Origin: Metabacillus halosaccharovorans
Lineage (GTDB): Bacteria; Bacillota; Bacilli; Bacillales; Bacillaceae
Direction of reading: 5' to 3'
Assembly (NCBI RefSeq): GCF_002019635.1
Contig: NZ_KV917371.1
Location: 372,001-436,000, forward strand
Length of the DNA stretch: 64,000 bases
The position numbers and the translations under genes are program-made. The notes under the pieces are model-generated. The model was not told the origin of the DNA. It did no database searches and saw nothing but the letters and a program-made list of their open reading frames with translations. Each line of letters starts with the position of its first letter. The first letter of the stretch is position 1. This document shows positions 1 to 64,000 of the stretch, in pieces.

Positions 1-1316
1 CCTTTCAAATCTGGATTGTTTTCTCAGGCATTCTGCTTGCGATATCACTATTATTAGTTATATTATTTCCCACTACATTAAGAGGATTTTTCACAAAAGA
101 AATTTATAAAACGATTGAGAATGAACAGCTTGTGTTAATGGAGTACGGAAATCTTGATAATAATCTTGGAATTGAAAAACAAAACGATCGATCTGTTACC
201 CATTTATACCTTCCTATTCAACGATCTTTTTACTTTTATAAAAATGAAATTGAGCTGCCAGGCGATTTTCTTAGACAAACACAAGAATTAGCAGCTAATC
301 AAAAAACGTCAGTTTATCAGTACGAGAAAAACTTAAAAAACCAAACACTGTTTTATGTTATACGCAAAATTTCTGTAAATGGTGAACCTAGTTACCTCCT
401 TTCTTACTCTTGGGATTCCTATCGAAATGATCTTGTCTTTACTCTTTACAAGAGATTAATGCTAGTAATGGGGATCGTCTTTTTATTTAGCTGGATTCCC
501 TCTATATGGTTAGCTCGCTATTTATCAAAGCCAATTGTGAAGCTCGAAAAGCATGTGAAAAATATCGCTGATCAAGAATGGCATGAGCCTGTTGAAGTTG
601 ACCGCAATGATGAAATTGGGAAGCTGGGACAAACCATTGAAAAAATGCGGCAGCATTTAGTGCGAAAGGATGAAGCACAGCAGACTCTGTTACAAAATAT
701 CTCTCATGATTTAAAAACACCTGTCATGGTCATCAGAGGGTACGCAAGGTCTGTTAATGATGGAATCTTTCCAAAGGGTGATCTTTCAAGCACGATGGAT
801 GTCATTGAAGATGAATCAGAAAAGCTAGAGAAGAAAATAAAGGATTTGCTTTATTTAACAAAGCTTGACTTTTTATCTACCCGAAAGCCAAGAAAAAGCG
901 AATTTCGCATTGATACTCTTATTCGCGAAGAAGTTGAACGAATAAAGTGGGCAAAACCAGAATTAAATTGGAAGCTCTCATTAGAAGAAGGGGTGATTGA
1001 TGGTGATTCGGAACAATGGGAAAAACTTTTGGAAAACCTTTTTGAAAATTCATTAAGGTATGCAGATCAAGTCATTTTCGTTTCAACAAAGAAAGATCAA
1101 TCTAACCTTCTCTTATCCATATGGAACGATGGACCACCGATTGATGACGATATGATGGAACAGCTATTTGAGCCTTTTCAAAAAGGGCAGAAAGGGGAAT
1201 TCGGAATCGGACTTAGCATTGTAAAACGGATTGCCGATTTACATGGTGCAAAGGTTTGGGCAGTTAACGAACGAAATGGCGCTGCATTTTATATAGAGAT
1301 TCCTAACAGGAAATAG
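1..1316 (+). CDS. cssS: Sensor histidine kinase CssS (5' end outside the window)
   Basis: This is a membrane histidine kinase of the CssRS secretion-stress system, which senses misfolded exported protein and phosphorylates the response regulator CssR. The reading frame is open from base 3 and already encodes the first membrane helix (FQIWIVFSGILLAI), so the true start lies just upstream of the window. After an extracellular sensor of about 100 residues come a second helix, a HAMP segment (DEIGKLGQTIEKM), the phospho-acceptor box (NISHDLKTPV), and an ATPase domain with N box (LLENLFENSLRY) and G box (GEFGIGLSIVKR). It closely resembles B. subtilis CssS as I recall it, and fumC lies beside it as in B. 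subtilis, which supports the assignment. The gene ends in an overlapping terminator. cssR should lie upstream, outside the window. Confidence 0.9.
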   Translation, partial: FQIWIVFSGILLAISLLLVILFPTTLRGFFTKEIYKTIENEQLVLMEYGNLDNNLGIEKQNDRSVTHLYLPIQRSFYFYKNEIELPGDFLRQTQELAANQKTSVYQYEKNLKNQTLFYVIRKISVNGEPSYLLSYSWDSYRNDLVFTLYKRLMLVMGIVFLFSWIPSIWLARYLSKPIVKLEKHVKNIADQEWHEPVEVDRNDEIGKLGQTIEKMRQHLVRKDEAQQTLLQNISHDLKTPVMVIRGYARSVNDGIFPKGDLSSTMDVIEDESEKLEKKIKDLLYLTKLDFLSTRKPRKSEFRIDTLIREEVERIKWAKPELNWKLSLEEGVIDGDSEQWEKLLENLFENSLRYADQVIFVSTKKDQSNLLLSIWNDGPPIDDDMMEQLFEPFQKGQKGEFGIGLSIVKRIADLHGAKVWAVNERNGAAFYIEIPNRK

Positions 1317-1345
1317 CCTGGCATACGCATTGCCAGGCTATTTAT
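1314..1345 (+). terminator. Intrinsic terminator of cssS
   Basis: A perfect 10-bp stem, TAGCCTGGCA / TGCCAGGCTA, starts in the cssS stop codon and is followed by TTTAT. The T tract is short but the stem is strong. Confidence 0.75.
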
Positions 1346-1380
1346 AAGGGATGAAAGTATAAAAGTTCTTACCAAGTGTT

Positions 1381-1540
1381 GGTGTCTAGCTCCAGCGCCT
1401 ATCGCCTATCAAACTGCAGATCATCTCCCTACGATAAGTCAACATCGGTTCGGTTCGCTTCGCTTACCGTGTTTCCTAAATCTTTAGTCGATGCTCCTCC
1501 AGTTTGTACGGCGATGATCAAGGCGCTTTCGGTTTTCTTA
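1381..1540. repeat. Bacillaceae-type intergenic repeat (TCTAGCTCCAGCGCC element)
   Basis: The segment begins GTGTCTAGCTCCAGCGCC and ends AAGGCGCTTTCGGTTTTCTTA, with complementary end segments (AGCGCCT / AGGCGCT) and an internal GGTTCGGTTCGCTTCGCTTACC stretch. I recognise very similar sequences from intergenic regions of many Bacillaceae genomes; this is recollection, not a search. It carries no plausible gene (a 74-codon ORF here looks fortuitous). Its right edge coincides with the fumC stop codon, so it lies directly behind fumC and may fold at the end of that mRNA. Confidence 0.6.
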
Positions 1541-2923
1541 TTTAGGATAGGTCATTTCCTCCGGCTTGACATATTCCTCAAACTGCTCTGCTGTAAGTAA
1601 TTGAAGCTTCAGAGCTGCTTCTTTTAAAGTTAACCCTTCTTTATGTGCAAGCTTTGCAATTTTCGCAGCATTTTCATAGCCAATATGCGGATTAAGGGCT
1701 GTTACAAGCATTAATGAATCTTTCACATACTTTTCAATGACTGGTATATTTGCTTCAATTCCTACAGCACAATTGTCATGGAAAGAATTCATACCGTCTG
1801 ATAAAAGTTGAACTGACTGCAGAAAATTATAGATAATGACTGGCTTAAACACATTTAATTCAAAGTTTCCCTGACTTGCAGCAAAGCCAATTGTTGCGTC
1901 ATTCCCCATCACTTGAACGGCAACCATTGTTAGGGCTTCACTTTGCGTTGGATTGACTTTACCCGGCATAATCGAGCTTCCCGGCTCATTTTCAGGGATC
2001 GTAATTTCACCAATTCCACATCTCGGTCCGCTCGCAAGCCATCTTACATCATTTGCAATCTTCATTAAATTGGCAGCTAATGCCTTTAACGCTCCATGAG
2101 CATAAACGGTCTCATCATGACTAGTTAGCGCATGAAATTTATTACTTGATGAGTGGAATGTCTTTTTTGTAAATTTACTAATTTCCTCTGCAACTCGATC
2201 GCCAAACTCCGGATGTGCATTAATCCCGGTTCCAACCGCAGTCCCGCCAATTGCTAAGTTTTTCATATAGTGAAGAGCCTGCTCAATCATTTCCTTCGTT
2301 TGCGAAAGCATATGAGTCCAGCCGCTGATTTCCTGACCCAAGGTTAATGGTGTTGCATCTTGTAAATGTGTGCGACCAATTTTTACCACATCATTAAATT
2401 GCTCTACTTTCTTATTTAACGTAGTAGATAGCTTTTCGATAGCCGGTAGTAGTTTTGTTTCTACAGCTAACACACCTGCAATATGCATGGCTGTTGGAAA
2501 AGTATCGTTTGAGCTTTGGCTCATATTTACATCATCATTCGGATGGATGACTTCATCGATCTCTGCTTCCTTTAAAAGCTCATTTCCCCTTCTTGCAATA
2601 ACCTCATTAACGTTCATATTACTTTGTGTACCGCTTCCTGTTTGCCATACAACCAGTGGAAAATGGTCATTTAATTTTCCCTCAATAATCTCACCACATG
2701 CCTTAACAATTGCTGTCGCTTTTGATGTATGTAATTTCCCAAGTGAATCATTAACAATCGCTGCACTTCGTTTTAAGATGGCAAAGCCGATAATCACCTC
2801 ATTTGGCATTTTCTCTCCACCAATTTTAAAATTTTGCTTGCTTCGTTGTGTTTGTGCTCCCCAATACTTTTCAGCTGGTACTTGAATTTCACCCATTGTG
2901 TCTTTCTCTACACGATAATTCAA
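1538..2923 (-). CDS. fumC: Fumarate hydratase, class II
   Basis: FumC (CitG) interconverts fumarate and malate in the TCA cycle as a soluble homotetramer without an iron-sulfur cluster. The 461-residue protein has the usual family length. It contains the superfamily signature [13 protein letters not shown] near residue 318, the substrate-binding stretch [14 protein letters not shown] near residue 100 and the active-site histidine region [11 protein letters not shown] near residue 185. Translation most likely starts at a TTG at 2923: GGAGGTG lies 7 nt upstream, and the N-terminus [17 protein letters not shown] matches the B. subtilis pattern. It is transcribed toward cssS, and its stop codon abuts the intergenic repeat. 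It appears monocistronic. Confidence 0.96.
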
Positions 2924-3116
2924 ACCTGCACACCTCCGGAATTGAATGATTTCACTTCTTTAGTGTATATTTTTTCCTTTCTTTTTAAAAGAAATGTGAT
3001 TTAATGATAGAACCGACAAATAAAATATGAGTTCGTTCCAATGCGCTCCACTATCGTTTTTATCCAGTCACACAGCTTTACAACAATTTGTGTCTTGGTT
3101 GGTTTAATTATGTACT

Positions 3117-3148
3117 AAAAAGGCGTTGGATCATCCAACGCCTTTTTT
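3117..3148 (-). terminator. Bidirectional terminator after nox
   Basis: AAAAAGGCGTTGG, loop ATCAT, CCAACGCCTTTTTT lies immediately beyond the nox stop codon. A/T tracts on both sides make it usable from either strand. The rest of the 2938-3116 gap shows nothing I can name beyond the upstream region of fumC. Confidence 0.85.
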
Positions 3149-3151
3149 GCT

Positions 3152-4483
3152 CTATTGAATTGTTTGTAACCCTGCTTGATTTAAGAAGTTCCATGGCTTG
3201 TTGTAATGTGGCTGGAAGAAGAAATCTACAAAGCCCAGCTCATCCATTGTCATCTTATTTTGAATGCATACAGACAATGTATTAATAGATTGGGTAACGT
3301 CCACTTTAGACATTACTTGAGCGCCGACAATTCGTTTTGTGTCTTCTTCATAGACTACTTTTAAATTGATATCTTCAAAAGTCGGCATGAATTCAGGTCG
3401 GTCATGTTCCAAGATTGTGATACTTTTCACATTCATACCCATACGAAGTGCTGAAGTTTCTGTTAACCCGGTTGTCGCAATATTTTGGTCATAAATTTTA
3501 ATACCAGATGTACCTTGTGTTCCCATATAGCGAATAGTAGGTTTAACTAAATTTTTCGCTACTAATGTGCCCATTCTTACCGCATTTGTTGCTAGTGGAA
3601 TGTAGGCATAATCACCGGTTGGATTGTAGCGAATAGCACAGCTGTCACCTGCAGCAAATACATCCTTGTTACTTGTTCTCATATAATCATCGACTATAAT
3701 TGCCCCATTATCAAGCATCTCAATTTGACCTTTTACTAATTGAGTATTTGGCTGAAAACCAATGCAAAGGATAACGAGTTCTGCCTCATACGTTCCTTTC
3801 GTTGTTTCCACACCACTTACATGACCATTCTGCCCTACAAAACGAGTGACTGTTTCTCCTAAAGCCAGTTTCACGTCTCTAGTCTGAAAATCCTGTTCAA
3901 TCACATCAGTAAATGCTTGATCTAAATACTTGCTCAATATTCTTTCTTCTCCATCAATAAGTGTCACATTCTTACCACTCATTTCAAATGCTTCTACTAA
4001 TTCAATCCCTATATAGCCTGCCCCAACAACAACGATGTTTTGTACATCTTTTGCTTTTTCAATAATTGTATTAGCATGATGGAAGTTTTTACATAATAGT
4101 ACATTTTCCATTTCAATGCCCTCAATTTTTGGGATAACCGGCCAAGATCCTGTTGTTAAAACGAGTTTATCAAATGTATCATGTACAATTGAATTTGTTG
4201 TTAAATTTTTTGCCGTAATCGTTTTTTCTTCAATATTGATATCATTTACTTCATGCATCATTCGCATATTAACACCGAGATTTATTAATTCTTGAGGAGT
4301 ACAATAAAATAAACCATTTGGATCCTCCACAACTCCACTTACATGTAAAGCAATGCCGCAAGATAAAAAGGAAATATTATCATTTTTTTCGTAAACCGTG
4401 ATATCTGCTTCCGGGTATAGTTTTATCATATTTGAAACGGCAGCAGTTCCTGCATGTGTACATCCAATAACAGCAATTTTCAT
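3152..4483 (-). CDS. nox: NADH oxidase, CoA-disulfide-reductase family
   Basis: A flavoprotein of the pyridine nucleotide-disulfide oxidoreductase class that oxidises NADH with oxygen, in this subfamily usually by four electrons to water. The 443-residue protein starts with the FAD-binding fold (IAVIGCTHAGTAAV). The single redox cysteine lies in SFLSCGIAL near residue 42. The NAD-binding fold is VVVGAGYIGIELVEAF near residue 150, the second FAD motif is VFAAGDSC near residue 277, and the C-terminus has the family motif FFFQPHYNKPWNF. AGGAGG stands 9 nt before the ATG. Control is clear: three Rex-type operators flank its promoter, so it should be derepressed at high NADH/NAD+. A CoA-disulfide reductase activity cannot be excluded from sequence alone. 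Confidence 0.9.
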   Translation of the reverse strand: MKIAVIGCTHAGTAAVSNMIKLYPEADITVYEKNDNISFLSCGIALHVSGVVEDPNGLFYCTPQELINLGVNMRMMHEVNDINIEEKTITAKNLTTNSIVHDTFDKLVLTTGSWPVIPKIEGIEMENVLLCKNFHHANTIIEKAKDVQNIVVVGAGYIGIELVEAFEMSGKNVTLIDGEERILSKYLDQAFTDVIEQDFQTRDVKLALGETVTRFVGQNGHVSGVETTKGTYEAELVILCIGFQPNTQLVKGQIEMLDNGAIIVDDYMRTSNKDVFAAGDSCAIRYNPTGDYAYIPLATNAVRMGTLVAKNLVKPTIRYMGTQGTSGIKIYDQNIATTGLTETSALRMGMNVKSITILEHDRPEFMPTFEDINLKVVYEEDTKRIVGAQVMSKVDVTQSINTLSVCIQNKMTMDELGFVDFFFQPHYNKPWNFLNQAGLQTIQ

Positions 4484-4507
4484 TTTAAAATTCCTCCTAA
4501 GAATATA

Positions 4508-4547
4508 TTGTGAAGATTTTCACATGAATTTGTGAAACATTTCACAT
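4508..4547 (-). promoter_or_regulatory. Two Rex operators downstream of the nox start site
   Basis: TTGTGAAGATTTTCACAT (4508-4525) and TTGTGAAACATTTCACAT (4530-4547) match the Rex consensus TTGTGAA-N4-TTCACAA with one mismatch each. They are 22 bp apart, two helical turns, and lie between the predicted transcription start and the nox ribosome site, where a bound repressor would block elongation or initiation. Confidence 0.85.
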
Positions 4548-4562
4548 TCACTTGATGACTTT

Positions 4563-4591
4563 ATTATAATCCACCCTTTTTAAAAATACAA
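4563..4591 (-). promoter_or_regulatory. SigA-type promoter of nox
   Basis: On the minus strand a -35 TTGTAT (4591-4586), a 17-bp spacer and a perfect -10 TATAAT (4568-4563) lie between the upstream Rex site and the two downstream Rex sites. Confidence 0.7.
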
Positions 4592-4597
4592 TACTTT

Positions 4598-4615
4598 TTG
4601 TGAAGTTTTTCACAA
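4598..4615 (-). promoter_or_regulatory. Perfect Rex operator upstream of the nox -35 box
   Basis: TTGTGAAGTTTTTCACAA is an exact match to the two 7-bp Rex half-sites with a 4-bp spacer. It lies 6 bp upstream of the -35 hexamer. Confidence 0.88.
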
Positions 4616-4621
4616 TGTGTT

Positions 4622-4660
4622 TAAAAAGATGTGTGAGCCCCCAAGACAGCAGCTCACACC
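4622..4660 (-). terminator. Terminator of the MutS2-like gene
   Basis: On the minus strand an 8-bp stem GTGTGAGC / GCTCACAC with a 13-nt loop is followed by ATCTTTTT. It lies 12 bp beyond the stop codon. Confidence 0.75.
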
Positions 4661-4671
4661 TACTGATTTCT

Positions 4672-6570
4672 CTATTTTTCTTCGTCCATACATTCAATGA
4701 CCACACCATCTACATGCTTGCGATTCATTAACTTCTTCTTTTTCCGTACATCTTTTGCATCAAAAACTTGATCCATGTCATATTGATCTGGATATAATTC
4801 TTCTGCCTTGATAAAAGGTTTCACTCGTTTATGATTAATTGTCACTTTTTCTCCTTTTACAACCAGCTTTAGTTCTCCCATTGCATTCACTGTTTTTTCA
4901 ACTATTCCCTTTGTTTGAAGGTGCGGAATCCAAACTGAGTCTCCTACTTGATAGGATTGAATTTGTTGTTTTTCTTTATGTGCAACCTTTTCTTGTACTC
5001 TTTCTCTTTCTTTTGTAGCAGGAATAATCGTTAAATCTTCAATAGATTGGCGGCTGGATATTTCCTTTGCTCTTTGGATTATATTCATTGGCATTCCTAA
5101 TTTTTGAGCAATAGAGAACGCTTGGCTGTCCCCTCCTTTTCCAACAATTAATTGATATAACGGTTGCAGGCTATCAATATCAAACCCCATAGATCCGTTT
5201 TGGAAACCAGCTGCTTTTTCAGCAAAGTCTTTTATTTCACTATAATGTGTTGTTGCAACAAGCATCGCCCCTGAATGATAAAGTGCTTCAAGGATTGAAA
5301 TCGCTAATCCCATTCCTTCTCTCGGATCTGTCCCTGAACCAATTTCATCAAGAATGACCAGTGTGTCTTTACGTGACTTATTTAATATCTCGATGACATT
5401 GGTAATATGTGATGAAAATGTGCTTAAGGAATGCTCAATGCTTTGCTGATCACCAATGTCTACATAAATATCTTTTACGATACAAAACTTGCTGTTAGGA
5501 TCTGCCGGAATATGCAATCCTGATTGAACCATCATAGCAAGTATTCCTATCGTTTTAATCGTGACAGTTTTACCTCCTGTATTAGGCCCGGTTATAACTA
5601 AGGCCATGTAATCTTTCCCTAATGTCACTGACAGCGGAACAGCGTTTTTTCCAAGTAATGGGTGTCTGGCACTCAGAATATTAAATCCTTCACCTGGCAG
5701 AATGTTTACCTCATGTCCGTTCATATATTTACTCAGCTTAGCCTTCGCAAATATGAAGTCATATGAAACCATTCCTTCAATATTAATCAACAATTCCTGT
5801 TTATAAGCTGCTGTCATATCTGTTAATTGTCCTATAATCTTTTGAATTTCTACTTCTTCTTCTACTTTTAAATAAGTGAGCTCGTCTTGTAACTTATTTA
5901 AATCATGAGGTTCCATAAAAACGGTTTGCCCACTTGAGGATTGATCAACAATCACCCCTGAAAATTTCCGTTTATATTCACTTTTTACTGGTACAACATA
6001 ACGTCCATTACGAATGCTGATCACTTGCTCCTGAAGGAAAGAAGAAGAACTCTTCATGATTTGAGCAAGTTTTGTTTTAATTTTTTCCTCAATTGCTGCT
6101 AGTTTGCTTCTAATTTTCGTTAATGCTCTGCTTGCATAATCATCGACTTGATTATTCCTAATGCATCTTGTTATTTCTTCTGCAAGATCGGTTAGTTCAT
6201 AAAGAGAATATGCATATGAACTAACTGTTGGGGCGTGATATTCTTGTTTCATCATGAACCGTTTTATTTTCTTCACACTATCTAGGAAAGCTCCTAAAAA
6301 CTCAAATTGTTCAGGAGTAGGCAAGTAGCCTTTATCAACTAGTGTTACAATTTGCTCTACTCCATGTAACGAGTGAACAGGGATACTGGAAGATTTCTCA
6401 ATGATTTTACATGCCTCAGTTGTTTCGTTTAGCCATCTTTTGATTTTTCTTTCCTCATCAATTGGCAAAAGCTCTAAAGCTCTTTGTTTTGCCGCTTCAC
6501 TCATTGCGTAATTACTAAGTAATGCTAATACTTTATCAAATTCTAGACTTTCAATTGTTTTCTTGTTCAA
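4672..6570 (-). CDS. MutS2-like ATPase without Smr domain
   Basis: A 632-residue member of the MutSB/MutS2 branch of DNA-binding ATPases. MutS2 proteins act on recombination intermediates or collided ribosomes rather than in classical mismatch repair. Visible are the N-terminal helical core, the ATPase domain with Walker A TGPNTGGKTV near residue 325, the STFSSHIT motif and Walker B VILDEIGSGTDPREG near residue 405, and a C-terminal KOW-like strand region. The chain stops after about 630 residues, whereas standard MutS2 is about 785 residues and ends in an Smr nuclease domain that is absent here. The chosen start is a TTG at 6570 with AGGAGGTT 6 nt upstream; it gives MNKKTIESLEF, the typical MutS2 N-terminus. 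A longer reading to 6639 has no better ribosome site and would run into the hairpin at 6622-6660. Confidence 0.85.
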   Translation of the reverse strand: MNKKTIESLEFDKVLALLSNYAMSEAAKQRALELLPIDEERKIKRWLNETTEACKIIEKSSSIPVHSLHGVEQIVTLVDKGYLPTPEQFEFLGAFLDSVKKIKRFMMKQEYHAPTVSSYAYSLYELTDLAEEITRCIRNNQVDDYASRALTKIRSKLAAIEEKIKTKLAQIMKSSSSFLQEQVISIRNGRYVVPVKSEYKRKFSGVIVDQSSSGQTVFMEPHDLNKLQDELTYLKVEEEVEIQKIIGQLTDMTAAYKQELLINIEGMVSYDFIFAKAKLSKYMNGHEVNILPGEGFNILSARHPLLGKNAVPLSVTLGKDYMALVITGPNTGGKTVTIKTIGILAMMVQSGLHIPADPNSKFCIVKDIYVDIGDQQSIEHSLSTFSSHITNVIEILNKSRKDTLVILDEIGSGTDPREGMGLAISILEALYHSGAMLVATTHYSEIKDFAEKAAGFQNGSMGFDIDSLQPLYQLIVGKGGDSQAFSIAQKLGMPMNIIQRAKEISSRQSIEDLTIIPATKERERVQEKVAHKEKQQIQSYQVGDSVWIPHLQTKGIVEKTVNAMGELKLVVKGEKVTINHKRVKPFIKAEELYPDQYDMDQVFDAKDVRKKKKLMNRKHVDGVVIECMDEEK

Positions 6571-6613
6571 TGGTTGAACCTCCTGTGTTTTTAATAAAAG
6601 GCAATAGAAAATA

Positions 6614-6660
6614 GCCATAAAAAAAGAGGTGCTGAACAATGGTTGTTCAGCACCTCTTTT
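6614..6660 (-). terminator. Strong hairpin with T tract upstream of the MutS2-like gene
   Basis: A 17-bp perfect stem (AAAAGAGGTGCTGAACA and its complement around a 5-nt loop) is followed on the minus strand by seven T residues. It ends about 44 nt before the TTG start of the MutS2-like gene. It could terminate an upstream transcript or act as a leader attenuator. Confidence 0.8.
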
Positions 6661-7017
6661 AGATCACGATTACATAGGCTTGAAGTGTGCACAAATAGAC
6701 AAATCCCCCTCTAATAAGAGTTATTTGTTTCATTGTGAAGATACAAAAAATCCGTACTTAAACAAGCACGGATTTTTTCACGGGCACTATGCAAGAAGAT
6801 CGCAAATTGTGTACGATAACCGTTTTTGTTCTTAACCGTCCACATGTACATGCGTAAATAAACCTTCGATAAGGAAAAGTTTTTTTGCATATTCATGTAG
6901 ATGAAGTATTTACTTCGTTAGTTAAGAACAGAAACCCTCACAAAACACATCTCCTAAACTGTAATTACCTTTAAAATACCAGAGTCTGGAATACACTGTC
7001 AAGATGGAAATGAATTG
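6661..7017 (-). other. Gene-poor interval with terminator and possible small transcript
   Basis: This 357-bp stretch has no convincing gene. It holds a second terminator-like hairpin at 6745-6778 (AAAAAATCCGT / ACGGATTTTTT) and the inverted words TGTTCTTAAC (about 6825) and GTTAAGAACA (about 6920). A 61-codon minus-strand ORF (6896-6711) lacks a good ribosome site, although an internal ATG start MWTVKNKNGYRTQFAIF is conceivable. With two minus-strand terminators in tandem, a short untranslated RNA or a very small gene is possible. I cannot choose between them. Confidence 0.35.
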
Positions 7018-7800
7018 TTAAAGCCCATTTCGAACATCCATTACACTTTTTCCGCCAAGAAACGCATGACCTGTCTTCACATTTAAAACAGTATCAAATC
7101 CCGACTTTTGGTAAACCCTCTCCACTTGTTCATTAATTGGCAATACCCATAAGCGTTCAACTTCCTTTTTCAGCATATCCTTTTGGATATAATGGATAAG
7201 GTGACCGATTAACCCTTTCCCTCTATATTCCTTAACTGTTGATACACTTTCTAACCTTGCATCTTGTTCATAAAAAAATATACAAGCGGTAGAGCACGGA
7301 ATTCCATTATATTTTAATAAATAATGGATATAACAATCTTGCGAAAATTCTTCTTTAAAGGCCTGTTCACGAATTGAACCGCCAAGCTCCGTTATTTGAC
7401 ACTCTATATGAATTGCATCTTGCATATTTTCAGATGTTACCTTTTCAATCGTTATAAGCGAATTGGGTTCTATCTCTATTTCCCTTCTCCATAATTGAAC
7501 AGGACTATCAAATTCTTCAAATCCAAAACCTTTATTCTTTAACATTTCAATAAACTCAGCTTGTCCTTCGTAGTTTGAAAGATAAAAACGCGGAATAAGA
7601 TTTTTCTCTTGATAAAATGCAATCACTTCATTAATGATCTCTTCAAAATGACCATTGTATGTAGAGATGTGTGCATGATTTGCATCATAGTAATTTGGTT
7701 GATTTTCATTATAAAAAAGATATCCCCAACTTCTTTCTATTTTTGTAGCAAAGGATGAAACATAGGCAATATCTAAAGCTTCAATATAGTTCTCAATCAT
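7018..7800 (-). CDS. GNAT-family N-acetyltransferase
   Basis: A probable acyl-CoA-dependent N-acetyltransferase of about 260 residues. The first half is a diverged GNAT-like segment (NHAHISTYNG near residue 50). The second half holds the acetyl-CoA-binding motif VSTVKEYRGKGLIGHLIHY near residue 195, followed by the typical strand LWVLPINEQVERVYQKSGF. The substrate cannot be predicted. The ATG at 7800 is preferred because GGGGA lies 8-9 nt upstream; an in-frame ATG at 7821 is the alternative. The gene is alone on its strand between the gene-poor interval and a divergent two-component system. Confidence 0.75.
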   Translation of the reverse strand: MIENYIEALDIAYVSSFATKIERSWGYLFYNENQPNYYDANHAHISTYNGHFEEIINEVIAFYQEKNLIPRFYLSNYEGQAEFIEMLKNKGFGFEEFDSPVQLWRREIEIEPNSLITIEKVTSENMQDAIHIECQITELGGSIREQAFKEEFSQDCYIHYLLKYNGIPCSTACIFFYEQDARLESVSTVKEYRGKGLIGHLIHYIQKDMLKKEVERLWVLPINEQVERVYQKSGFDTVLNVKTGHAFLGGKSVMDVRNGL

Positions 7801-7980
7801 GATCGTTTTCCCCGCGTTCATTAAAAATTTTCCCTATCCCCATCATACAAGGTTCCTGCATTGGAATCTACTGAATATAGGATCTTATTTTGACAGGCAC
7901 CTCATTTGGATTTTCTCTATTTTTTCACTTACACATGGTAAAATACGATAAAATACGTGTATGAAAGGAAGTTTCCCCCC

Positions 7981-8655
7981 GTGAATATCTTATTAGCTGA
8001 AGATGATATAAAGCTTGGTGAGCTTATCTCATATATGCTGGAAAAAAAGGCAAAATATCATGTAGACTGGGTACAAACCGGTGAAGATGCTTATGAATAT
8101 GCGATTGTATCTCATTATGATGTGATTATTATGGATTGGATGATGCCTGATGGAGACGGAATCCAAACTTGTAAAAAATTACGAAGCGAACGCTATGGCG
8201 GGGCAATCTTAATGCTGACGGCTAAGGATGCAATTGAAGACAGGGTCATTGGACTTGATTCCGGTGCAGATGATTATCTAGTAAAGCCATTTGAAATTGA
8301 TGAACTTTTAGCACGATTAAGAGCACTGGGACGACGGAATTTTTCTCCTATTCGTGAAGATATTCTTAAAATAGAGGACATAACCATTAAACGTACAAGT
8401 CAAACCATTGAAAAGGATTATCAACATATCCAATTAACCCCAAGAGAATATCAACTGCTTGATTTACTTGTACAAAATAAAGGACAGGTACTGACAAGGG
8501 ACATTATTTATGATCGAATCTGGGGAACGGAAACAGATGTGTCTTATAAAACAATTGATGCTACAGTAAAGCTTCTTCGCAAAAAGCTGGCAATTTTCGA
8601 TAAAGAGAATTGGCTTCACAGCATTAGGGGAGTGGGTTACAAACTTGAAACGTAA
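7981..8655 (+). CDS. OmpR-family response regulator
   Basis: A two-component DNA-binding regulator of 224 residues. The receiver domain has the acidic pair in LLAEDD, the phospho-acceptor aspartate in VIIMDWMMPDGDG near residue 52, the conserved threonine in LMLTAKD and the lysine in YLVKPFEI. A C-terminal winged helix follows (LTPREYQLLDLLVQNKG, then DVSYKTIDATVKLLRKKL and IRGVGYKLE). The GTG at 7981 is preferred over an upstream in-frame GTG because AAAGGAAG lies 9 nt before it and the receiver fold then begins normally. It overlaps the kinase gene by 11 bp, which implies translational coupling. The LiaI-like/PspA-like pair downstream is a candidate target. Confidence 0.9.
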   Translation: MNILLAEDDIKLGELISYMLEKKAKYHVDWVQTGEDAYEYAIVSHYDVIIMDWMMPDGDGIQTCKKLRSERYGGAILMLTAKDAIEDRVIGLDSGADDYLVKPFEIDELLARLRALGRRNFSPIREDILKIEDITIKRTSQTIEKDYQHIQLTPREYQLLDLLVQNKGQVLTRDIIYDRIWGTETDVSYKTIDATVKLLRKKLAIFDKENWLHSIRGVGYKLET

Positions 8656-10006
8656 AAAGAAATCAGATCTTTTTATTAAAACACAGCACACTTTAACGAT
8701 TAAATACAGCTTATTGATTCTTCTGTTTTTATTTCTTTTTATTATACTACTTTATGCGATCGCTTATTTCTGGTTTACAGCTGCAGAGAAAAATGAACTA
8801 AGAGAAATGGCGTTAAACGAGGTAGAATCTGTTGAACATCTGTTAGACAAACCAAATGATCGCATGCGTGAACCACAGTTTTTAACGGTGAACAGTAATC
8901 AATTATTTTATTATGTGTTCAACACTAAAGGTGAACTGGTCATACAAAATGAACAATTGTCACTCTTTAAAAGTGATTTTTTAAATCTAGTTAATGATTG
9001 GACTCCGGAAAGAGAACAAATTCAAACAGCAGATATAAAAATCAATCATGATGTTATTTCTAAACACAAAAAAGGAGATCAATTCTCCACCTACGTTCCT
9101 AAGAATGAAAAAATAAAGGTGATGATGATTGCAGAACCAATATATGAGAGAAATCAGATTATCGGCTATCTCTATTTAGGAAGGGATATTACAGATTTAG
9201 CAGAGCTCTTACAAGGACTTTTTATTATCCTACTTGTATTGATCGTTCTATTTTCATGTATTGCTTATTACTTCAGCTTTGTCATGTCAAAGCGTGCAAT
9301 GGTTCCGATTCGCCATGCTTTTAAACGACAGCAGGACTTTGTCGCAGATGCATCACATGAACTAAGAACTCCTTTAAGTGTGATGCTGTCATCCATCGAA
9401 ATTCTCGAGATGGAAAAAGACCAATTGAGCCATATGCCAGCAAGAATGGTTGATAACGTAAAGGAAGAAGTAAAGCGTATGACCGGGTTAGTTGGAGATT
9501 TGCTGACTCTTGCCAGGTCTGATACAGATGATCCAAAACAAATGAGTTTTGAAAGGTTTGACCTGCAATCTGTTGCAGAAAAGACCATACTCTCGTTTGA
9601 ACCACATGCATTAGAAAAGAACATACAGCTTAACCTGGATGTGCAGTCTTCTATTACTGTATTTGGTCAAAAAGAGCGATTAACCCAGCTGCTGTACATA
9701 CTTCTTGATAATGCAACCAAGTACTCACCAGAAAATGGTTCTGTCAAGTTACATGTATGGAAAGAAAAAGATAATGTCTTTATTTCTGTATCTGATACTG
9801 GAATTGGTATCGCTCAAAAAGACCTTCCATATATATTTGAACGATTTTACCGTGTGGATCGGGCGCGTACCCGACAAAATGGAGGACATGGTCTTGGTCT
9901 TTCCATAGCAAAGTGGATTGTGGATCTTCATGGAGGGCAAATCAATGTGGAAAGCAAATTGAATAAGGGGACTACATTTATTGTAAAACTGCCTCCGAAA
10001 GGATGA
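8645..10006 (+). CDS. Sensor histidine kinase, partner of the upstream regulator
   Basis: A 453-residue membrane kinase. One helix near residues 20-45 and another near 185-207 bracket an extracytoplasmic sensor of about 135 residues. A short linker then leads to the H box FVADASHELRTPLSVMLSS near residue 230, the N box LLYILLDNATKYS, the G1 box DTGIGI, the F box YIFERFYRVD and the G2 box GHGLGLSIAKWI. The architecture is CiaH/YkoH-like. It starts at a TTG inside the end of the regulator gene, with AGGGGAG upstream. The stimulus is unknown; the neighbourhood suggests cell-envelope stress. Confidence 0.9.
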   Translation: MKRKKKSDLFIKTQHTLTIKYSLLILLFLFLFIILLYAIAYFWFTAAEKNELREMALNEVESVEHLLDKPNDRMREPQFLTVNSNQLFYYVFNTKGELVIQNEQLSLFKSDFLNLVNDWTPEREQIQTADIKINHDVISKHKKGDQFSTYVPKNEKIKVMMIAEPIYERNQIIGYLYLGRDITDLAELLQGLFIILLVLIVLFSCIAYYFSFVMSKRAMVPIRHAFKRQQDFVADASHELRTPLSVMLSSIEILEMEKDQLSHMPARMVDNVKEEVKRMTGLVGDLLTLARSDTDDPKQMSFERFDLQSVAEKTILSFEPHALEKNIQLNLDVQSSITVFGQKERLTQLLYILLDNATKYSPENGSVKLHVWKEKDNVFISVSDTGIGIAQKDLPYIFERFYRVDRARTRQNGGHGLGLSIAKWIVDLHGGQINVESKLNKGTTFIVKLPPKG

Positions 10007-10039
10007 CTTGTAGGGCAATTGGCTCTACAAGTTTTTTTA
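10006..10039 (+). terminator. Terminator of the two-component operon
   Basis: The stem ACTTGTAG / CTACAAGT starts at the last base of the kinase stop codon and is followed by seven T residues. Confidence 0.85.
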
Positions 10040-10248
10040 TTTAGCTGATTGTCCATTTATTTACGGTTTTTAAGATTATTTTTCATTCTTAGATTTTATT
10101 TTCGATTCCAACATTCGCCACCCTTTCTCCTACTATCAACTTACTTAAATATTTTTCGCTCTCCTCCTGTTTTTCACCGTCTTTTCACCAAACTCTATTA
10201 AATTAATATTCATAGAAAGGCAAAGCACCAAAGAGGAGGTGAAGAAAA

Positions 10249-10725
10249 ATGAAAAAAAGTCCTTTATTTTGGATTGTTGCTACGATTTTAGGGCTTGTTG
10301 CATTTACAATCGTTTTAAATATAATCGGACAATTGTTCATGCAACCATATATATTCTATAGCCGTGCTGGTGGGCTCCCCCATCATGATCTGAGAGTGAT
10401 AAACATTTCATTCCTGCCATTCTTATTTCATCTGGGATTAATCATCTTAGGTTGGTGGGTTTTGAAAAAGGCAAATGGGGAGTTTATTAAAAAGTGGGTT
10501 GGAATGATTCTCCTATCTATTGGAGCATTTTCAATCTTACCGCTTATCATTGCCATCCCAGTTGCTCTCATTGCCCTCTATGTCATCTCTAAAAGCAAAA
10601 AACAATCAAAAAGTGAGTTAATGATCAATGAACCAATCATTATATCAACTCCGTCTTATAACCAAAACACACATCACATTCTAGACGAATGGGAACGTAA
10701 AACATTAAAGGAGGAAACAAAATAA
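10249..10725 (+). CDS. LiaI-like small membrane protein
   Basis: A 158-residue integral membrane protein with three to four predicted helices (residues about 6-30, 50-72, 80-115) and a polar tail. It has no recognisable catalytic motif. A strong GGAGGTG lies 7 nt before the ATG. Its stop codon overlaps the start codon of the following pspA-like gene (TAATG), the arrangement of a phage-shock/Lia-type membrane anchor with its PspA partner. The assignment rests on this context more than on sequence. In that model the protein would recruit the PspA homologue to the membrane under envelope stress. The upstream interval 10040-10248 holds the presumed promoter but no clear operator. Confidence 0.6.
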   Translation: MKKSPLFWIVATILGLVAFTIVLNIIGQLFMQPYIFYSRAGGLPHHDLRVINISFLPFLFHLGLIILGWWVLKKANGEFIKKWVGMILLSIGAFSILPLIIAIPVALIALYVISKSKKQSKSELMINEPIIISTPSYNQNTHHILDEWERKTLKEETK

Positions 10726-11343
10726 TGGGTATTTTTAAACGAGTTAAAACAATTTCATTAGCGAATATGAATCATTCCTTAGACAACTATGAGGATCCAA
10801 TCAAAATGGCCAAGCAATACATTAGAGATCTTGAATTCGAAATTGAAAAAGCAAAAGCATGAAGGATTAATGCGTCAAGTAAAGATGACAATTGAAGATA
10901 GAAAAAAACAACAGCAGTTAGCTCTGGATAAAAGTAAAGATGAAATGGCAAAGCTCGCGATTCAAGAACGACTTGAACACGAAAAACAACTCACTCTCTT
11001 AGAAGAACAATACACTGTCATCCAGAACCAAACAAAAGCATTAAAAGACCAATTGGCAAAACTAAAAGATATTCATGCAGACTTACAAAATCCCAAATCA
11101 CTTCTTGTCTCAAGAGCAAATGTAGCAGGAACAACAAATACAATGAACAACACCTTATTTTCCACACAATCGGAAAGTATTAAAAATGGTTTTACCAGGA
11201 TGGAAGATAAAGTATTGCGGCTTGAAGCACAAGCAACTGCTCATGAATACTTCAATGAAAAAGTATACAAAAATGACAAAACATATTCGATTGATGTAGA
11301 AGAAGAATTTTTAAAAGCAAAAGAAGTATATGGAAAAAATTAG
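10725..11343 (+). pseudogene. PspA/IM30-family protein gene, frameshifted
   Basis: PspA/LiaH proteins form coiled-coil scaffolds that protect the membrane. The frame from ATG 10725 (AAAGGAGG upstream) encodes the typical N-terminus MGIFKRVKTISLANMN through EIEKAKA, 45 codons, and then reaches TGA at 10860. The rest of the coiled coil (RQVKMTIEDRKKQQQ to the C-terminus) continues in another frame to 11343. Compared with LiaH/PspA about ten residues are missing at the junction, which suggests a small deletion of about 29 or 32 nt rather than a one-base error. A reinitiation ATG at 10870, with AAGG just upstream, could still make a fragment lacking the membrane-binding N-terminal helix. Confidence 0.75.
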
Positions 11344-11347
11344 TAAT

Positions 11348-11376
11348 AAAGGGTCTTCCACTAGGAAGACCCTTTT
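11348..11376 (+). terminator. Terminator after the pspA-like gene
   Basis: AAAGGGTCTTCC, loop ACTA, GGAAGACCCTTTT: a 12-bp stem followed by TTTTC. Confidence 0.85.
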
Positions 11377-11452
11377 CTGCATTTACAGGCATGTCTCTCA
11401 CTTCTGTTGCTTATACATGAAGTATGACCGATATTTATAGGAGAGTGAGAGA

Positions 11453-11767
11453 ATGCGAACCTTTATACCTTATCTTTCTATTTTGTTCTTTTTATCCATT
11501 TTAATGGGGTGTGCCAGCACTGGAGTTCACGAAAACACTGCATCAGCAAAAGAAGATTCTATAAAAGTGAACGCCATCTATATTGGATTAATAGATTCAC
11601 ATTCAATTGAAGTCATCATTGACCAAACACCAACGGCACTACAAATATCTGAAGATCAATATAAAACATTGGAATCAATCCCGACAAACACACCCGTTAC
11701 CATCACATACACCTTTCAAAAAAGCACCTCGCAGAGCATTTTAGAGGACATTGAAATATCTGAATAA
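11453..11767 (+). CDS. Small lipoprotein of unknown function
   Basis: A 104-residue protein with a lipoprotein signal peptide: charged start, a hydrophobic core of about 15 residues and the lipobox LMGC near residue 19. The mature part (about 85 residues) looks like a single small beta-rich domain containing IYIGLIDSHSIEVIIDQTPTA and TPVTITYTFQKS. I do not recognise the family. GGAGAG lies 7-8 nt before the ATG. The gene is monocistronic between two terminators. Membrane anchoring on the outer face is the only firm prediction. Confidence 0.7.
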   Translation: MRTFIPYLSILFFLSILMGCASTGVHENTASAKEDSIKVNAIYIGLIDSHSIEVIIDQTPTALQISEDQYKTLESIPTNTPVTITYTFQKSTSQSILEDIEISE

Positions 11768-11768
11768 A

Positions 11769-11809
11769 AAAAGAGGGTCGTTTCCATACTAAAGAAACGT
11801 CCCTCTTTT
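11769..11809. terminator. Bidirectional terminator between convergent genes
   Basis: AAAAGAGGGTCGTTTC / GAAACGTCCCTCTTTT with one internal mismatch. It separates the lipoprotein gene from the convergent DUF3817 gene. Confidence 0.85.
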
Positions 11810-11813
11810 CACT

Positions 11814-12104
11814 TTACCTCTTTGTTTTCAACTGTTTGTCCAGATAAAAGGTTCCGAATGGAATAAATGCTAAAAACACCGCCCATATCGCCCATAGAAA
11901 AGAATAACGTTTTCTAAAAAGGACAAAGGCAACCATGATCACGTAAGCCACAAAAAGAAATCCATGCATTGCCCCAGTCAGGGAAACAGCTGAAGGAAAA
12001 TCCCCAAAATACTTTAATGGCATCGCAATCAGTAATAAAACCAAATATGAAATTCCTTCTAAGTTTCCTGTGAATCGAAGTATTCCAACCGATGTATTGA
12101 ACAT
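11814..12104 (-). CDS. DUF3817 integral membrane protein (YdzA-like)
   Basis: A 96-residue protein with three hydrophobic segments and the DUF3817 hallmarks LEGISYLVLLLIAMPLKY near residue 15 and an MHGFLF segment near residue 46. B. subtilis YdzA has the same length and pattern. The function is unknown in this family. The ATG at 12104 has a GGAGTGAG-like ribosome site 6-7 nt upstream. It appears monocistronic. Confidence 0.8.
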   Translation of the reverse strand: MFNTSVGILRFTGNLEGISYLVLLLIAMPLKYFGDFPSAVSLTGAMHGFLFVAYVIMVAFVLFRKRYSFLWAIWAVFLAFIPFGTFYLDKQLKTKR

Positions 12105-12252
12105 CTTCTCACTCCATTTTCAATATCAATACATCTATTATACTAGCTGTTCCTCTCCGTTGAAAACGATTTCTATAATCATTCATCATAATGTTACTTT
12201 GGGGATAAGTGAATGATTTAATTTCCATACTATAAACGGAGGTGTGTTTTCT

Positions 12253-12492
12253 ATGGAATTTTTACATAAATATGGCGTTGAACGTCAAAAAGATGGAGTC
12301 ATTCTTACTCTATATGTATCTGATTTTGATACTGAATTTGCCGACGAATTGGGAACAGAAATAACATCAACTCATCAAGATTCTGTCTGTGAATATGCTG
12401 CTAAGAGATTTCCACATTTAAAGATTAAAGCGGTACAAATTGTATGCGGAGGTATTTCCATGGGAATATGCAAATCAAAAAAGGGGCGATAA
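12253..12492 (+). CDS. Small protein of unknown function
   Basis: A 79-residue protein starting at ATG 12253, with GGAGGT 9 nt upstream; the in-frame GTG at 12244 overlaps that ribosome site and is less likely. The N-terminal half reads like one small alpha/beta domain (HKYGVERQKDGVILTLYVSDFDTEFADELG), followed by a helix (CEYAAKRFPHLKIKAVQIV) and a glycine-rich hydrophobic stretch. I have the impression of a family of short Bacillus proteins with HKYG...VTLYL N-termini but cannot name it. A strong terminator follows immediately. Confidence 0.65.
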   Translation: MEFLHKYGVERQKDGVILTLYVSDFDTEFADELGTEITSTHQDSVCEYAAKRFPHLKIKAVQIVCGGISMGICKSKKGR

Positions 12493-12502
12493 AACGCCCC
12501 TT
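12481..12502 (+). terminator. Terminator of the 79-residue protein gene
   Basis: AAGGGGCG, loop ATAAAA, CGCCCCTT overlaps the stop codon and is followed by TCATAAAA. Confidence 0.75.
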
Positions 12503-12512
12503 TCATAAAAAA

Positions 12513-12668
12513 TTAATACCAGCCATATCCAGAACCATAACCAGATCCATAACCAGATCCATAACCACCTGAGAAAGCACCTGCTCCTACAATAATTAAT
12601 AGGATAAATAATACGACTATTAAAGCAAAGCCGCTACCGTACCCTGCTCCACCGCAATTTTCACTCAT
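12513..12668 (-). CDS. YjcZ-family small sporulation protein
   Basis: A 51-residue protein: MSENCGGAGYGSGFALIVV, a hydrophobic helix (LFILLIIVGAGAF), then four GYGS-type repeats ending in GYGWY. The hydrophobic core FALIVVLFILLIIVG is the YjcZ family signature; such proteins are often annotated as sporulation proteins. GGAGGT lies 7 nt before the ATG. The repeats at DNA level (ATAACCAGATCC) are nearly identical, so the copy number could vary. It is probably membrane-associated; the role is unknown. Confidence 0.88.
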   Translation of the reverse strand: MSENCGGAGYGSGFALIVVLFILLIIVGAGAFSGGYGSGYGSGYGSGYGWY

Positions 12669-12751
12669 TACTTTCACCTCCAAGATCAACTACCTTATTA
12701 CTGTATGTAAACCTTGAGAAAGTGATATAGGCCATTTATTTAATACATGGT

Positions 12752-14788
12752 TTATTCCTTTATTTTAAATTTATTTATTGTCTTCTCTAATTCAATAATT
12801 GTTTGTGAAAGAGAAGAAGCCAAGTCACCTAGCTCTTCAGCTGCTGCTGCTTGCTCCTCTGTTGTCGCCGTTACTTCCTGAGTAGTAGCCGATGAAACTT
12901 CTGCAACATCCACCATCTCATTAATTGCATGTTCGACTTTTTCTTTATTTAAATTAATCTTACCGATTGAGGCTTCAATATAATCAATTTCATGAATAAT
13001 CGAATTGGTTCCTTCTAAAATATTTTCAAATGCTTGTTGAGTATCGTGAATGGATGATGATTGATCTTTAAAAAGAGCGATCGTTGTTTTAACTAGCTCA
13101 ACTGATTTTTTTGTTTGAGATAAGATACTGGCAATGACCGTCTCAATTCTCAGCGATGAGCTCTTCGTTTGGTCAGCAAGCTTGCGTATTTCTTTTGCTA
13201 CGACGGCAAAACCTCTGCCTGCAGCTCCTGCTCTTGCCGCTTCAATGCTTGCATTTAGTGATAACAAATTCGTTTCTTCACTAACACCTTTTATTATGTT
13301 TACAATATCTTTTATTTGCTCAATTTCTACATTTAATTGGTCCATTGTTGAATCAACTTGACCAATGTTTGTTCCCATCTCTTTGTTCTTTTCGGTTAAT
13401 TCCTTGATTGTCTCGATTGATTGACTACTTAACTTTTTCGATGTCTCCGTTATAGCTGATACCTTGACCATATTACCGGCTACTTCATTAATTTCACTTG
13501 ACAGCTCCTTCATTTCACGGTTCGTTCTTTCAGAATAATCAACCTGACTAACAGCACCTTTTGCCACCTCATCGATAGCGCTCGCAATTTGATCTGTTGC
13601 ACTAGCGGATTCAGCCGATATTCTCTTAAGATCATTAGCACTGTTCACGGCAGATGTAGAAGCCTTTTTATTTTCCCGAATCATCAAGGTCATATTATCA
13701 ATCATATGATTAAAGCTGTTTCCCAGCTGCCCTACTTCATTCTTATAAAGATAATTAGCTCTGTGGGTCAAATCCCCTTTTTCTGCTTCTTTCATAATGG
13801 CGACAATTTTATTAATTGGTTTCGTCATACTTCTCGCCAAGAAAATACTTACAACCACTGACAGCAAAACAAAGCCCAGAATAATTAAATAAACGAGGTA
13901 AATAACGTTTTGAATTTCCTTCATTAAATAGGACTTTGAGGTCGAAACAGCCACCTTCCATCCATTCTCAGTTTCTTTTTCAGAAACAAGGTTATCTGCT
14001 GTATTTTTATGGTCTTCAAACTTTGACCCGACTAATTCTGGTTTATTACTAGAAATGATGACTCCATCTTCATTGTAGATCGAAATTTCTCTTGCTGTAT
14101 TGTCTTGTCCATTTTCATAAACTTCTTGAAAAACTTCTCCGTTTGCTACAAGAATAATGGTACCAATTCGGTCAAATTTCCGGAACAAATAGACACTTTC
14201 ATAATTGTTCTCAATACCTGTCTTCCATGTGGTCACACTTTTTGAATCTTCAACTTCCTTTGCATAAGGAGAAGAATTGAAATTACCTAAGGAAAAATCC
14301 TCCAGATTCTGTTCCCCATATACAGTATCCTCTCTATTCACAAAAAACATCGCTTTTGCATTTTTATTTGAAAAAGTAATGCTAGAGAAGAATTCTGAAG
14401 CTGTTCGCTCCTTTGTTATCTTTTCAAATTCTGATAACCCCTCATTGGTTCTTAATGTGTCCATCAGTTCCATATTTGAAAAAGGTACTAACGATAGATT
14501 ATCAAGCTCTCTTAATGCATTGTTTACATTTTTTGTTACTTGAACATTAATATCTTCATTCATTGTTGATACTTTATTTTCAATTGTATTCATTGACACA
14601 AAATACACGACATTACCAATGATAATACTAGGAATAAGCGTAAATAAAAGCAAAAACAGAATAATTTTTGACTTAAGCGTCATTGCTTCAACATATCTTG
14701 GTACTTTTAACTTTACCTTTCTCCTTTTCTTTTGAGATTCCACAGTATTTGGAACTCTTTTTTTCCGTTCTTTCAAACGTTTCTTCAT
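12752..14788 (-). CDS. Methyl-accepting chemotaxis protein (Cache type)
   Basis: A 678-residue transmembrane chemoreceptor that passes ligand signals to CheA/CheW. After a lysine/arginine-rich N-terminus a helix lies near residues 45-68. An extracellular Cache-like sensor of about 220 residues follows, then a second helix near 295-315 and a HAMP domain ([14 protein letters not shown]...[14 protein letters not shown]). The long cytoplasmic coiled coil has the hairpin tip [20 protein letters not shown] followed by [16 protein letters not shown]. Helical segments near the C-terminus contain the probable methylation sites. GAGGGGGATGGG lies before the ATG. It is divergent from the second receptor gene. 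No strong SigD promoter was seen on this strand. Confidence 0.93.
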
Positions 14789-15005
14789 CGTCCCATCCCC
14801 CTCTTTAAAATAACAATAAGTTGTTTTCTCTATCTATCCCTACTTAGTTGTTTTATCTTCCCAATGTATTCGCTTTCAATTATACTATATTTTCGACCAA
14901 ATTCTTCATAATATTTTAATATTTTCAAAGAAACTAGGAAATTTTTCACTTATTATTTTCATAAAATTACCAGTACTATTAGTTCATAATTCCTATGAAT
15001 TCCAT

Positions 15006-15032
15006 TAAACAATAATCGACTTTTGTCGATAT
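15006..15032 (+). promoter_or_regulatory. SigD-type promoter of the receptor/binding-protein operon
   Basis: TAAA, a 15-nt spacer, then GTCGATAT matches the SigD (sigma-28) consensus TAAA-N15-GCCGATAT with one mismatch. It lies 33 bp upstream of the ribosome site of the chemoreceptor gene, a class usually controlled by SigD. Confidence 0.75.
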
Positions 15033-15078
15033 TAAAAGAAATATGATAGATAGATGTTATTTTTGGAGGGATCTCTCG

Positions 15079-16788
15079 TTGTTAAATCATTTACGATGGA
15101 AAAACACAAAAATTGGTGGTAAATACTTTTATGTCTTTCTCGTTGTGACCATTACATTTTTAGTTTCCGTTCTTATTACGTATAGCTTACTCATGCAAAC
15201 AAATCAGAAAATTAAACACTCATTAGTAAAAAATGAAGTGGCACTTTATAGTGCAGACATAGTTTCCTTATATCACGAAAAGTACAATCAAATACCAGAA
15301 TACCTTTTATTGGCTGAAGATGAAAAACTTCTTGAGTATTTAGAAGATAGTCGTAAATTCATCGGAATTGCCAAAAATTTGAAAATCCAATTAGAAAACG
15401 AAGAACAAATTCAGATTTTCAATAAAATCATTGAAAACAACCATAAACTAGATCAATATTTCTTCAGCACAATCGTTCCAAATGTTCAACAAATTAATAC
15501 AGAAGAGTTTAAAAGATTACAAGAAGAAGCCAGTGCATTAAAGTTGGAAACAAGTCAATTAAGTGAAAAACTAAAATCAATGGCTACAGATTCAAATCGA
15601 GCAGCGTTAACAGAATCACAAAATAATATTGGACAAACGATCAATCTACTTATTATTTCTGTTGTTATAGCACTTATTGTCTCAACGGTTCTTCTTGTTC
15701 TAATCAGCAGAAGGATTTCCGCCAATTTAAACAAGCTAGTGTCAACAAGTGAGGAAATCGCAAATGGAAATCTTAATTTCGAATCTCTAAAAAGCAATGG
15801 AAATGATGAGATAGGACAATTATCAAAATCTATTAATCATATGGGAGCTCGTTTACGAGAAATGATCGTGGAAGTTTCACATATTGCAACAGATGTTGAT
15901 CAGCAAAGTTCTGCATTTGCAGTATCTGCTTCAGAACTAAAACAAGGAAGCTCACAGGTCGCCAATACTATTGAAGAATTATCTTCAGGCGTGAATAGTC
16001 AGGCAGATGAGGTATCAGAAATCTCTGAACATATTAAGGAATTTAGTCAAAAATTAATTGATGGAAATCAGGACGGTCAAAAATTAGTTCAATTTTCCAA
16101 TGAAGTTCTTGCTGTATCTATAAATGGTGACAACCAAATGAAAAATTCTTTGGAACAGATGGACATGATCTATAAGATTGTTGAACTCTCTGTTGAAAAA
16201 GTAAAAAGTCTTGAAACAAAAACACAATCAATTACTGAACTTGTTACTGTTATTAAATCGATCGCAGAACAAACGAATCTTCTTGCATTAAATGCCTCCA
16301 TAGAAGCAGCAAGAGCCGGGGAAAGCGGGAAAGGCTTTGCGGTTGTGGCATCGGAAGTGAAGAAACTAGCAAATGAAGTGACAGCTTCCATTGAAAACAT
16401 TACAAATATTGTAACAAGCATCAAAGAAGAAACTAGCTCCATGTCACACGAGCTAAATAATGGCTTCCAAAAAGTAAATGAAGGAACAAAGCAGATCCAA
16501 TTATCCGGTCAGTATTTTTCTGATATTAAAGATAAGGTAACAGAAATGGCAAACCGGGTAAAAAATATCTCAACTGCCTTCCAGTATTTTGAACAAACAA
16601 GCCAGGAAATTAATCAATCAGTTGAGCAAATTGCTGCTATTTCAGAAGAATCAGCTGCTGGCTCTGAAGAAATTTCTGCTGCAGTATATGAGCAAACACA
16701 ATCGATTGACTCGATTTCCACAAGCGCAAATACTCTTTCTCAAATGGTTGAGCGCATGAACGGGATGATCAGGAAATTCAAAGTGTAA
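15079..16788 (+). CDS. Methyl-accepting chemotaxis protein (helical-bundle sensor)
   Basis: A 569-residue chemoreceptor. Helix 1 lies near residues 15-38 and helix 2 near 190-212; between them is an all-helical periplasmic-type sensor of about 150 residues (4HB-like). A HAMP domain ([20 protein letters not shown]) follows, then the signalling coiled coil with hairpin tip [20 protein letters not shown] and [16 protein letters not shown]. The start is a TTG at 15079, with GGAGGG 8 nt upstream, rather than the ATG at 15043, which has no ribosome site. The gene is followed after 25 bp by a sugar-binding lipoprotein gene, so this receptor may read the state of that protein. Confidence 0.93.
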
Positions 16789-16813
16789 GACATAAAGTTG
16801 GAGGGAAAAACTA

Positions 16814-17872
16814 GTGACTGTATTATACAAAAAAGCGATGATAGGTTTATTGCTTTCTATAGTAGCTCTTGTTGGCACCGCTTGTTCAACGACAGAAACG
16901 AGCAGCAAACAAGCTTCAGTAAAATTAATTCAAGATGAATCTGTTCCATACATTGGTTTTTTATTGGATACACTTGAAGAAGAAAGATGGTACAAAGACA
17001 AGCAACTGTTTGAAGATCATGTAAAATCGTTAGGCGGACAAGTCAAAACGTTAGCAGCAAACGGCTCGGATGCTGTTCAGCTTGTGCAAGCACAATTATT
17101 AATCGAAGAAGGTGTGGATGTTCTTGTTGTTGTTCCACATAATGCTGAAGAAGGAGCAAAGATTGTAGAATTAGCTCATAAACATAAGGTCAAAGTCATC
17201 TCCTACGACCGCCTTATCACAAAAAGTGATCTAGATTACTATATTTCATTTGATAACAAAAAGGTCGGTGTCCTGCAGGCAACTGAAATTGTTAAAAACA
17301 CACCTAAAGGAAACTTTGTTTATATTGGTGGAGCAGAAACCGATAATAATGCGGTACTGTTTAGAGATGGTGCATTAAGTGTTCTTCAACCACTGATTGA
17401 TAAAGGTGACATTACCTTATTGGCAGATCAATATACAGAAGAATGGAACCCTAAGAACGCCGAGAATAATATGAAAGCAATTTTAACAAAATCGAATAAC
17501 AAAGTCGATGCAGTCGTTGCAGCCAATGATGGTACTGCAGGTGGAGTAATTAATGCCCTATCTGACGTTGGATTAGCAGGTAAAGTTCCTGTTTCCGGAC
17601 AAGATGCCGAGCTCGACGGAGTGAAAAGACTTGTCGCAGGAACCCAAACCATGACTGTCTATAAACCGATTCCTGTAATTGCCACACAAGCAGCAGAAAT
17701 GGCTTACCATGTAGCAAAAGATAAACCAATTACCACAGATACAACGATTAATAATCAAAAAATTGATGTACCTACCATCCTTCTTGAACCTATGCCTGTC
17801 ACAAAGGAAACGATTAAATCAACAATTGTGAAGGATGGGTATTTAACAGAGGAAGAGATTTATAGGAAATAA
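16814..17872 (+). CDS. Sugar-binding lipoprotein (XylF/RbsB type), no transporter partner
   Basis: A 352-residue periplasmic-binding-protein-type lipoprotein: signal peptide with lipobox GTAC near residue 24, then two Rossmann-like lobes. Family features include IEEGVDVLVVVPHNAEEGAKIV near residue 100, VKVISYDRLI near residue 130, GNFVYIGGAETDNNA near residue 170, VDAVVAANDGTAGGVI near residue 235 and SGQDAELDGVKRL near residue 260. These resemble D-xylose-binding XylF. A GTG start has GGAGGG 8 nt upstream. No permease or ATPase gene is adjacent. The only operon partner is the chemoreceptor, so a role as a chemotactic sugar receptor is likelier than transport (inference). Confidence 0.85.
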   Translation: MTVLYKKAMIGLLLSIVALVGTACSTTETSSKQASVKLIQDESVPYIGFLLDTLEEERWYKDKQLFEDHVKSLGGQVKTLAANGSDAVQLVQAQLLIEEGVDVLVVVPHNAEEGAKIVELAHKHKVKVISYDRLITKSDLDYYISFDNKKVGVLQATEIVKNTPKGNFVYIGGAETDNNAVLFRDGALSVLQPLIDKGDITLLADQYTEEWNPKNAENNMKAILTKSNNKVDAVVAANDGTAGGVINALSDVGLAGKVPVSGQDAELDGVKRLVAGTQTMTVYKPIPVIATQAAEMAYHVAKDKPITTDTTINNQKIDVPTILLEPMPVTKETIKSTIVKDGYLTEEEIYRK

Positions 17873-17908
17873 GATTTACCAATGGAGAAACACACCTTGG
17901 CATTTTTA

Positions 17909-17952
17909 AAAAAAAGATGAACTCTAAACCAATCCAGAGTTCATCTTTTTTT
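17909..17952. terminator. Bidirectional terminator after the binding-protein gene
   Basis: A 17-bp stem AAAAAAAGATGAACTCT / AGAGTTCATCTTTTTTT serves the convergent binding-protein and vWA genes. Confidence 0.88.
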
Positions 17953-17958
17953 ATTTAC

Positions 17959-19386
17959 CTATTGAGTCTGTTCTTTTAATTTTTTCATTTCTTCAACCCA
18001 TTTATTTACTTTTTCTTTTATCTCGTTTACTTTCGAATCAATTTCCTCCTTATTTCGTTCTTGTAACTCATCTTTAAGACGAGTTAATTCCTCTTCTCGA
18101 ACAGCCACTAATTCTTTGATTTTAGTTAATGTCTCCTCTGTTAAACTCCCTTGTTCTTCCCAAATCTTTAACCCTTCTTGAAATCGTTGATTTTCTCTAG
18201 TCATTGAGGCAGTCCATCCATTTGTTAAGTCCGTAATTCTCTCAGTTTCGCGGAAAATCTCCCATCCATCTGGAACATAATTAACCGGAGCCCATGTGAG
18301 CTCTAGCATGGAAGGAAGCCATTCATACTCAATGGTGGATAGTAACTCTTCTTCACCATTCGCGGCAAAATATTCTCCATTTCCTGCATTCGCTACAGCT
18401 TTTAACTGGTTTTCCGCTTCATTATCAACCTGAAATCCTATTATATTGACAGAAACATTGTCTTCACCTTTCTCCTTCACAAATTTCTCGGCTGCTTTAG
18501 TAGGATTTCCATCACATGTTTCCACACCATCGCTGACAATATAAATGGTGATTTGGCCATTAAGGCCCTTACTGAATTCACTCGTTTTTTCAATTGCTGT
18601 TGCTAAAGGGGTCCAACCTTTCGCTTCAACCGTAGAAAGAGATTGATTGAAACGCTCGGCATCAAAAGCTCCCATTTTATAGACTTCTTCTATTTTCGAA
18701 CATGATTCTCCCTTACCACTATCAGACTCATCACCTCGATGGCCAAATGCTACAAGTGAAATCTGACTTGTATCACCTATAGCTTTTGCAAAGCTTTCAA
18801 CAGCCTCTTTTGCAATATCCATGCGCAGCTTTCCTTCTGAGTCCAGTAACATACTTGAACTAGCATCAAGTAAAATATAAGAATAGTTTTCCTTCTCAGC
18901 ACCTGCACTTTTCGAAACCTGTTCAGGGCGAGGAAGCAGCGGTTCATTAAATCCCGGAGTAAACGAATCTAAATCCCGGACAATTTCATCATAGCTCGGG
19001 CTCCCTGTATAAAACACCAATGCTTTCATAAGTTTTTCCGGATCGTCCGTTTCCTCCGCTAATGGTTCCAATACTTCTTTCATGCTATTTATGTACTGAG
19101 GGTCAAGTTCTTCGAGTCCCCATAGGACTCGTTCTGTATCTTCTTCATATGTAATATTATTAGTTAATTCTCCTGCTTGAAATTTCATTAAAGACTCTAC
19201 TGTTACAGAAGTGGAAAGCTCATTTATATCTGATAGCTCCCCTTTGTTTTTTTCTTCCTGGTTTGCTATGGCTTTTTCATCTTTCTTCTCTTTTGATGAT
19301 GCTGCTAACTTTTCACCTTCATTTGTACAACCTGCACAAATAAGTAGAATTAAGAAAAAAGAGACAAGCCAATATTTATTAATCAT
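17959..19386 (-). CDS. von Willebrand factor A domain lipoprotein
   Basis: A 475-residue surface lipoprotein: hydrophobic signal with lipobox CAGC near residue 20, then a low-complexity charged stretch of about 40 residues. A vWA domain follows (residues about 170-370) with the metal-site DASSS in YILLDASSSM, a conserved threonine in AKGWTPLATAI and an aspartate in IVSDGVETCDG. Two cysteines in the domain (GESCSK, VETCDG) could pair. The C-terminal 90 residues are a glutamate/lysine-rich coiled coil. The ATG at 19386 has AAGGG 8 nt upstream. The function is unknown; metal-dependent protein binding at the cell surface is the family expectation. Confidence 0.8.
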   Translation of the reverse strand: MINKYWLVSFFLILLICAGCTNEGEKLAASSKEKKDEKAIANQEEKNKGELSDINELSTSVTVESLMKFQAGELTNNITYEEDTERVLWGLEELDPQYINSMKEVLEPLAEETDDPEKLMKALVFYTGSPSYDEIVRDLDSFTPGFNEPLLPRPEQVSKSAGAEKENYSYILLDASSSMLLDSEGKLRMDIAKEAVESFAKAIGDTSQISLVAFGHRGDESDSGKGESCSKIEEVYKMGAFDAERFNQSLSTVEAKGWTPLATAIEKTSEFSKGLNGQITIYIVSDGVETCDGNPTKAAEKFVKEKGEDNVSVNIIGFQVDNEAENQLKAVANAGNGEYFAANGEEELLSTIEYEWLPSMLELTWAPVNYVPDGWEIFRETERITDLTNGWTASMTRENQRFQEGLKIWEEQGSLTEETLTKIKELVAVREEELTRLKDELQERNKEEIDSKVNEIKEKVNKWVEEMKKLKEQTQ

Positions 19387-19572
19387 ATTCATCACCCTTA
19401 TTTTGTCTAATTATCATTGTTTTTCCATTCCTTTTACTCCCTTACATATTACGAAAAGATAGAATAAAAGTTTCATCTCTCCCTTCTCTTATAATAATAC
19501 CAATGGTTATATGGTTTACGATAATGGATTCCTGTTAAATATATAAGAAATAAATAAGAAAGGACTTAAAAC

Positions 19573-20363
19573 ATGTTAAATAATCATAGCCTAAAAGGGA
19601 AAGTAGCTGTTATCACTGGTGGCGGTTCCGGGTTAGGGCGTGCAGCAGCCTTTCGCTTAGTAAGTGAAGGAGTAAAAGTGTGTCTGTTAGATATTAATAT
19701 TGAGCATGCAAATAATGTGAAGAAACAAATTGAACATGCTGGTGGCAAAGCCATTGCTAAAAAGTGTGATATCAACTCATCACAGGAAATACTAGAAGGA
19801 ATAGAAGCGGCAATGGATGAGTGGAAAAGGATAGATATTTTATTTGCTAATGCCGGTATTGCTGGAGAAATGGCTCCGATTGAAACGATGAATGAGGAAA
19901 ATTGGGAGCGTACCATAAATACTAATTTAACAGGAACTTTTTTAACGGTTAAATATGCAATTCCTTTTATGAAAGATAACGGAGGCAGTATTATTATTAC
20001 AAGCTCTGTTAGTGGTAACCGCATTTTCTCACAAACGGTTTTACCGCTTATAGTACATCAAAAGCCGGACAGATTGCATTTATGAAAATGGCTGCATTAG
20101 AACTTGCCCGATATAAAGTCCGTGTTAACGCAATTTGTCCTGGTGCCATTGAAACAAATATTCAAGAGTCAATTCATCAATCTTCTGACCTAAAAAAGAT
20201 TGAAATCCCTATCGTTTTTCCTGAGGGAGACCAACCTCTCGATCATAAACCGGGGAAATCGGAACAGGTAGCTGATTTAGTTACATTTTTAGCTTCTGAC
20301 TTATCTTCACATATAACTGGAACAGAAATCTTTATTGATGGTGCGGAATCATTATTGAGATAA
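19573..20363 (+). pseudogene. Short-chain dehydrogenase/reductase, frameshifted
   Basis: An SDR-family NAD(P)-dependent oxidoreductase gene. The first frame (19573 on) encodes the cofactor motif TGGGSGLGRAAA, the NAG motif LFANAGIAG and the serine segment IITSSVSGNR. It then shifts near 20035, where CAAACGGT replaces an expected CAAACAGGT. After the shift, codons in the second frame read GFTAYSTSKAGQIAFMKMAALEL, which contains the catalytic Tyr and Lys, and continue through the normal C-terminus with IDGAESL. A single-base loss therefore separates the cofactor half from the catalytic half. Either the gene is inactivated or there is one sequencing error. The substrate is unknown. Confidence 0.85.
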
Positions 20364-20404
20364 ACAGAGGCTGCTTTTATTGTATCGCCTTTTTTCAAAA
20401 TTAA

Positions 20405-20434
20405 TAGACGCCGAGTATACATCTACCCGGCGTT
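20405..20434 (-). terminator. Terminator of the RND transporter gene
   Basis: GACGCCG / CGGCGTT with a 15-nt loop lies just beyond the stop codon. On the minus strand it is followed by TATTAATTTT, a modest T tract. Confidence 0.6.
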
Positions 20435-20440
20435 CTATTC

Positions 20441-23400
20441 TTAAATTATCTCTCTATCAACAGCCATTGTCTTCTCTTGTTCTTCTGCTAATTTACGTTG
20501 CTTTTTTGACTTTCTAAAGTATAACAATTCATACACAACAGGAATCACAACAAGCGTTAATAATGTCGCAACACTTAATCCGCCAATGACAACAACTGCT
20601 AAGCTTGCAGAAACTAAGTTTCCTGCCTCCGCTTCTTTAAATAACAGAGGAAGCATAGCTGAGATTGTTGCAACAGCTGTCATAATGATTGGCCTCATTC
20701 GAATAGTTGCCGCTTCAACTATGGCATCACGTATGATCATGGTTTCTTCATTTTGTTTTACTCGATCTAATAACACAATGGCATTTGTCACGACAATTCC
20801 AATAAGCATAAGTGCTCCCAATAATGAGGTAATATCAACTGTTATTCCACTAATGATAATTCCAAGAATCGCTCCAATTGCAGCAAGTGGCAGTGAAAAT
20901 AGAATAGCAATCGGTGCACGAATCGTTTTAAACGTAATGACCATGATGAGGAAGACAATCCCGATAGATGCTAACATCGTCATAAACAAATCATTAAAAT
21001 CACTCGCTTGATCTGCACTTGCACCACCAACAAATACTTCAACATCGTCTGGCAAATCAATCCCCTCTAGGTCTTCACTTCCAAAAATTTCACTATTTAT
21101 TTCTGTTGAAATGATTGATAGTTTTTCAGGATCAACATCCACCGTCACTCTTACATATTGTTTTCCATCTTTATGGAATGAACTTGTTGGTTCTTCAGTC
21201 TCTGTTAATTCTGCTACCTTTGAAATAGGTGTCATTCCTGCCTGTGTCATAATTGGAACCTCTGAAAGGTCCTTTTTCGTTTCTGCTGAGTAAACAGGCT
21301 CCAGCATCACCATTGTTTGCTGGTCATTTACCTCTATTGAACCCAGTGGTGTTTGATTCAACATAACAGCTGCTTGTTGGGCAATTTGATCAGCTTTTGC
21401 CATACTTGGATCAACGACAAATGAATAAACTGATTTTGTTTCTTCTTGGTTTGTTGTGACCTCTTCAACTCCATCAATTTCCTTGACCTTTTGTTGGATA
21501 TTCTCTGAAACAGCAACAAGGTCATTTAGACGATCACCCATTATATCAATTGTAATTGACGTACTTCCTCCACCCATCATGGAAGCTTCTGTTGCCTCTA
21601 AGGCAGCATCCTTATATTCATCTTTTTGATCAAGGACTTTTTCAATAAATTCGCTCATATCTGCATCTTCTTTTAAGATCGCCATAATCTGAGTTTCTGT
21701 TGGGTTTCCAACAGCACCATATTTCGCCGCATCAGCAGAATTTCCAAGCTGAAGATACATATTTTCCAATTCTTTTTGTTCCAGTATATAGTTTTCAAGC
21801 TTCACAGACTCTTCTTTTACTTTTTCAATAGGTGTATCATTCGGATATGCTAATGATACAAAAACATAGTCAGCTTGAGTTTTATTCACAGAACCTTTAG
21901 GAAGAGCAAAATATGCTCCTATTGATCCTGCCAAAAGGATGATCGCTGTTAAAAAGACGACCCATTTATGATTTAAGGACCAAGTCAAAAATGCCGAAAA
22001 ACGTACTGATGGCTTATGCTCTTTTATTTTAGCGTTTTTAAGTAATCCGGCACTCATAACAGGGACAATTGTTAACGCCACAATTAAAGATGCTAACAAT
22101 GAGTACGTAATCGTTAATGCAAATGGTAAGAGAAAATCCTGCAGACCGCCATTAAGTAACCCCATTGGTAAGAAAACGGCAACTGTCGTTAATGTCGACG
22201 AAGTAATGGCAGAGCCTACTTCTTTTGTTGCCTCAATGACCATGTTAACTGAAAATTTCTCTGTTTGTGCTCTTCTAAAGATATTTTCAATGACAACAAT
22301 ACTATCATCAACAAGTCGGCCAACTGCCACAGCCACTCCACCAAGTGTTAAAATATTTAATGTCACACCGGATTGAGCTAATAAAAATAGAGTAAAGCCT
22401 AATGACAATGGAATGGAGACGATTGTAATCAATGTTGAACGTAAATTTCTTAAAAACAACATAATGACAATTGTTGCAAACAGAGCACCAAGTAATACTT
22501 CTTTTATCATACTGTGAACGGAAGATTCGACCATATCTGCAGATGCTAAAATGACGGTTGTTTCTAAATCATCGTAGTTCTCGTTTATTTCTTTTGATAC
22601 GTTTTCCACTTCTTTACTAATCGTTACTGCATTTGATTGACTGTCCTTTGTGACAACAAATGTAAGAGCATCAGCACCATTTACTTTGGTTAAATTGCCC
22701 TCCTGCTTTTCCATTGAGATGGATGCTACTTCATGCAGCGGAACATTTGGAGCCACTTCTGTATCTTCAAGATCTTCTATCGTTTTTATATTACCAATAA
22801 CTTTTATGTTAGCCGATTTACCATCAACTGTCGTTTCCGAAACAGCCGCAGCAGTATTTTGGCCCTGAAGCATTGTCATAATATGTTCAATTGAAACATT
22901 TTTTTCAGCCATCTTTTTTTCATTAAGCTTAACAGAAACAAAAGAAGGAATAATACCGTTTGTTTGAATTTCTGCTACACCTTTAATATCTTGAAATTGC
23001 GGCACAATTTCATCCTGTGCATACTGAACAGTTTCCGGACTGATTCCTTTATCAAAAGTAAGAGCGATATAGGAAACGGGAATCATTGAGGTATTTAACT
23101 GTACGATGTTTGGCTTCATAACATTTTCCGGGAGTGTTACACTTAAGAGGGCCTCTTCAATCTCCCGTTTTGCTTCTTTCTTATCCACACTAGATTCCAG
23201 GTGAATATCAACAGAGGAATATCCATCACCTGTAGTCGAGAACACATTTAGCTTTCCATTCATACTCTCTACTGCTTCTTCAATCGGAGTTGTCACCTGG
23301 TCTTCCATCGTGCTCGCATCAACCCCGTTCCCCATCGTCACAACCGAAATAAACGGCTGGTCTGCAGAAGGTAAAAACTCCATTGGAAGTCGGAAATAAC

Positions 23401-23485
23401 TAAGAACTCCCATAACAAGAATAATCGCAGACATTAAGAAAACGGCTGCTTTGTTTTTAAATGACCATTTCGTAAACCATGACAT
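20441..23485 (-). CDS. RND-family efflux transporter (SwrC/AcrB-like)
   Basis: A 1014-residue proton-driven RND pump of the Gram-positive SwrC (YerP) type, which in B. subtilis exports surfactin-like compounds. The classic duplicated plan is visible: a helix near residues 12-30, a large extracytoplasmic loop, and a helix cluster near 330-520 with GGVAVAVGRLVDDSIVVIENIFRR carrying the proton-relay acidic residues. A second large loop (to about 840) and a second helix cluster ending near residue 990 follow. The ATG has AAAGGAGAAA upstream. No membrane-fusion gene is adjacent. No regulator was identified. The upstream interval contains an orphan word array. Confidence 0.92.
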   Translation of the reverse strand: MSWFTKWSFKNKAAVFLMSAIILVMGVLSYFRLPMEFLPSADQPFISVVTMGNGVDASTMEDQVTTPIEEAVESMNGKLNVFSTTGDGYSSVDIHLESSVDKKEAKREIEEALLSVTLPENVMKPNIVQLNTSMIPVSYIALTFDKGISPETVQYAQDEIVPQFQDIKGVAEIQTNGIIPSFVSVKLNEKKMAEKNVSIEHIMTMLQGQNTAAAVSETTVDGKSANIKVIGNIKTIEDLEDTEVAPNVPLHEVASISMEKQEGNLTKVNGADALTFVVTKDSQSNAVTISKEVENVSKEINENYDDLETTVILASADMVESSVHSMIKEVLLGALFATIVIMLFLRNLRSTLITIVSIPLSLGFTLFLLAQSGVTLNILTLGGVAVAVGRLVDDSIVVIENIFRRAQTEKFSVNMVIEATKEVGSAITSSTLTTVAVFLPMGLLNGGLQDFLLPFALTITYSLLASLIVALTIVPVMSAGLLKNAKIKEHKPSVRFSAFLTWSLNHKWVVFLTAIILLAGSIGAYFALPKGSVNKTQADYVFVSLAYPNDTPIEKVKEESVKLENYILEQKELENMYLQLGNSADAAKYGAVGNPTETQIMAILKEDADMSEFIEKVLDQKDEYKDAALEATEASMMGGGSTSITIDIMGDRLNDLVAVSENIQQKVKEIDGVEEVTTNQEETKSVYSFVVDPSMAKADQIAQQAAVMLNQTPLGSIEVNDQQTMVMLEPVYSAETKKDLSEVPIMTQAGMTPISKVAELTETEEPTSSFHKDGKQYVRVTVDVDPEKLSIISTEINSEIFGSEDLEGIDLPDDVEVFVGGASADQASDFNDLFMTMLASIGIVFLIMVITFKTIRAPIAILFSLPLAAIGAILGIIISGITVDITSLLGALMLIGIVVTNAIVLLDRVKQNEETMIIRDAIVEAATIRMRPIIMTAVATISAMLPLLFKEAEAGNLVSASLAVVVIGGLSVATLLTLVVIPVVYELLYFRKSKKQRKLAEEQEKTMAVDREII

Positions 23486-23664
23486 TTACTAATTTCTCCT
23501 TTCAAGTTCCATTTATTTTTAATAAAATGTTGTGCTCCTTTCTAACCTGAGTCAAAAGAAGTATGATCAGTTCATTACTACAGACCTTATTTTAATAACA
23601 AAATGTGGAAACGATAATTGCCTTGAGGTGTAAAATCATCTAAGGCTTGAGACGTATATTCGAT

Positions 23665-23693
23665 TAGGAGGTGATAAAGTGCAGCAAACTTAG
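23665..23693 (+). other. Perfect ribosome site followed by a four-codon ORF
   Basis: AGGAGGTGAT is a 10-nt perfect complement of the 16S 3' end. Four bases later comes GTG CAG CAA ACT TAG, an ORF of only four codons. It could be the remnant of a decayed gene start or a leader mini-ORF. The rest of the 23486-23839 interval holds the upstream region of the RND gene, the word array at 23700-23790 and a terminator. Confidence 0.4.
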
Positions 23694-23699
23694 CTGAGG

Positions 23700-23790
23700 G
23701 TTGCGTTTGATATGGAAGTGGTTGCGTCATTATGTAAAAACGTTGCATCTTTTTATTTCACCTTAAGATTGCGTCAATTATCTGTGTGAA
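23700..23790. repeat. Orphan array of GTTGCGT words at 21-nt steps
   Basis: The word GTTGCGT/GTTGCAT begins at 23700, 23721 and 23742, exactly 21 nt apart. A fourth copy, ATTGCGTC, begins at 23768 after 26 nt. Between the words the sequence is unrelated. The layout is like the arrays beside the two NERD genes, but no NERD gene is nearby. Confidence 0.6.
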
Positions 23791-23799
23791 AAAAATGAC

Positions 23800-23828
23800 C
23801 AAAAAAAGACAGACTCAATGTCTGCCTT
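23800..23828 (-). terminator. Terminator of the small GNAT gene
   Basis: GGCAGAC, loop ATTGA, GTCTGTC on the minus strand is followed by seven T residues, 12 bp beyond the stop codon. Confidence 0.8.
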
Positions 23829-23839
23829 TGTATCAATAT

Positions 23840-24238
23840 TCAACGGTTTCGACGAATCAAAAATCCATTATCAATTGATGTAAAACCAATTTTCGGGTAA
23901 TATTCCATCGCTTCCTGTGATGCAAGTAATAAGAGGGATACTTCCTCGCCTATCTCTTCTTGAAGCAATCGAACAAGTTCTTTACCGATTCCTTGTTTTT
24001 GATGTTCGTTATCGATGGCTAAGTCTGATAAATAACAGCAATAGTTAAAATCAGTTATTGCACGGGCTACCCCTATGACTTTCCCGCCCAATCTTGCAGT
24101 GATGGTAATATCTGCTTTATCAAGCATACGCTGTAATCGAGGTAAATCATCTACTGGTCTTTTGATTCCTGATGCTTTAAACACTTGAGATAATTCTAAT
24201 GCACTGATTTGATCATAGACTTTATATGTATATTCCAT
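23840..24238 (-). CDS. GNAT-family N-acetyltransferase
   Basis: A 132-residue single-domain acetyltransferase. The acetyl-CoA-binding signature lies in LAIDNEHQKQGIGKELVRLL near residue 75, and the C-terminal strand AMEYYPKIGFTSIDNGF is typical. The ATG at 24238 is chosen because AGAGGAG lies about 10 nt upstream and the length fits the family; the upstream in-frame extension crosses the terminator region of the next gene. It is closest in pattern to small GNAT enzymes that modify amines or protein termini, but the substrate is unknown. Confidence 0.8.
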   Translation of the reverse strand: MEYTYKVYDQISALELSQVFKASGIKRPVDDLPRLQRMLDKADITITARLGGKVIGVARAITDFNYCCYLSDLAIDNEHQKQGIGKELVRLLQEEIGEEVSLLLLASQEAMEYYPKIGFTSIDNGFLIRRNR

Positions 24239-24282
24239 TTTCGGCCGTCTCCTCTTCCTACTTTTTCCCAGTATATACGAAT

Positions 24283-24317
24283 AAGCCCGATTTCTACAAG
24301 ACATAAAAATCGGGCTT
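24283..24317 (-). terminator. Terminator of the PfpI-family gene
   Basis: The stem AAGCCCGATTT / AAATCGGGCTT lies 9 bp beyond the stop codon. On the minus strand the T residues follow only weakly after the stem. Confidence 0.65.
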
Positions 24318-24325
24318 CATAAAAC

Positions 24326-24850
24326 TTATTTGTTTTCTAACACTTTAATAAATTCTCTCATATAATCAGGTAAATCTGGTGGGCGTTGACTTGAGACAAG
24401 ATGTCCGTCAACTACAACTGCTTCATCTAACCAGGTTGCACCCGCATTTTCCATATCGTCGCGGATTCCCGGTGTACTTGTTACTTTTTTTCCTTGTAAA
24501 ATTTTCGCTGATATTAACACCCAGCCTGCATGACAGATTTGTCCGATCGGCTTTTTCTGTTCCTCCATATGCTGAGTGATCTCAATAACTTCCTTAAAAC
24601 GGCGAAGCTTGTCCGGGGCCCAGCCACCTGGAACTAATAAGGCATCATAGTCATTAGGATTGACTTGTTTAAAATCAACATCTGATGTTGCCGGTACACC
24701 ATATTTTCCTTTATACGTAAAATTTGCTTCTTCACCAGCAAGGTGAACAGTAGCTCCTTCCTCACGCAAGCGATGAATTGGATACCACAGCTCCAAATCT
24801 TCAAAATCTTCATGGACAAAGCTTAAGATCTTTTTACCAGATAATCTCAT
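24326..24850 (-). CDS. DJ-1/PfpI-family protein
   Basis: A 174-residue DJ-1/PfpI (class I glutamine amidotransferase-like) protein, a family of stress-linked glyoxalases, deglycases or proteases. The nucleophile elbow is IGQICHAGW with the cysteine near residue 105. The acidic partner lies in FEDLELWYP near residue 18, and DYDALLVPGGWAPD near residue 70 is the typical strand before the active site. The ATG has AAGGAGGGAAAG upstream. It is probably soluble and cytoplasmic. It lies downstream of deoR on the same strand, but a 50-bp gap leaves co-transcription uncertain. Confidence 0.88.
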   Translation of the reverse strand: MRLSGKKILSFVHEDFEDLELWYPIHRLREEGATVHLAGEEANFTYKGKYGVPATSDVDFKQVNPNDYDALLVPGGWAPDKLRRFKEVIEITQHMEEQKKPIGQICHAGWVLISAKILQGKKVTSTPGIRDDMENAGATWLDEAVVVDGHLVSSQRPPDLPDYMREFIKVLENK

Positions 24851-24900
24851 ATCTTTCCCTCCTTATAATTGACGATAACGTAATTTTTAAGTGTAGACAA

Positions 24901-25845
24901 CTATGATCCCATATCTGCTAAAATATTTGCAGTCTGTTGATCTGTGATCAATACATTTGCATACTTGCCCTTAAGTGCACCATATATAGCCTCTACCTTT
25001 TTCGGACCACCGGCAACTAATATCGATTTTTCCTTTTTGGCCAGTTCATTCAGCTCAATTCCAATCGTACGGTTATTTAAGCTTTCAACACAAATCTCTC
25101 CATTTTTATCGAAAAAGCGAGAGCAAATTTCACCAGCTGCTTTGGATTGTATAAGATGCTGATCTTCTCTGGACAAATACTCTGCCTGTAATAATACTGA
25201 GTCAACAACAGGTGTTCCTACACTAAAGATAGCAATATTCGCTTTTTTACCAAGGTCAAGGATTTTATGAATATGACGATCCGCTTCAATTGCTTGTTTT
25301 ACAACAATGTGATCCACGATTGCTGGCAGCGGTAACAAAAACGTTTGCGTGTGGAAAGCCTCACCAAATAAATGAATAATTTCAGATGCATAGGTTTTTG
25401 TTTCGGAATGACTTACACCGCCATTTAGTTGAACGATGGTTGTATGACTTAATGGTCTTTGCTTTAACCTCATTGCTACTTCATAAACTGTCGTACCCCA
25501 AGATGTCGCAATAACATCATGATCCTTAACAATTTTATGAAGATAGTTTGCGGCTACTTCGCCAAGCTGTTGTTTGATATAACGATTGTCATACTCTGAT
25601 AAAGATACAACGACAACTTCCTTTAGTCCAAATTTTTCTTTTATACGCTCAGTTAATAATTCGTCTGCTTCCGTTGGATTATTGATTTTAATTTCAACAA
25701 TTCCTAAATCCTTTGCTTGTTTAAGCAATCTGGAAACAGTTGGTCTTGAAACATCCAATTTTTTCGCAATTTCCTGCTGGCTATAATCTAATTGATAATA
25801 AAGTCTGGCCGCTTCAACAATTTTATTAAGTTTATCTTTTTCCAT
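24901..25845 (-). CDS. deoR: SorC/DeoR-type sugar-phosphate-responsive repressor
   Basis: A 314-residue regulator with an N-terminal helix-turn-helix (LDYSQQEIAKKLDVSRPTVSRLLKQAK, residues about 18-44) and a C-terminal SorC-type sugar-binding domain (ATSWGTTVYEVA near residue 112, VQLNGGVSHS near residue 139, ICSRFFDKNGEIC near residue 239, ERSILVAGG-like KEKSILVAGG near residue 275). The overall pattern is very close to B. subtilis DeoR, which responds to deoxyribose-5-phosphate. No deo catabolic genes are adjacent. It lies downstream of transketolase, so the gene may instead control the pentose-phosphate operon here. The symbol rests on resemblance only. Confidence 0.78.
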   Translation of the reverse strand: MEKDKLNKIVEAARLYYQLDYSQQEIAKKLDVSRPTVSRLLKQAKDLGIVEIKINNPTEADELLTERIKEKFGLKEVVVVSLSEYDNRYIKQQLGEVAANYLHKIVKDHDVIATSWGTTVYEVAMRLKQRPLSHTTIVQLNGGVSHSETKTYASEIIHLFGEAFHTQTFLLPLPAIVDHIVVKQAIEADRHIHKILDLGKKANIAIFSVGTPVVDSVLLQAEYLSREDQHLIQSKAAGEICSRFFDKNGEICVESLNNRTIGIELNELAKKEKSILVAGGPKKVEAIYGALKGKYANVLITDQQTANILADMGS

Positions 25846-25881
25846 TTACAGCACCTAATTATCTTTTTTATATGACAAACG

Positions 25882-25912
25882 AGAGGCTGACATTATATGT
25901 ACGTCAGCCTCT
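25882..25912. terminator. Hairpin between tkt and deoR
   Basis: AGAGGCTGAC, 11-nt loop, GTCAGCCTCT forms a perfect 10-bp stem. The T tract is poor in both directions, so it may be a partial terminator or an mRNA processing/stability element. Confidence 0.55.
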
Positions 25913-25926
25913 GTTGTTTGCATCTA

Positions 25927-27939
25927 TTATTCAGCGATTAATTTTTTTACACGAGCTACTACATTTTCAACAGTGAAACCATATTCAGCTAGAATACGAT
26001 TTGCCGGAGCAGATGCACCAAATGTATTGATAGCTAAAATATCTCCTTCATCTCCTGAATAACGATCCCAACCTAGTGGAGATCCCATTTCAATTGCAAG
26101 ACGCTTTTTCACTTCTTTAGGAAGAACTGAGCGTTTGTATTCAACAGATTGCTTTTCAAAGCGATCCCATGCAGGCATACTTACAACTGCTGCTTCAATG
26201 CCTTCTTGAGCTAAAACTTGTTGTGCTTCTACAGCTAACCCTACTTCAGAACCTGATGCTAATAAAAGAACGTCTGCAGTTTCTTTTCCAGCTGGAGAAA
26301 CAACATAAGCACCTTTTTGAACACCTTCATATGCAGTGTCTTTTGTTCCTTTGATTGTTGGTAAGTCTTGACGAGTTAACACTAATGCAGTTGGAGTTGA
26401 TTTAGACTCGATAGCTGTTTTCCATGCTGCTGCAGTTTCATTACCGTCTGCTGGACGAACCACTGAAAGATTTGGCATTGCACGTAATGAAGCAAGTTGT
26501 TCTACCGGCTCATGTGTTGGACCATCTTCACCAACAGCGATACTATCATGTGTGAATACATATGTTACCGGTAAATTCATAAGAGCTGCCAGACGGATTG
26601 CCGGGCGTAAGTAGTCAGAGAATACGAAGAAAGTACCACCGAATACATGTAAACCACCGTGAAGTGCCATACCGTTTAATGCAGCACCCATTGCAAATTC
26701 ACGTACACCAAACCAGATGTTACGGCCGCTGTAATCTTCACTTGTGAAGTCACCACTACCGCTAATTGTTGTTTTGTTAGAACCAGCTAAATCTGCTGAA
26801 CCTCCAAAGAATGATGGAAGATTTTTCGCAATACCATTTAAAACTGCTCCTGAAGAAGCACGTGATGCAAGGCTTGATCCTTCTTCGTAAACTGGAATAT
26901 CTTTATCCCAACCTTCTGGAAGCTCACCATTGATCGCAACTTTAAATTGATTTGCTAACTCCGGATACTCTTTTTCATATCCAGTTACTAATTCGTTCCA
27001 CTCATTTTCCTTTGCACTTCCAGCTTCTTTTACTGTTTTATTAAAGTGATCATATACTTCATCTGGTACATGGAAATCTTGTTCAAATGTCCAAGCATAC
27101 GCTTCTTTTGTTAACTTAATTTCATCCGCACCAAGTGGAGAACCGTGTGAAGCTGATTTACCAGATTTGTTTGGTGAACCAAAACCAATTGTTGTTTTTA
27201 CTTCAATTAGTGTAGGACGGTTTAGATCTTGTTTCGCTTGTTCAATCGCATTTGAAATTTCGTTCAAATCATTTCCGTCCTCAACACGGATGACTTGCCA
27301 GCCTTGTGCTGTAAAACGTTGTTCAACATTTTCAGAGAATGAACGATCAAGATCACCATCTAAAGAAATATCATTTGAATCATAAAGAACAACTAAACGT
27401 CCAAGTTTTAAATGTGCTGCTAATGATGCTGCCTCAGAAGAAATACCTTCCATTAGATCTCCATCACCACAGATTGCATATGTGAAATGATCTACTACAT
27501 TGTAAGATGGCTTGTTGTAAGTTTCAGCTAAATGACGCTCAGCCATTGCCATCCCAACTGCCATCGCAATTCCTTGTCCAAGAGGACCAGTTGTTGCATC
27601 TACACCTGCTGTATGACCGAATTCAGGATGTCCTGGAGTTTTGCTTCCCCATTGTCTAAATGATTTTAAATCATCCATTGATACATCATAACCTGTAAGG
27701 TGAAGAAGGCTATATAAAAGCATAGAACCATGTCCAGCTGATAATACAAAACGATCTCTGTTAAACCATTCAGGATTAGAAGGGTTAACATTCATGAATT
27801 TTGTCCATAACGTATACGCCATAGGTGCTGCACCCATTGGCATACCTGGGTGACCTGAGTTTGCTTTTTCAATTGCATCAATTGATAATGTACGGATCGT
27901 TTCAATTGATAATTTTTCTACTTTTGTTAATTCGCTCAT
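25927..27939 (-). CDS. tkt: Transketolase
   Basis: A 670-residue thiamine-diphosphate enzyme of the non-oxidative pentose phosphate pathway. The N-terminus [32 protein letters not shown] is diagnostic. The ThDP-binding motif GDGDLMEG lies near residue 155 with a downstream N ([10 protein letters not shown]). The pyrimidine-domain glutamate region is [15 protein letters not shown] near residue 410, and [15 protein letters not shown] near residue 465 is a family signature. Its ATG overlaps the stop codon of the upstream PFK-like gene, so the two are translationally coupled. This may be a second transketolase besides the housekeeping one, which cannot be judged here. Confidence 0.97.
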
Positions 27940-28817
27940 TATATTCCCTCCGAATATGATATTTCTTTTAATACTGCTGTTTTATCTTTTATGATTAATT
28001 GACCTGATGGTTGATCTGATGTAGACCATTCAACAATTGCTTTTTTCAATTGATTTGTGAGAAGTCGATCTAATGCAGTCGGATATGGACCACTGCATTG
28101 TGATTCATCAATCACAACGACTTTCCAATCAAGGTCAAATTCTCCAAAATGTTCTTCTAATGCAACAGGATCAACATCTTGATCCATCATGAAAAAGGTG
28201 TATCCTTCATTGTTCACTTCTTTTTGTTTAATATGTTGTTTCAAAAGAGCAATAAGTGTTGAATCAACTCGCTCCACTACTTCAGCTTCAACAGCCAGTG
28301 CTGTGTCATGTAATAACCTCGAATTCTCTGCACCGGGAATTTGCACGTTAAAAACTCGTACCTTTCCATAAGATAAAGAACTGGCCGTATCTCTTACTCT
28401 TTCAATATTTTCTACAATCGAATTTAACGCAGTATCATAACCCAATGTGAGTTCTGAATCGTCAATGTTATTAAAGATACTAACAGGTACTTGCAGTAAT
28501 TTTCCTGTAAAATCGGTTACATTAACTTTTGTATCCCCTAATAAAATAACCTGATCAAGCTCTGTTAATTCACTAGCAAGTACGGATATTTGATCGTTCC
28601 ATATAGTAATTGGAAAAGCATTCAATACATGGGAATTTGCACCAAAAGAACGATATGTATTCTCATTAAGTTCCTTTAGATTTAACTGTTTTGCTATATC
28701 ATCCCATTCAATCCCAATAACATTGTAACTTTGACTGGAAAGTTCTTCTACTAGGGTACGAACGATCTGTGCTGTACCTGCTGAAGCACAACCAAAATGA
28801 ACTACACCTATTTTCAT
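27939..28817 (-). CDS. Degenerate phosphofructokinase-like protein, probably non-catalytic
   Basis: A 292-residue protein with the PFK-A fold by pattern: the N-terminus [17 protein letters not shown] aligns with IGVLTSGGDAPGMNAAI, and [26 protein letters not shown] aligns in order with the [26 protein letters not shown] region. The catalytic aspartate of TIDND is replaced by Phe, GGDGS by LGDTK, and MGR by a IPG-type sequence. Phosphotransfer is therefore unlikely. The ATG at 28817 has AAAGGGG 8 nt upstream and removes a 12-residue extension lacking a site. It overlaps tkt, which suggests a regulatory or ligand-sensing role linked to transketolase. Confidence 0.75.
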
Positions 28818-28835
28818 TATCGTAACCCCTTTATG

Positions 28836-28862
28836 CGAAATTTCGTTCATAATTAAATGAAC
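28836..28862 (-). promoter_or_regulatory. Adjacent palindromes upstream of the PFK-like/tkt operon
   Basis: CGAAATTTCG (28836-28845) touches GTTCAT-AATTAA-ATGAAC (28845-28862). These lie about 20-45 bp upstream of the operon start codon. They are a candidate operator, possibly for the DeoR-type regulator encoded behind tkt. No known consensus was matched exactly. Confidence 0.45.
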
Positions 28863-28955
28863 ATTTGTTACGTTGTTTAGTATAACATGAAGTACTTATA
28901 AAGATAAATAGGCAATAACTGAAATTTCGAGAAATTTCTTATTTCAATAAAAACC

Positions 28956-28993
28956 TAAAAAAAAACCGATCTCAATAACAATTAAGGTCGGTT
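28956..28993 (-). terminator. Terminator of the soluble sensor kinase gene
   Basis: AACCGACCT / AGATCGGTT on the minus strand (one mismatch, 12-nt loop) is followed by nine T residues, directly at the stop codon. Confidence 0.8.
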
Positions 28994-30129
28994 CATTCTA
29001 CTTTTTCAGGTAATCTAATCACAAAAGAGGTTTGATGCTGATCTGATTCGCAAAAAATGGTTCCATGATGTTTTTCTATGATTGATTTACAAACATATAA
29101 TCCAATTCCCGTACCAAAGCTCTTGGTTGTGTAAAAAGGTTCAAAAATCGTTTCCCTTATTTCTTCGGGAATTTTAGGGCCATTATTTGTTATCTTAAAG
29201 GAGATAGTATGTTCAGTTTTTTCACAGGTAATCCATAGATTACGCTCCATAGAATTTTTTTGTTTCAAAGCATCAATAGAATTTAAAATGATATTAACCA
29301 ACACTTGTTTTATTTCATCTTTTGCAGCTATAATCTTACAATGAGGATCAATAGATGTTGATACATTTACATCTCCATCTACTATACTCGGGTATAAAAA
29401 AGAAATAATATCAGAAAAGAGGCTATCTACTTGAATCTCTTTGTGCTCTTTTTCTCCGGAATCTAACCTGGAAGCATGTAAGAATTGAGTAATTCTAAAC
29501 TTTAACTGATCCAACTCATGTTCAATCGTATCCATATATTTTAAATTGGGATGCTCATTTTTTAACAACTTCATAAATCCCATTACAGATGTTAATGGAT
29601 TTCTAAATTCATGGACAAAACTTGAAGACATTTGACCTAGTAGTGATAATCGATCTTTATGTGACTGATTCACAAAAAGCATTTTTTCATTTATCTCAAT
29701 ATCTTTTAATTCTGTATATCTTGTAACTGCATGAAAACAATATCTGTCGAAATGATCGTTAATTCTATCAATGATTGGCTGAAGTTCCTGGATAGAAACA
29801 CCTGACTTGTTGACATATTTAATAAGCGTGCTTCTTCCTATATTCATATTGAAAACAAACTCTCCGATATTGCTTTTACTAAGTACACGTTCCTTTGCTA
29901 CTTTATAAGCAAGCTCTTTCAGTTCATCATCACTTATTGTCTGCAACAAAGATTTTTTGACCAATAGGTACATTTCGTATCCATTATTCCCTACCCGATC
30001 TTTGAAGATATCATTTTCATTTACAATAACATTTTCTAGCCACATTCCTAAAAACTCACTCTGAACTTTCTCCAAAAACTTAATTACCTTCTCTTCAACC
30101 GAACAACCTGATCCAGATATCGAGTTCAC
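28993..30129 (-). CDS. Soluble sensor histidine kinase, sporulation-kinase type
   Basis: A 378-residue cytoplasmic kinase without membrane helices. The N-terminal 150 residues are all-helical and resemble the globin-like HisK_N domain found in Bacillus sporulation kinases. The kinase core has H box SSSFVHEFRNPLTSVMGFMKLL near residue 170, N box QVLVNIILNSIDALK, F box IFEPFYTTK and G2 box GTGIGLYVCKSI. No regulator gene is adjacent, as expected for an orphan kinase feeding a phosphorelay (Spo0F). The GTG start at 30129 has only a weak GTGGTG ribosome site, so the exact N-terminus is uncertain. The specific role is inference. Confidence 0.8.
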   Translation of the reverse strand: MNSISGSGCSVEEKVIKFLEKVQSEFLGMWLENVIVNENDIFKDRVGNNGYEMYLLVKKSLLQTISDDELKELAYKVAKERVLSKSNIGEFVFNMNIGRSTLIKYVNKSGVSIQELQPIIDRINDHFDRYCFHAVTRYTELKDIEINEKMLFVNQSHKDRLSLLGQMSSSFVHEFRNPLTSVMGFMKLLKNEHPNLKYMDTIEHELDQLKFRITQFLHASRLDSGEKEHKEIQVDSLFSDIISFLYPSIVDGDVNVSTSIDPHCKIIAAKDEIKQVLVNIILNSIDALKQKNSMERNLWITCEKTEHTISFKITNNGPKIPEEIRETIFEPFYTTKSFGTGIGLYVCKSIIEKHHGTIFCESDQHQTSFVIRLPEKVE

Positions 30130-30379
30130 TTTTTCACCACTTTCATTGTGTGAATGCCTTAATGATAATTAGACAAAAACTGATAAATATCCTTCTTTTT
30201 TATCACTTTATTCAAATTTCTATAAAATATGTTACATATTGAAAAATAAAGTCATTAATTTGTACAATCTGTCATGACCATGATTCCTAACATGTTAGAA
30301 AACTCACTTTATTGCCAAGAACTTATAGGGATGGCCTTATTTTTTTATATGACCCTCAATATAATCTTCCGAACGAATA

Positions 30380-30409
30380 AAAAAGACTGCCTTAGGTGAC
30401 AGTCTTTTT
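30380..30409 (-). terminator. Terminator of the cobW-rpmG operon
   Basis: AAAAAGACTG, 10-nt loop, CAGTCTTTTT lies 17 bp beyond the rpmG stop. The interval 30130-30379 shows no gene. Confidence 0.85.
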
Positions 30410-30426
30410 CATTCGTAACTAATTTT

Positions 30427-30576
30427 CTATTTTGTTTCACGATGTAGAGTATATCTTTTTAATCGCGGGCAATACTTTTTCAATTCAATTCGATCTGGAT
30501 TGTTTCGTTTATTTTTTGTTGTAATATAATTACGGTCTCCTGTTTCTGTGCATGCTAATGTAATATTTACTCTCAT
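30427..30576 (-). CDS. rpmG: Ribosomal protein L33, cysteine-poor paralogue
   Basis: A 49-residue L33: [18 protein letters not shown], then [31 protein letters not shown]. The zinc-binding form has two C-x-x-C pairs. Here each pair keeps only its first cysteine (CTET, CPRL), so tight zinc binding is unlikely. GGAGGG lies 6-7 nt before the ATG. It follows the CobW-type GTPase gene by 26 bp and should share its Zur-type promoter. That fits the known logic in which zinc-free ribosomal paralogues replace zinc-containing ones during zinc starvation. The gene is too short for a default ORF search. Confidence 0.93.
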
Positions 30577-30602
30577 TATTTTCCCTCCTAATTTTTAGTT
30601 TG

Positions 30603-31784
30603 TTACACAAATGCTGGAAGTGGATCATTAAACTGAGACCAGTTTTGCTGCATTTCAGCATCTGTTAATAAACATAGATTAAGACTTGTTTCAATTTCAT
30701 CACGGTTCATATCAATTCCAATCATCACTAATTCCGTTATGCGATCACCATAACGTTTATCCCATTTTTTAAGCAACTCTGGTTCCTCTTTCAAAATGAT
30801 CTCTTGTTCTTCCACCGGATAGGTTGCAATCCATTCACCTGCACCTTGAATTGTGATAGATGGACCAGCCTGAGAGAGAAGACCTGTTATCTCGTTTCTT
30901 GATGCGAGCCAAAAAAACCCCTTTGCCCTAACAACGTCTACTGGCCAGTTTTCTAACCAGGTCATAAATCTTGTTGGATGAAATGGACGCTTTTGTTTGT
31001 AAACAAATGACGAAATCCCATACTCTTCTGTTTCAGGTATATGTTCATTAGCAAGTTCCTGGATCCATCCAGCTGCTTGACTTGCCTCCTCAAAATCAAA
31101 TAAATCTGTATCTAAAATTTCAGCCAATGAAACCTTTGAAAAACTAGTTTTAATAATTTTTGCTTTTGGATTTAACTTATGGATCACTCCACTTAATTCC
31201 TTAGCATCCTCTTCATTTACCAAATCTGTTTTATTTAATAGTAGAATGTTGGCAAATTCGATTTGATCTATAAGTAAATCAACAACTTCTCTCGTATCAG
31301 ATAGGTCTGTCGCTTCTTTTCGATCAAGTAATGTTTCCCCTGAAGCAAAATCATGCCAAAACCTGTTCGCATCAACCACAGTTACCATCGCATCAAGAAC
31401 ACAATTATCAGTTAAATTAATTCCGAGCTCCTCATCTATATATGAAAAAGTTTGTGCCACAGGTATTGGCTCAGAAATACCGGTAGATTCAATAACTAAA
31501 TAATCAATATCCCCTTGATCCACAAGCTTTTTCACTTCAACAATAAGATCTTCTCGAAGTGTACAACAAATACATCCATTTTGAAGTTGCACTAGCTTTT
31601 CATTTGTCCTCGTAAAACCTCCTTGTTTAATAAGTGAGGCATCAATATTGACTTCACTCATATCATTGACTATTACAGCAATCCTCCTATTTTCTTTGTT
31701 CATTAAAATATGATTTAATAATGTTGTTTTGCCCGCACCTAAATATCCACTTAACACTGTTACAGGGACTTTTCTTTTGACCAT
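30603..31784 (-). CDS. CobW/COG0523 GTPase, zinc metallochaperone (YciC/ZagA type)
   Basis: A 393-residue G3E-family GTPase. The P-loop is [17 protein letters not shown] near residue 10. The metal-binding motif CxCC lies in [11 protein letters not shown] near residue 70, a Walker-B-like segment is [12 protein letters not shown] near residue 97, and NKTDLV near residue 184 is the guanine-specificity motif. The C-terminal CobW_C domain follows ([14 protein letters not shown]...[12 protein letters not shown]). Two Zur boxes upstream identify it as the zinc-starvation member, like B. subtilis YciC (ZagA). It leads an operon with L33 and probably delivers zinc to client enzymes when zinc is scarce. 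Confidence 0.9.
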
Positions 31785-31806
31785 TCATCTTTCTCCTTTT
31801 TGCAAA

Positions 31807-31821
31807 CCGACATTATTACGA
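31807..31821 (-). promoter_or_regulatory. Second, weaker Zur box
   Basis: On the minus strand TCGTAATAATGTCGG matches the 7-1-7 Zur consensus TCGTAAT-N-ATTACGA well in one half and partly in the other. It lies in the leader of the CobW-type gene, 62 bp downstream of the first box. Confidence 0.65.
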
Positions 31822-31868
31822 TTTATATTTTATGTTTCGGGAATAAAATTAACTACCACGGATATAAA

Positions 31869-31883
31869 ACGTAATTATTACGA
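31869..31883 (-). promoter_or_regulatory. Zur box at the cobW-rpmG promoter
   Basis: On the minus strand TCGTAATAATTACGT, flanked by TAAA and TTT, matches the B. subtilis Zur box TCGTAAT-N-ATTACGA at 14 of 15 positions. It lies just downstream of the -10 box. Confidence 0.9.
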
Positions 31884-31888
31884 TTTAT

Positions 31889-31917
31889 ATTCTATTATAT
31901 GTGCTATTGAATTGCAA
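31889..31917 (-). promoter_or_regulatory. SigA-type promoter of the cobW-rpmG operon
   Basis: -35 TTGCAA (31917-31912), 17-bp spacer, -10 TAGAAT (31894-31889). The strong Zur box starts 5 bp downstream of the -10 hexamer. Confidence 0.65.
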
Positions 31918-32000
31918 GTTTCTTCTTCATTTTTTTAATCAAAAACATGTTTAGATACATTAGAATCGGGAATTTATTAAGTACATAAGTATTTTTTCAA

Positions 32001-32032
32001 AACAAAAAGCTGACAACTATGTGCCAGCTTTT
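32001..32032 (-). terminator. Terminator of the CwlO-like gene
   Basis: The stem AAAAGCTG / CAGCTTTT with a 12-nt loop is followed on the minus strand by TTGTTTTG, just beyond the stop codon. Confidence 0.75.
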
Positions 32033-32040
32033 AAAAAGTA

Positions 32041-33282
32041 TTACATGCTTACGCGTACTACACGTCCGTTAAATTTTTGAGCCCAATAACCGCTGGACAT
32101 ATCAGCAATAGCTACACCAGTTGAGCTTTGTGATCCGATAAATTTACCTCCACCTACATAGATGCCAACATGTCCATCTGTTTTGTAAGTGTTAAAGAAT
32201 ACTAAGTCTCCAGGTTGCATATTGCTTGTAGAAACCTGTTTACCTGCATATTTAAGTGAGTCAGTGCTTGCGCCTACGCTTACTCCTATTGTAGAGAAAG
32301 CCCAATGCACAAATCCGGAACAATCAAAGCGACCATTTGCTACATCATAGGAATTTCTTCCGCCACCAAAGACATAAACTGAGTTTCCGATATACTTATA
32401 CCCAGCACGAATTAAATCATTCACTGTTCCATTCGGATTTACAGGTGTTGATTCAACAGTTGTAGTTTTAGAAGAAGTTCCTTTTGCTAATTTTACTGAA
32501 CTTGATGAATCACTAGAAGAATCACTAGAAGAATCATTTGATGAATTTGACGAACCCTGAGCGATTGCAGCAGCCGCAGCTTCTTGAGCAGCTAAATTAG
32601 CTTCTTTTTGCTTAAGGCTATTTACTGCAGCTAGTTTTGCAGTTTCTTCATCTTTTAGTTGTCCTATTAAAGTATCATTTTCCTTTTTTTGAGAAAGGAT
32701 TTGTTCCTGCATACCCTCTAACTCTGATTTCATGCCTTCTAAATCTGAAAGCGCTTCAACTTTTGAAACTTTCTTTTCATTTAATTCTTGTTCGTCAGCT
32801 TCTTGTTGTTGAATCATTGCACGGTCAGCTTCCACAATCTTACCAACTGCAACAGCACGATTAACGAAATCACTAAAACTGCTTGAACCTAGTAACACAT
32901 CTATATACTCTACATTACCACCACTATGTTGGTAAGAAATTGCACGTTGTTTTAAAATATCTGTTCTCTCTTTAATTGCTTTTTCCAGCTTTGCAATCTC
33001 TGATTCCATTGTTGAGATTTCTGTTTGAGCTGTTTCTATTTTTGATTCAGTTTCTTCAATTTTCTTTGTGTTATCATTAATTGCTGCTTCAACACGTTCA
33101 CTTTGCTTTTTTAATTCTGCCAACTCTTGTTGTACTTTCTCAACGTCCTGAGTTGCATCTTTTATATTTTCCTGAATTTCTGTACGCTCTGCCGTTTCAG
33201 CGTTAGCCGAAGGAATAGCAAATGAACTTCCTAATCCGATCATGACTGCTAAATTCATGATAACTAGTTTCTTTTTCGACAT
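32041..33282 (-). CDS. cwlO: Secreted D,L-endopeptidase, CwlO-like (coiled coil + NlpC/P60)
   Basis: A 413-residue exported peptidoglycan hydrolase. Signal peptide of about 28 residues (ends SANAE). A PcsB/CwlO-type coiled coil covers residues about 30-240 and includes the motif YIDVLLGSSSFSDFVNRA, followed by a serine-rich linker near 245-265. The C-terminal NlpC/P60 catalytic domain has the cysteine in RFDCSGFVHWAF, the histidine in DGHVGIYVGGG and a further polar residue downstream. CwlO cuts the D-Glu-mDAP bond for cell elongation and is usually switched on by FtsEX through the coiled coil. B. subtilis CwlO is about 60 residues longer. A possible promoter (TTGTTT-16-TATACT) lies upstream at about 33382-33409. 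Confidence 0.85.
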   Translation of the reverse strand: MSKKKLVIMNLAVMIGLGSSFAIPSANAETAERTEIQENIKDATQDVEKVQQELAELKKQSERVEAAINDNTKKIEETESKIETAQTEISTMESEIAKLEKAIKERTDILKQRAISYQHSGGNVEYIDVLLGSSSFSDFVNRAVAVGKIVEADRAMIQQQEADEQELNEKKVSKVEALSDLEGMKSELEGMQEQILSQKKENDTLIGQLKDEETAKLAAVNSLKQKEANLAAQEAAAAAIAQGSSNSSNDSSSDSSSDSSSSVKLAKGTSSKTTTVESTPVNPNGTVNDLIRAGYKYIGNSVYVFGGGRNSYDVANGRFDCSGFVHWAFSTIGVSVGASTDSLKYAGKQVSTSNMQPGDLVFFNTYKTDGHVGIYVGGGKFIGSQSSTGVAIADMSSGYWAQKFNGRVVRVSM

Positions 33283-33547
33283 TCTCTTCCCTACTTTCGT
33301 TTCTCTCGTACAATCAGTATTTTTACCTATGTATCTATTAAAAATATTACTTTATACTCAGATTTGCCACAATTAGTAGTATATCATCAAAAAATGACAA
33401 AACAATGTATATAATATTACAATTATATTTCAAATATAACAAAAGACCTTTTTATTCTACCAAAAACACACATGTTCCACTGTACCATAGAAAAAGTTTT
33501 AACACTAGTATCAATCTATTAATGGAATTATTTGAGAAACTTTCTTA

Positions 33548-34504
33548 CTACTTATCAGATTGATTGCTTTTTATATAATAGATCCGATCCTTTGTATTAC
33601 CTGTAAATGGATAATGCAGTTTCTGTAACACTCTTTTCGCACTTGAACTGGATTTTATGTGAAGAAATGATCGAACTTCCCGATTACTTATACGCTCAGA
33701 AAAAAGAAGCTTATAATCAGTCAGAGCTTTAGTATGTGCATTTTTTGATTTTTGCCCGCATTTTTGGCATGCCCAAAAGCCAAACGTTTTCATCAAGGGA
33801 ATGGTTTCACAAAATGGACATTGAACACCTGTTATTATCTCAGACTTTAATAGTTGATAGTGTTCTATAATTGAAACATCATTTTCAGTATGAGAATCAG
33901 TGATTCTGGCTGAGAGTCTATTGATACTTTGTTTTTTCAGCTTTATCTCTTTGTATTTATTTTCTAGGTGTTGGAATTTACTTGGAATTCTTGCAGCTTG
34001 GAGTATTAATGAATTAGAAGATTTTAAAATTGTAGAAGGATTACTGAGGACAACAAATCCTATACAGGGTATATTGGGTATTTTTTGTTCTTTTAACCAA
34101 AGACTAAAATGATCTTGCTGACGCCTAACTTGTATCAATGGACTAAGAAATCCTTCCTCTTTTCCATCCAATGTGCGAATCATCTGATCAGTTTCCTCAT
34201 TTATATAAATCGATCCAGCTATGTTCTTAACTTCTAAAACACATGCAAATGAAGGAGTTATAATTAGTGTATCCATTTGAAAGTAGTGCTTGCGATCAAG
34301 AAGTCTAACATTGTGGAAAATAAGATACTCTTCCTTTAAGTAACTGAGAAAATAGTCAATAGATTTTTCCCCGTTGTAGCCAGCAAGGCTTTTTTTGTAA
34401 TCTCGTTCAATTTTTGGGTACAGTTTATGTATTTTGGGCAGTCTTCGCAGCAATGCTTCTTGCTTTTGAAGAAACAATGGCTTCAGCCTTTCTTTCATAA
34501 TCAA
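33548..34504 (-). CDS. NERD-domain nuclease-like protein with zinc ribbon and C-terminal HTH (copy 1)
   Basis: A 318-residue protein. A NERD (nuclease-related) domain occupies residues about 40-160: AGYNGEKSIDYFLS, then HYFQMDTLIITP and VLEVKNIAGSIY, which give the G-E, D and E-x-K residues of a PD-(D/E)XK nuclease. A zinc ribbon (CPFC...ACQKCGQKSK, two C-x2-C pairs) lies near residue 235. The C-terminal 50 residues (ISNREVRSFLHIKSSSSAKRVLQKL) look like a winged helix. The start is a TTG at 34504 (MIMKERLKPL), 9 nt after AAGGAG; it aligns with MIVKERKKPL of the paralogue at 56540-57517. The upstream ATG abuts the ribosome site. A 114-nt repeat array lies directly upstream. Function unknown; sequence-specific DNA cleavage or binding is my inference. 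Confidence 0.85.
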   Translation of the reverse strand: MIMKERLKPLFLQKQEALLRRLPKIHKLYPKIERDYKKSLAGYNGEKSIDYFLSYLKEEYLIFHNVRLLDRKHYFQMDTLIITPSFACVLEVKNIAGSIYINEETDQMIRTLDGKEEGFLSPLIQVRRQQDHFSLWLKEQKIPNIPCIGFVVLSNPSTILKSSNSLILQAARIPSKFQHLENKYKEIKLKKQSINRLSARITDSHTENDVSIIEHYQLLKSEIITGVQCPFCETIPLMKTFGFWACQKCGQKSKNAHTKALTDYKLLFSERISNREVRSFLHIKSSSSAKRVLQKLHYPFTGNTKDRIYYIKSNQSDK

Positions 34505-34688
34505 AACAATCATCTCCTTATTTTTTATTCGGGGTAATATTCGTTATCTTGATTAGTAATTCCTCTAATATGTTTCACTATTTTAATATTCTAGTAAAAG
34601 TTTGGATTATTAGTGGTTATTTATTCTCTATTATTAACTCCAAACGGTTATTAAACTGCTCTTATATATATATCTCATCATTTCTACT

Positions 34689-35637
34689 CCCCTAATTGAG
34701 TCACCTTTCCTATTTATTCGACCACTTCTGTGATTCTTTCAACCACTCTCTAGCATTATTCAACCACTTTTCTTCTTTTTTCAACCAATTCACTTTCTCC
34801 CCTCATCAATTGAGCCACTTTCCCCATTTATTCGACCACTTCTCTGATTCTTTCACCCACTCTCTAGCATTATTCAACCACTTTTCTTCTTGTTTCAACC
34901 AATTCACTTTCTCCCCTCATCAATTGAGCCACTTTCTCCATTTATTCGACCACTTCTCTGATTCTTTCACCCACTCTCTAGCATTATTCAACCACTTTTC
35001 TTCTTGTTTCAACCAATTCACTTTCTCCCCTCATCAATTGAGCCACTTTCTCCATTTATTCGACCACTTCTCTGATTCTTTCACCCACTCTCTAGCATTA
35101 TTCAACCACTTTTCTTCTTGTTTCAACCAATTCACTTTCTCCCCTCATCAATTGAGCCACTTTCCCCATTTATTCGACCACTTCTCTGATTCTTTCAACC
35201 ACTCTCTAGCATTATTCAACCACTTTTCTTCTTTTTTCAACCAATTCACTTTCTTCCTTACCTAATTAAGCCACATTTTCCATTTATTCGACCACTTCTA
35301 TGATTCTTCCAACCACTCTCTAGCATTATTCAACCACTTTTCTTCTTTTTTCAACCAATTCACTTTCTCCCCTCATCAATTGAGCCACTTTCCCCATTTA
35401 TTCGACCACTTCTATGATTCTTTCAACCACTCTCTAGCATTATTCAACCACTTTTCTTCTTTTTTCAACCAATTCACTTTCTCCCCTACCTAATTAAGCC
35501 ACATTTTCCATTTATTCGACCACCTATGATTCTTTCAACCACTCTCCGGCATTATTCAACCACTTTTCTTCTTTTTTCAACCAATTCACTTTTCTCCTTT
35601 CCAATCAAGTCAACTAACCAATTCACCCACTCTGAAC
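34689..35637. repeat. Array of eight 114-nt repeats built from 21-nt words
   Basis: The word TTCGACCAC recurs at 34717, 34831, 34945, 35059, 35173, 35287, 35401 and 35515, every 114 nt without exception. Inside each unit related words (TTCGACCAC, TTCAMCCAC, TTCAACCAC, TTCAACCAA, TTGAGCCAC) are spaced 21, 21, 21, 30 and 21 nt. Copies differ by scattered substitutions and the last has a 3-nt loss. Because 21, 30 and 114 are multiples of three, a fortuitous 189-codon ORF (34696-35265) runs through it; it has no ribosome site and I do not call it a gene. The array starts about 185 bp upstream of the NERD gene and ends at the left end of the IS element. Confidence 0.93.
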
Positions 35638-35639
35638 TG

Positions 35640-35679
35640 CACCCCAAAAGTTAGAGTAAAGAATCTAACTTTTGGGGTG
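35640..35679 (+). terminator. Hairpin at the left end of the IS
   Basis: CACCCCAAAAGTTAGA, 8-nt loop, TCTAACTTTTGGGGTG is a perfect 16-bp stem that includes the left inverted repeat. TTTTATT and then the orfA start codon follow. It should stop read-in transcription and hide the orfA start, keeping transposase low when the element is inserted behind an active promoter. Confidence 0.75.
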
Positions 35680-35687
35680 TTTTATTA

Positions 35688-36254
35688 ATGTCTAGATATG
35701 ATGAAAAATTTAAGCTTATGGTAGTGAAAGAATATCAAGAAGGACAACTTGGATATAAACTGTTAGCTAAAAAACATTACATTAAGTCACATAAGCAAAT
35801 CATTAATTGGGTGAAAAATTACGAGAAGTTTGGACCTGAAGGGTTAATGAGGAAAAAGCAGAACAAAACATATTCTGTTCAATTCAAGCTGGATGTTATA
35901 AGCTTTATGGAAAGAACAGGATCTTCAGTAATCGACACAGCCCTGGAGTTTGGGCTAACAAATCCTCCTATGATAACTGCGTGGAAGAAAGCCTTTTTGG
36001 AGGGTGGTGCTGTGTCTCTGGATAGACCGAAAGGACGGCCACCTATGTCTGATAAAGCTAAGAATAAAGAAAGTAAAAAAACAATTCAAGATAAAGAAAT
36101 GACCTACGAACAAAAGTTGGAGAGAGAAAACGAGCTTCTTCGGTTAGAGGTAGAATACTTAAAAAAGTTACAAGCTTTTCAGATGAATCCGGAAGGTTAT
36201 CTCGAAAAGCACAGGGGGCATTATCGTTTGAACTCAAAGAAAAGTTCAAACTAA
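35688..36254 (+). CDS. IS3-family transposase OrfA (two helix-turn-helix domains)
   Basis: A 188-residue DNA-binding half of the transposase. Two HTH modules are visible: FKLMVVKEYQEGQLGYKLLAKKHYI near residue 8 and FKLDVISFMERTGSSVIDTALEFGL near residue 66, followed by a basic PKGRPP segment. A leucine-zipper-like helix (ERENELLRLEVEYLKKLQ) follows near residue 145. The slippery heptamer A-AAA-AAG at 36161-36167 lies in this helix; a -1 shift there enters the orfB frame to give the fused transposase. Confidence 0.92.
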   Translation: MSRYDEKFKLMVVKEYQEGQLGYKLLAKKHYIKSHKQIINWVKNYEKFGPEGLMRKKQNKTYSVQFKLDVISFMERTGSSVIDTALEFGLTNPPMITAWKKAFLEGGAVSLDRPKGRPPMSDKAKNKESKKTIQDKEMTYEQKLERENELLRLEVEYLKKLQAFQMNPEGYLEKHRGHYRLNSKKSSN

Positions 36255-36304
36255 AAGACGTTCTAAAAATAGTAGGAATTCCGGAATCTTCCTACCATTA
36301 CCAC

Positions 36305-37078
36305 ATGAAAATGATGATGAAGGAGAATCCCAATCAGGAACTTGAAGAATGTATTCAATCCATATTTGAGGATCATGAGGGTAACTATGGGTATCGTCGT
36401 ATCTATTTGAACTTAAAGCAACGTGGTTTGATAATTAATCACAAGAAGGTACAGCGCATAATGAAAAAACTTGGGCTCAAATGTGATAAATTCAGTAGAA
36501 AAACACGTAAGTATAGTTCTTATAAAGGAACTGTTGGAACAATTGCCAAGAACCGCATTAACCGTCGTTTTCACACAAGTTTGTGTCATCAAAAATTAAC
36601 AACAGATATCACAGAATTCAAGTGCTCAGATGGTAAACTTTATTTTAATCCAATCATGGATATGTTCAATAGTGAGATTGTTTCGTATGGGATAGGTATG
36701 CGACCAAACTTAGAATTGGCCATAAAACCTCTCGAAGAAGCTTTGGAAATTGTAAAAGAATCAAAGTACAGAACCACTATTCATTCCGATCAGGGCTGGC
36801 ATTATCAACATAAGAAATGGACAAAGACCCTAAAGAAACATAAGGTGTTCCAGAGTATGTCACGAAAGGGAAACTGTTTAGATAATTCACCGATGGAAAA
36901 CTTTTTCGGATTAATAAAACAGGAAATGTATTATGGGGAAGCAGCCTGCTCATTTGAAGAATTAAAAAAGAGAATTGAAGAATATATCATTTATTATAAT
37001 AACAAGCGCATAAAGCAAAAATTGGCAGGCATGAGTCCGGTTCAATTCCGTATCCATACCAGCCAATTAGCCGCTTAA
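36305..37078 (+). CDS. IS3-family transposase OrfB (DDE integrase catalytic domain)
   Basis: The coordinates are those from the first ATG, but the frame is open from the slippery site at 36161, and the natural product is an OrfAB fusion over 35688-37078. The extension encodes KAQGALSFELKEKFKLKDVL and SSYHYH, as in IS150-type OrfB. The HTH_21 segment GNYGYRRIYLNLKQRG precedes the catalytic core: first Asp in TTDITEFKC, second Asp in IHSDQGWHY, Glu in SPMENFFGLIKQE. The C-terminal IIYYNNKRIKQKLAGMSPVQFR is a family hallmark. All DDE residues are present. Confidence 0.93.
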   Translation: MKMMMKENPNQELEECIQSIFEDHEGNYGYRRIYLNLKQRGLIINHKKVQRIMKKLGLKCDKFSRKTRKYSSYKGTVGTIAKNRINRRFHTSLCHQKLTTDITEFKCSDGKLYFNPIMDMFNSEIVSYGIGMRPNLELAIKPLEEALEIVKESKYRTTIHSDQGWHYQHKKWTKTLKKHKVFQSMSRKGNCLDNSPMENFFGLIKQEMYYGEAACSFEELKKRIEEYIIYYNNKRIKQKLAGMSPVQFRIHTSQLAA

Positions 37079-37120
37079 TATAAAACTCTAACTTTTAGGG
37101 GTCACCACACTCCCCTACAA

Positions 37121-37147
37121 AAAACCCCCCCACAAATTTGGGAGGTC
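37121..37147 (-). terminator. Terminator of the SGNH hydrolase gene
   Basis: On the minus strand CCTCCC, loop AAATTTGT, GGGGGG is followed by six T residues, 20 bp beyond the stop codon. Confidence 0.75.
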
Positions 37148-37166
37148 ATCAGTCTATTTAGATCTA

Positions 37167-37790
37167 TTACTTTAATTGTTCTTCTACTGCTTTTAGCCAT
37201 GTTGTGGCCATCAGCATGTTGCCTGCAGAGTTCATATGGACACCGTCTGTAGTTAAGTTGTAGCTGTTGTTTTGTCCTAGATACTTTACAAATGCTTGAT
37301 GGGTAGGGACGAGCGTTGTTTCGAATTGTTTTGACATATCATTTACAACTTTAACGTAATTTTTTAAGATTTCATTTCCCTTCGATTGCAATTGTTCTTC
37401 AATTACAGTTGGTTCCATTAAGATAATGTGCGCATTTGTCTGTTCTTTCACTTGGGTTAATAGTTCTTTGTAAAGGTGTTCAAATTTCTCTATGTCTACT
37501 TGTTCCATTTCAGGGCGATCAAGTTGTCTCCATACATCATTGATCCCAATTGATATGGAAAGGTATTCAGGGTTTTGTTCAATGACATCTTGTTGCCATC
37601 TTGAAGCAAGGTCTGTAATACGGTTGCCGCCGATACCTTTATTTGTTATATCAAATCCTTGCTCTGGATAAGTTGTTAGTAAGTAATCATGGATGATTCT
37701 CACGTAACTTATGCCAATTTGTTCCGGATCCTCGCGTTTTCCCCATTCTGTAATACTGTCACCAATAAATAGTATTTTCTTTTGTTTCAT
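37167..37790 (-). CDS. SGNH/GDSL-family hydrolase
   Basis: A 207-residue esterase-type protein with all four SGNH blocks: block I FIGDSITEWG (serine) near residue 9, block II GIGGNRI (Gly), block III ISIGINDVW (Asn) near residue 87, and block V DGVHMNSAG with Asp and His near residue 188. No signal peptide is seen, so it is probably cytoplasmic. The ATG at 37790 is chosen because GGAGGAG lies 5 nt upstream; the longer reading lacks a site. Similar proteins are rhamnogalacturonan acetylesterase-like or lipolytic; the substrate is unknown. Confidence 0.88.
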   Translation of the reverse strand: MKQKKILFIGDSITEWGKREDPEQIGISYVRIIHDYLLTTYPEQGFDITNKGIGGNRITDLASRWQQDVIEQNPEYLSISIGINDVWRQLDRPEMEQVDIEKFEHLYKELLTQVKEQTNAHIILMEPTVIEEQLQSKGNEILKNYVKVVNDMSKQFETTLVPTHQAFVKYLGQNNSYNLTTDGVHMNSAGNMLMATTWLKAVEEQLK

Positions 37791-37899
37791 CTTTTCTCCT
37801 CCATCTACCCTTTTGTATGTAAGACAGCGCCTTTTTATAAAATACATATATAGCTTTTCGAGAAATAACATTCATTTCCCTCTAAATTTCTATCATCCT

Positions 37900-38988
37900 T
37901 TAATAAAGATGAACGTCAAACGGTTTCGTTCCCTTTACTTCTCCGTTCACAATAATAGACAATACATGCCTACCGGGATAATGCTTCCTGGTTGTTAAGT
38001 CTTTAAAGGAGTGCATTTTTACATATTGCTTTTTTTCTCCAGGTTTTATCGTGACTTCCGATAGCTGAAATTGTTTACTTGATGGTTTCCCATTTGCCTT
38101 TATAAAATCGATTGAATACTCAACTCTTACTTTACGTAATTCCGTGTCTGTTGAAGCTAGTTTAAATGAAAAGGAAATTGCATCTCCAATCTTTACATTT
38201 TTTGTCACATCTAAATCTGACATTGTCATCGTATTTAATGGACCTAGTCCAAACAGTTCAAGAGCTTCTAAGTTCCCCTTTTTAAGCAGGGTTCGCAAGC
38301 CTTTTTTCAAAATCCAATTCGTTAAATCATTTTCTCCGTTCCATTTTTTGGCTAGTGATAGAACGATAGCCGGGTGATCTCTCGAAATATCATTTATATT
38401 ATTTGCCACACTTTTTCTTACATATAAAGAGGGATCTTCCTTCAAATTTTCTAAAATCGGTAAAATGGGTGAAGGATCATTTTTCAAGCCGGTTAATACC
38501 ATACCCCATGGAAGCCTAGGACGGGAGCCTTCACTTGCAAGTCTTCTAACATGCTCATTTGAATGAGTGCTCCAGACAATAAATTGCTGAAGCATTTTCT
38601 CTTGATCTTTTACCACAAAGGGCCGAACCGCAAACTCGGATGTTGAATACTGTGTGAAATATTTGAGGGCAGAGATTGACACATTCCAATCGTTTAAACC
38701 GTATACCTCAATGTAATCGGGAAAAATAATTCCTGCCAGGCTGCCTTCAAAATGAGGTGCTACCTTTTTTAATATGTTAACCACCTCTGGAAATTCCAGG
38801 TTTATCGTTTCATGAAAACACTCAGAAATTCGCCGGACTCTTTGCTTTAAAGTAAGGTTGTCCCATTCACCCGCGTAAATATATGCAAGAAATATTTCTT
38901 CATCAAACGATGGATAAGCATTCTTTAATTCCTTTGAAAGCTGATTCATAAAATCTTGATTGAATATGTTGCGAAGTTCCTCGGCCAT
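37900..38988 (-). CDS. DNA alkylation repair protein, AlkC type
   Basis: A 362-residue HEAT-like-repeat DNA glycosylase of the AlkC/AlkD superfamily, which removes 3-methyladenine and 3-methylcytosine type lesions. The helical repeat domain (residues about 1-250) contains HVRRLASEGSRPRLPWG near residue 140, a motif typical of AlkC, and DPSLYVRKSVANNINDISRDHP near residue 185. The last 100 residues form an Ig-like beta domain (KIGDAISFSFKLASTD...HVLSIIVNG), again an AlkC rather than AlkD feature. The gene has AGGGGAGAA before the ATG. It is monocistronic and not near ada-type regulators. Confidence 0.85.
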   Translation of the reverse strand: MAEELRNIFNQDFMNQLSKELKNAYPSFDEEIFLAYIYAGEWDNLTLKQRVRRISECFHETINLEFPEVVNILKKVAPHFEGSLAGIIFPDYIEVYGLNDWNVSISALKYFTQYSTSEFAVRPFVVKDQEKMLQQFIVWSTHSNEHVRRLASEGSRPRLPWGMVLTGLKNDPSPILPILENLKEDPSLYVRKSVANNINDISRDHPAIVLSLAKKWNGENDLTNWILKKGLRTLLKKGNLEALELFGLGPLNTMTMSDLDVTKNVKIGDAISFSFKLASTDTELRKVRVEYSIDFIKANGKPSSKQFQLSEVTIKPGEKKQYVKMHSFKDLTTRKHYPGRHVLSIIVNGEVKGTKPFDVHLY

Positions 38989-39047
38989 TTGTTCTCCCCT
39001 TAACTTAGTATTTAATGGAAATTATTATATCATTTTATACATCAAAT

Positions 39048-39094
39048 AAAAAAACAGCTGACGTAAGCATTTACTTAACAAGTCACCTGTTTTT
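39048..39094 (-). terminator. Terminator behind the CheX-like gene
   Basis: On the minus strand AAAAACAGGTGAC pairs with GTCAGCTGTTTTT (two mismatches, 19-nt loop), followed by further T residues. It lies about 75 bp beyond the stop codon. Confidence 0.6.
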
Positions 39095-39169
39095 ACAATT
39101 CAATATTATTTATTACTCACAATCTCATAAGAGAAGAATTAAAGTCTTCTGCTCCAGTTTGTACTATAA

Positions 39170-39622
39170 TTAGTCAATCATCAAACCTATTTCCAGTTTT
39201 TTACCACCTTGGAATGTCATCACGATTTCAATTGCTTCTTTAAAACCCGAAAGTGACATATTTCCTTCCATGATCGTTGGTGCTGTAATATCAATTGTCA
39301 TTCCTTTTGAAAAGACATTTGTACATAGTCCACCTGATATCATATTGCCTAGCTCACCGGCAAATGACTTTAACATATCCCCTTCAAGTTCCATGCCAAA
39401 CATTAATTCACCTACAGAAGTGAAAAAATCAACATCAGACTTATAGAGAACCTTACCATTTATTGAACCTGTTATCCCAACCAGGACACCAAATTGGCAT
39501 GTTAACTCAGAACGTAGCTCAGGCGCTGTTATATTTTCATGTGGGATCGGAAGAACCTGTTTTATGGACTCTATCGCTGATCCATGTAGATCTTCTAATG
39601 TGTTTGATACAGTTGTACTCAA
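39170..39622 (-). CDS. CheX-like chemotaxis phosphatase
   Basis: A 150-residue CheC/CheX/FliY-family protein, expected to dephosphorylate CheY-P. The active-site helix has the E-x2-N signature in FAGELGNMISGGL near residue 95. The rest has the CheX alternation of strands and helices (CQFGVLVGITGSINGKVLY). Translation most likely starts at a TTG at 39622 with GGGGGTG 6 nt upstream; the longer frame from 39631 starts inside that site. It is monocistronic and far from other che genes, though the window carries two receptors. Confidence 0.85.
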   Translation of the reverse strand: MSTTVSNTLEDLHGSAIESIKQVLPIPHENITAPELRSELTCQFGVLVGITGSINGKVLYKSDVDFFTSVGELMFGMELEGDMLKSFAGELGNMISGGLCTNVFSKGMTIDITAPTIMEGNMSLSGFKEAIEIVMTFQGGKKLEIGLMID

Positions 39623-39821
39623 TATAAACACCCCCTGCTCTATTAGAATATGTCACAGAATGACCGTTTCACACCCTTACTTATCTACTAGTAGTATAAC
39701 TAAGACTTTTTTCTTATTATATAGTAAATCTTTCCTCATCTCATCATAATTTCGACATATATTACTATTTGAGATTCTTAATACTAGTTATATCGACAAA
39801 CTTCTACCATTTGTTTAGAAA

Positions 39822-39860
39822 AAAAATGCTAGATTGTCAGGATGACAATCTAGCATTTTT
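39822..39860. terminator. Bidirectional terminator of the lipase-like gene
   Basis: AAAAATGCTAGATTGTC / GACAATCTAGCATTTTT, a perfect 17-bp stem with a 5-nt loop, 7 bp beyond the stop codon. Confidence 0.88.
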
Positions 39861-39867
39861 GTTGGTA

Positions 39868-40794
39868 CTAATTTAAATTTTTTTCTATCCACCTATATGT
39901 ATCCTTATATACAACCTCACGATTTACTTCATTTAACATTTCATGCCGACCGTTCTCATAAAAATTATAGTCAATTTGCTTAATTCCATGTTTCCTTAAC
40001 TGATTAATCAGCTTATTTACGCCCTTGGTATAATTTCCAACAGGATCCATATCCCCGCTAAAAAGATAGAATGGTAGATTTCTGTCTATTTTTGATACTT
40101 CCTCATCTCTATTAATCATATCAAGTCCATAGTATAAGTCTTGAAAAAATCCTGTTGTTCCTACTTTTCCGCAATACGGATCATTTATATACGCTGATAC
40201 TTGTTCAGAATCCCGGGTTAGCCACTCATAACCTGTATTAGCATTCGTAAATTTTTTATTATAGCTTCCGGTTGTTAACTTTTGCAGAAATGGACTTTCA
40301 GCACGATTCCCCCATTTTTTGACCTGTGTTTCAGCTAATTTTTTTGCAACTTTTAAGATAAAACCTGGATTTCCTCCAGTTCCTGATAAAATTACTCCAT
40401 TTAGACTCACCTGAAAACGCTGTAGAAAACGTCGTACTAAAAAAGATCCCATACTGTGCCCCATGAGGAAGACTGGTAATTCCGGATATTGATTTTTTAT
40501 GAAATCATACACTTCTTTCATATCGTCAACTGTTCTTTCAAAGCCGTTGCTTTCGGCAAAAAAACCATATTCACCACCCTTTTCACCAGTCTGTCCATGA
40601 CCTCGATGATCATGTCCTATTACGATAATTCCCTTGGAATTGAGAAACATTGCAAATGGTTCGTATCGTTTAATATGCTCTGCCATTCCATGAGCAACCT
40701 GTACAACCGCTCTTGGCTTAACCGATTTCTCTTCCCATTTGCAAACATATACTTGATGTTCATCTGACATAGATAACCAATTTTCATTTTTCAT
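39868..40794 (-). CDS. Alpha/beta hydrolase, monoacylglycerol-lipase type
   Basis: A 308-residue serine hydrolase of the lysophospholipase/monoacylglycerol lipase group. HGMAEHIKRYEPFA near residue 35 carries the oxyanion HG. VIGHDHRGHGQTG near residue 58 is typical of the group. The nucleophile lies in MGHSMGSFLVRRF near residue 110, the acid in LFSGDMDPVG near residue 245 and the histidine in NGRHEMLNE near residue 281. No signal peptide is seen. The gene lies just downstream of glpP on the same strand, a suggestive pairing because such lipases release glycerol (inference). Confidence 0.87.
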   Translation of the reverse strand: MKNENWLSMSDEHQVYVCKWEEKSVKPRAVVQVAHGMAEHIKRYEPFAMFLNSKGIIVIGHDHRGHGQTGEKGGEYGFFAESNGFERTVDDMKEVYDFIKNQYPELPVFLMGHSMGSFLVRRFLQRFQVSLNGVILSGTGGNPGFILKVAKKLAETQVKKWGNRAESPFLQKLTTGSYNKKFTNANTGYEWLTRDSEQVSAYINDPYCGKVGTTGFFQDLYYGLDMINRDEEVSKIDRNLPFYLFSGDMDPVGNYTKGVNKLINQLRKHGIKQIDYNFYENGRHEMLNEVNREVVYKDTYRWIEKNLN

Positions 40795-40850
40795 AGCCTT
40801 CCCCCCCTGTCTTTTATCCCGCTTACTTCCACTTAAGGTAGAATTCCATT

Positions 40851-41393
40851 TTACTTTTCAAAATTCCAGAGCTCTTTTTTGGATGTTGTAATGGCATCTG
40901 CCCCAGCTTCCAACGCTTTTTGAACTTCTTCACCTGTACGAATTAACCCGCCTGCGAGTATTTTAGTTTGTGTACGTTCCTTTACCTCTTTGATCATCCA
41001 AGGCATTGCACCTGGTAATACCTCAATATAATCCGGTTTTGTTTTTTCCACTAAGCGATAGCTTCGTTCTAATGCATGGGAATCAATTAAAAACATCCTT
41101 TGGATCGCAATAACACCTTTTTGCTTTGCTTTTAAAATAACATTCGATTTTGTAGAAATAAGACCATAAGGTTGATATTCCTGACAAAGATACTCTGCCG
41201 CAAAATCATCGCTTTTCAACCCATGGATTAAGTCAACATGATAGATGATTTTTTTATGATGTTGCTCAGCTAATTTATGTAGATTGGCCAATTGAGAAAT
41301 ATGCGTTTCCAAAAAAACACCAATCTCATAGTCGCTAACCAGGAACCGTTCGAATTGTTTAATAGATGAAAAAGCCGGTAAAATCTTTTGCAT
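40851..41393 (-). CDS. glpP: Glycerol-responsive antiterminator GlpP
   Basis: A 180-residue GlpP-family protein. With glycerol-3-phosphate bound it prevents termination in leader RNAs of glp genes. Family features: YHVDLIHGLKSDDFAAEYL near residue 52, LISTKSNVILKAKQKGVIAIQRMFLIDS near residue 78, DYIEVLPGAMPW near residue 122 and ILAGGLIRTGEEVQKALEAGADAITTS near residue 145, a TIM-barrel-like phosphate-binding end. No glpF, glpK or glpD lies in the window; in B. subtilis glpP directly precedes glpFK. Here a lipase-like gene follows instead, 57 bp downstream. Confidence 0.92.
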   Translation of the reverse strand: MQKILPAFSSIKQFERFLVSDYEIGVFLETHISQLANLHKLAEQHHKKIIYHVDLIHGLKSDDFAAEYLCQEYQPYGLISTKSNVILKAKQKGVIAIQRMFLIDSHALERSYRLVEKTKPDYIEVLPGAMPWMIKEVKERTQTKILAGGLIRTGEEVQKALEAGADAITTSKKELWNFEK

Positions 41394-41574
41394 GTGTACT
41401 CCTCACTTTATCTTTATGTTGCAAATATTTATTTTTTCATCATAAAGCTTCGCTATAAAAATGTCACCCTTTTGCCAAAGATCCCTGATGCACTTTATTT
41501 TCAAAGACTTGGATAATTCACCCTAATTTGTTAACAATACGTGTTAGCACCCTTTTCTTGCTAGGAGGTTTAGA

Positions 41575-43209
41575 TTGAAAACACGTGTTCCTAAACCATT
41601 GTCAAAATTAATAAAAGAAAAAAAACAAAACAAAAACTTTACTGAAAAATTATCTGCCATCCAAGAGATGAATAGCAGATCACAAGAGCAAAAGAAGATC
41701 GAACAAATCTCTTCCAACCTTCATTGGAACTTATCCTACATTAAAGAGGTAATAGGAAACAGCTCAGATATCGTTATTAGAGAATTCAAGGCCGGTCAAA
41801 GCGGTTTAATTGATATAGGAGTTATTTTTACTGATGGATTAGCTGACAAAACCTTTGTACAAGATTTGGTTTTGGACACTCTAATGGTTCAAATTAGGGA
41901 TGCAGATGTTGATCATACTGATATTCACACAGACTTGTTTGAATTCATTAAGGCACAAACTCTACCGATCGGAGAAATAAAGGAGATTGTTCAATTCGAA
42001 ACTCTTTTTTTTCACTTTTTGTCTGGTGATACTATTTTATTGATGGACGGATTTCCTAAATGCTTAGCTATTGGGTCAAGAGGCTGGGCTGATCGCGGAG
42101 TACAGGAACCTTCTTCCCAGACAGTTGTTAGAGGTCCAAAAGATGGTTTTTCTGAAACTTTAAGAACGAACACGGCTTTGATAAGACGTAGAATTAAAGA
42201 TCCAAACCTTTGGCTTGAGACGAAACAGCTCGGCAAAAAAACGAAAACAGATGTTGGCATTATGTATATAAAAGGTGTAGCGAACGATAAGATTGTAAAA
42301 GAAGTTCATACTCGGCTCGATAAGATAAAAATAGATGCAATTCTTGAAAGCGGATATATAGAAGAACTCATACAGGATAGTACATTTACTCCCTTTCCAA
42401 CTGTCTTTAATACAGAACGGCCTGACACTGTGGCGGCTGCCTTATTGGAAGGAAGAGTAGCCATTCTGGTTGATGGAACTCCATTTATTCTTATCGTTCC
42501 TGCTCTTTTAGTTAATTTTTTTCAAGCAAGTGAGGATTATTATCAACGAGCTGATATCGCAACACTAATTCGCTTACTTAGATATCTATCGTTTTTTCTC
42601 GCATTGCTAACACCTTCAGCTTATATTGCAGTAACAACCTTTCATCAGGAAATGCTGCCTACTCCGTTACTCATAAGTCTGGCAGCACAGAGAGACGGAG
42701 TTCCATTTCCCGCGATTGTCGAGGCAATCATTATGGAAATAACGTTTGAAATACTACGGGAAGCCGGAGTGCGAATGCCCAGAGCAGTTGGTTCAGCGAT
42801 CTCCATTGTTGGTGCACTTGTTATAGGTCAGGCAGCTGTTGAAGCTGGGATTGTCACAGCCACAATGGTCATTGTTGTTTCCTTAACAGCGATTAGCAGC
42901 TTTGTTTCTCCAACATTTAATATGGGTATTGCAGTGCGGATCCTTCGTTTTGGGTTTATGTTTCTCGCTGGAACGTTCGGTTTATTTGGCATTATTTTAG
43001 GCTTAATTGCCATGGTCCTTCATCTTAGCAGTTTGAGGTCTTTTGGGATTCCTTATTTATCACCGAATGCCCCATTTATTTTACAAGACCAAAAGGATAA
43101 TTTTTTCAGATTTCCACATTGGGCCTTATTTGCACGCCCGCGTTTAATCAATCAAAAGGATACAGATCGAGAGGATACACCTTCTCCAAAACCACCTACT
43201 ACTAGTTAA
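41575..43209 (+). CDS. Spore germinant receptor subunit A (GerA family)
   Basis: A 544-residue A subunit of a nutrient germinant receptor, located in the inner spore membrane. The N-terminal cytoplasmic domain (about 270 residues) includes RGWADRGVQEPSSQTVVRGPKDGFSETLRTN near residue 160, a hallmark. The membrane part (about residues 300-500) has DYYQRADIATLIRLLRYLSFFLAL and further helices, ending with a proline/threonine-rich tail. A TTG start follows AGGAGG by 6-7 nt. It leads an operon A-C-D-B'-B of about 4.7 kb. Such operons are usually transcribed in the forespore by SigG; I could not find a convincing SigG promoter. Confidence 0.93.
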   Translation: MKTRVPKPLSKLIKEKKQNKNFTEKLSAIQEMNSRSQEQKKIEQISSNLHWNLSYIKEVIGNSSDIVIREFKAGQSGLIDIGVIFTDGLADKTFVQDLVLDTLMVQIRDADVDHTDIHTDLFEFIKAQTLPIGEIKEIVQFETLFFHFLSGDTILLMDGFPKCLAIGSRGWADRGVQEPSSQTVVRGPKDGFSETLRTNTALIRRRIKDPNLWLETKQLGKKTKTDVGIMYIKGVANDKIVKEVHTRLDKIKIDAILESGYIEELIQDSTFTPFPTVFNTERPDTVAAALLEGRVAILVDGTPFILIVPALLVNFFQASEDYYQRADIATLIRLLRYLSFFLALLTPSAYIAVTTFHQEMLPTPLLISLAAQRDGVPFPAIVEAIIMEITFEILREAGVRMPRAVGSAISIVGALVIGQAAVEAGIVTATMVIVVSLTAISSFVSPTFNMGIAVRILRFGFMFLAGTFGLFGIILGLIAMVLHLSSLRSFGIPYLSPNAPFILQDQKDNFFRFPHWALFARPRLINQKDTDREDTPSPKPPTTS

Positions 43210-43221
43210 GGAGTTTACCTT

Positions 43222-44406
43222 ATGTACAAGAAGTTACTTATTATTATTTGTATGCTTCTTCTTACTTCTGGTTGCTGGAGTAAAAAAGATTTAAACGAAC
43301 TTGCCATCGTAACAGCGATTGGTATCGATAAAACAGAAAATGGTTATTCAGTATCGATTCAAATATTAAATCCGTCAGAGCTTGCAGGAAATACAAGCTC
43401 TGGACGTACTGAAGTGGTGAGATTTGTAAAATCTGGAGAAACCGTGTTTGAAGCATTACGGAAGCTGTCAACTGACACTCCCAGACGTATTTATTTAGCA
43501 CATCTTCGTGAAGTTGTCTTTGGAGAAGAAATAGCTAGTGAGGGGATAGGTAAAGCTCTTGATTTTATTTCAAGAGATCATGAAATGAGAACTGACTTTT
43601 ATATTACAGTCGCAAAAGGGTCTACTGCAGCCGACATCTTAAATATTCAAACCGCAATCGAAAAAGTGCCGGCAAATAAACTTTTTAATGCACTTGAAAA
43701 CTCTGAGAGTGTTTGGGCAGCAGCAAAAACAGTTAAGTTGGATGAATTGATTAATAGTATTGTGAGTAAAGGAAAAGAACCTGTATTAACTGGTATCTAT
43801 CTTTACGGAAATGCCGAAGCTGGCGGAAGTATCGAAAACGTTCACAATGTCTCACCCGAAACAGGGTTAAAAATTGATTATCTTGCTGTGTTTAAGAAAG
43901 ACAAACTGATTGGTTGGTTAAATAAGGATGAAAGCAAAGGTTTTAACTATATTACCGACAATATTAAAAATACAGTTGTAACGATTGAACAAGAAGATGG
44001 CAAAATCGCCATCGAAACTTTACGTTCTAAAACCAAAGTAAAGGGAAAAATGGAAAAGGGTAAACCTGTTATCGATATTTCCATCACAACTGAAGGAAAT
44101 ATCGCTGATGTTGAAAGTAGTATTGATTTAACAAAACCTGAAAATATCGACAAATTAGAAAAAAAGTATAGTGACAATATTAAAGAGAAGGTACAAACCT
44201 CTATTCAACAGGTTCAAGAGGAATTTCAAAGTGATATTTTTGGTTTTGGAGAAGTTATTCATCGGGAAGATCCAAAAGCTTGGAAAGGACTAAAAGATAA
44301 CTGGGATGAACATTTCACAAATTTAGACGTAAATGTTCATGTCAAAGCGGACATAAGAAGATTAGGTACAATTACAGACTCATTCCAAAAAGAAACAAAG
44401 GAGTAG
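43222..44406 (+). CDS. Spore germinant receptor subunit C (lipoprotein)
   Basis: A 394-residue GerC-type lipoprotein with lipobox LTSGC near residue 18 followed by W-S-K-K-D-L-N-E-L, the family start. The domain includes VTAIGIDKTENGYSVSIQI near residue 35, VRFVKSGETVFEALRKLS near residue 70, HLREVVFGEEIASEGI near residue 97 and the C-terminal VNVHVKADIRRLGT motif. It sits on the outer face of the inner spore membrane and completes the A/B/C receptor. It begins 12 bp after the A gene. Confidence 0.93.
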   Translation: MYKKLLIIICMLLLTSGCWSKKDLNELAIVTAIGIDKTENGYSVSIQILNPSELAGNTSSGRTEVVRFVKSGETVFEALRKLSTDTPRRIYLAHLREVVFGEEIASEGIGKALDFISRDHEMRTDFYITVAKGSTAADILNIQTAIEKVPANKLFNALENSESVWAAAKTVKLDELINSIVSKGKEPVLTGIYLYGNAEAGGSIENVHNVSPETGLKIDYLAVFKKDKLIGWLNKDESKGFNYITDNIKNTVVTIEQEDGKIAIETLRSKTKVKGKMEKGKPVIDISITTEGNIADVESSIDLTKPENIDKLEKKYSDNIKEKVQTSIQQVQEEFQSDIFGFGEVIHREDPKAWKGLKDNWDEHFTNLDVNVHVKADIRRLGTITDSFQKETKE

Positions 44407-44412
44407 ACATAT

Positions 44413-44646
44413 ATGTGGCCAATTGTTGGGATTCTCCTTATAGGTTTACTCGTTTGGGTTATTGAGATTAAGATATTATTAAAAAGTAAAAGCTACCGGG
44501 AGATTATCATCTATAGTTTCTTACTGATTAGCGGATTATCATTTGCTTTTCTTTTAGCACTTAATATAAGAATTCCCACTCCGCTTGATTTTCTAAACCG
44601 TATATATAGTCCTATTATTTCATCTATAGAACGCTTTTTGTCATAG
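44413..44646 (+). CDS. Small two-helix protein of the ger operon (D-subunit-like)
   Basis: A 77-residue membrane protein with two helices (residues about 3-22 and 33-52) and a short amphipathic tail ending FLNRIYSPIISSIERFLS. It begins 6 bp after the C gene. Two-helix D subunits are known in some Bacillus ger operons (for example GerKD), where they modulate the germination response. Size, topology and position fit that group, but the sequence is poorly conserved, so the call depends mainly on context. Confidence 0.7.
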   Translation: MWPIVGILLIGLLVWVIEIKILLKSKSYREIIIYSFLLISGLSFAFLLALNIRIPTPLDFLNRIYSPIISSIERFLS

Positions 44647-44667
44647 AGAGGTAGTTGATATGTAAAC

Positions 44668-45204
44668 ATGCTTGAAAAAGGGAAAATTAATACAGGTGAA
44701 TTTGAAATTATTGTGATTATTTTTACTCTAGGTAGCTCCATATCATTTTATAAAGGAACTATTATCGGTGGAATTATTTTATCAATCCTTATCATATTCA
44801 GTATCATAGTACTAGGAGCAGATTTTACTGCAAGGCATGCTTACCCTTCCTATATATTAGAAAAAAAAATAAGTCTTGAAACAGTAATTGAAAGATTGGA
44901 AGTCATTGTTGCCATCATTTGGTTTTTTTCTATGTATTTTAAGCTTACGATTTGCTATTACGGAATCACTCTTGGCCTTGCACAAATATTCAAATTAAAG
45001 AGCTATAAAATTCTGGTTTTTCCATTAGCCTTTTTACTAGTCACCTTTTCTATCATCCTATACCCGGATATCGTTTATTTTCAAGATTTCCTTGCCCACA
45101 CATGGACACCGTATTCCTTAACAATTTGTTTCTTTCTTCCATGCATTATTCTGTTTACAGCTAAGGTTAAAAAAGTCAAAACGAACAAAGAAAGCGGAAG
45201 GTAA
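44668..45204 (+). pseudogene. Germinant receptor B subunit with large internal deletion
   Basis: The 178-residue product begins like a GerB permease (KINTGEFEIIVIIFTLGSSI) and then jumps at about residue 25 to the C-terminal half of the family (KGTIIGGIILSILIIFSIIVLGADFTARHAYPSYILEKKISLET, then IWFFSMYFKLTICYYGITLGLAQIF). GerB proteins have about 365 residues and ten helices; here about 185 residues are gone while the frame stays open. An ATG at 44659 at normal distance from GAGAGG is followed at once by TAA, which hints at further decay. An intact B gene follows directly. It is probably non-functional, but a short membrane protein could still be made. Confidence 0.75.
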
Positions 45205-45211
45205 GACTAAT

Positions 45212-46297
45212 ATGGAGAATGCAAAGATATCCGCCATTCAGTTGGTTACGATCATGTACATTTTTGTTGTAGGTACAACCGTTATTTTCCCATTAGCTGC
45301 AGAAGCTGAACAAGCTGCCTGGATTTCAATTTTACTTGGTATGTTTTTAAGTTTTCCCTTGCTTTTGATTTATCACTATTTATATAAACTGTATCCTAAC
45401 CTGGTCTTAACAGAATACACAAAAAAGATCCTGGGTAAATATTTAGGTACCGCAGTCGGCATTTCCTATGTTTTGTTTTTTTTATACGGGGCTGCCCGTG
45501 ATGTTCGAGATGCAATGGAACTGGCACCTCTATTTTTACACGGAACACCTGTATCGGTCATCGGGATTATGTTTTTACTCCCTGTACTCTATGGATTATT
45601 TTTAGGAATAGAAGTCCTGCTAAGAACAAGTGAAATATTCATTGTATATCTGGTCCTAACAGGGATATTAATGATTATCTTTATTTTTCTTTCTGATATT
45701 TTTCAATATGAAAATTTATTACCTGTTTTAGAACCAGGTTGGGAAAAAATCGTTGGTACAGCAGTGAGAGAAGCTTGGATAGCACCTTTTGGAGAAGTTG
45801 TTTGTTTTACAATGGTATTTGCATATTTAAATAAACCAAAACTTCAATTAAAGGCATCTTTTATGGGAGTCATAATAGGAGGGTTATCTTTAACACTTTT
45901 TCACTTTTTAACGATCGGGGTATTAGGTGCCGATAGTAGAGGTACTTCCATATCTCCTTTTCTGAGAATGGTTCAAAAAATTGAGGTTGCTGACATTATT
46001 CAAAGACTTGATGCACTTTTTATGATTTGGCTGTTAGTTAATGATTTTTTTAAAGTCGCCATTTTTATGTATGCAGCAGTGATAGGCGGAGCAACATTAT
46101 TTAAAATATCTAAAAATGTGTTAGTTTTACCTTTTGGAGCCATAGTCTTTTTCACTTCCAATTATTTTACAGGAAACTACATTTCTCATATGGCTCAAGG
46201 TGATTTTATGCTTGCATATATTTATCCTATTTTTACCTTTGCTATTCCACTTTTATTATGTGTAGTGGCTTTTATTCGGAAAAAGAGAAAGAAGTGA
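45212..46297 (+). CDS. Spore germinant receptor subunit B (GerB permease)
   Basis: A 361-residue membrane protein of the endospore germination permease family (APC superfamily) with about ten helices. Typical stretches: KISAIQLVTIMYIFVVGTTVIFPLA at the start, LYGAARDVRDAMELAPLFLHGTP near residue 90, EAWIAPFGEVVCFTMVFAYL near residue 190 and PFLRMVQKIEVADIIQRLDALFMIWL near residue 250. It carries the nutrient-binding pocket of the receptor. It follows the deleted B copy by 7 bp and closes the operon. Confidence 0.93.
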   Translation: MENAKISAIQLVTIMYIFVVGTTVIFPLAAEAEQAAWISILLGMFLSFPLLLIYHYLYKLYPNLVLTEYTKKILGKYLGTAVGISYVLFFLYGAARDVRDAMELAPLFLHGTPVSVIGIMFLLPVLYGLFLGIEVLLRTSEIFIVYLVLTGILMIIFIFLSDIFQYENLLPVLEPGWEKIVGTAVREAWIAPFGEVVCFTMVFAYLNKPKLQLKASFMGVIIGGLSLTLFHFLTIGVLGADSRGTSISPFLRMVQKIEVADIIQRLDALFMIWLLVNDFFKVAIFMYAAVIGGATLFKISKNVLVLPFGAIVFFTSNYFTGNYISHMAQGDFMLAYIYPIFTFAIPLLLCVVAFIRKKRKK

Positions 46298-46351
46298 TGT
46301 CGGTGTCGAATTTTATCTAATAGAAAATTGCAAATAATTATTCAGTGTCCA

Positions 46352-46394
46352 AAAAAAGCCATGAAAAAGGAGACTTACTTTCACCTTTTCATGG
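46352..46394 (-). terminator. Terminator of the Fur-type operon
   Basis: On the minus strand CCATGAAAAGG pairs with CCTTTTTCATGG and is followed by seven T residues, directly behind the FbpA-like gene. It may also end the convergent ger operon. Confidence 0.78.
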
Positions 46395-46396
46395 TC

Positions 46397-46570
46397 TTAT
46401 GAAACGGAATGATTCTTTTCTTTTACCAGCTTATATTCACTTTCCAGTTCAGGTAAAGTTAATTCATATAATTGGCGATCATCTGATGATTTAAAGCAGT
46501 TTAACTTTAACAGTTGTTGAATGATAAGGTCCTTCTGAAAGACGATACCTTCTTTCATGTATTTACCCAT
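46397..46570 (-). CDS. fbpA: Fur-regulated basic protein FbpA family
   Basis: A 57-residue protein starting MGKYMKEGIVFQKDLIIQQL and containing the family core DDRQLYELTLPELESEYK near residue 32. FbpA-type proteins are small Fur-controlled helpers of the iron-sparing response that works with the FsrA small RNA. The ATG at 46570 has AGGATGTG upstream; the in-frame GTG at 46579 lies inside that site. It is the last gene of a three-gene operon whose promoter carries two Fur boxes, which agrees with the name. Exact orthology to B. subtilis FbpA is not proven. Confidence 0.82.
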   Translation of the reverse strand: MGKYMKEGIVFQKDLIIQQLLKLNCFKSSDDRQLYELTLPELESEYKLVKEKNHSVS

Positions 46571-46592
46571 TTCTTTCACATCCTATGAAAAC

Positions 46593-47006
46593 CTACATTA
46601 GTTGATTTTCCGTCATACTATTTAAATGTCTTTCTAACATTATTTTTAACTCATTGGACTTTTTCAAGCCATTTGTCGCTTCCAAGAATGTATCCTCATC
46701 ACCATGCCCCAGAGACTGATCAACCTGAAATTTCAAGTGATTAATATGTAACTCCAAATCCATTAACGAATAAATATATCCTTTAATGAAATACTTTTCT
46801 AAGTCGTCTAATGCCATATATATATACTTATCAGAATTCAGGATAACCATGTTATACCATCCCTGTTCATGTACATATGTACGTTCATTAGTTACTTCCA
46901 GAAATTCTCCACGCTTAATTGTCAGCATATCCTCATGCTCCCCATCTGGACAAAAACACTCGACAAAATGTTGGAACTGTTGATTCACGATAAAATAGTG
47001 ATGCAT
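46593..47006 (-). CDS. Small protein of the Fur-type operon, possible IDEAL-like C-terminus
   Basis: A 137-residue protein beginning MHHYFIVNQQFQHFVECF. The first 75 residues look like a small beta-rich domain (LTIKRGEFLEVTNERTYVHEQGWYNMVILN). The rest is helical (DLELHINHLKFQVDQSLGHGDEDTFLEATNGLKKSNELKIMLE) and resembles the IDEAL helix pair of Bacillus proteins by eye only. The ATG at 47006 is chosen because GAGAGGAG lies 8 nt upstream; a longer frame begins inside the preceding gene. It is the middle gene of the iron-regulated operon. Function unknown. Confidence 0.7.
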   Translation of the reverse strand: MHHYFIVNQQFQHFVECFCPDGEHEDMLTIKRGEFLEVTNERTYVHEQGWYNMVILNSDKYIYMALDDLEKYFIKGYIYSLMDLELHINHLKFQVDQSLGHGDEDTFLEATNGLKKSNELKIMLERHLNSMTENQLM

Positions 47007-47022
47007 AGTCGAAACTCCTCTC

Positions 47023-47745
47023 TTAATGGACATTTTGATCTTTAAATATATCTTTGCATAGTTTTGTTAAAGGACATTCAAAGCACCCTTGATTGTTTTC
47101 ATTAATAAGTTGCTTTATATACTCCAAATATTGAACTCCCTTTGGAATATCTTGCTCACTTGGATAAAAGGCAGTTATTCTTCCATCTAATAAAGAAACA
47201 ATCTCAATCTTTTCAGGTAGTATTCCCAAAGATTCGTAAGAGAAAACCGAAACGAGTTGACTATATCTTTCCATCAACTGCTGATCTGCCTCTAAAAGGA
47301 ATTTTTTTACTGAAAAAGATGTAGCTGACCATTCTGCTAATTCGATCGTAATGGAGGCTTGAGATTCTAAACCCTTTATGTATAGTTTTTCATATAAGAA
47401 AAGCGGCGGTTGCTTACTTTTGGTTGAGAGAAACTGAAGCAAATGGTCCGTTATTTTGGCTAAAACCATATAATACTCTTCCCCGGACTGAAAAATATCA
47501 AACCTGACTTGGTGCCAATACTCATTTATTAACTTTAATGCAGATAGCTTTGTCTGATCTTCTAAACGAAGCTCATAATATGTATGAACAATTGAATTGA
47601 TGACTGCCTGTATATTCTGTCTCCACATTCGCTCTTTTTCATGAAGGAGCTGAAAATAGTAAACTTGATACGGACATTTTATAAAAGACTCTAAATGATC
47701 TTGCATCACATTCTTCTCTGCCATATGTTTGTTTTCATTCATCAT
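47023..47745 (-). CDS. Cas4/AddB-like four-cysteine protein, apparently without nuclease residues
   Basis: A 240-residue protein, first gene of a Fur-type operon. The N-terminal SFIKCPYQVYYFQL resembles the cysteine-containing start of Cas4/AddB-type PD-(D/E)XK domains. The C-terminus CFECPLTKLC (C-x2-C-x5-C near residue 225) completes the cysteine pattern that binds a [4Fe-4S] cluster in those enzymes. The strand where D and ExK should lie reads IEIVSLLDGRITAF, with no clear catalytic set. It may therefore be a non-catalytic iron-sulfur protein made under iron limitation. The start has AAAGGAAG about 10 nt upstream. I know no characterised homologue. Confidence 0.6.
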   Translation of the reverse strand: MMNENKHMAEKNVMQDHLESFIKCPYQVYYFQLLHEKERMWRQNIQAVINSIVHTYYELRLEDQTKLSALKLINEYWHQVRFDIFQSGEEYYMVLAKITDHLLQFLSTKSKQPPLFLYEKLYIKGLESQASITIELAEWSATSFSVKKFLLEADQQLMERYSQLVSVFSYESLGILPEKIEIVSLLDGRITAFYPSEQDIPKGVQYLEYIKQLINENNQGCFECPLTKLCKDIFKDQNVH

Positions 47746-47770
47746 TTAGAGAACACTTCCTTTCATTTGA

Positions 47771-47827
47771 TGATAATGATTATCATCATCCTTTATAATT
47801 GTAATTGAAAACCATTCTCAATGTCAA
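47771..47827 (-). promoter_or_regulatory. Promoter with two Fur boxes (fbpA operon)
   Basis: On the minus strand -35 TTGACA (47827-47822), 18-bp spacer, -10 TACAAT (47803-47798). A perfect 7-1-7 Fur box TGATAATGATTATCA lies downstream at 47771-47785. A weaker one (TGAAAACCATTCTCA on the plus strand, 47806-47820) fills the promoter spacer. Confidence 0.9.
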
Positions 47828-47852
47828 GAATTCATCTCAATAAAATTATTAG

Positions 47853-47884
47853 AAAAAAGGATCAGTTTCCATAACTGATCCTTT
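47853..47884 (-). terminator. Terminator of the aldehyde dehydrogenase gene
   Basis: AAAGGATCAGTT / AACTGATCCTTT with a 5-nt loop directly follows the stop codon; the minus-strand continuation is TTTCTAATAA. Confidence 0.8.
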
Positions 47885-47886
47885 CC

Positions 47887-49281
47887 TTACTTCATCAATT
47901 TTTTCATCATTTTTAAACTGTTTTTTGCATTAGGATACCTAAAGCTGAAATCAAAACGATTGGTTTGTTTGAGTACACTCTTATAATGGGAAAATGTTTG
48001 AAAGCTCGCCTCCCCATGATACGTACCCATTCCACTTTCACCCACACCTCCAAAAGGCAGGTATGGTGTGGCAATATGCATAAGTGTATCGTTAATACAC
48101 CCTCCACCAAATGATGTAGACTCAGTGACTTGTTTTGCTACCTCATCATTCGTTGTAAAGACGTATAAAGCTAACGGCTTTGGACGGCTATTAATAAAAT
48201 CAACTGCTTCTTGTATGTTATCGTACTCCAAGATTGGCAGTATGGGTCCAAAGATTTCTTCTGTCATTAGAGGAGTTGTGAGATCTTTTGGTTTGATCAG
48301 TGTTGGATTTATCTTAAGCCGTCTTTCATCAGATTGACCGCCGAACAAGATTGTCCCATCTGATAAATAACTTTTTAACCGGTGAAAATGACGGTTATTC
48401 ACAATTTTTGTAAACTCATCATTTTGAATTGCGTTTTCACCAAAAAATTCAACAATTACCTTTTTTAATTCTTCGATTAATGGCTCTTTAATTTTTTTAT
48501 CGAGAAAGAGATAATCCGGTGCAATACAGGTTTGACCGGCATTTATTAGCTTTCCAAACACAATTCTCTTTGCAGCAAGCTGCAAATTGGCTGATTGGTC
48601 TACAATGCAAGGGCTCTTCCCACCAAGCTCTAATGTGATCGGAATTAATCTTTCGGCAGCAGCCTTCATCACAATTTTCCCCACAGGGACACTTCCAGTA
48701 AAAAAGATATAATCGAATGGTTGATCTAATAAAATACTTGTTGTCTCGACTCCACCTTCCATCACAGTCACATAGGCAGGGTCAAACGCTTCTTGAATTA
48801 ACTTTACCAGTATTGAAGATGTATATGGTGTTAATTCAGAAGGCTTTAGAATGGCTGTATTTCCCGCTGCAATAGCTCCAATAAGTGGGGCCAGTTGTAG
48901 CTGAAACGGATAATTCCATGGTGCAATGATAAGCGTGACACCATAGGGCTCAGCTACTCTAATACCTTTTGATCCTATATGTGTCTTTGCTGTTTTTACC
49001 TTTTCAGGCTTCATCCATTTATCTAAATGCTTTAATGTAAATTTGATCTCCTCTAACAAAAAGCCAATTTCAGTCATATATGCTTCTGTTTCAGATTTAT
49101 TTAAATCAAGTTTAAGCGCCTGACAAATTTCTTTTTCATGTTTCCGAACCTGTTCAGCAAGGGTTTGAAGCATTCTTATTCTGAAGTCCTTTGACTTTGT
49201 TTGACCCGTATGAAAGAAGTTTTTTTGAAGTTGAACAACTGTTGATACAGATTCAACAGTCTGTTCGCTCAATTGAACCAT
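47887..49281 (-). CDS. Aldehyde dehydrogenase (class 3-like, YwdH type)
   Basis: A 464-residue NAD(P)-dependent aldehyde dehydrogenase of the short class 3 group. Markers: substrate/cofactor segment IIAPWNYPFQLQLAPLIGAIAAGNTAILKPSE near residue 115, FTGSVPVGKIVMKAA near residue 195, general-base Glu in LELGGKSP near residue 218, and catalytic Cys in INAGQTCIAPDY near residue 252. Residues IFGPILPI and INDTLMHIATPYLPFGGVGESGMG close the fold. The C-terminus FRYPNAKNSLKMMKKLMK is amphipathic, as in membrane-attached fatty-aldehyde dehydrogenases. It is probably monocistronic. Confidence 0.93.
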   Translation of the reverse strand: MVQLSEQTVESVSTVVQLQKNFFHTGQTKSKDFRIRMLQTLAEQVRKHEKEICQALKLDLNKSETEAYMTEIGFLLEEIKFTLKHLDKWMKPEKVKTAKTHIGSKGIRVAEPYGVTLIIAPWNYPFQLQLAPLIGAIAAGNTAILKPSELTPYTSSILVKLIQEAFDPAYVTVMEGGVETTSILLDQPFDYIFFTGSVPVGKIVMKAAAERLIPITLELGGKSPCIVDQSANLQLAAKRIVFGKLINAGQTCIAPDYLFLDKKIKEPLIEELKKVIVEFFGENAIQNDEFTKIVNNRHFHRLKSYLSDGTILFGGQSDERRLKINPTLIKPKDLTTPLMTEEIFGPILPILEYDNIQEAVDFINSRPKPLALYVFTTNDEVAKQVTESTSFGGGCINDTLMHIATPYLPFGGVGESGMGTYHGEASFQTFSHYKSVLKQTNRFDFSFRYPNAKNSLKMMKKLMK

Positions 49282-49364
49282 GACAATTCCTCCTAATAGA
49301 GCTTATCACCTGTTAATATAGACTTCATAAGGTGAAGATGTCAAAGTTTATCATTCCTACTTTC

Positions 49365-50573
49365 CTACATCGACTCTATTTTATTTTTTGAAAGAGGCGA
49401 ATGTTGATATCCCCATTTCAATGATAAGAACATTCCGATTATTCCTGCTGCGCCTGCGGTCAAAAACACTGGAAGAAATGTTCCTTCCTCAGAAAATAAC
49501 CCTGAGATAAATGGCCCTAGAAAAATACCGATTGCATACACAGCTTGAAACAACCCCATCGCAGTGGCGCGTTTTCTATTTGGAATGGTTTGAATCGCCA
49601 TGCCCATTAACAATGGAATCGTCATCCCTTGGGCAAAGCCATTAAATGCCTGTGTGAGATAGAGAACTTCCAGGTTATTTATAAACGGAATGATGACTGA
49701 AAACACAAATGTACCAAAGAATCCCACAACTAAGATTTTCCACTTCTGAAAGTTTCCAGCTAAATATCTTCCAGTTATAATAGGCGCAATTGCATGGGGG
49801 ACCATAAAGCTAAATACTAAATAAATAAGGCTCTCCTTTGAGGCACCTATCTTTAGCGCATAGTCTGGGGTAAATCCAAACATCGTAATAAATAGGACAG
49901 CGTGAGCAAGCGCTGATAGGATTGCTGCTTTTAAGACAGTAGGTTCTCTTAGGACTTCATTTAGTTCGCTCATTTTAATCTTCTTAGTCTCTGTTTTCTT
50001 CTTCGATTCTTTTATTTGAAGCGCTAACAAGATCCCAAGTATTCCAACAAATCCACCTATCCAAAATGGAGATTTCCATCCCCATTGAGTTACGAGGTAT
50101 CCACTCAAACCCATACTTATAAGTTGGGAAGCAACCGTAATAAACTGTACATTCCCCATAGCTCTTGTAGTGTCTTCTTGCTTAAAATAGCTCGCATATA
50201 GAACAGTAAATGCAACCCACATCGATGCTGTAATACCGGAAATAAACCTTGAAACCAAAGCAAACTCTATACTCTCAGTTAAAGCAAAACCAAGGCAGCT
50301 GATCACTCCTGTCACTAAGCCGGCTATTACAAACGGCTTCCGAATTTGCAGACGATCTGAGACAACTCCAACGGGAAGTCGTAATAAAATTTGCATAATA
50401 CCATAGCTTCCGACGATAAATCCGACGAACGTATATGTACCACCTAAATAGTCCAAATAAGAGACAAAAACCGGCACATAAATATAAAGTGAAAACCAAT
50501 AAATAAAGGTAATTAGAATAAACAATATATGATCATAGAGTGAGAGCTTCTGAACTTCGATATCACCAGTCAA
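49365..50573 (-). CDS. MFS transporter (drug-efflux-like)
   Basis: A 402-residue major facilitator with 12 predicted helices. The loop 2-3 motif appears as LPVGVVSDRLQIRKPFVIAGLVTG near residue 70, and the loop 8-9 counterpart is TIPNRKRATAMGLFQAVYAIGIFLGPFISG near residue 330. No substrate-specific motif is visible; drug or small-metabolite export is the default. The ATG at 50573 has AAGGAGGTTTATTTTG upstream. Monocistronic. Confidence 0.88.
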   Translation of the reverse strand: MTGDIEVQKLSLYDHILFILITFIYWFSLYIYVPVFVSYLDYLGGTYTFVGFIVGSYGIMQILLRLPVGVVSDRLQIRKPFVIAGLVTGVISCLGFALTESIEFALVSRFISGITASMWVAFTVLYASYFKQEDTTRAMGNVQFITVASQLISMGLSGYLVTQWGWKSPFWIGGFVGILGILLALQIKESKKKTETKKIKMSELNEVLREPTVLKAAILSALAHAVLFITMFGFTPDYALKIGASKESLIYLVFSFMVPHAIAPIITGRYLAGNFQKWKILVVGFFGTFVFSVIIPFINNLEVLYLTQAFNGFAQGMTIPLLMGMAIQTIPNRKRATAMGLFQAVYAIGIFLGPFISGLFSEEGTFLPVFLTAGAAGIIGMFLSLKWGYQHSPLSKNKIESM

Positions 50574-50655
50574 AATAAACCTCCTTATGTAGCTTTCTAT
50601 GTGTATTTATCTATCTTATCGGCTTTCATACATCTTTTAAATACTAAAAATAAAA

Positions 50656-50696
50656 AAAGAGAAGAAAATCAACATTATGTTAATCTCCTTCTCTTT
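50656..50696 (-). terminator. Terminator of uppP
   Basis: On the minus strand AAAGAGAAGGAGATTAAC pairs with GTTGATTTTCTTCTCTTT (one mismatch) and is followed by four further T residues. Confidence 0.83.
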
Positions 50697-50706
50697 ATGA
50701 ATATGC

Positions 50707-51543
50707 TTAGAAGTACAATACCCAAATCACGACGACCAGCACAATACGGTAGATCGCAAATGGCATTAATTTAATTTTATTAATCAATTTTAAGAAAAAC
50801 CGGATTGATATTAACGCAAAAACAAAGGCACTAATAAATCCTGCGATAAAAAACGGCATGGCATCAAGTGTGAAGTATTGCCAGTTTTTAAGAAGAGATA
50901 GAAAGCTTGCGCCCGCCATAATCGGTACAGCCATAATAAATGTAAAATCAGCTGCTGCACGGTGACTCATTCCCAATAACACACCACCTGAAATCGTCGA
51001 GCCAGAGCGTGAAAAACCAGGCCATAATGAAAGACACTGAATAAGCCCCACTGATAATGCCTGCTTGTACGTAATTTGGTCAACCGTATCAATCTTCGGT
51101 ACTTTTGGACCGAAAAGGTCAGCAGCAATCATTAAGAGCGCACCCACAACTAACCCGATTAACACAGTTTCGATAGAGAATAAATACTCATCGATATAAT
51201 CCTCAAACAAAACACCTAAAACACCTGCCGGAATTAACCCGACAATAACTTGTGACAGCTTTAGTCGATTCTGAGTAGTTCTTTTTTGTACACTTTTGCT
51301 AAATCTGCTTAATCCCAGCATTTGAATAAATCTGTCTTTAAATACAACGACAACTGCTAATATAGACCCTAGTTGAATAACAATTTTAAATGTATTTGCA
51401 ACATATTTTGTTAAAAATTCTTCTGATTGTAACCACATATCATCAACAATAATCATATGACCTGTTGAAGAAACCGGTGCAAATTCTGTTAATCCTTCTA
51501 CCAAGCCTAATATAACAGCTTTTAAGATTGTAATAAAATCCAT
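50707..51543 (-). CDS. uppP: Undecaprenyl-diphosphatase (UppP/BacA)
   Basis: A 278-residue membrane enzyme that recycles undecaprenyl pyrophosphate to the monophosphate, the lipid carrier for cell-wall synthesis; over-expression gives bacitracin resistance. The catalytic signatures are LVEGLTEFAPVSSTGHMIIV near residue 14 (Glu-rich motif, here with A and V where L and I are usual) and LWPGFSRSGSTISGGVLLGM near residue 172. About eight helices. It lies alone, without bacitracin-transport genes. Confidence 0.95.
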   Translation of the reverse strand: MDFITILKAVILGLVEGLTEFAPVSSTGHMIIVDDMWLQSEEFLTKYVANTFKIVIQLGSILAVVVVFKDRFIQMLGLSRFSKSVQKRTTQNRLKLSQVIVGLIPAGVLGVLFEDYIDEYLFSIETVLIGLVVGALLMIAADLFGPKVPKIDTVDQITYKQALSVGLIQCLSLWPGFSRSGSTISGGVLLGMSHRAAADFTFIMAVPIMAGASFLSLLKNWQYFTLDAMPFFIAGFISAFVFALISIRFFLKLINKIKLMPFAIYRIVLVVVIWVLYF

Positions 51544-51636
51544 CCTTATAAGCTCCTATCATTCTTTAATCGATAAACCCACAAATGTAAGTATACCGTC
51601 AAAGCAGCTGAGATGGAACTTAATTTTTCCTTAAGA

Positions 51637-52614
51637 TTATTCTTTTACAAATGCCTTTGTACTTCTTACTGTGTCAATCTGACGAACCATTTTTTCAATT
51701 TGTTCACGTTTTGGTTCCAGAAAAGGTGGCAATGAGAGTTTTTCACCTAATGTTTCATAAGGCTCATCCCCCATAAATCCCGGACCATCTGTTGCAAATT
51801 CAAATAAAATATGAGGTGCAACCCTAGCATATAATGATTCAAAGAAATGTCTGTTTACATATCCTGATGTGTGGAATCCTATGTTTTCCATTCTGGAAAT
51901 CCACTCTTCTAACACATTTCGATCCTCTACTCGGAAGGCTACGTGGTGAACTGTACCAAAGCCTTGAATTCCCTGTGGAAGCATAACATTATGCTCCACT
52001 ATAACCTGTGCTCCATTTCCACCTTCACCTACTTCGAATAAATGGAATGATCCTTCCTGGGCAATTTCCTTAAACAAAAGAGCTTTTTCTAATACTTCTT
52101 TTAGTTGATCAAAATTGGAGATTCTGATAAAGATTGGCCCCAAGCCTGTAATAGCGTGCTCTAATGGAATAGGTCCTTTTTGCCAAGGTGTACCTGAAGC
52201 AACTCCCTTATTATGCTCATCAGAAATTAACTGGTAGTGTTGATCATCAAAATCAACAAAAGACAGTGTTTTCTTGCCAAATTGTTCTTTAATTCCTGTG
52301 TGATTAACTCCTAAACGATCAAATCGTTTGGCCCAATAATCTAGTGAAGCATCTGTTGGAACCCGGAAAGATGTTTTTGAAATTTCATTTGTTCCATGAG
52401 CTCCTTTTGGAATCCCAGGAAAATCGAAGAAAGTCATATCTGTACCAGCACTGCCTACATCATCGGCAAAAAATAAATGGTAAGTCTGAATATCATCCTG
52501 ATTAACTGTTTTCTTCACTAACCGCATTCCTAATGCATAAGTGAAAAATTCATAATTTTTTTCTGCACTACTAGTAATAGCTGTTACATGGTGTATTCCT
52601 TTTAAATGGTTCAT
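51637..52614 (-). CDS. Ring-cleaving dioxygenase of the MhqO/MhqA group
   Basis: A 325-residue extradiol-type vicinal-oxygen-chelate protein with two glyoxalase-like modules. The N-terminal module has KGIHHVTAITSSAEKNYEFF with the metal His near residue 9, the second has GTVHHVAFRVEDRNVLEEW near residue 220, and the third ligand (Glu) is probably in PHILFEFATDGPGF near residue 270. In B. subtilis MhqA, MhqE and MhqO protect against quinones and catechols and are repressed by MhqR. The palindrome at 52688-52705 supports the same control. Which of the three B. subtilis genes is the orthologue cannot be told. Confidence 0.88.
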   Translation of the reverse strand: MNHLKGIHHVTAITSSAEKNYEFFTYALGMRLVKKTVNQDDIQTYHLFFADDVGSAGTDMTFFDFPGIPKGAHGTNEISKTSFRVPTDASLDYWAKRFDRLGVNHTGIKEQFGKKTLSFVDFDDQHYQLISDEHNKGVASGTPWQKGPIPLEHAITGLGPIFIRISNFDQLKEVLEKALLFKEIAQEGSFHLFEVGEGGNGAQVIVEHNVMLPQGIQGFGTVHHVAFRVEDRNVLEEWISRMENIGFHTSGYVNRHFFESLYARVAPHILFEFATDGPGFMGDEPYETLGEKLSLPPFLEPKREQIEKMVRQIDTVRSTKAFVKE

Positions 52615-52687
52615 TTTTATTCCCCCGTTATCATGAATGTACTATTTATTATGATTTTTTTATGTTTATAAATACATTTAATTCAAA

Positions 52688-52705
52688 TATCTTGATTTGA
52701 AGATA
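52688..52705 (-). promoter_or_regulatory. Candidate MhqR-type operator
   Basis: TATCTTGATTTGAAGATA: half-sites TATCTT / AAGATA about a 6-bp centre, similar to the B. subtilis MhqR palindrome (TATCTCGA-TCGAGATA as I remember it). It lies 74 bp upstream of the dioxygenase start codon. Confidence 0.5.
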
Positions 52706-52758
52706 ATATATCATGAAATTACCCTCATTGCAAGTCATTGAACTAAGGTAAAGTTATC

Positions 52759-52785
52759 AAAAAAAAACCAAGGATTTCTCCTTGG
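52759..52785 (-). terminator. Terminator of the cysJI operon
   Basis: CCAAGGA, loop TTTC, TCCTTGG; on the minus strand it is followed by nine T residues, about 10 bp beyond the cysI stop. Confidence 0.85.
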
Positions 52786-52794
52786 CTCTCGTTA

Positions 52795-54513
52795 TCAATC
52801 ATGAAAATTTGTACCATCTGTTGTTGCTTTAATAATACCTGCGCGGATTACGAAGTCACCAAAGTGCTCGTTTTCTTTACGCTCTTTTGCGTAGCGTGGA
52901 AGAATTGTACCAAGCTCTTTCAAAATTTCTTCTTCTCCGATGTTTTCACGGTACATTTTGCTTAGACGTGTTCCGTCATGTGCTGCACCTAAGTACATAT
53001 TGTATTTACCAGGGGCTTTACCGATAAATCCTATTTCGCCTAACGCATGCCGTGCACATCCGTTTGGACAGCCTGTCATACGGATCGTAATCTCTTTATC
53101 ATTAAGACCGTTTTGATCAACAATTTCATCGATTTTATCGATAAGTGTTGGTAGATAACGTTCTGCTTCTGCCATTGCTAAACCACATGTTGGTAACGCC
53201 ACACAAGCAAGTGCGCTTCGGCGTAATGCAGAGTAATGCTTACCATCGGTTAGACCATATTTTTCAATAATCTCGTCGATTTTTTTCTTTTTCTGTGTTG
53301 ATACATTTCCGATGATTAGGTTTTGGTTGGCTGTTAAACGGAAATCGCCTTTGTGAATTTTCGCGATTTCTCTTATTCCAGTCATCAGTTTGTAGTTTTC
53401 ATAGTCTGTTATACGTCCACCTTCAATAAATAATGTGAAATTCCATTTTCCTTTCACACCTTTTACCCAACCATAGCGATCACCGTTATGGTCAAAGTTG
53501 AATGGTTTTGCTTCATCAAGACTCCATCCAAGACGATTATGAAGTTCCTCTACAACATTTTCCAATCCCAATCGATCAACAGTATATTTGAAGCGGGCAT
53601 TTTTACGAGATGAACGATTTCCGTAATCACGTTGAATGGTGATAACTTTTTCTGCAACATCATAGATTTGTTCCGGTTTACAGAAGCCGATTACTTTTGC
53701 AAGCTGTGGATATGTCGTTTTATCACCATGTGACATACCCATTCCGCCACCAATCGCTACGTTAAAACCAACAAGCTTGTCGTTTTCAACAATCGCGATT
53801 AAGCCTAAGTCTTGAGAAAATACATCGACATCGTTTGACGGTGGTACAGCAATCCCGATTTTAAACTTTCGTGGTAAATAAAGCGGGCCATACATTGGCT
53901 CAACTTCTTCAATATCAGGTGTACCTGCTACTCTTTCTTCATCAAGCCATATTTCATGGTAAGCTCTTGTACGTGGAAGTAAATCATCACTTAGCTTTTT
54001 AGACCATTCGTACACTTCTTCATGGACAGTTGATTGATAAGGATTTGCCACACACATAACATTACGGTTAACATCTCCACAAGCAGCTATCGTATCCATT
54101 AAGGATGCATGAATGCCTTGTATTGTTGGCTTCATATTCCATTTTAGAATACCATGCATTTGAAATGTCATACGAGTTGTAAGCTTAAGTGTTCCATTTC
54201 CGTATTTATTTGCAAGATCATCCATTACAAGCCATTGATCAGGTGTTGCGACACCACCAGGTAATCGAACACGCAGCATAAATTGATAAGCCGGCTCTAA
54301 TTTTTGTTTTTGACGTTCATTACGAAGATCACGGTCATCCTGCAAATAGCTGCCGTGGTGCTTCATCAAGCGGTTGTCATCATCAGAAATTCCTGCGCTT
54401 AGACGTTCGAGCATCGATTCTTTAAGTGTGCCACGCAAGTAGTCACTTTCTTCTTTAATACGTTCAACATCACTTGGAGCGCCTTCTGGTGCTTTTAAAA
54501 TTTGGTTCGCCAT
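52795..54513 (-). CDS. cysI: Sulfite reductase hemoprotein (beta subunit)
   Basis: A 572-residue siroheme/[4Fe-4S] protein that reduces sulfite to sulfide for cysteine synthesis, working with the flavoprotein CysJ. The cluster cysteines lie in [16 protein letters not shown] near residue 440 and [16 protein letters not shown] near residue 480. The first ferredoxin-like half has [13 protein letters not shown] near residue 180 and the second [30 protein letters not shown] precedes the ATG. It starts 29 bp after cysJ and forms a two-gene operon with it, as in B. subtilis. Confidence 0.96.
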
Positions 54514-54542
54514 GTTCTAGAAAAACTCCTTTCAATCAAAAA

Positions 54543-56366
54543 TCAATATACATCACGTTGATAACGTTTTGTTTGCTGCATGTCGGCAAGGTAGCTTTCC
54601 GCTTTTTCACGGCTTAGCCCGCCTTCTTTTTCTATAATATCGATAAGGGTCTGATGCACATCGTGTGCCATATGCTTTTCATCACCACAGATGTAAACAA
54701 CCGCACCTTGTTCAAGCCATTCGAATAGTTCCTTGCTGTGCTCATTCATACGATGTTGCACATAAACTTTTTCTTCTGTATCACGGGAGAAAGCAACATC
54801 CATTTTCGTTAGGACGCCATCTTTTAACCATTTTTGCCATTCTGTCTGGTAAAGGAAATCTGTCACAAAATGCTGATCTCCAAAGAACATCCATGACTTT
54901 CCTTCCGCACCGATCTCTTCACGCTCCTGCATAAAGGAACGGAAAGGTGCCACACCTGTACCAGGTCCTACCATGATAATCGGAGTATCCGGATTTTCCG
55001 GAAGCTTAAAGTTTTGGTTATTTTGCACATAAACCGGTAAAGTATCACCAGGCTGTAATCGTTCCGCCGTTAAAATTGAAGCAACTCCATTGCGTTTGCG
55101 GCCATGAGTTTCATAACGAACTGCACCAATTGTTAAGTGAACTTCCTCAGGGTTTGCTGCTAGACTACTAGAAATGGAATACAAACGGGAAGGCATTTTA
55201 CGTAAAATCGCAACAAAATCCTGTGCCGAAACATTCCATGGTCCAAAATCACGAAGTAAATCTATTAAATCACGTCCGTCGATATATGATTTTAATTCAT
55301 TGATTTTTTCCGGAGCAACAAGAGCTTTTAATTCTTCATTCGAAGAAAGCTGTGCTGCTTTTTCAATTAAAGGCTTTGTCAGAACAGTAATTTCGAGTTT
55401 TTTGCTTAATGCTTCTTTTAGCGTTATCTCTTCTTTATTAACAGTAACTGTTTGATTTCCATCCCATTTTGTTGTTTCTAACACTAGCTCAACAAGCTCA
55501 GGATCATTCTCCGGATACACACCAAGGCTGTCACCAGGCTCATAAGTTAGTCCGGAACCTTCAAGAGATAACTCTACATGACGTGTTTCTTTATTAGAAC
55601 CACGACCATTTAAATTAAGGTTTTCAAGAACTTCTGCTTTAAAAGGATTTGTACGAGAATACGCTGATTCAACAGCAGGTGCTGCAGCAACAGCTGATGC
55701 TGATTCAACACTTGCAGACTGCACTTCACTTAATCCTGCATACACTCCTTCAATCCATTCTGCGGCAGGCTCATCAAAATCAAGATCACAGTCAATACGC
55801 GGGTATAAACGAGTGCCTCCAAGATCTTCTAAACGTTGATCAAATTCTTTTCCTGTTTGACAGAAAAACTCATATGAGCTATCACCAAGTGATAACACCG
55901 AAAAGCGAAGATCATCCAGCTTCGGAGCACGCTTTCCATGTAAAAACTCATGGAATGATAAGGCATTATCCGGTGGATCTCCCTCTCCATGTGTACTCAC
56001 CACAATAAGAAGATTCTCAACCTTTTTTAAATTATTCGGTTTGACATCACTCATTGATGATACAGTCACTTTATAACCGCGCTCTTCGAGTGTTTTTCCT
56101 GACTTTTCAGCGAGACTCTGGGCATTACCTGTTTGTGAACCATAAAGAATTGTAACATCTTTTGATACCGGCTTTACATTAGCTTGAGCAACTGCTCCTG
56201 CTACCGGTGCCTCGGGCGCAGCCGGAACACTAGCAGAACCAGACTGAGTAGCAGCTAAATATCCGCTCAACCAGACTTTTTGAGAATCTGTCAAAGTTGG
56301 CAGAAGACGATTAAGGAGCTCAGCTTGCTCCTGATTAAACGGGCTGTTCATTACCTGAAGTTGCAA
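54543..56366 (-). CDS. cysJ: Sulfite reductase flavoprotein (alpha subunit)
   Basis: A 607-residue NADPH-dependent diflavin reductase that passes electrons to CysI. A short N-terminal extension (MQLQVMNSPFNQEQAELLNRL) leads to an FMN flavodoxin domain (ILYGSQTGNAQSLAEKSG near residue 72), an FAD-binding domain (RLYSISSS near residue 390) and an NADPH domain (VGPGTGVAPFRSFMQER near residue 465, CGDEKHMAHDVH near 565). The TTG at 56366 is preferred: GAGGTG lies 7 nt upstream and the N-terminus matches the B. subtilis protein. The region 56382-56539 upstream contains ATTCC-N13-GGAAT, a weak operator candidate. Confidence 0.95.
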   Translation of the reverse strand: MQLQVMNSPFNQEQAELLNRLLPTLTDSQKVWLSGYLAATQSGSASVPAAPEAPVAGAVAQANVKPVSKDVTILYGSQTGNAQSLAEKSGKTLEERGYKVTVSSMSDVKPNNLKKVENLLIVVSTHGEGDPPDNALSFHEFLHGKRAPKLDDLRFSVLSLGDSSYEFFCQTGKEFDQRLEDLGGTRLYPRIDCDLDFDEPAAEWIEGVYAGLSEVQSASVESASAVAAAPAVESAYSRTNPFKAEVLENLNLNGRGSNKETRHVELSLEGSGLTYEPGDSLGVYPENDPELVELVLETTKWDGNQTVTVNKEEITLKEALSKKLEITVLTKPLIEKAAQLSSNEELKALVAPEKINELKSYIDGRDLIDLLRDFGPWNVSAQDFVAILRKMPSRLYSISSSLAANPEEVHLTIGAVRYETHGRKRNGVASILTAERLQPGDTLPVYVQNNQNFKLPENPDTPIIMVGPGTGVAPFRSFMQEREEIGAEGKSWMFFGDQHFVTDFLYQTEWQKWLKDGVLTKMDVAFSRDTEEKVYVQHRMNEHSKELFEWLEQGAVVYICGDEKHMAHDVHQTLIDIIEKEGGLSREKAESYLADMQQTKRYQRDVY

Positions 56367-56539
56367 CAAAATCCACCTCACAAAGAAATATACTTATACA
56401 AATTATTACATAGTTCCTAGTTTCCATCATTTTTTGCTCACATACAAGTAAAAAATATAATTCATTTTAACACAACTCATTATTCCTATCAATAAAGTTG
56501 GAATTAATTGTGCAAAGAATTAAAAAGTTTTTGTCAAAT

Positions 56540-57517
56540 TTAAAATTCTCTTATTTTGGTAAGATCATATTTTCGTCCTTTATTCTCTCCTACATATGGA
56601 ATATCCATTGATTTTAGCAATCTTTTTGCTGTGTCCGCTGATTGGAGATTCAAAAAGTCCCGCAATTGACTATTGGTTATTGTGGAATTGAATAGCAATC
56701 TATATTCATTTATTGCTTGTAGATGAGCCTGTTTACTTTTCATTTTGCAAACTGGACAAGCCCAGTAACCGTGATACCTCTTCATGCCAATATATTTGCA
56801 TGAAGAACACATTACTCCTTTCCGAATGTCATTTTTTGTTAATTGAAACTTTTCGAAAATACTTTGATCTTGTTCAAGGTGACCCTTTAAGAGGGACCGT
56901 GCTGCTTTTTTCATCCCTTTAGAATTTAGTATTTCTGGTGATTTTGATTTTTCGAGTAGAAATAGCTTTTCAGGGAGTTCTTCCTTACGGATAACTTGTT
57001 GACTAATATGAAGGCTTTTTTTGGAAGTACGGATAATTGATTGAGGATTGCTGACCACAACATAGGAGGTAATGGGCATTTGCTTGAGGCGGTGCTTTTC
57101 CAGCCATCTCTTTAACTGCTGTTCCTGTCTTTTTAACTGTGTTAAAGGATAAGAATAAGCACGCTCTTTTCCATTGTGGGTGGTTTGAATAAGTTGCTTA
57201 AAATCATGATCAAAGTAAAGCGTACCTGAAATGTTTTTAACCTCAAGGACAATAAAATGGCTTTTTGTTAGGAGCAGTGTATCAACTTGAAAGAAGTACG
57301 TATTGTCTTTCAAGCGCAAATCGTGAAAAATCAGGTAATTTTTTTCATCCAAAAAGCTTAAAGGATAATCTAATGAAGTTTCTCCCCTATATCCAGCCTC
57401 TCTTTTTTTAAGTTCTTCTGTTATCTTCGGGATTTCAGGATGATGAGGAGAAATTCTGTCTAATAATGCATGTAATTTAAGGATCATAAGAGGTTTTTTG
57501 CGTTCTTTGACAATCAT
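56540..57517 (-). CDS. NERD-domain nuclease-like protein with zinc ribbon and C-terminal HTH (copy 2)
   Basis: A 325-residue paralogue of the NERD protein at 33548-34504, with the same three parts in the same order. The NERD domain has AGYRGETSLDYPLS, YFFQVDTLLLTK and IVLEVKNISGTLYF, supplying G-E, D and E-x-K. The zinc ribbon CSSCKYIGMKRYHGYWACPVCKMKSK gives two C-x2-C pairs. The C-terminus ITNSQLRDFLNLQSADTAKRLLKSM resembles a winged helix. GGAGTG stands before the ATG. A 20-nt-period array with a different word lies about 90 bp upstream. The function of NERD proteins in Bacillus is not established; the pairing with arrays suggests sequence-specific DNA interaction (inference). Confidence 0.85.
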   Translation of the reverse strand: MIVKERKKPLMILKLHALLDRISPHHPEIPKITEELKKREAGYRGETSLDYPLSFLDEKNYLIFHDLRLKDNTYFFQVDTLLLTKSHFIVLEVKNISGTLYFDHDFKQLIQTTHNGKERAYSYPLTQLKRQEQQLKRWLEKHRLKQMPITSYVVVSNPQSIIRTSKKSLHISQQVIRKEELPEKLFLLEKSKSPEILNSKGMKKAARSLLKGHLEQDQSIFEKFQLTKNDIRKGVMCSSCKYIGMKRYHGYWACPVCKMKSKQAHLQAINEYRLLFNSTITNSQLRDFLNLQSADTAKRLLKSMDIPYVGENKGRKYDLTKIREF

Positions 57518-57606
57518 AGCATCACTCCAATGGATGTTTTCACCTAATTAAGTTCTCTATTTTTATAAATATCCCTTTCTCTGGTTTAAATTTATTTAAA
57601 TACATC

Positions 57607-57697
57607 TATATCAGCGATTTCAGAGATATATCGGCGATCTATAATTTATATCAGCGAAATTGAACATATATCGGCGAGAAGCCGAATAAATCAGCGG
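57607..57697. repeat. Array of TATATCRGCGA words at exact 20-nt steps
   Basis: TATATCAGCGA, TATATCGGCGA, TATATCAGCGA, TATATCGGCGA and TAAATCAGCGG begin at 57607, 57627, 57647, 57667 and 57687, exactly 20 nt apart. A and G alternate at the variable position in the five copies. The 9-nt spacers are unrelated. It lies directly upstream of the second NERD gene and shares no word with the array of the first. Confidence 0.9.
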
Positions 57698-57716
57698 AAA
57701 CAACAACCACCGCCAT

Positions 57717-57753
57717 TTAAAAAGCCCTCTAATAGCTGCATGGCTATTAGAGG
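57717..57753 (-). terminator. Terminator of the ABC exporter operon
   Basis: CCTCTAATAGC / GCTATTAGAGG with a 6-nt loop; on the minus strand GCTTTTTAAA follows, 9 bp beyond the permease stop. Confidence 0.83.
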
Positions 57754-57761
57754 ACTCCAAT

Positions 57762-59366
57762 TCATCCTTCTATGTCCCGTTTTCGATACCCGATAAATCC
57801 GATGATCATAAGAACAACTGAGATACAAGTTAGTAAAGTAATGGAAACATAGTTTATTTCCTCCACAGGAAGCTGTGGAACATGACCGAATGGTGAGAGA
57901 TTTCCCATCCATTCTGGAAATTGAAGAAGTTCACCTAAATAAACAACAAAGAAGGAATAGCCTAGATACAACCATGCAAATCCGGAGATTCGGGGAATAA
58001 CACCAATTACGAATACACCCAAACCTGTCATCATCCATATTGCTGGCAAATAAACAATCGCCGCTTTACATAATAAACTAAAAGAAATAGGATCTTGCAT
58101 AACACTTGCCGCTGCAGCCCATAATCCAATTGTCGCTAAACACAACATGACAAATCCCAATATAATGGAAAGAAATAAGTAACTCCCTAGCAGTTTATAC
58201 CGGGATACTGCGCGAGTTAATAAATGCTCAGTCCGATTTTGTTTTTCTTCCCCCTTTAGTTTAAAGAGAAATATTAAAGCAGGTACTGTGCTAATCATCG
58301 AAATAACGGACATTAACATGGAAACAAATTGTTCTGTCAAGGTTAAGCCTTCAACCGGTGTTAACATTTGACTCACCATCTCATTACTTGAAAAAAATAA
58401 TTCTAAATCTCCAAATACTGAGCCGTAGGAAACACCTAAAATGAACATTCCGATCGCCCATGTCATAATAGATGTTCGTTGAATTCTAAATGCCAAACCA
58501 AGCGAACTTTGCAATAATCGTGATGCATGCTTTCGACCTGGCCTGGATGAAATAAATCCTGCGCCCACATCACGAATCGTATTTAAATAATATGCTAAGA
58601 TCATAAGAATAATAGAAAAAAAGATGGTTAATCCGACCGGCCACCAATAATTGTTTACATATACTTCGGTTTTCAATCCCCAACCTAACGGTGAAAACCA
58701 AGATATTGTTTCATTGCTCACATCACCGATTGCACGAATTAAATAAGATATTCCTAATACCGTAAAGGACAGACCTATTGTTCCTCTAGCATTTGATGAT
58801 ACTTGTGCAAAAAACGCTGTAACAGCACTGAAGAAAATACCTGTTGTCCCGAGAACTACTCCATATAATAGCGAGCCTTCAAGATCCATACTTCCGATCT
58901 GCAAACTATACAAGCCAAATCCAATGATGATTGCCAGTAAACTATTCATTGCGATTAACACAATCATAGTTGCACTTAACGCTGAAAGGCGTCCAACAGG
59001 CAGGGAACGGATTAATTCAAGTCTCCCTTCTTCTTCATCTGCCCGTGTATGTCTTGTCACAAGTAAAATGCTCATGATCGCGACAATAATCGCGGTAAAT
59101 AGTAACATTTGATGAGCCATCATCGGCCCCTCTGTATAATGATCCAGCCCATAGCCTGGTCCTACCATTGCGGTCATTGCCGGATTTTTCATCGTTTCTG
59201 CAATTGCCTGTCTTTCTTCCTCTGATTTGTAAAGACCTGTGAAGGCTGTTGCTGTGACAATTGTGATGAAAGACAGTACGATAATCCAGATTGGTAAACG
59301 GATCCGGTCCCTTCTTATTAGGAAGCGGGTCATTGTTCCGGTTTCACTATAAAGCTGTTTCCACAT
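57762..59366 (-). CDS. ABC transporter permease (12-helix exporter type)
   Basis: A 534-residue permease with about 12 helices in two similar halves, of the type found in polyether/macrolide exporters. The N-terminus reads MTRFLIRRDRIRLPIWIIVLSFI near residue 12, HTRADEEEGRLELIRSLPVGRLS near residue 105 is a family loop, and its counterpart in the second half is LKGEEKQNRTEHLLTRAVSRYKLLGSYL near residue 370. It starts 20 bp after the ATPase gene, so the two form an operon. The substrate is not predictable. Confidence 0.9.
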   Translation of the reverse strand: MWKQLYSETGTMTRFLIRRDRIRLPIWIIVLSFITIVTATAFTGLYKSEEERQAIAETMKNPAMTAMVGPGYGLDHYTEGPMMAHQMLLFTAIIVAIMSILLVTRHTRADEEEGRLELIRSLPVGRLSALSATMIVLIAMNSLLAIIIGFGLYSLQIGSMDLEGSLLYGVVLGTTGIFFSAVTAFFAQVSSNARGTIGLSFTVLGISYLIRAIGDVSNETISWFSPLGWGLKTEVYVNNYWWPVGLTIFFSIILMILAYYLNTIRDVGAGFISSRPGRKHASRLLQSSLGLAFRIQRTSIMTWAIGMFILGVSYGSVFGDLELFFSSNEMVSQMLTPVEGLTLTEQFVSMLMSVISMISTVPALIFLFKLKGEEKQNRTEHLLTRAVSRYKLLGSYLFLSIILGFVMLCLATIGLWAAAASVMQDPISFSLLCKAAIVYLPAIWMMTGLGVFVIGVIPRISGFAWLYLGYSFFVVYLGELLQFPEWMGNLSPFGHVPQLPVEEINYVSITLLTCISVVLMIIGFIGYRKRDIEG

Positions 59367-59385
59367 GAAGATCTACCTCCCGCTC

Positions 59386-60270
59386 TCAAGTTTCATCATA
59401 ATGACGCATAAACAAGTCTTCTAATGTTGGCGGAGTACTTTCTAATTTATCGAGACCAAACCGGGAAATATAACGGATTACCTCATCAAGATCCTTTCCA
59501 TTTACTTGAAAAGAAAATTCCCGATCATTGCCGACTATTTCATGAACACCCTGTATTGTTTCGAGCCCTAAAATTGGCTGCTTTGTTTGAATAACTAAAT
59601 TTGTTCTTGTAAGGTGACGAAGCTCATCTAATGTTCCAGTTTCAATAATCTCTCCTCGTCTAATGATCCCTACTCGATCACAAAGTCTTTCAACCTCTGA
59701 TAATATATGACTTGAAAGAAGCACACTCTTTCCATTCCTCTTTGCTTCTAATACACATTCTTGGAACACCTTTTCCATTAAAGGATCAAGCCCAGATGTA
59801 GGCTCATCTAATATAAAGAGATCAGCATCAGTTGAAAAGGCTGCAATTAATGCTACTTTTTGACGGTTTCCCTTAGAATAGGTACGACACTTCTTCGTAG
59901 GATCTAAATTAAACCGCTGAATCAATTCATCTCTGCGATTTTTATCCGCTGATACACCTCGTAACCTCATGAATAAATCAATCACCTCACCGCCAGTTAA
60001 GTTTGGCCAAAGATTCACATCACCAGGCACATAGGATAAATGCTTATGGATTTCAACCGCATCCTTCCACGCGTCCTTCCCGAAGATCTCCACTTCTCCG
60101 CCAGATGCTTTTAAAATCCCTAAAAATATCCGTATTGTAGTAGATTTCCCTGCTCCATTTGGGCCAATAAATCCATACACTTCCCCTTGGTTTACTTCAA
60201 GATTTACATGATTCAAGGCTGTGAATTTCCCAAATTTCTTTGATACATTAACTGCTTTAAGGATCGACAT
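59386..60270 (-). CDS. ABC transporter ATP-binding protein
   Basis: A 294-residue ATPase partner of the downstream permease. Walker A GFIGPNGAGKSTTIRIF near residue 35, Q-loop region LSYVPGDVNLWPNLT near residue 83, signature TYSKGNRQKVALIAAF near residue 133 (SKGNRQ in place of LSGGQ), Walker B LFILDEPTSGLDPL near residue 155, H-loop LLSSHILSEVERL near residue 190. The C-terminal extension of about 80 residues is common in drug exporters. AAGGGGGAGAAT precedes the ATG. It is divergent from a TetR gene that probably controls it. Confidence 0.94.
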   Translation of the reverse strand: MSILKAVNVSKKFGKFTALNHVNLEVNQGEVYGFIGPNGAGKSTTIRIFLGILKASGGEVEIFGKDAWKDAVEIHKHLSYVPGDVNLWPNLTGGEVIDLFMRLRGVSADKNRRDELIQRFNLDPTKKCRTYSKGNRQKVALIAAFSTDADLFILDEPTSGLDPLMEKVFQECVLEAKRNGKSVLLSSHILSEVERLCDRVGIIRRGEIIETGTLDELRHLTRTNLVIQTKQPILGLETIQGVHEIVGNDREFSFQVNGKDLDEVIRYISRFGLDKLESTPPTLEDLFMRHYDET

Positions 60271-60293
60271 TATTCTCCCCCTTTTATAAGTTT

Positions 60294-60358
60294 TGAAATA
60301 TTTTAACTTATATATTTCATAATATACAAATACTCAGTTGTTTTCAAGATATTTTGAA
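60294..60358. promoter_or_regulatory. Palindromes between the ABC operon and the TetR gene
   Basis: TGAAATAT-N10-ATATTTCA (60294-60319) and TTCAA-GATATT-TTGAA (60343-60358) lie in the 145-bp divergent promoter region. Either could be the operator of the TetR-type repressor. No consensus is known to me. Confidence 0.45.
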
Positions 60359-60415
60359 CTCATTCATTTGTGATATTTCATATTTTTGATTAAACTAAGA
60401 ATGAGGTGAAGAAAT

Positions 60416-61003
60416 TTGGACGGGTTTCAACGACGAAAAGAACAAAAGAAACAAAACATTTTAGAAGCAGCCTTGCAATTATTTATGGATTTTGGGGTTC
60501 AAAAAGTAGCCATTTCAGATATTGCGAAAAAAGCAAATGTTTCGCAAGTAACGATATACAATTATTTTGAAAGTAAGCACAATCTTGTAAATGAAGTCTT
60601 TCTCTACTATGTAAATAAGGCTTCCAGTCAATTTGAACAGGTTATTCATAGTGACATACCTTTCCCAGAAAAAATTAAAACACTTATTTTTAACAAGAAA
60701 GAAGTTGCTAGTTCAATAAATGAGGAGTTTTATCAGTATTTAATGAAGGAATTCTCAACAGAAGGAAATTATATAGAGAAAATATATGCAGAAAAGGCTG
60801 TACCTTATCTTCAACTTTTACTTAAAGAAGGAAAAGAGCAGGGATATATTAATAAGGAGTTATCAGAAGAGGCCATGTTATTTTATATATACATGCTCAA
60901 GGATTATATACAGAGGGAAGAGGTGTATCAGAAGATCCTGCCGCTTACTGAGGATATAACGAATATATTTTTCTATGGAATCATGGGAAAAGAACGAGAA
61001 TAA
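60416..61003 (+). CDS. TetR/AcrR-family repressor
   Basis: A 195-residue regulator. N-terminal HTH: ILEAALQLFMDFGVQKVAISDIAKKANVSQVTIYNYFESKHNLV, residues about 16-60. The rest is the all-helical ligand-binding and dimer domain. The start is a TTG at 60416 with GAGGTG 7 nt upstream. It is divergent from the ABC exporter genes across a 145-bp region with palindromes, so local control of the exporter is likely. The ligand is unknown. Confidence 0.9.
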   Translation: MDGFQRRKEQKKQNILEAALQLFMDFGVQKVAISDIAKKANVSQVTIYNYFESKHNLVNEVFLYYVNKASSQFEQVIHSDIPFPEKIKTLIFNKKEVASSINEEFYQYLMKEFSTEGNYIEKIYAEKAVPYLQLLLKEGKEQGYINKELSEEAMLFYIYMLKDYIQREEVYQKILPLTEDITNIFFYGIMGKERE

Positions 61004-61009
61004 TGAAGG

Positions 61010-61036
61010 AGGCGCATGGAAAAATTTCATGCGCCT
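61010..61036. terminator. Hairpin between the convergent TetR and licT genes
   Basis: AGGCGCATG, 9-nt loop, CATGCGCCT. Strong stem but poor T tracts on both sides; probably a shared terminator. Confidence 0.6.
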
Positions 61037-61043
61037 ACTTCAA

Positions 61044-61874
61044 TCAACGATTAACTACTCGTTCAATATGAACCGTTAAATATAATTTCTCATCATTCGT
61101 TAATTCATAATCAAACTGTCTTTTTACATAGTTATTTATTTTTTCCGTACATTCAAAAGCATCTTTATGTTTATTTTTTACAGCTTCAAACAAGAAGTCA
61201 TCATCACTTTCCATGTATGTTTGACTGTACAGCCTTTGTGCGAAAAATTTTAAATGAGTAACAAAACGGAAAAAGTTCAGTGATTCTTCATTAAATTCAA
61301 GGCCAAAGTGATATTTAACGATTTTAAGAATGTCTTGCATTGTTTTTGTTATATTTACAATATTCGGCATTTCTTCATTTAACTCAGCATTTACAATATG
61401 CATCGCAATAAAGCCTGCTTCATCCTCTGGAAGAGTGACCTCGAGCTTTTCCTTAATCAAGCATAAAGCCTCTAACCCGATAGAAAATTCATCTTTGTAT
61501 AATTTCTTGATCTCCCACAATAAGGCATTTTTAATATCAAGACCTTTTTTATTTCTTTCAATTGCAAAGTTAATATGGTCTGTTAATGAAATGTATATAC
61601 TATCATTTAGTTCTCTTCCAAGCTTTCTTTTTGCTAGTTTTATGATTTCTTCTGCTACTTCCATTAATTCTAATGAAACTTCATATAGAAGACTTTTAAA
61701 TCGTTCTGATATATCATTGTTTTTCAAGGTAAATACCTTTTCTATTTTCTCTTCCTCTATTTCATCACCGGGCTTTTTTTGAAAAGCAAGACCCTTACCC
61801 ATGATGACAAGTTCTGTATTTTCTTCATTATAAGCACTTACGACATTATTGTTATAAACCTTTTCTATTTTCAT
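61044..61874 (-). CDS. licT: BglG/LicT-family transcriptional antiterminator
   Basis: A 276-residue RNA-binding antiterminator. The N-terminal CAT domain (MKIEKVYNNNVVSAYNEE, residues 1-55) binds a leader RNA. Two PRD domains follow, with the phosphorylatable histidines in TDHINFAIER near residue 107, AMHIVNAEL near 166, VTHLKFFAQR near 214 and TVHIERVV near 271. PTS proteins tune its activity according to beta-glucoside supply. The ATG at 61874 has AGGTGATCGT upstream; the longer frame to 61907 has none. It lies downstream of the glucosidase genes; their leader with the RNA target should be outside the window. Confidence 0.9.
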   Translation of the reverse strand: MKIEKVYNNNVVSAYNEENTELVIMGKGLAFQKKPGDEIEEEKIEKVFTLKNNDISERFKSLLYEVSLELMEVAEEIIKLAKRKLGRELNDSIYISLTDHINFAIERNKKGLDIKNALLWEIKKLYKDEFSIGLEALCLIKEKLEVTLPEDEAGFIAMHIVNAELNEEMPNIVNITKTMQDILKIVKYHFGLEFNEESLNFFRFVTHLKFFAQRLYSQTYMESDDDFLFEAVKNKHKDAFECTEKINNYVKRQFDYELTNDEKLYLTVHIERVVNR

Positions 61875-62049
61875 ACGATCACCTAAATCATGTTTTATGG
61901 CGTTCATTTGAGGACATTAAAAACAGTATTTCTCTTATAATCTCTTTATATTACAGTGTATTATACGGCAAAACATATTCATTTTCATCTACTAGTTACT
62001 TTTGGTAAAAGCTTATAGGACAAAGGCTGTTTTATAATTAAGAGAAGAA

Positions 62050-62075
62050 GGAAAGCTCCATAACCTGAGCTTTCC
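62050..62075 (-). terminator. Terminator between the glucosidase gene and licT
   Basis: GGAAAGCTC / GAGCTTTCC with an 8-nt loop; on the minus strand TTCTTCTCTT follows. This suggests that licT is expressed partly from its own promoter. Confidence 0.7.
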
Positions 62076-62087
62076 TTGGTGATTTTT

Positions 62088-63521
<1,434 letters not shown>

Positions 63522-63534
63522 TTATAGTAAAAAA

Positions 63535-64000
<466 letters not shown>

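Follow-up and report, generated by a model that had tools for sequence, protein, structure and literature searches.

We analyzed a window of 64,000 nucleotides from Metabacillus halosaccharovorans (contig NZ_KV917371.1, positions 372,001 to 436,000) and give positions below as those of the window. The features discussed here are the following:

33548 to 34513, minus strand: gene for a 321-aa protein with a NERD domain, four cysteines (Cys4, zinc-ribbon-like), and a probable winged helix (ORF, Pfam, conservation in homologs)
34539 to 34564, minus strand: candidate sigma-H-like promoter (AGGAATT, 14 bases, CGAAT), inferred from sequence
34694 to 35597, minus strand: word array, 7.9 units of 114 nt (TRF, word scan, spacing)
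35637 to 37110, plus strand: IS3-type insertion with transposase ORFs at 35688 to 36254 and 36305 to 37078, adjoining the far end of the array
56540 to 57517, minus strand: second NERD paralog, 325 aa, about 40% identical to the first (sequence comparison)
57600 to 57700, minus strand: array of the second paralog, with TCGCYGATATA words at 57677, 57657, 57637, and 57617 (word scan)

The first array, found by TRF with a period of 114 nt, 7.9 copies, and 94% matches, ends 180 nt from the start of the NERD gene at 33548 to 34513. The first-pass annotation had described it as eight units of exactly 114 nt, which is nearly right: a 19-base word (0 matches in 100 shuffles) occurs eight times, with six of the seven steps at exactly 114 nt, but the last step is 112 nt. 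Each unit holds five words, separated by steps of 21, 21, 21, 21, and 30 nt. The words are AAGTGGTYGAATAA-like in the direction of the gene and follow each other at 21-nt steps (TTCRACCACTT on the plus strand, or TTCRACCACT-like). The small array of the second paralog is built from a different word at 20-nt steps, versus 21 nt in the first array. Judged by eye, reading frames do not stay open through arrays whose units are 20 or 115 nt long, and we therefore set aside the idea that arrays are coding sequence. The IS3-type element is a neighbor of the array and lies outside the system; it starts about 30 nt past the last recognizable word.

The protein encoded next to the array matches the Pfam NERD family (PF08378) with an E value of 2.4e-19 and 70.3 bits, against a cut-off of 22.1. 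Its four cysteines are directly visible, with a weak Pfam zinc-ribbon match (E value of 0.034), and the C-terminal part probably forms a winged helix, judging from sequence. Across 42 full-length homologs, E49, D81, and K96 occurred in all 42 and E94 in 41, while C232, C235, C249, and C252 were invariant; an alignment comprised 31 sequences. The PD-(D/E)XK-type active site of the NERD-Cys4-winged-helix protein is therefore intact-looking. A search of the PDB by sequence found no solved relative (best E value of 0.27), and NCBIfam, PADLOC, and PHROGs gave weak partial matches alone, the best being PHROG 21557 (E value of 6e-12, function unknown). On viral contigs, 25 stretches fit one peptide pattern and no relative was confirmed.

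We looked into the DNA upstream of NERD homologs, following the first-pass annotation, which had tied the array to the NERD gene and proposed testing homologs for a 20- to 21-nt word period. NERD relatives, with distant NERDs included in the counts, were found in 35 of 41 genomes and, order-wide, in 127 of 159 genomes and 67 of 85 genera. A locus was called positive in the first batch when its best autocorrelation lag (lags 12 to 63, 700 nt upstream) fell in 20 to 22, 41 to 43, or 62 to 63 with a score of at least 46. This 20- to 21-nt periodicity was present in 36 of 45 NERD loci (51 tblastn matches minus six duplicate loci) and in 15 of 212 control ORFs from the same loci. The contrast is conservative, because many positive controls are neighbors of these same arrays or come from loci that were fetched for holding arrays. 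In the second, order-wide batch (L328 and L339 left out), 16 of 28 NERD loci were positive versus 2 of 22 controls; 12 loci failed the strict test, about 4 more carried arrays by eye, and 8 of the 28 were without one. A word-chain score of at least 36 was reached upstream in 46 of 69 NERD loci versus 0 of 69 shuffles, and in 14 of 18 loci of a third batch (L385 and L387 left out), where the sample is not random, some further NERD loci having been hand-picked from the list of relatives, partly in search of missing cognate words. The proposed test was thus positive in all three batches, which supports the tie between array and gene. Per gene, arrays are also far commoner before this NERD subfamily than away from NERD genes, the opposite of the equal frequency that the first-pass annotation had named as fatal to its proposal.

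The 114-nt unit did not prove general. We rejected it as an essential feature because most NERD arrays show plain 20- to 21-nt steps; it is this step that is general, and the word varies by locus (TCGCGGATA, GTTGACAGATT, GTTGCAAGATT, GGTTCAATA, TTGGACAGTAAA, TTCATGATAT, and others). One NERD subfamily is thus associated with 20- to 21-nt word arrays, and the words are locus-specific. Our impression is that words read in the direction of the gene tend to finish in an A/T-rich, ATAA-like stretch. A sister subfamily of 302 aa, with the same domain order and two CxxC motifs, is without arrays, with a chain score of 0 in all nine loci (L359 to L363, L368 to L370, and L376), and could act as a natural control.

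Arrays follow the terminator of the upstream gene and precede the promoter region of the NERD gene. Of 45 NERD upstream regions, 15 have a sigma-H-like motif, located at -48 to -61, versus 13 of 495 other windows; the candidate at 34539 to 34564 has a spacing one base longer than the class-wide pattern and therefore lies outside the 15 matches. Many arrays are preceded by a TTGTCGAA-like, two-part head motif, whose strict pattern occurs in 4 of 45 NERD upstream regions versus 0 of 491 controls. This conserved head, which resembles TTGTCGAA/TTGTCTAA, is shared by arrays that have different words (L252 to L287, e.g., L256, L257, and L269).

The array is not private to its gene: the same word occurs in many arrays far from NERD genes. 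DNA similarity placed the window word in five places of its own genome, and scanning for the word turned up one more array, about 0.9 kb long, on contig 3. These arrays, like the second NERD gene, had escaped the first-pass annotation. The arrays at about 73436 to 74329 of contig 3 and at about 2390431 and 1551480 of contig 1 have a period of 114 nt or near it, with different linkers. By eye, the genes beside the other arrays of this genome are ordinary, and none is a NERD gene. Identity between arrays was higher for words than for linkers, at 0.88 versus 0.51 between the window and the array at 2390431 of contig 1 and at 0.62 versus 0.42 in the window's least similar pairing, a difference that is partly built in, since the words served as anchors.

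We extended the search for pairs of correctly spaced words to other genomes, with counts that take in the arrays adjoining NERD genes. Of 80 genomes of the family, 6 contained the window word in such pairs, with 41 matches in total and 30 in its own genome, versus 2 for controls. Among 41 genomes, we found 93 GGTTCAA pairs in 6 genomes (control pattern, 8), 171 AGTTGNNNRATT pairs in 16 (control, 0), 328 ATCGNNGATA pairs in 14 (control, 1), 201 TCGCYGATA pairs with 20-nt steps in 10 (control, 0), and 197 ATCGCGGA pairs in 3, with 188 of these in G071 (control, 0). The word-pair scans are thus largely genome-specific. Some order-wide matches (L067, L050, and L068) look, by eye, like chance in coding DNA. 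In G065, draft contigs C12, C15, and C24 end within arrays, and array counts in draft genomes are therefore too low. A 3-word scan of named genomes was too permissive and was discarded: it gave at least 118 stretches, many with 56- or 63-nt spacing in other phyla, and these, from an inspection of L115, L149, and part of the remaining list, are probably coding repeats.

The dispersed, genome-specific arrays carry the same word as the NERD-proximal array, or a near one. Among genomes with at least five pairs, a NERD gene has the same word upstream in 3 of 4 for GGTTCAA and in 8 of 8 for AGTTGNNNRATT, the match in G053 and G058 being taken from coordinates. The NNN triplet agrees where listed (AAT/AAC in G053, G056, and G058; ATA in G057; ACA in G059 and G060, with AGA and GGA alongside; CAA in G062 and mostly in G064). 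In G071, the NERD gene at L205 is flanked on both sides by the ATCGCGGA word, and in G125, from another, distant family, a NERD gene stands beside the window's own word, TCGACCACTT, with further arrays of TCGACCACTT in the genome. There are exceptions. G054 has 32 ATCGNNGATA pairs and no intact cognate NERD gene, its array-type NERD having another word. G070 has 15 GGTTCAA and 17 TCGCYGATA pairs together with only a C-terminal NERD fragment, which is closest to L216, whose word is TCGCTGATA. This remnant (L371) spans about 70 aa, and arrays survive elsewhere in the genome; it is possible that G070 lost the protein before the repeats. Gene-proximal and dispersed arrays of the ATCGNNGATA class often disagree in the two central bases of the word: these are mostly CG versus mostly AA in G057, and mostly AA versus CT or CC in G053, G056, and G058.

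We examined the surroundings of 40 dispersed arrays, which are not a random sample, as five come from G063 and were chosen for the likeness of their arrays. Steps between words were 20 or 21 nt in 184 of 209 cases. No ORF of at least 60 aa outside the array is overlapped by 32 of the 40 arrays, and the other 8 overlap small unverified ORFs. Taking the orientation of the words as reference, the upstream neighbor is directed at the array at 28 of the 40 loci and the downstream neighbor away from it at 22. The end of an rRNA operon is found in 12 of the 40 loci, in ten of which the array lies at most 0.9 kb behind the 5S gene on the same strand. Rfam has no family at the arrays themselves; in G063, a Bacillaceae-1 RNA separates the 5S gene from the word array (L260, L261, and L263).

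In four genomes of one genus, the origin-proximal half of the chromosome holds 38 of 50 array sites (KS P value of 6e-8), and the word strand runs with replication at 40 of the 50, an agreement that gene strand bias may explain. After removal of rRNA-linked sites and of G054 sites shared with G057, 27 of 38 sites were origin-proximal and 28 of 38 ran with replication. On contig C1 of G071, where dnaA is at 4.19 Mb, no ATCGCGGA array lies at 0.80 to 2.58 Mb among the 100 of about 188 matches listed. Overall, arrays lean to gene 3' ends, to the ends of rRNA operons, and to the origin-proximal half.

Comparison of related genomes gave a view of how arrays change. An orthologous G057 locus was found for seven of eight G054 loci, and the four G054/G057 pairs compared in detail keep their words and vary in linkers and copy number. 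In four cases, orthologous gaps hold different words (L278/L319, L274/L295, L267 and L284/L316, and L273/L308, the L316 case being aligned on one flank only), with equal orientation in three of the four; sites are therefore shared and words exchanged between species. Two further candidates, L248/L313 and L266 versus L273, were not orthologous gaps once checked. None of the 40 dispersed loci showed an entire array recently copied to an unrelated site. Since orthologous arrays keep their place in two species and no such event was seen, movement, if any, is slow, and the gain or exchange of arrays in orthologous gaps is no more than an indirect sign of it. Units inside one array are often near-copies.

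We also compared words with proteins. Word distance tracks protein distance in every segment (Mantel r of 0.18 to 0.40, from 48 of 59 loci with 11 dropped and with shared descent left in), reaching 0.39 for the NERD segment and 0.39 for the C-terminal segment. The nine best columns include positions 289, 290, 291, 294, and 307, four of them in the putative recognition helix and one in the wing; the two best fall in the NERD part. The Mantel signal extends along the entire protein, and much of this correlation is therefore explained by shared descent.

We propose that these elements form a system of a nuclease and its cognate repeat, which would work like RAYT/REPIN from unrelated parts, a reading that we hold to be somewhat better than an even bet. 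Its first component would be the NERD-Cys4-winged-helix protein with its PD-(D/E)XK-type site and its second the arrays, with a 9- to 12-nt word every 20 to 21 bp, or roughly two turns of the helix. Each paralog would read its own word through its C-terminal domain, with cooperative binding along one DNA face; the array before the gene might also serve in that gene's own regulation. The nuclease domain would process DNA at or near arrays, and such processing could seed, lengthen, and homogenize arrays throughout the genome. A host role near the replication origin, in early sporulation or competence, is conceivable. A bolder version, to which we give slightly less than even confidence, is that this is an unrecognized class of nuclease-satellite systems spread through Bacillales: each paralog would read its own 6- to 7-nt address in a fixed 20- to 21-bp frame and drive the seeding, homogenization, and replacement of arrays at preferred intergenic sites (origin-near, post-terminator, and post-rRNA), genomes would switch the word together with the protein, and the system would be the cause of constant-size bacterial repeats.

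The strongest competing explanation is that the arrays organize the chromosome as dispersed anchors near the origin, as RacA does in early sporulation, with the nuclease fold being structural or rarely used. The RacA-like concentration of sites near the origin in the four genomes (38 of 50 and, in the reduced set, 27 of 38) speaks for it, the sigma-H-like motif may do so, and Subirana and Messeguer proposed, in the available text of PMC8161180, a protein that polymerizes on such DNA. However, the origin bias may reflect gene density, the position of rRNA operons, and gene strand bias, and gene strand bias by itself, at the level of B. subtilis, would already yield a strand agreement near the 40 of 50. 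The retention of active-site residues in 41 to 42 of 42 homologs and the presence of several paralogs with different words in one genome also fit anchoring poorly, and we consider it unlikely, if well worth keeping in mind.

Defense or self-recognition, an idea of the first-pass annotation in which arrays mark self DNA or titrate a nuclease that attacks DNA without, or with, the word, is suggested by the NERD domains of BREX PglW and MADS6. These models match weakly, however, far under their curated cut-offs and short of a full-length family match (38.4 versus 460 and 16.6 versus 990 bits at best), the NERD genes sit at conserved places that look mostly ordinary by eye, and the single peptide pattern on viral contigs confirmed no relative. 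SmdA, PglW, and MADS6 have the NERD domain in common with our protein and differ from it in architecture, being membrane or kinase proteins, and the part of PMC9040797 available to us reports no arrays for them. We therefore regard a defense role as improbable. We give similarly little credence to purely local autoregulation, in which the upstream array would be the gene's own operator and dispersed arrays would be neutral slippage satellites sharing words via binding or by chance. The position of arrays between terminator and promoter region suits an operator, and near-copy units suit slippage, but distant words match genome-specifically with almost no background and linkers do not, and the same gap holds different words in different species; slippage yields neither such matches nor such exchange. 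Finally, we find it very improbable that the arrays work once transcribed, as small RNAs or 3'-end elements of the kind suggested for 52-nt repeats, with NERD processing the RNA: the upstream neighbor facing the array in 28 of 40 loci and the 10 of 40 arrays within 0.9 kb behind a same-direction 5S rRNA gene would agree with it, but a 20- to 21-bp step suits double-stranded DNA better, and no Rfam family is found at the arrays.

How does the proposed nuclease and cognate-repeat system compare with known ones? The iterons of Rep-controlled replicons are direct repeats at about two helical turns that lie before the gene of a DNA-binding protein, and the NERD arrays, before the gene of a putative DNA-binding protein, resemble them. 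Unlike iteron replicons, the NERD system is chromosomal, has many sites, and is without a Rep domain, as Pfam showed no Rep initiator domain up to an E value of 1. As for CRISPR-Cas, four scanned proteins contained no Cas domain, and the intervals between words are linkers of 9 to 12 nt that are often repeated, unlike the unique spacers of CRISPR-Cas. STAR elements of Staphylococcus are likewise direct repeats scattered between genes, which lengthen and shorten at stable loci (PMC3532100), but by their description they consist of another repeat, and the available text of that paper names no protein partner.

The closest parallel in working is REPIN/RAYT, in which, according to the portions of PMC3116915 and PMC8266576 available to us, a vertically kept nuclease-type gene is flanked by its cognate repeat, the repeat is dispersed in intergenic space, and protein and repeat co-evolve. 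Here too, gene-side repeats match dispersed repeats, except in G054, in G070, and at the central bases of the ATCGNNGATA word. The parts differ, since RAYT is an HuH tyrosine transposase that acts on single-stranded palindromes, and here a NERD protein is paired with direct, non-palindromic words in a 20- to 21-nt register; one genome may also hold several NERD paralogs with different words, unlike REPIN/RAYT. Pfam found NERD and no HuH/Y1 transposase in the window protein, and the words are direct and non-palindromic in the printed sequences. Because these two defining features fail, the NERD system is not a member of REPIN/RAYT.

The repeats themselves have a precedent. In 176 Bacillus genomes, Subirana and Messeguer (2021) counted 781 tandem repeats of 20 to 21 nt and 1886 of 51 to 53 nt, which the available text describes as having a constant size, a variable sequence, and no known function or protein (PMC8161180). 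The NERD arrays fit this description of the 20- to 21-nt repeats in their step, in a sequence that varies by locus and species, and in being non-coding; the published repeats are mostly non-coding as well and carry a short within-species signal, which for B. weihaiensis (TCGCGG) is the word of G071. The differences lie in what accompanies the repeats: as far as the available text of PMC8161180 goes, no protein partner is named and no tie is drawn to a gene, to the 3' ends of genes, or to the exchange of words at orthologous gaps, and "NERD" and "nuclease" have 0 occurrences in its main text. We found no report linking NERD proteins with repeats in the literature covered, which lies mostly outside subscription journals and preprints. 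The statement of the first-pass annotation that no such system is described thus holds, within this literature, for the NERD link and not for the repeats, and the link of NERD proteins to 20- to 21-nt repeats looks new. The NERD protein offers a concrete, testable partner for the published puzzle of constant 20- to 21-nt Bacillus repeats, its dozens of paralogs provide a natural series of protein-word pairs for reading a DNA-recognition code, and the arrays are a setting in which to follow the concerted evolution of dispersed bacterial repeats.
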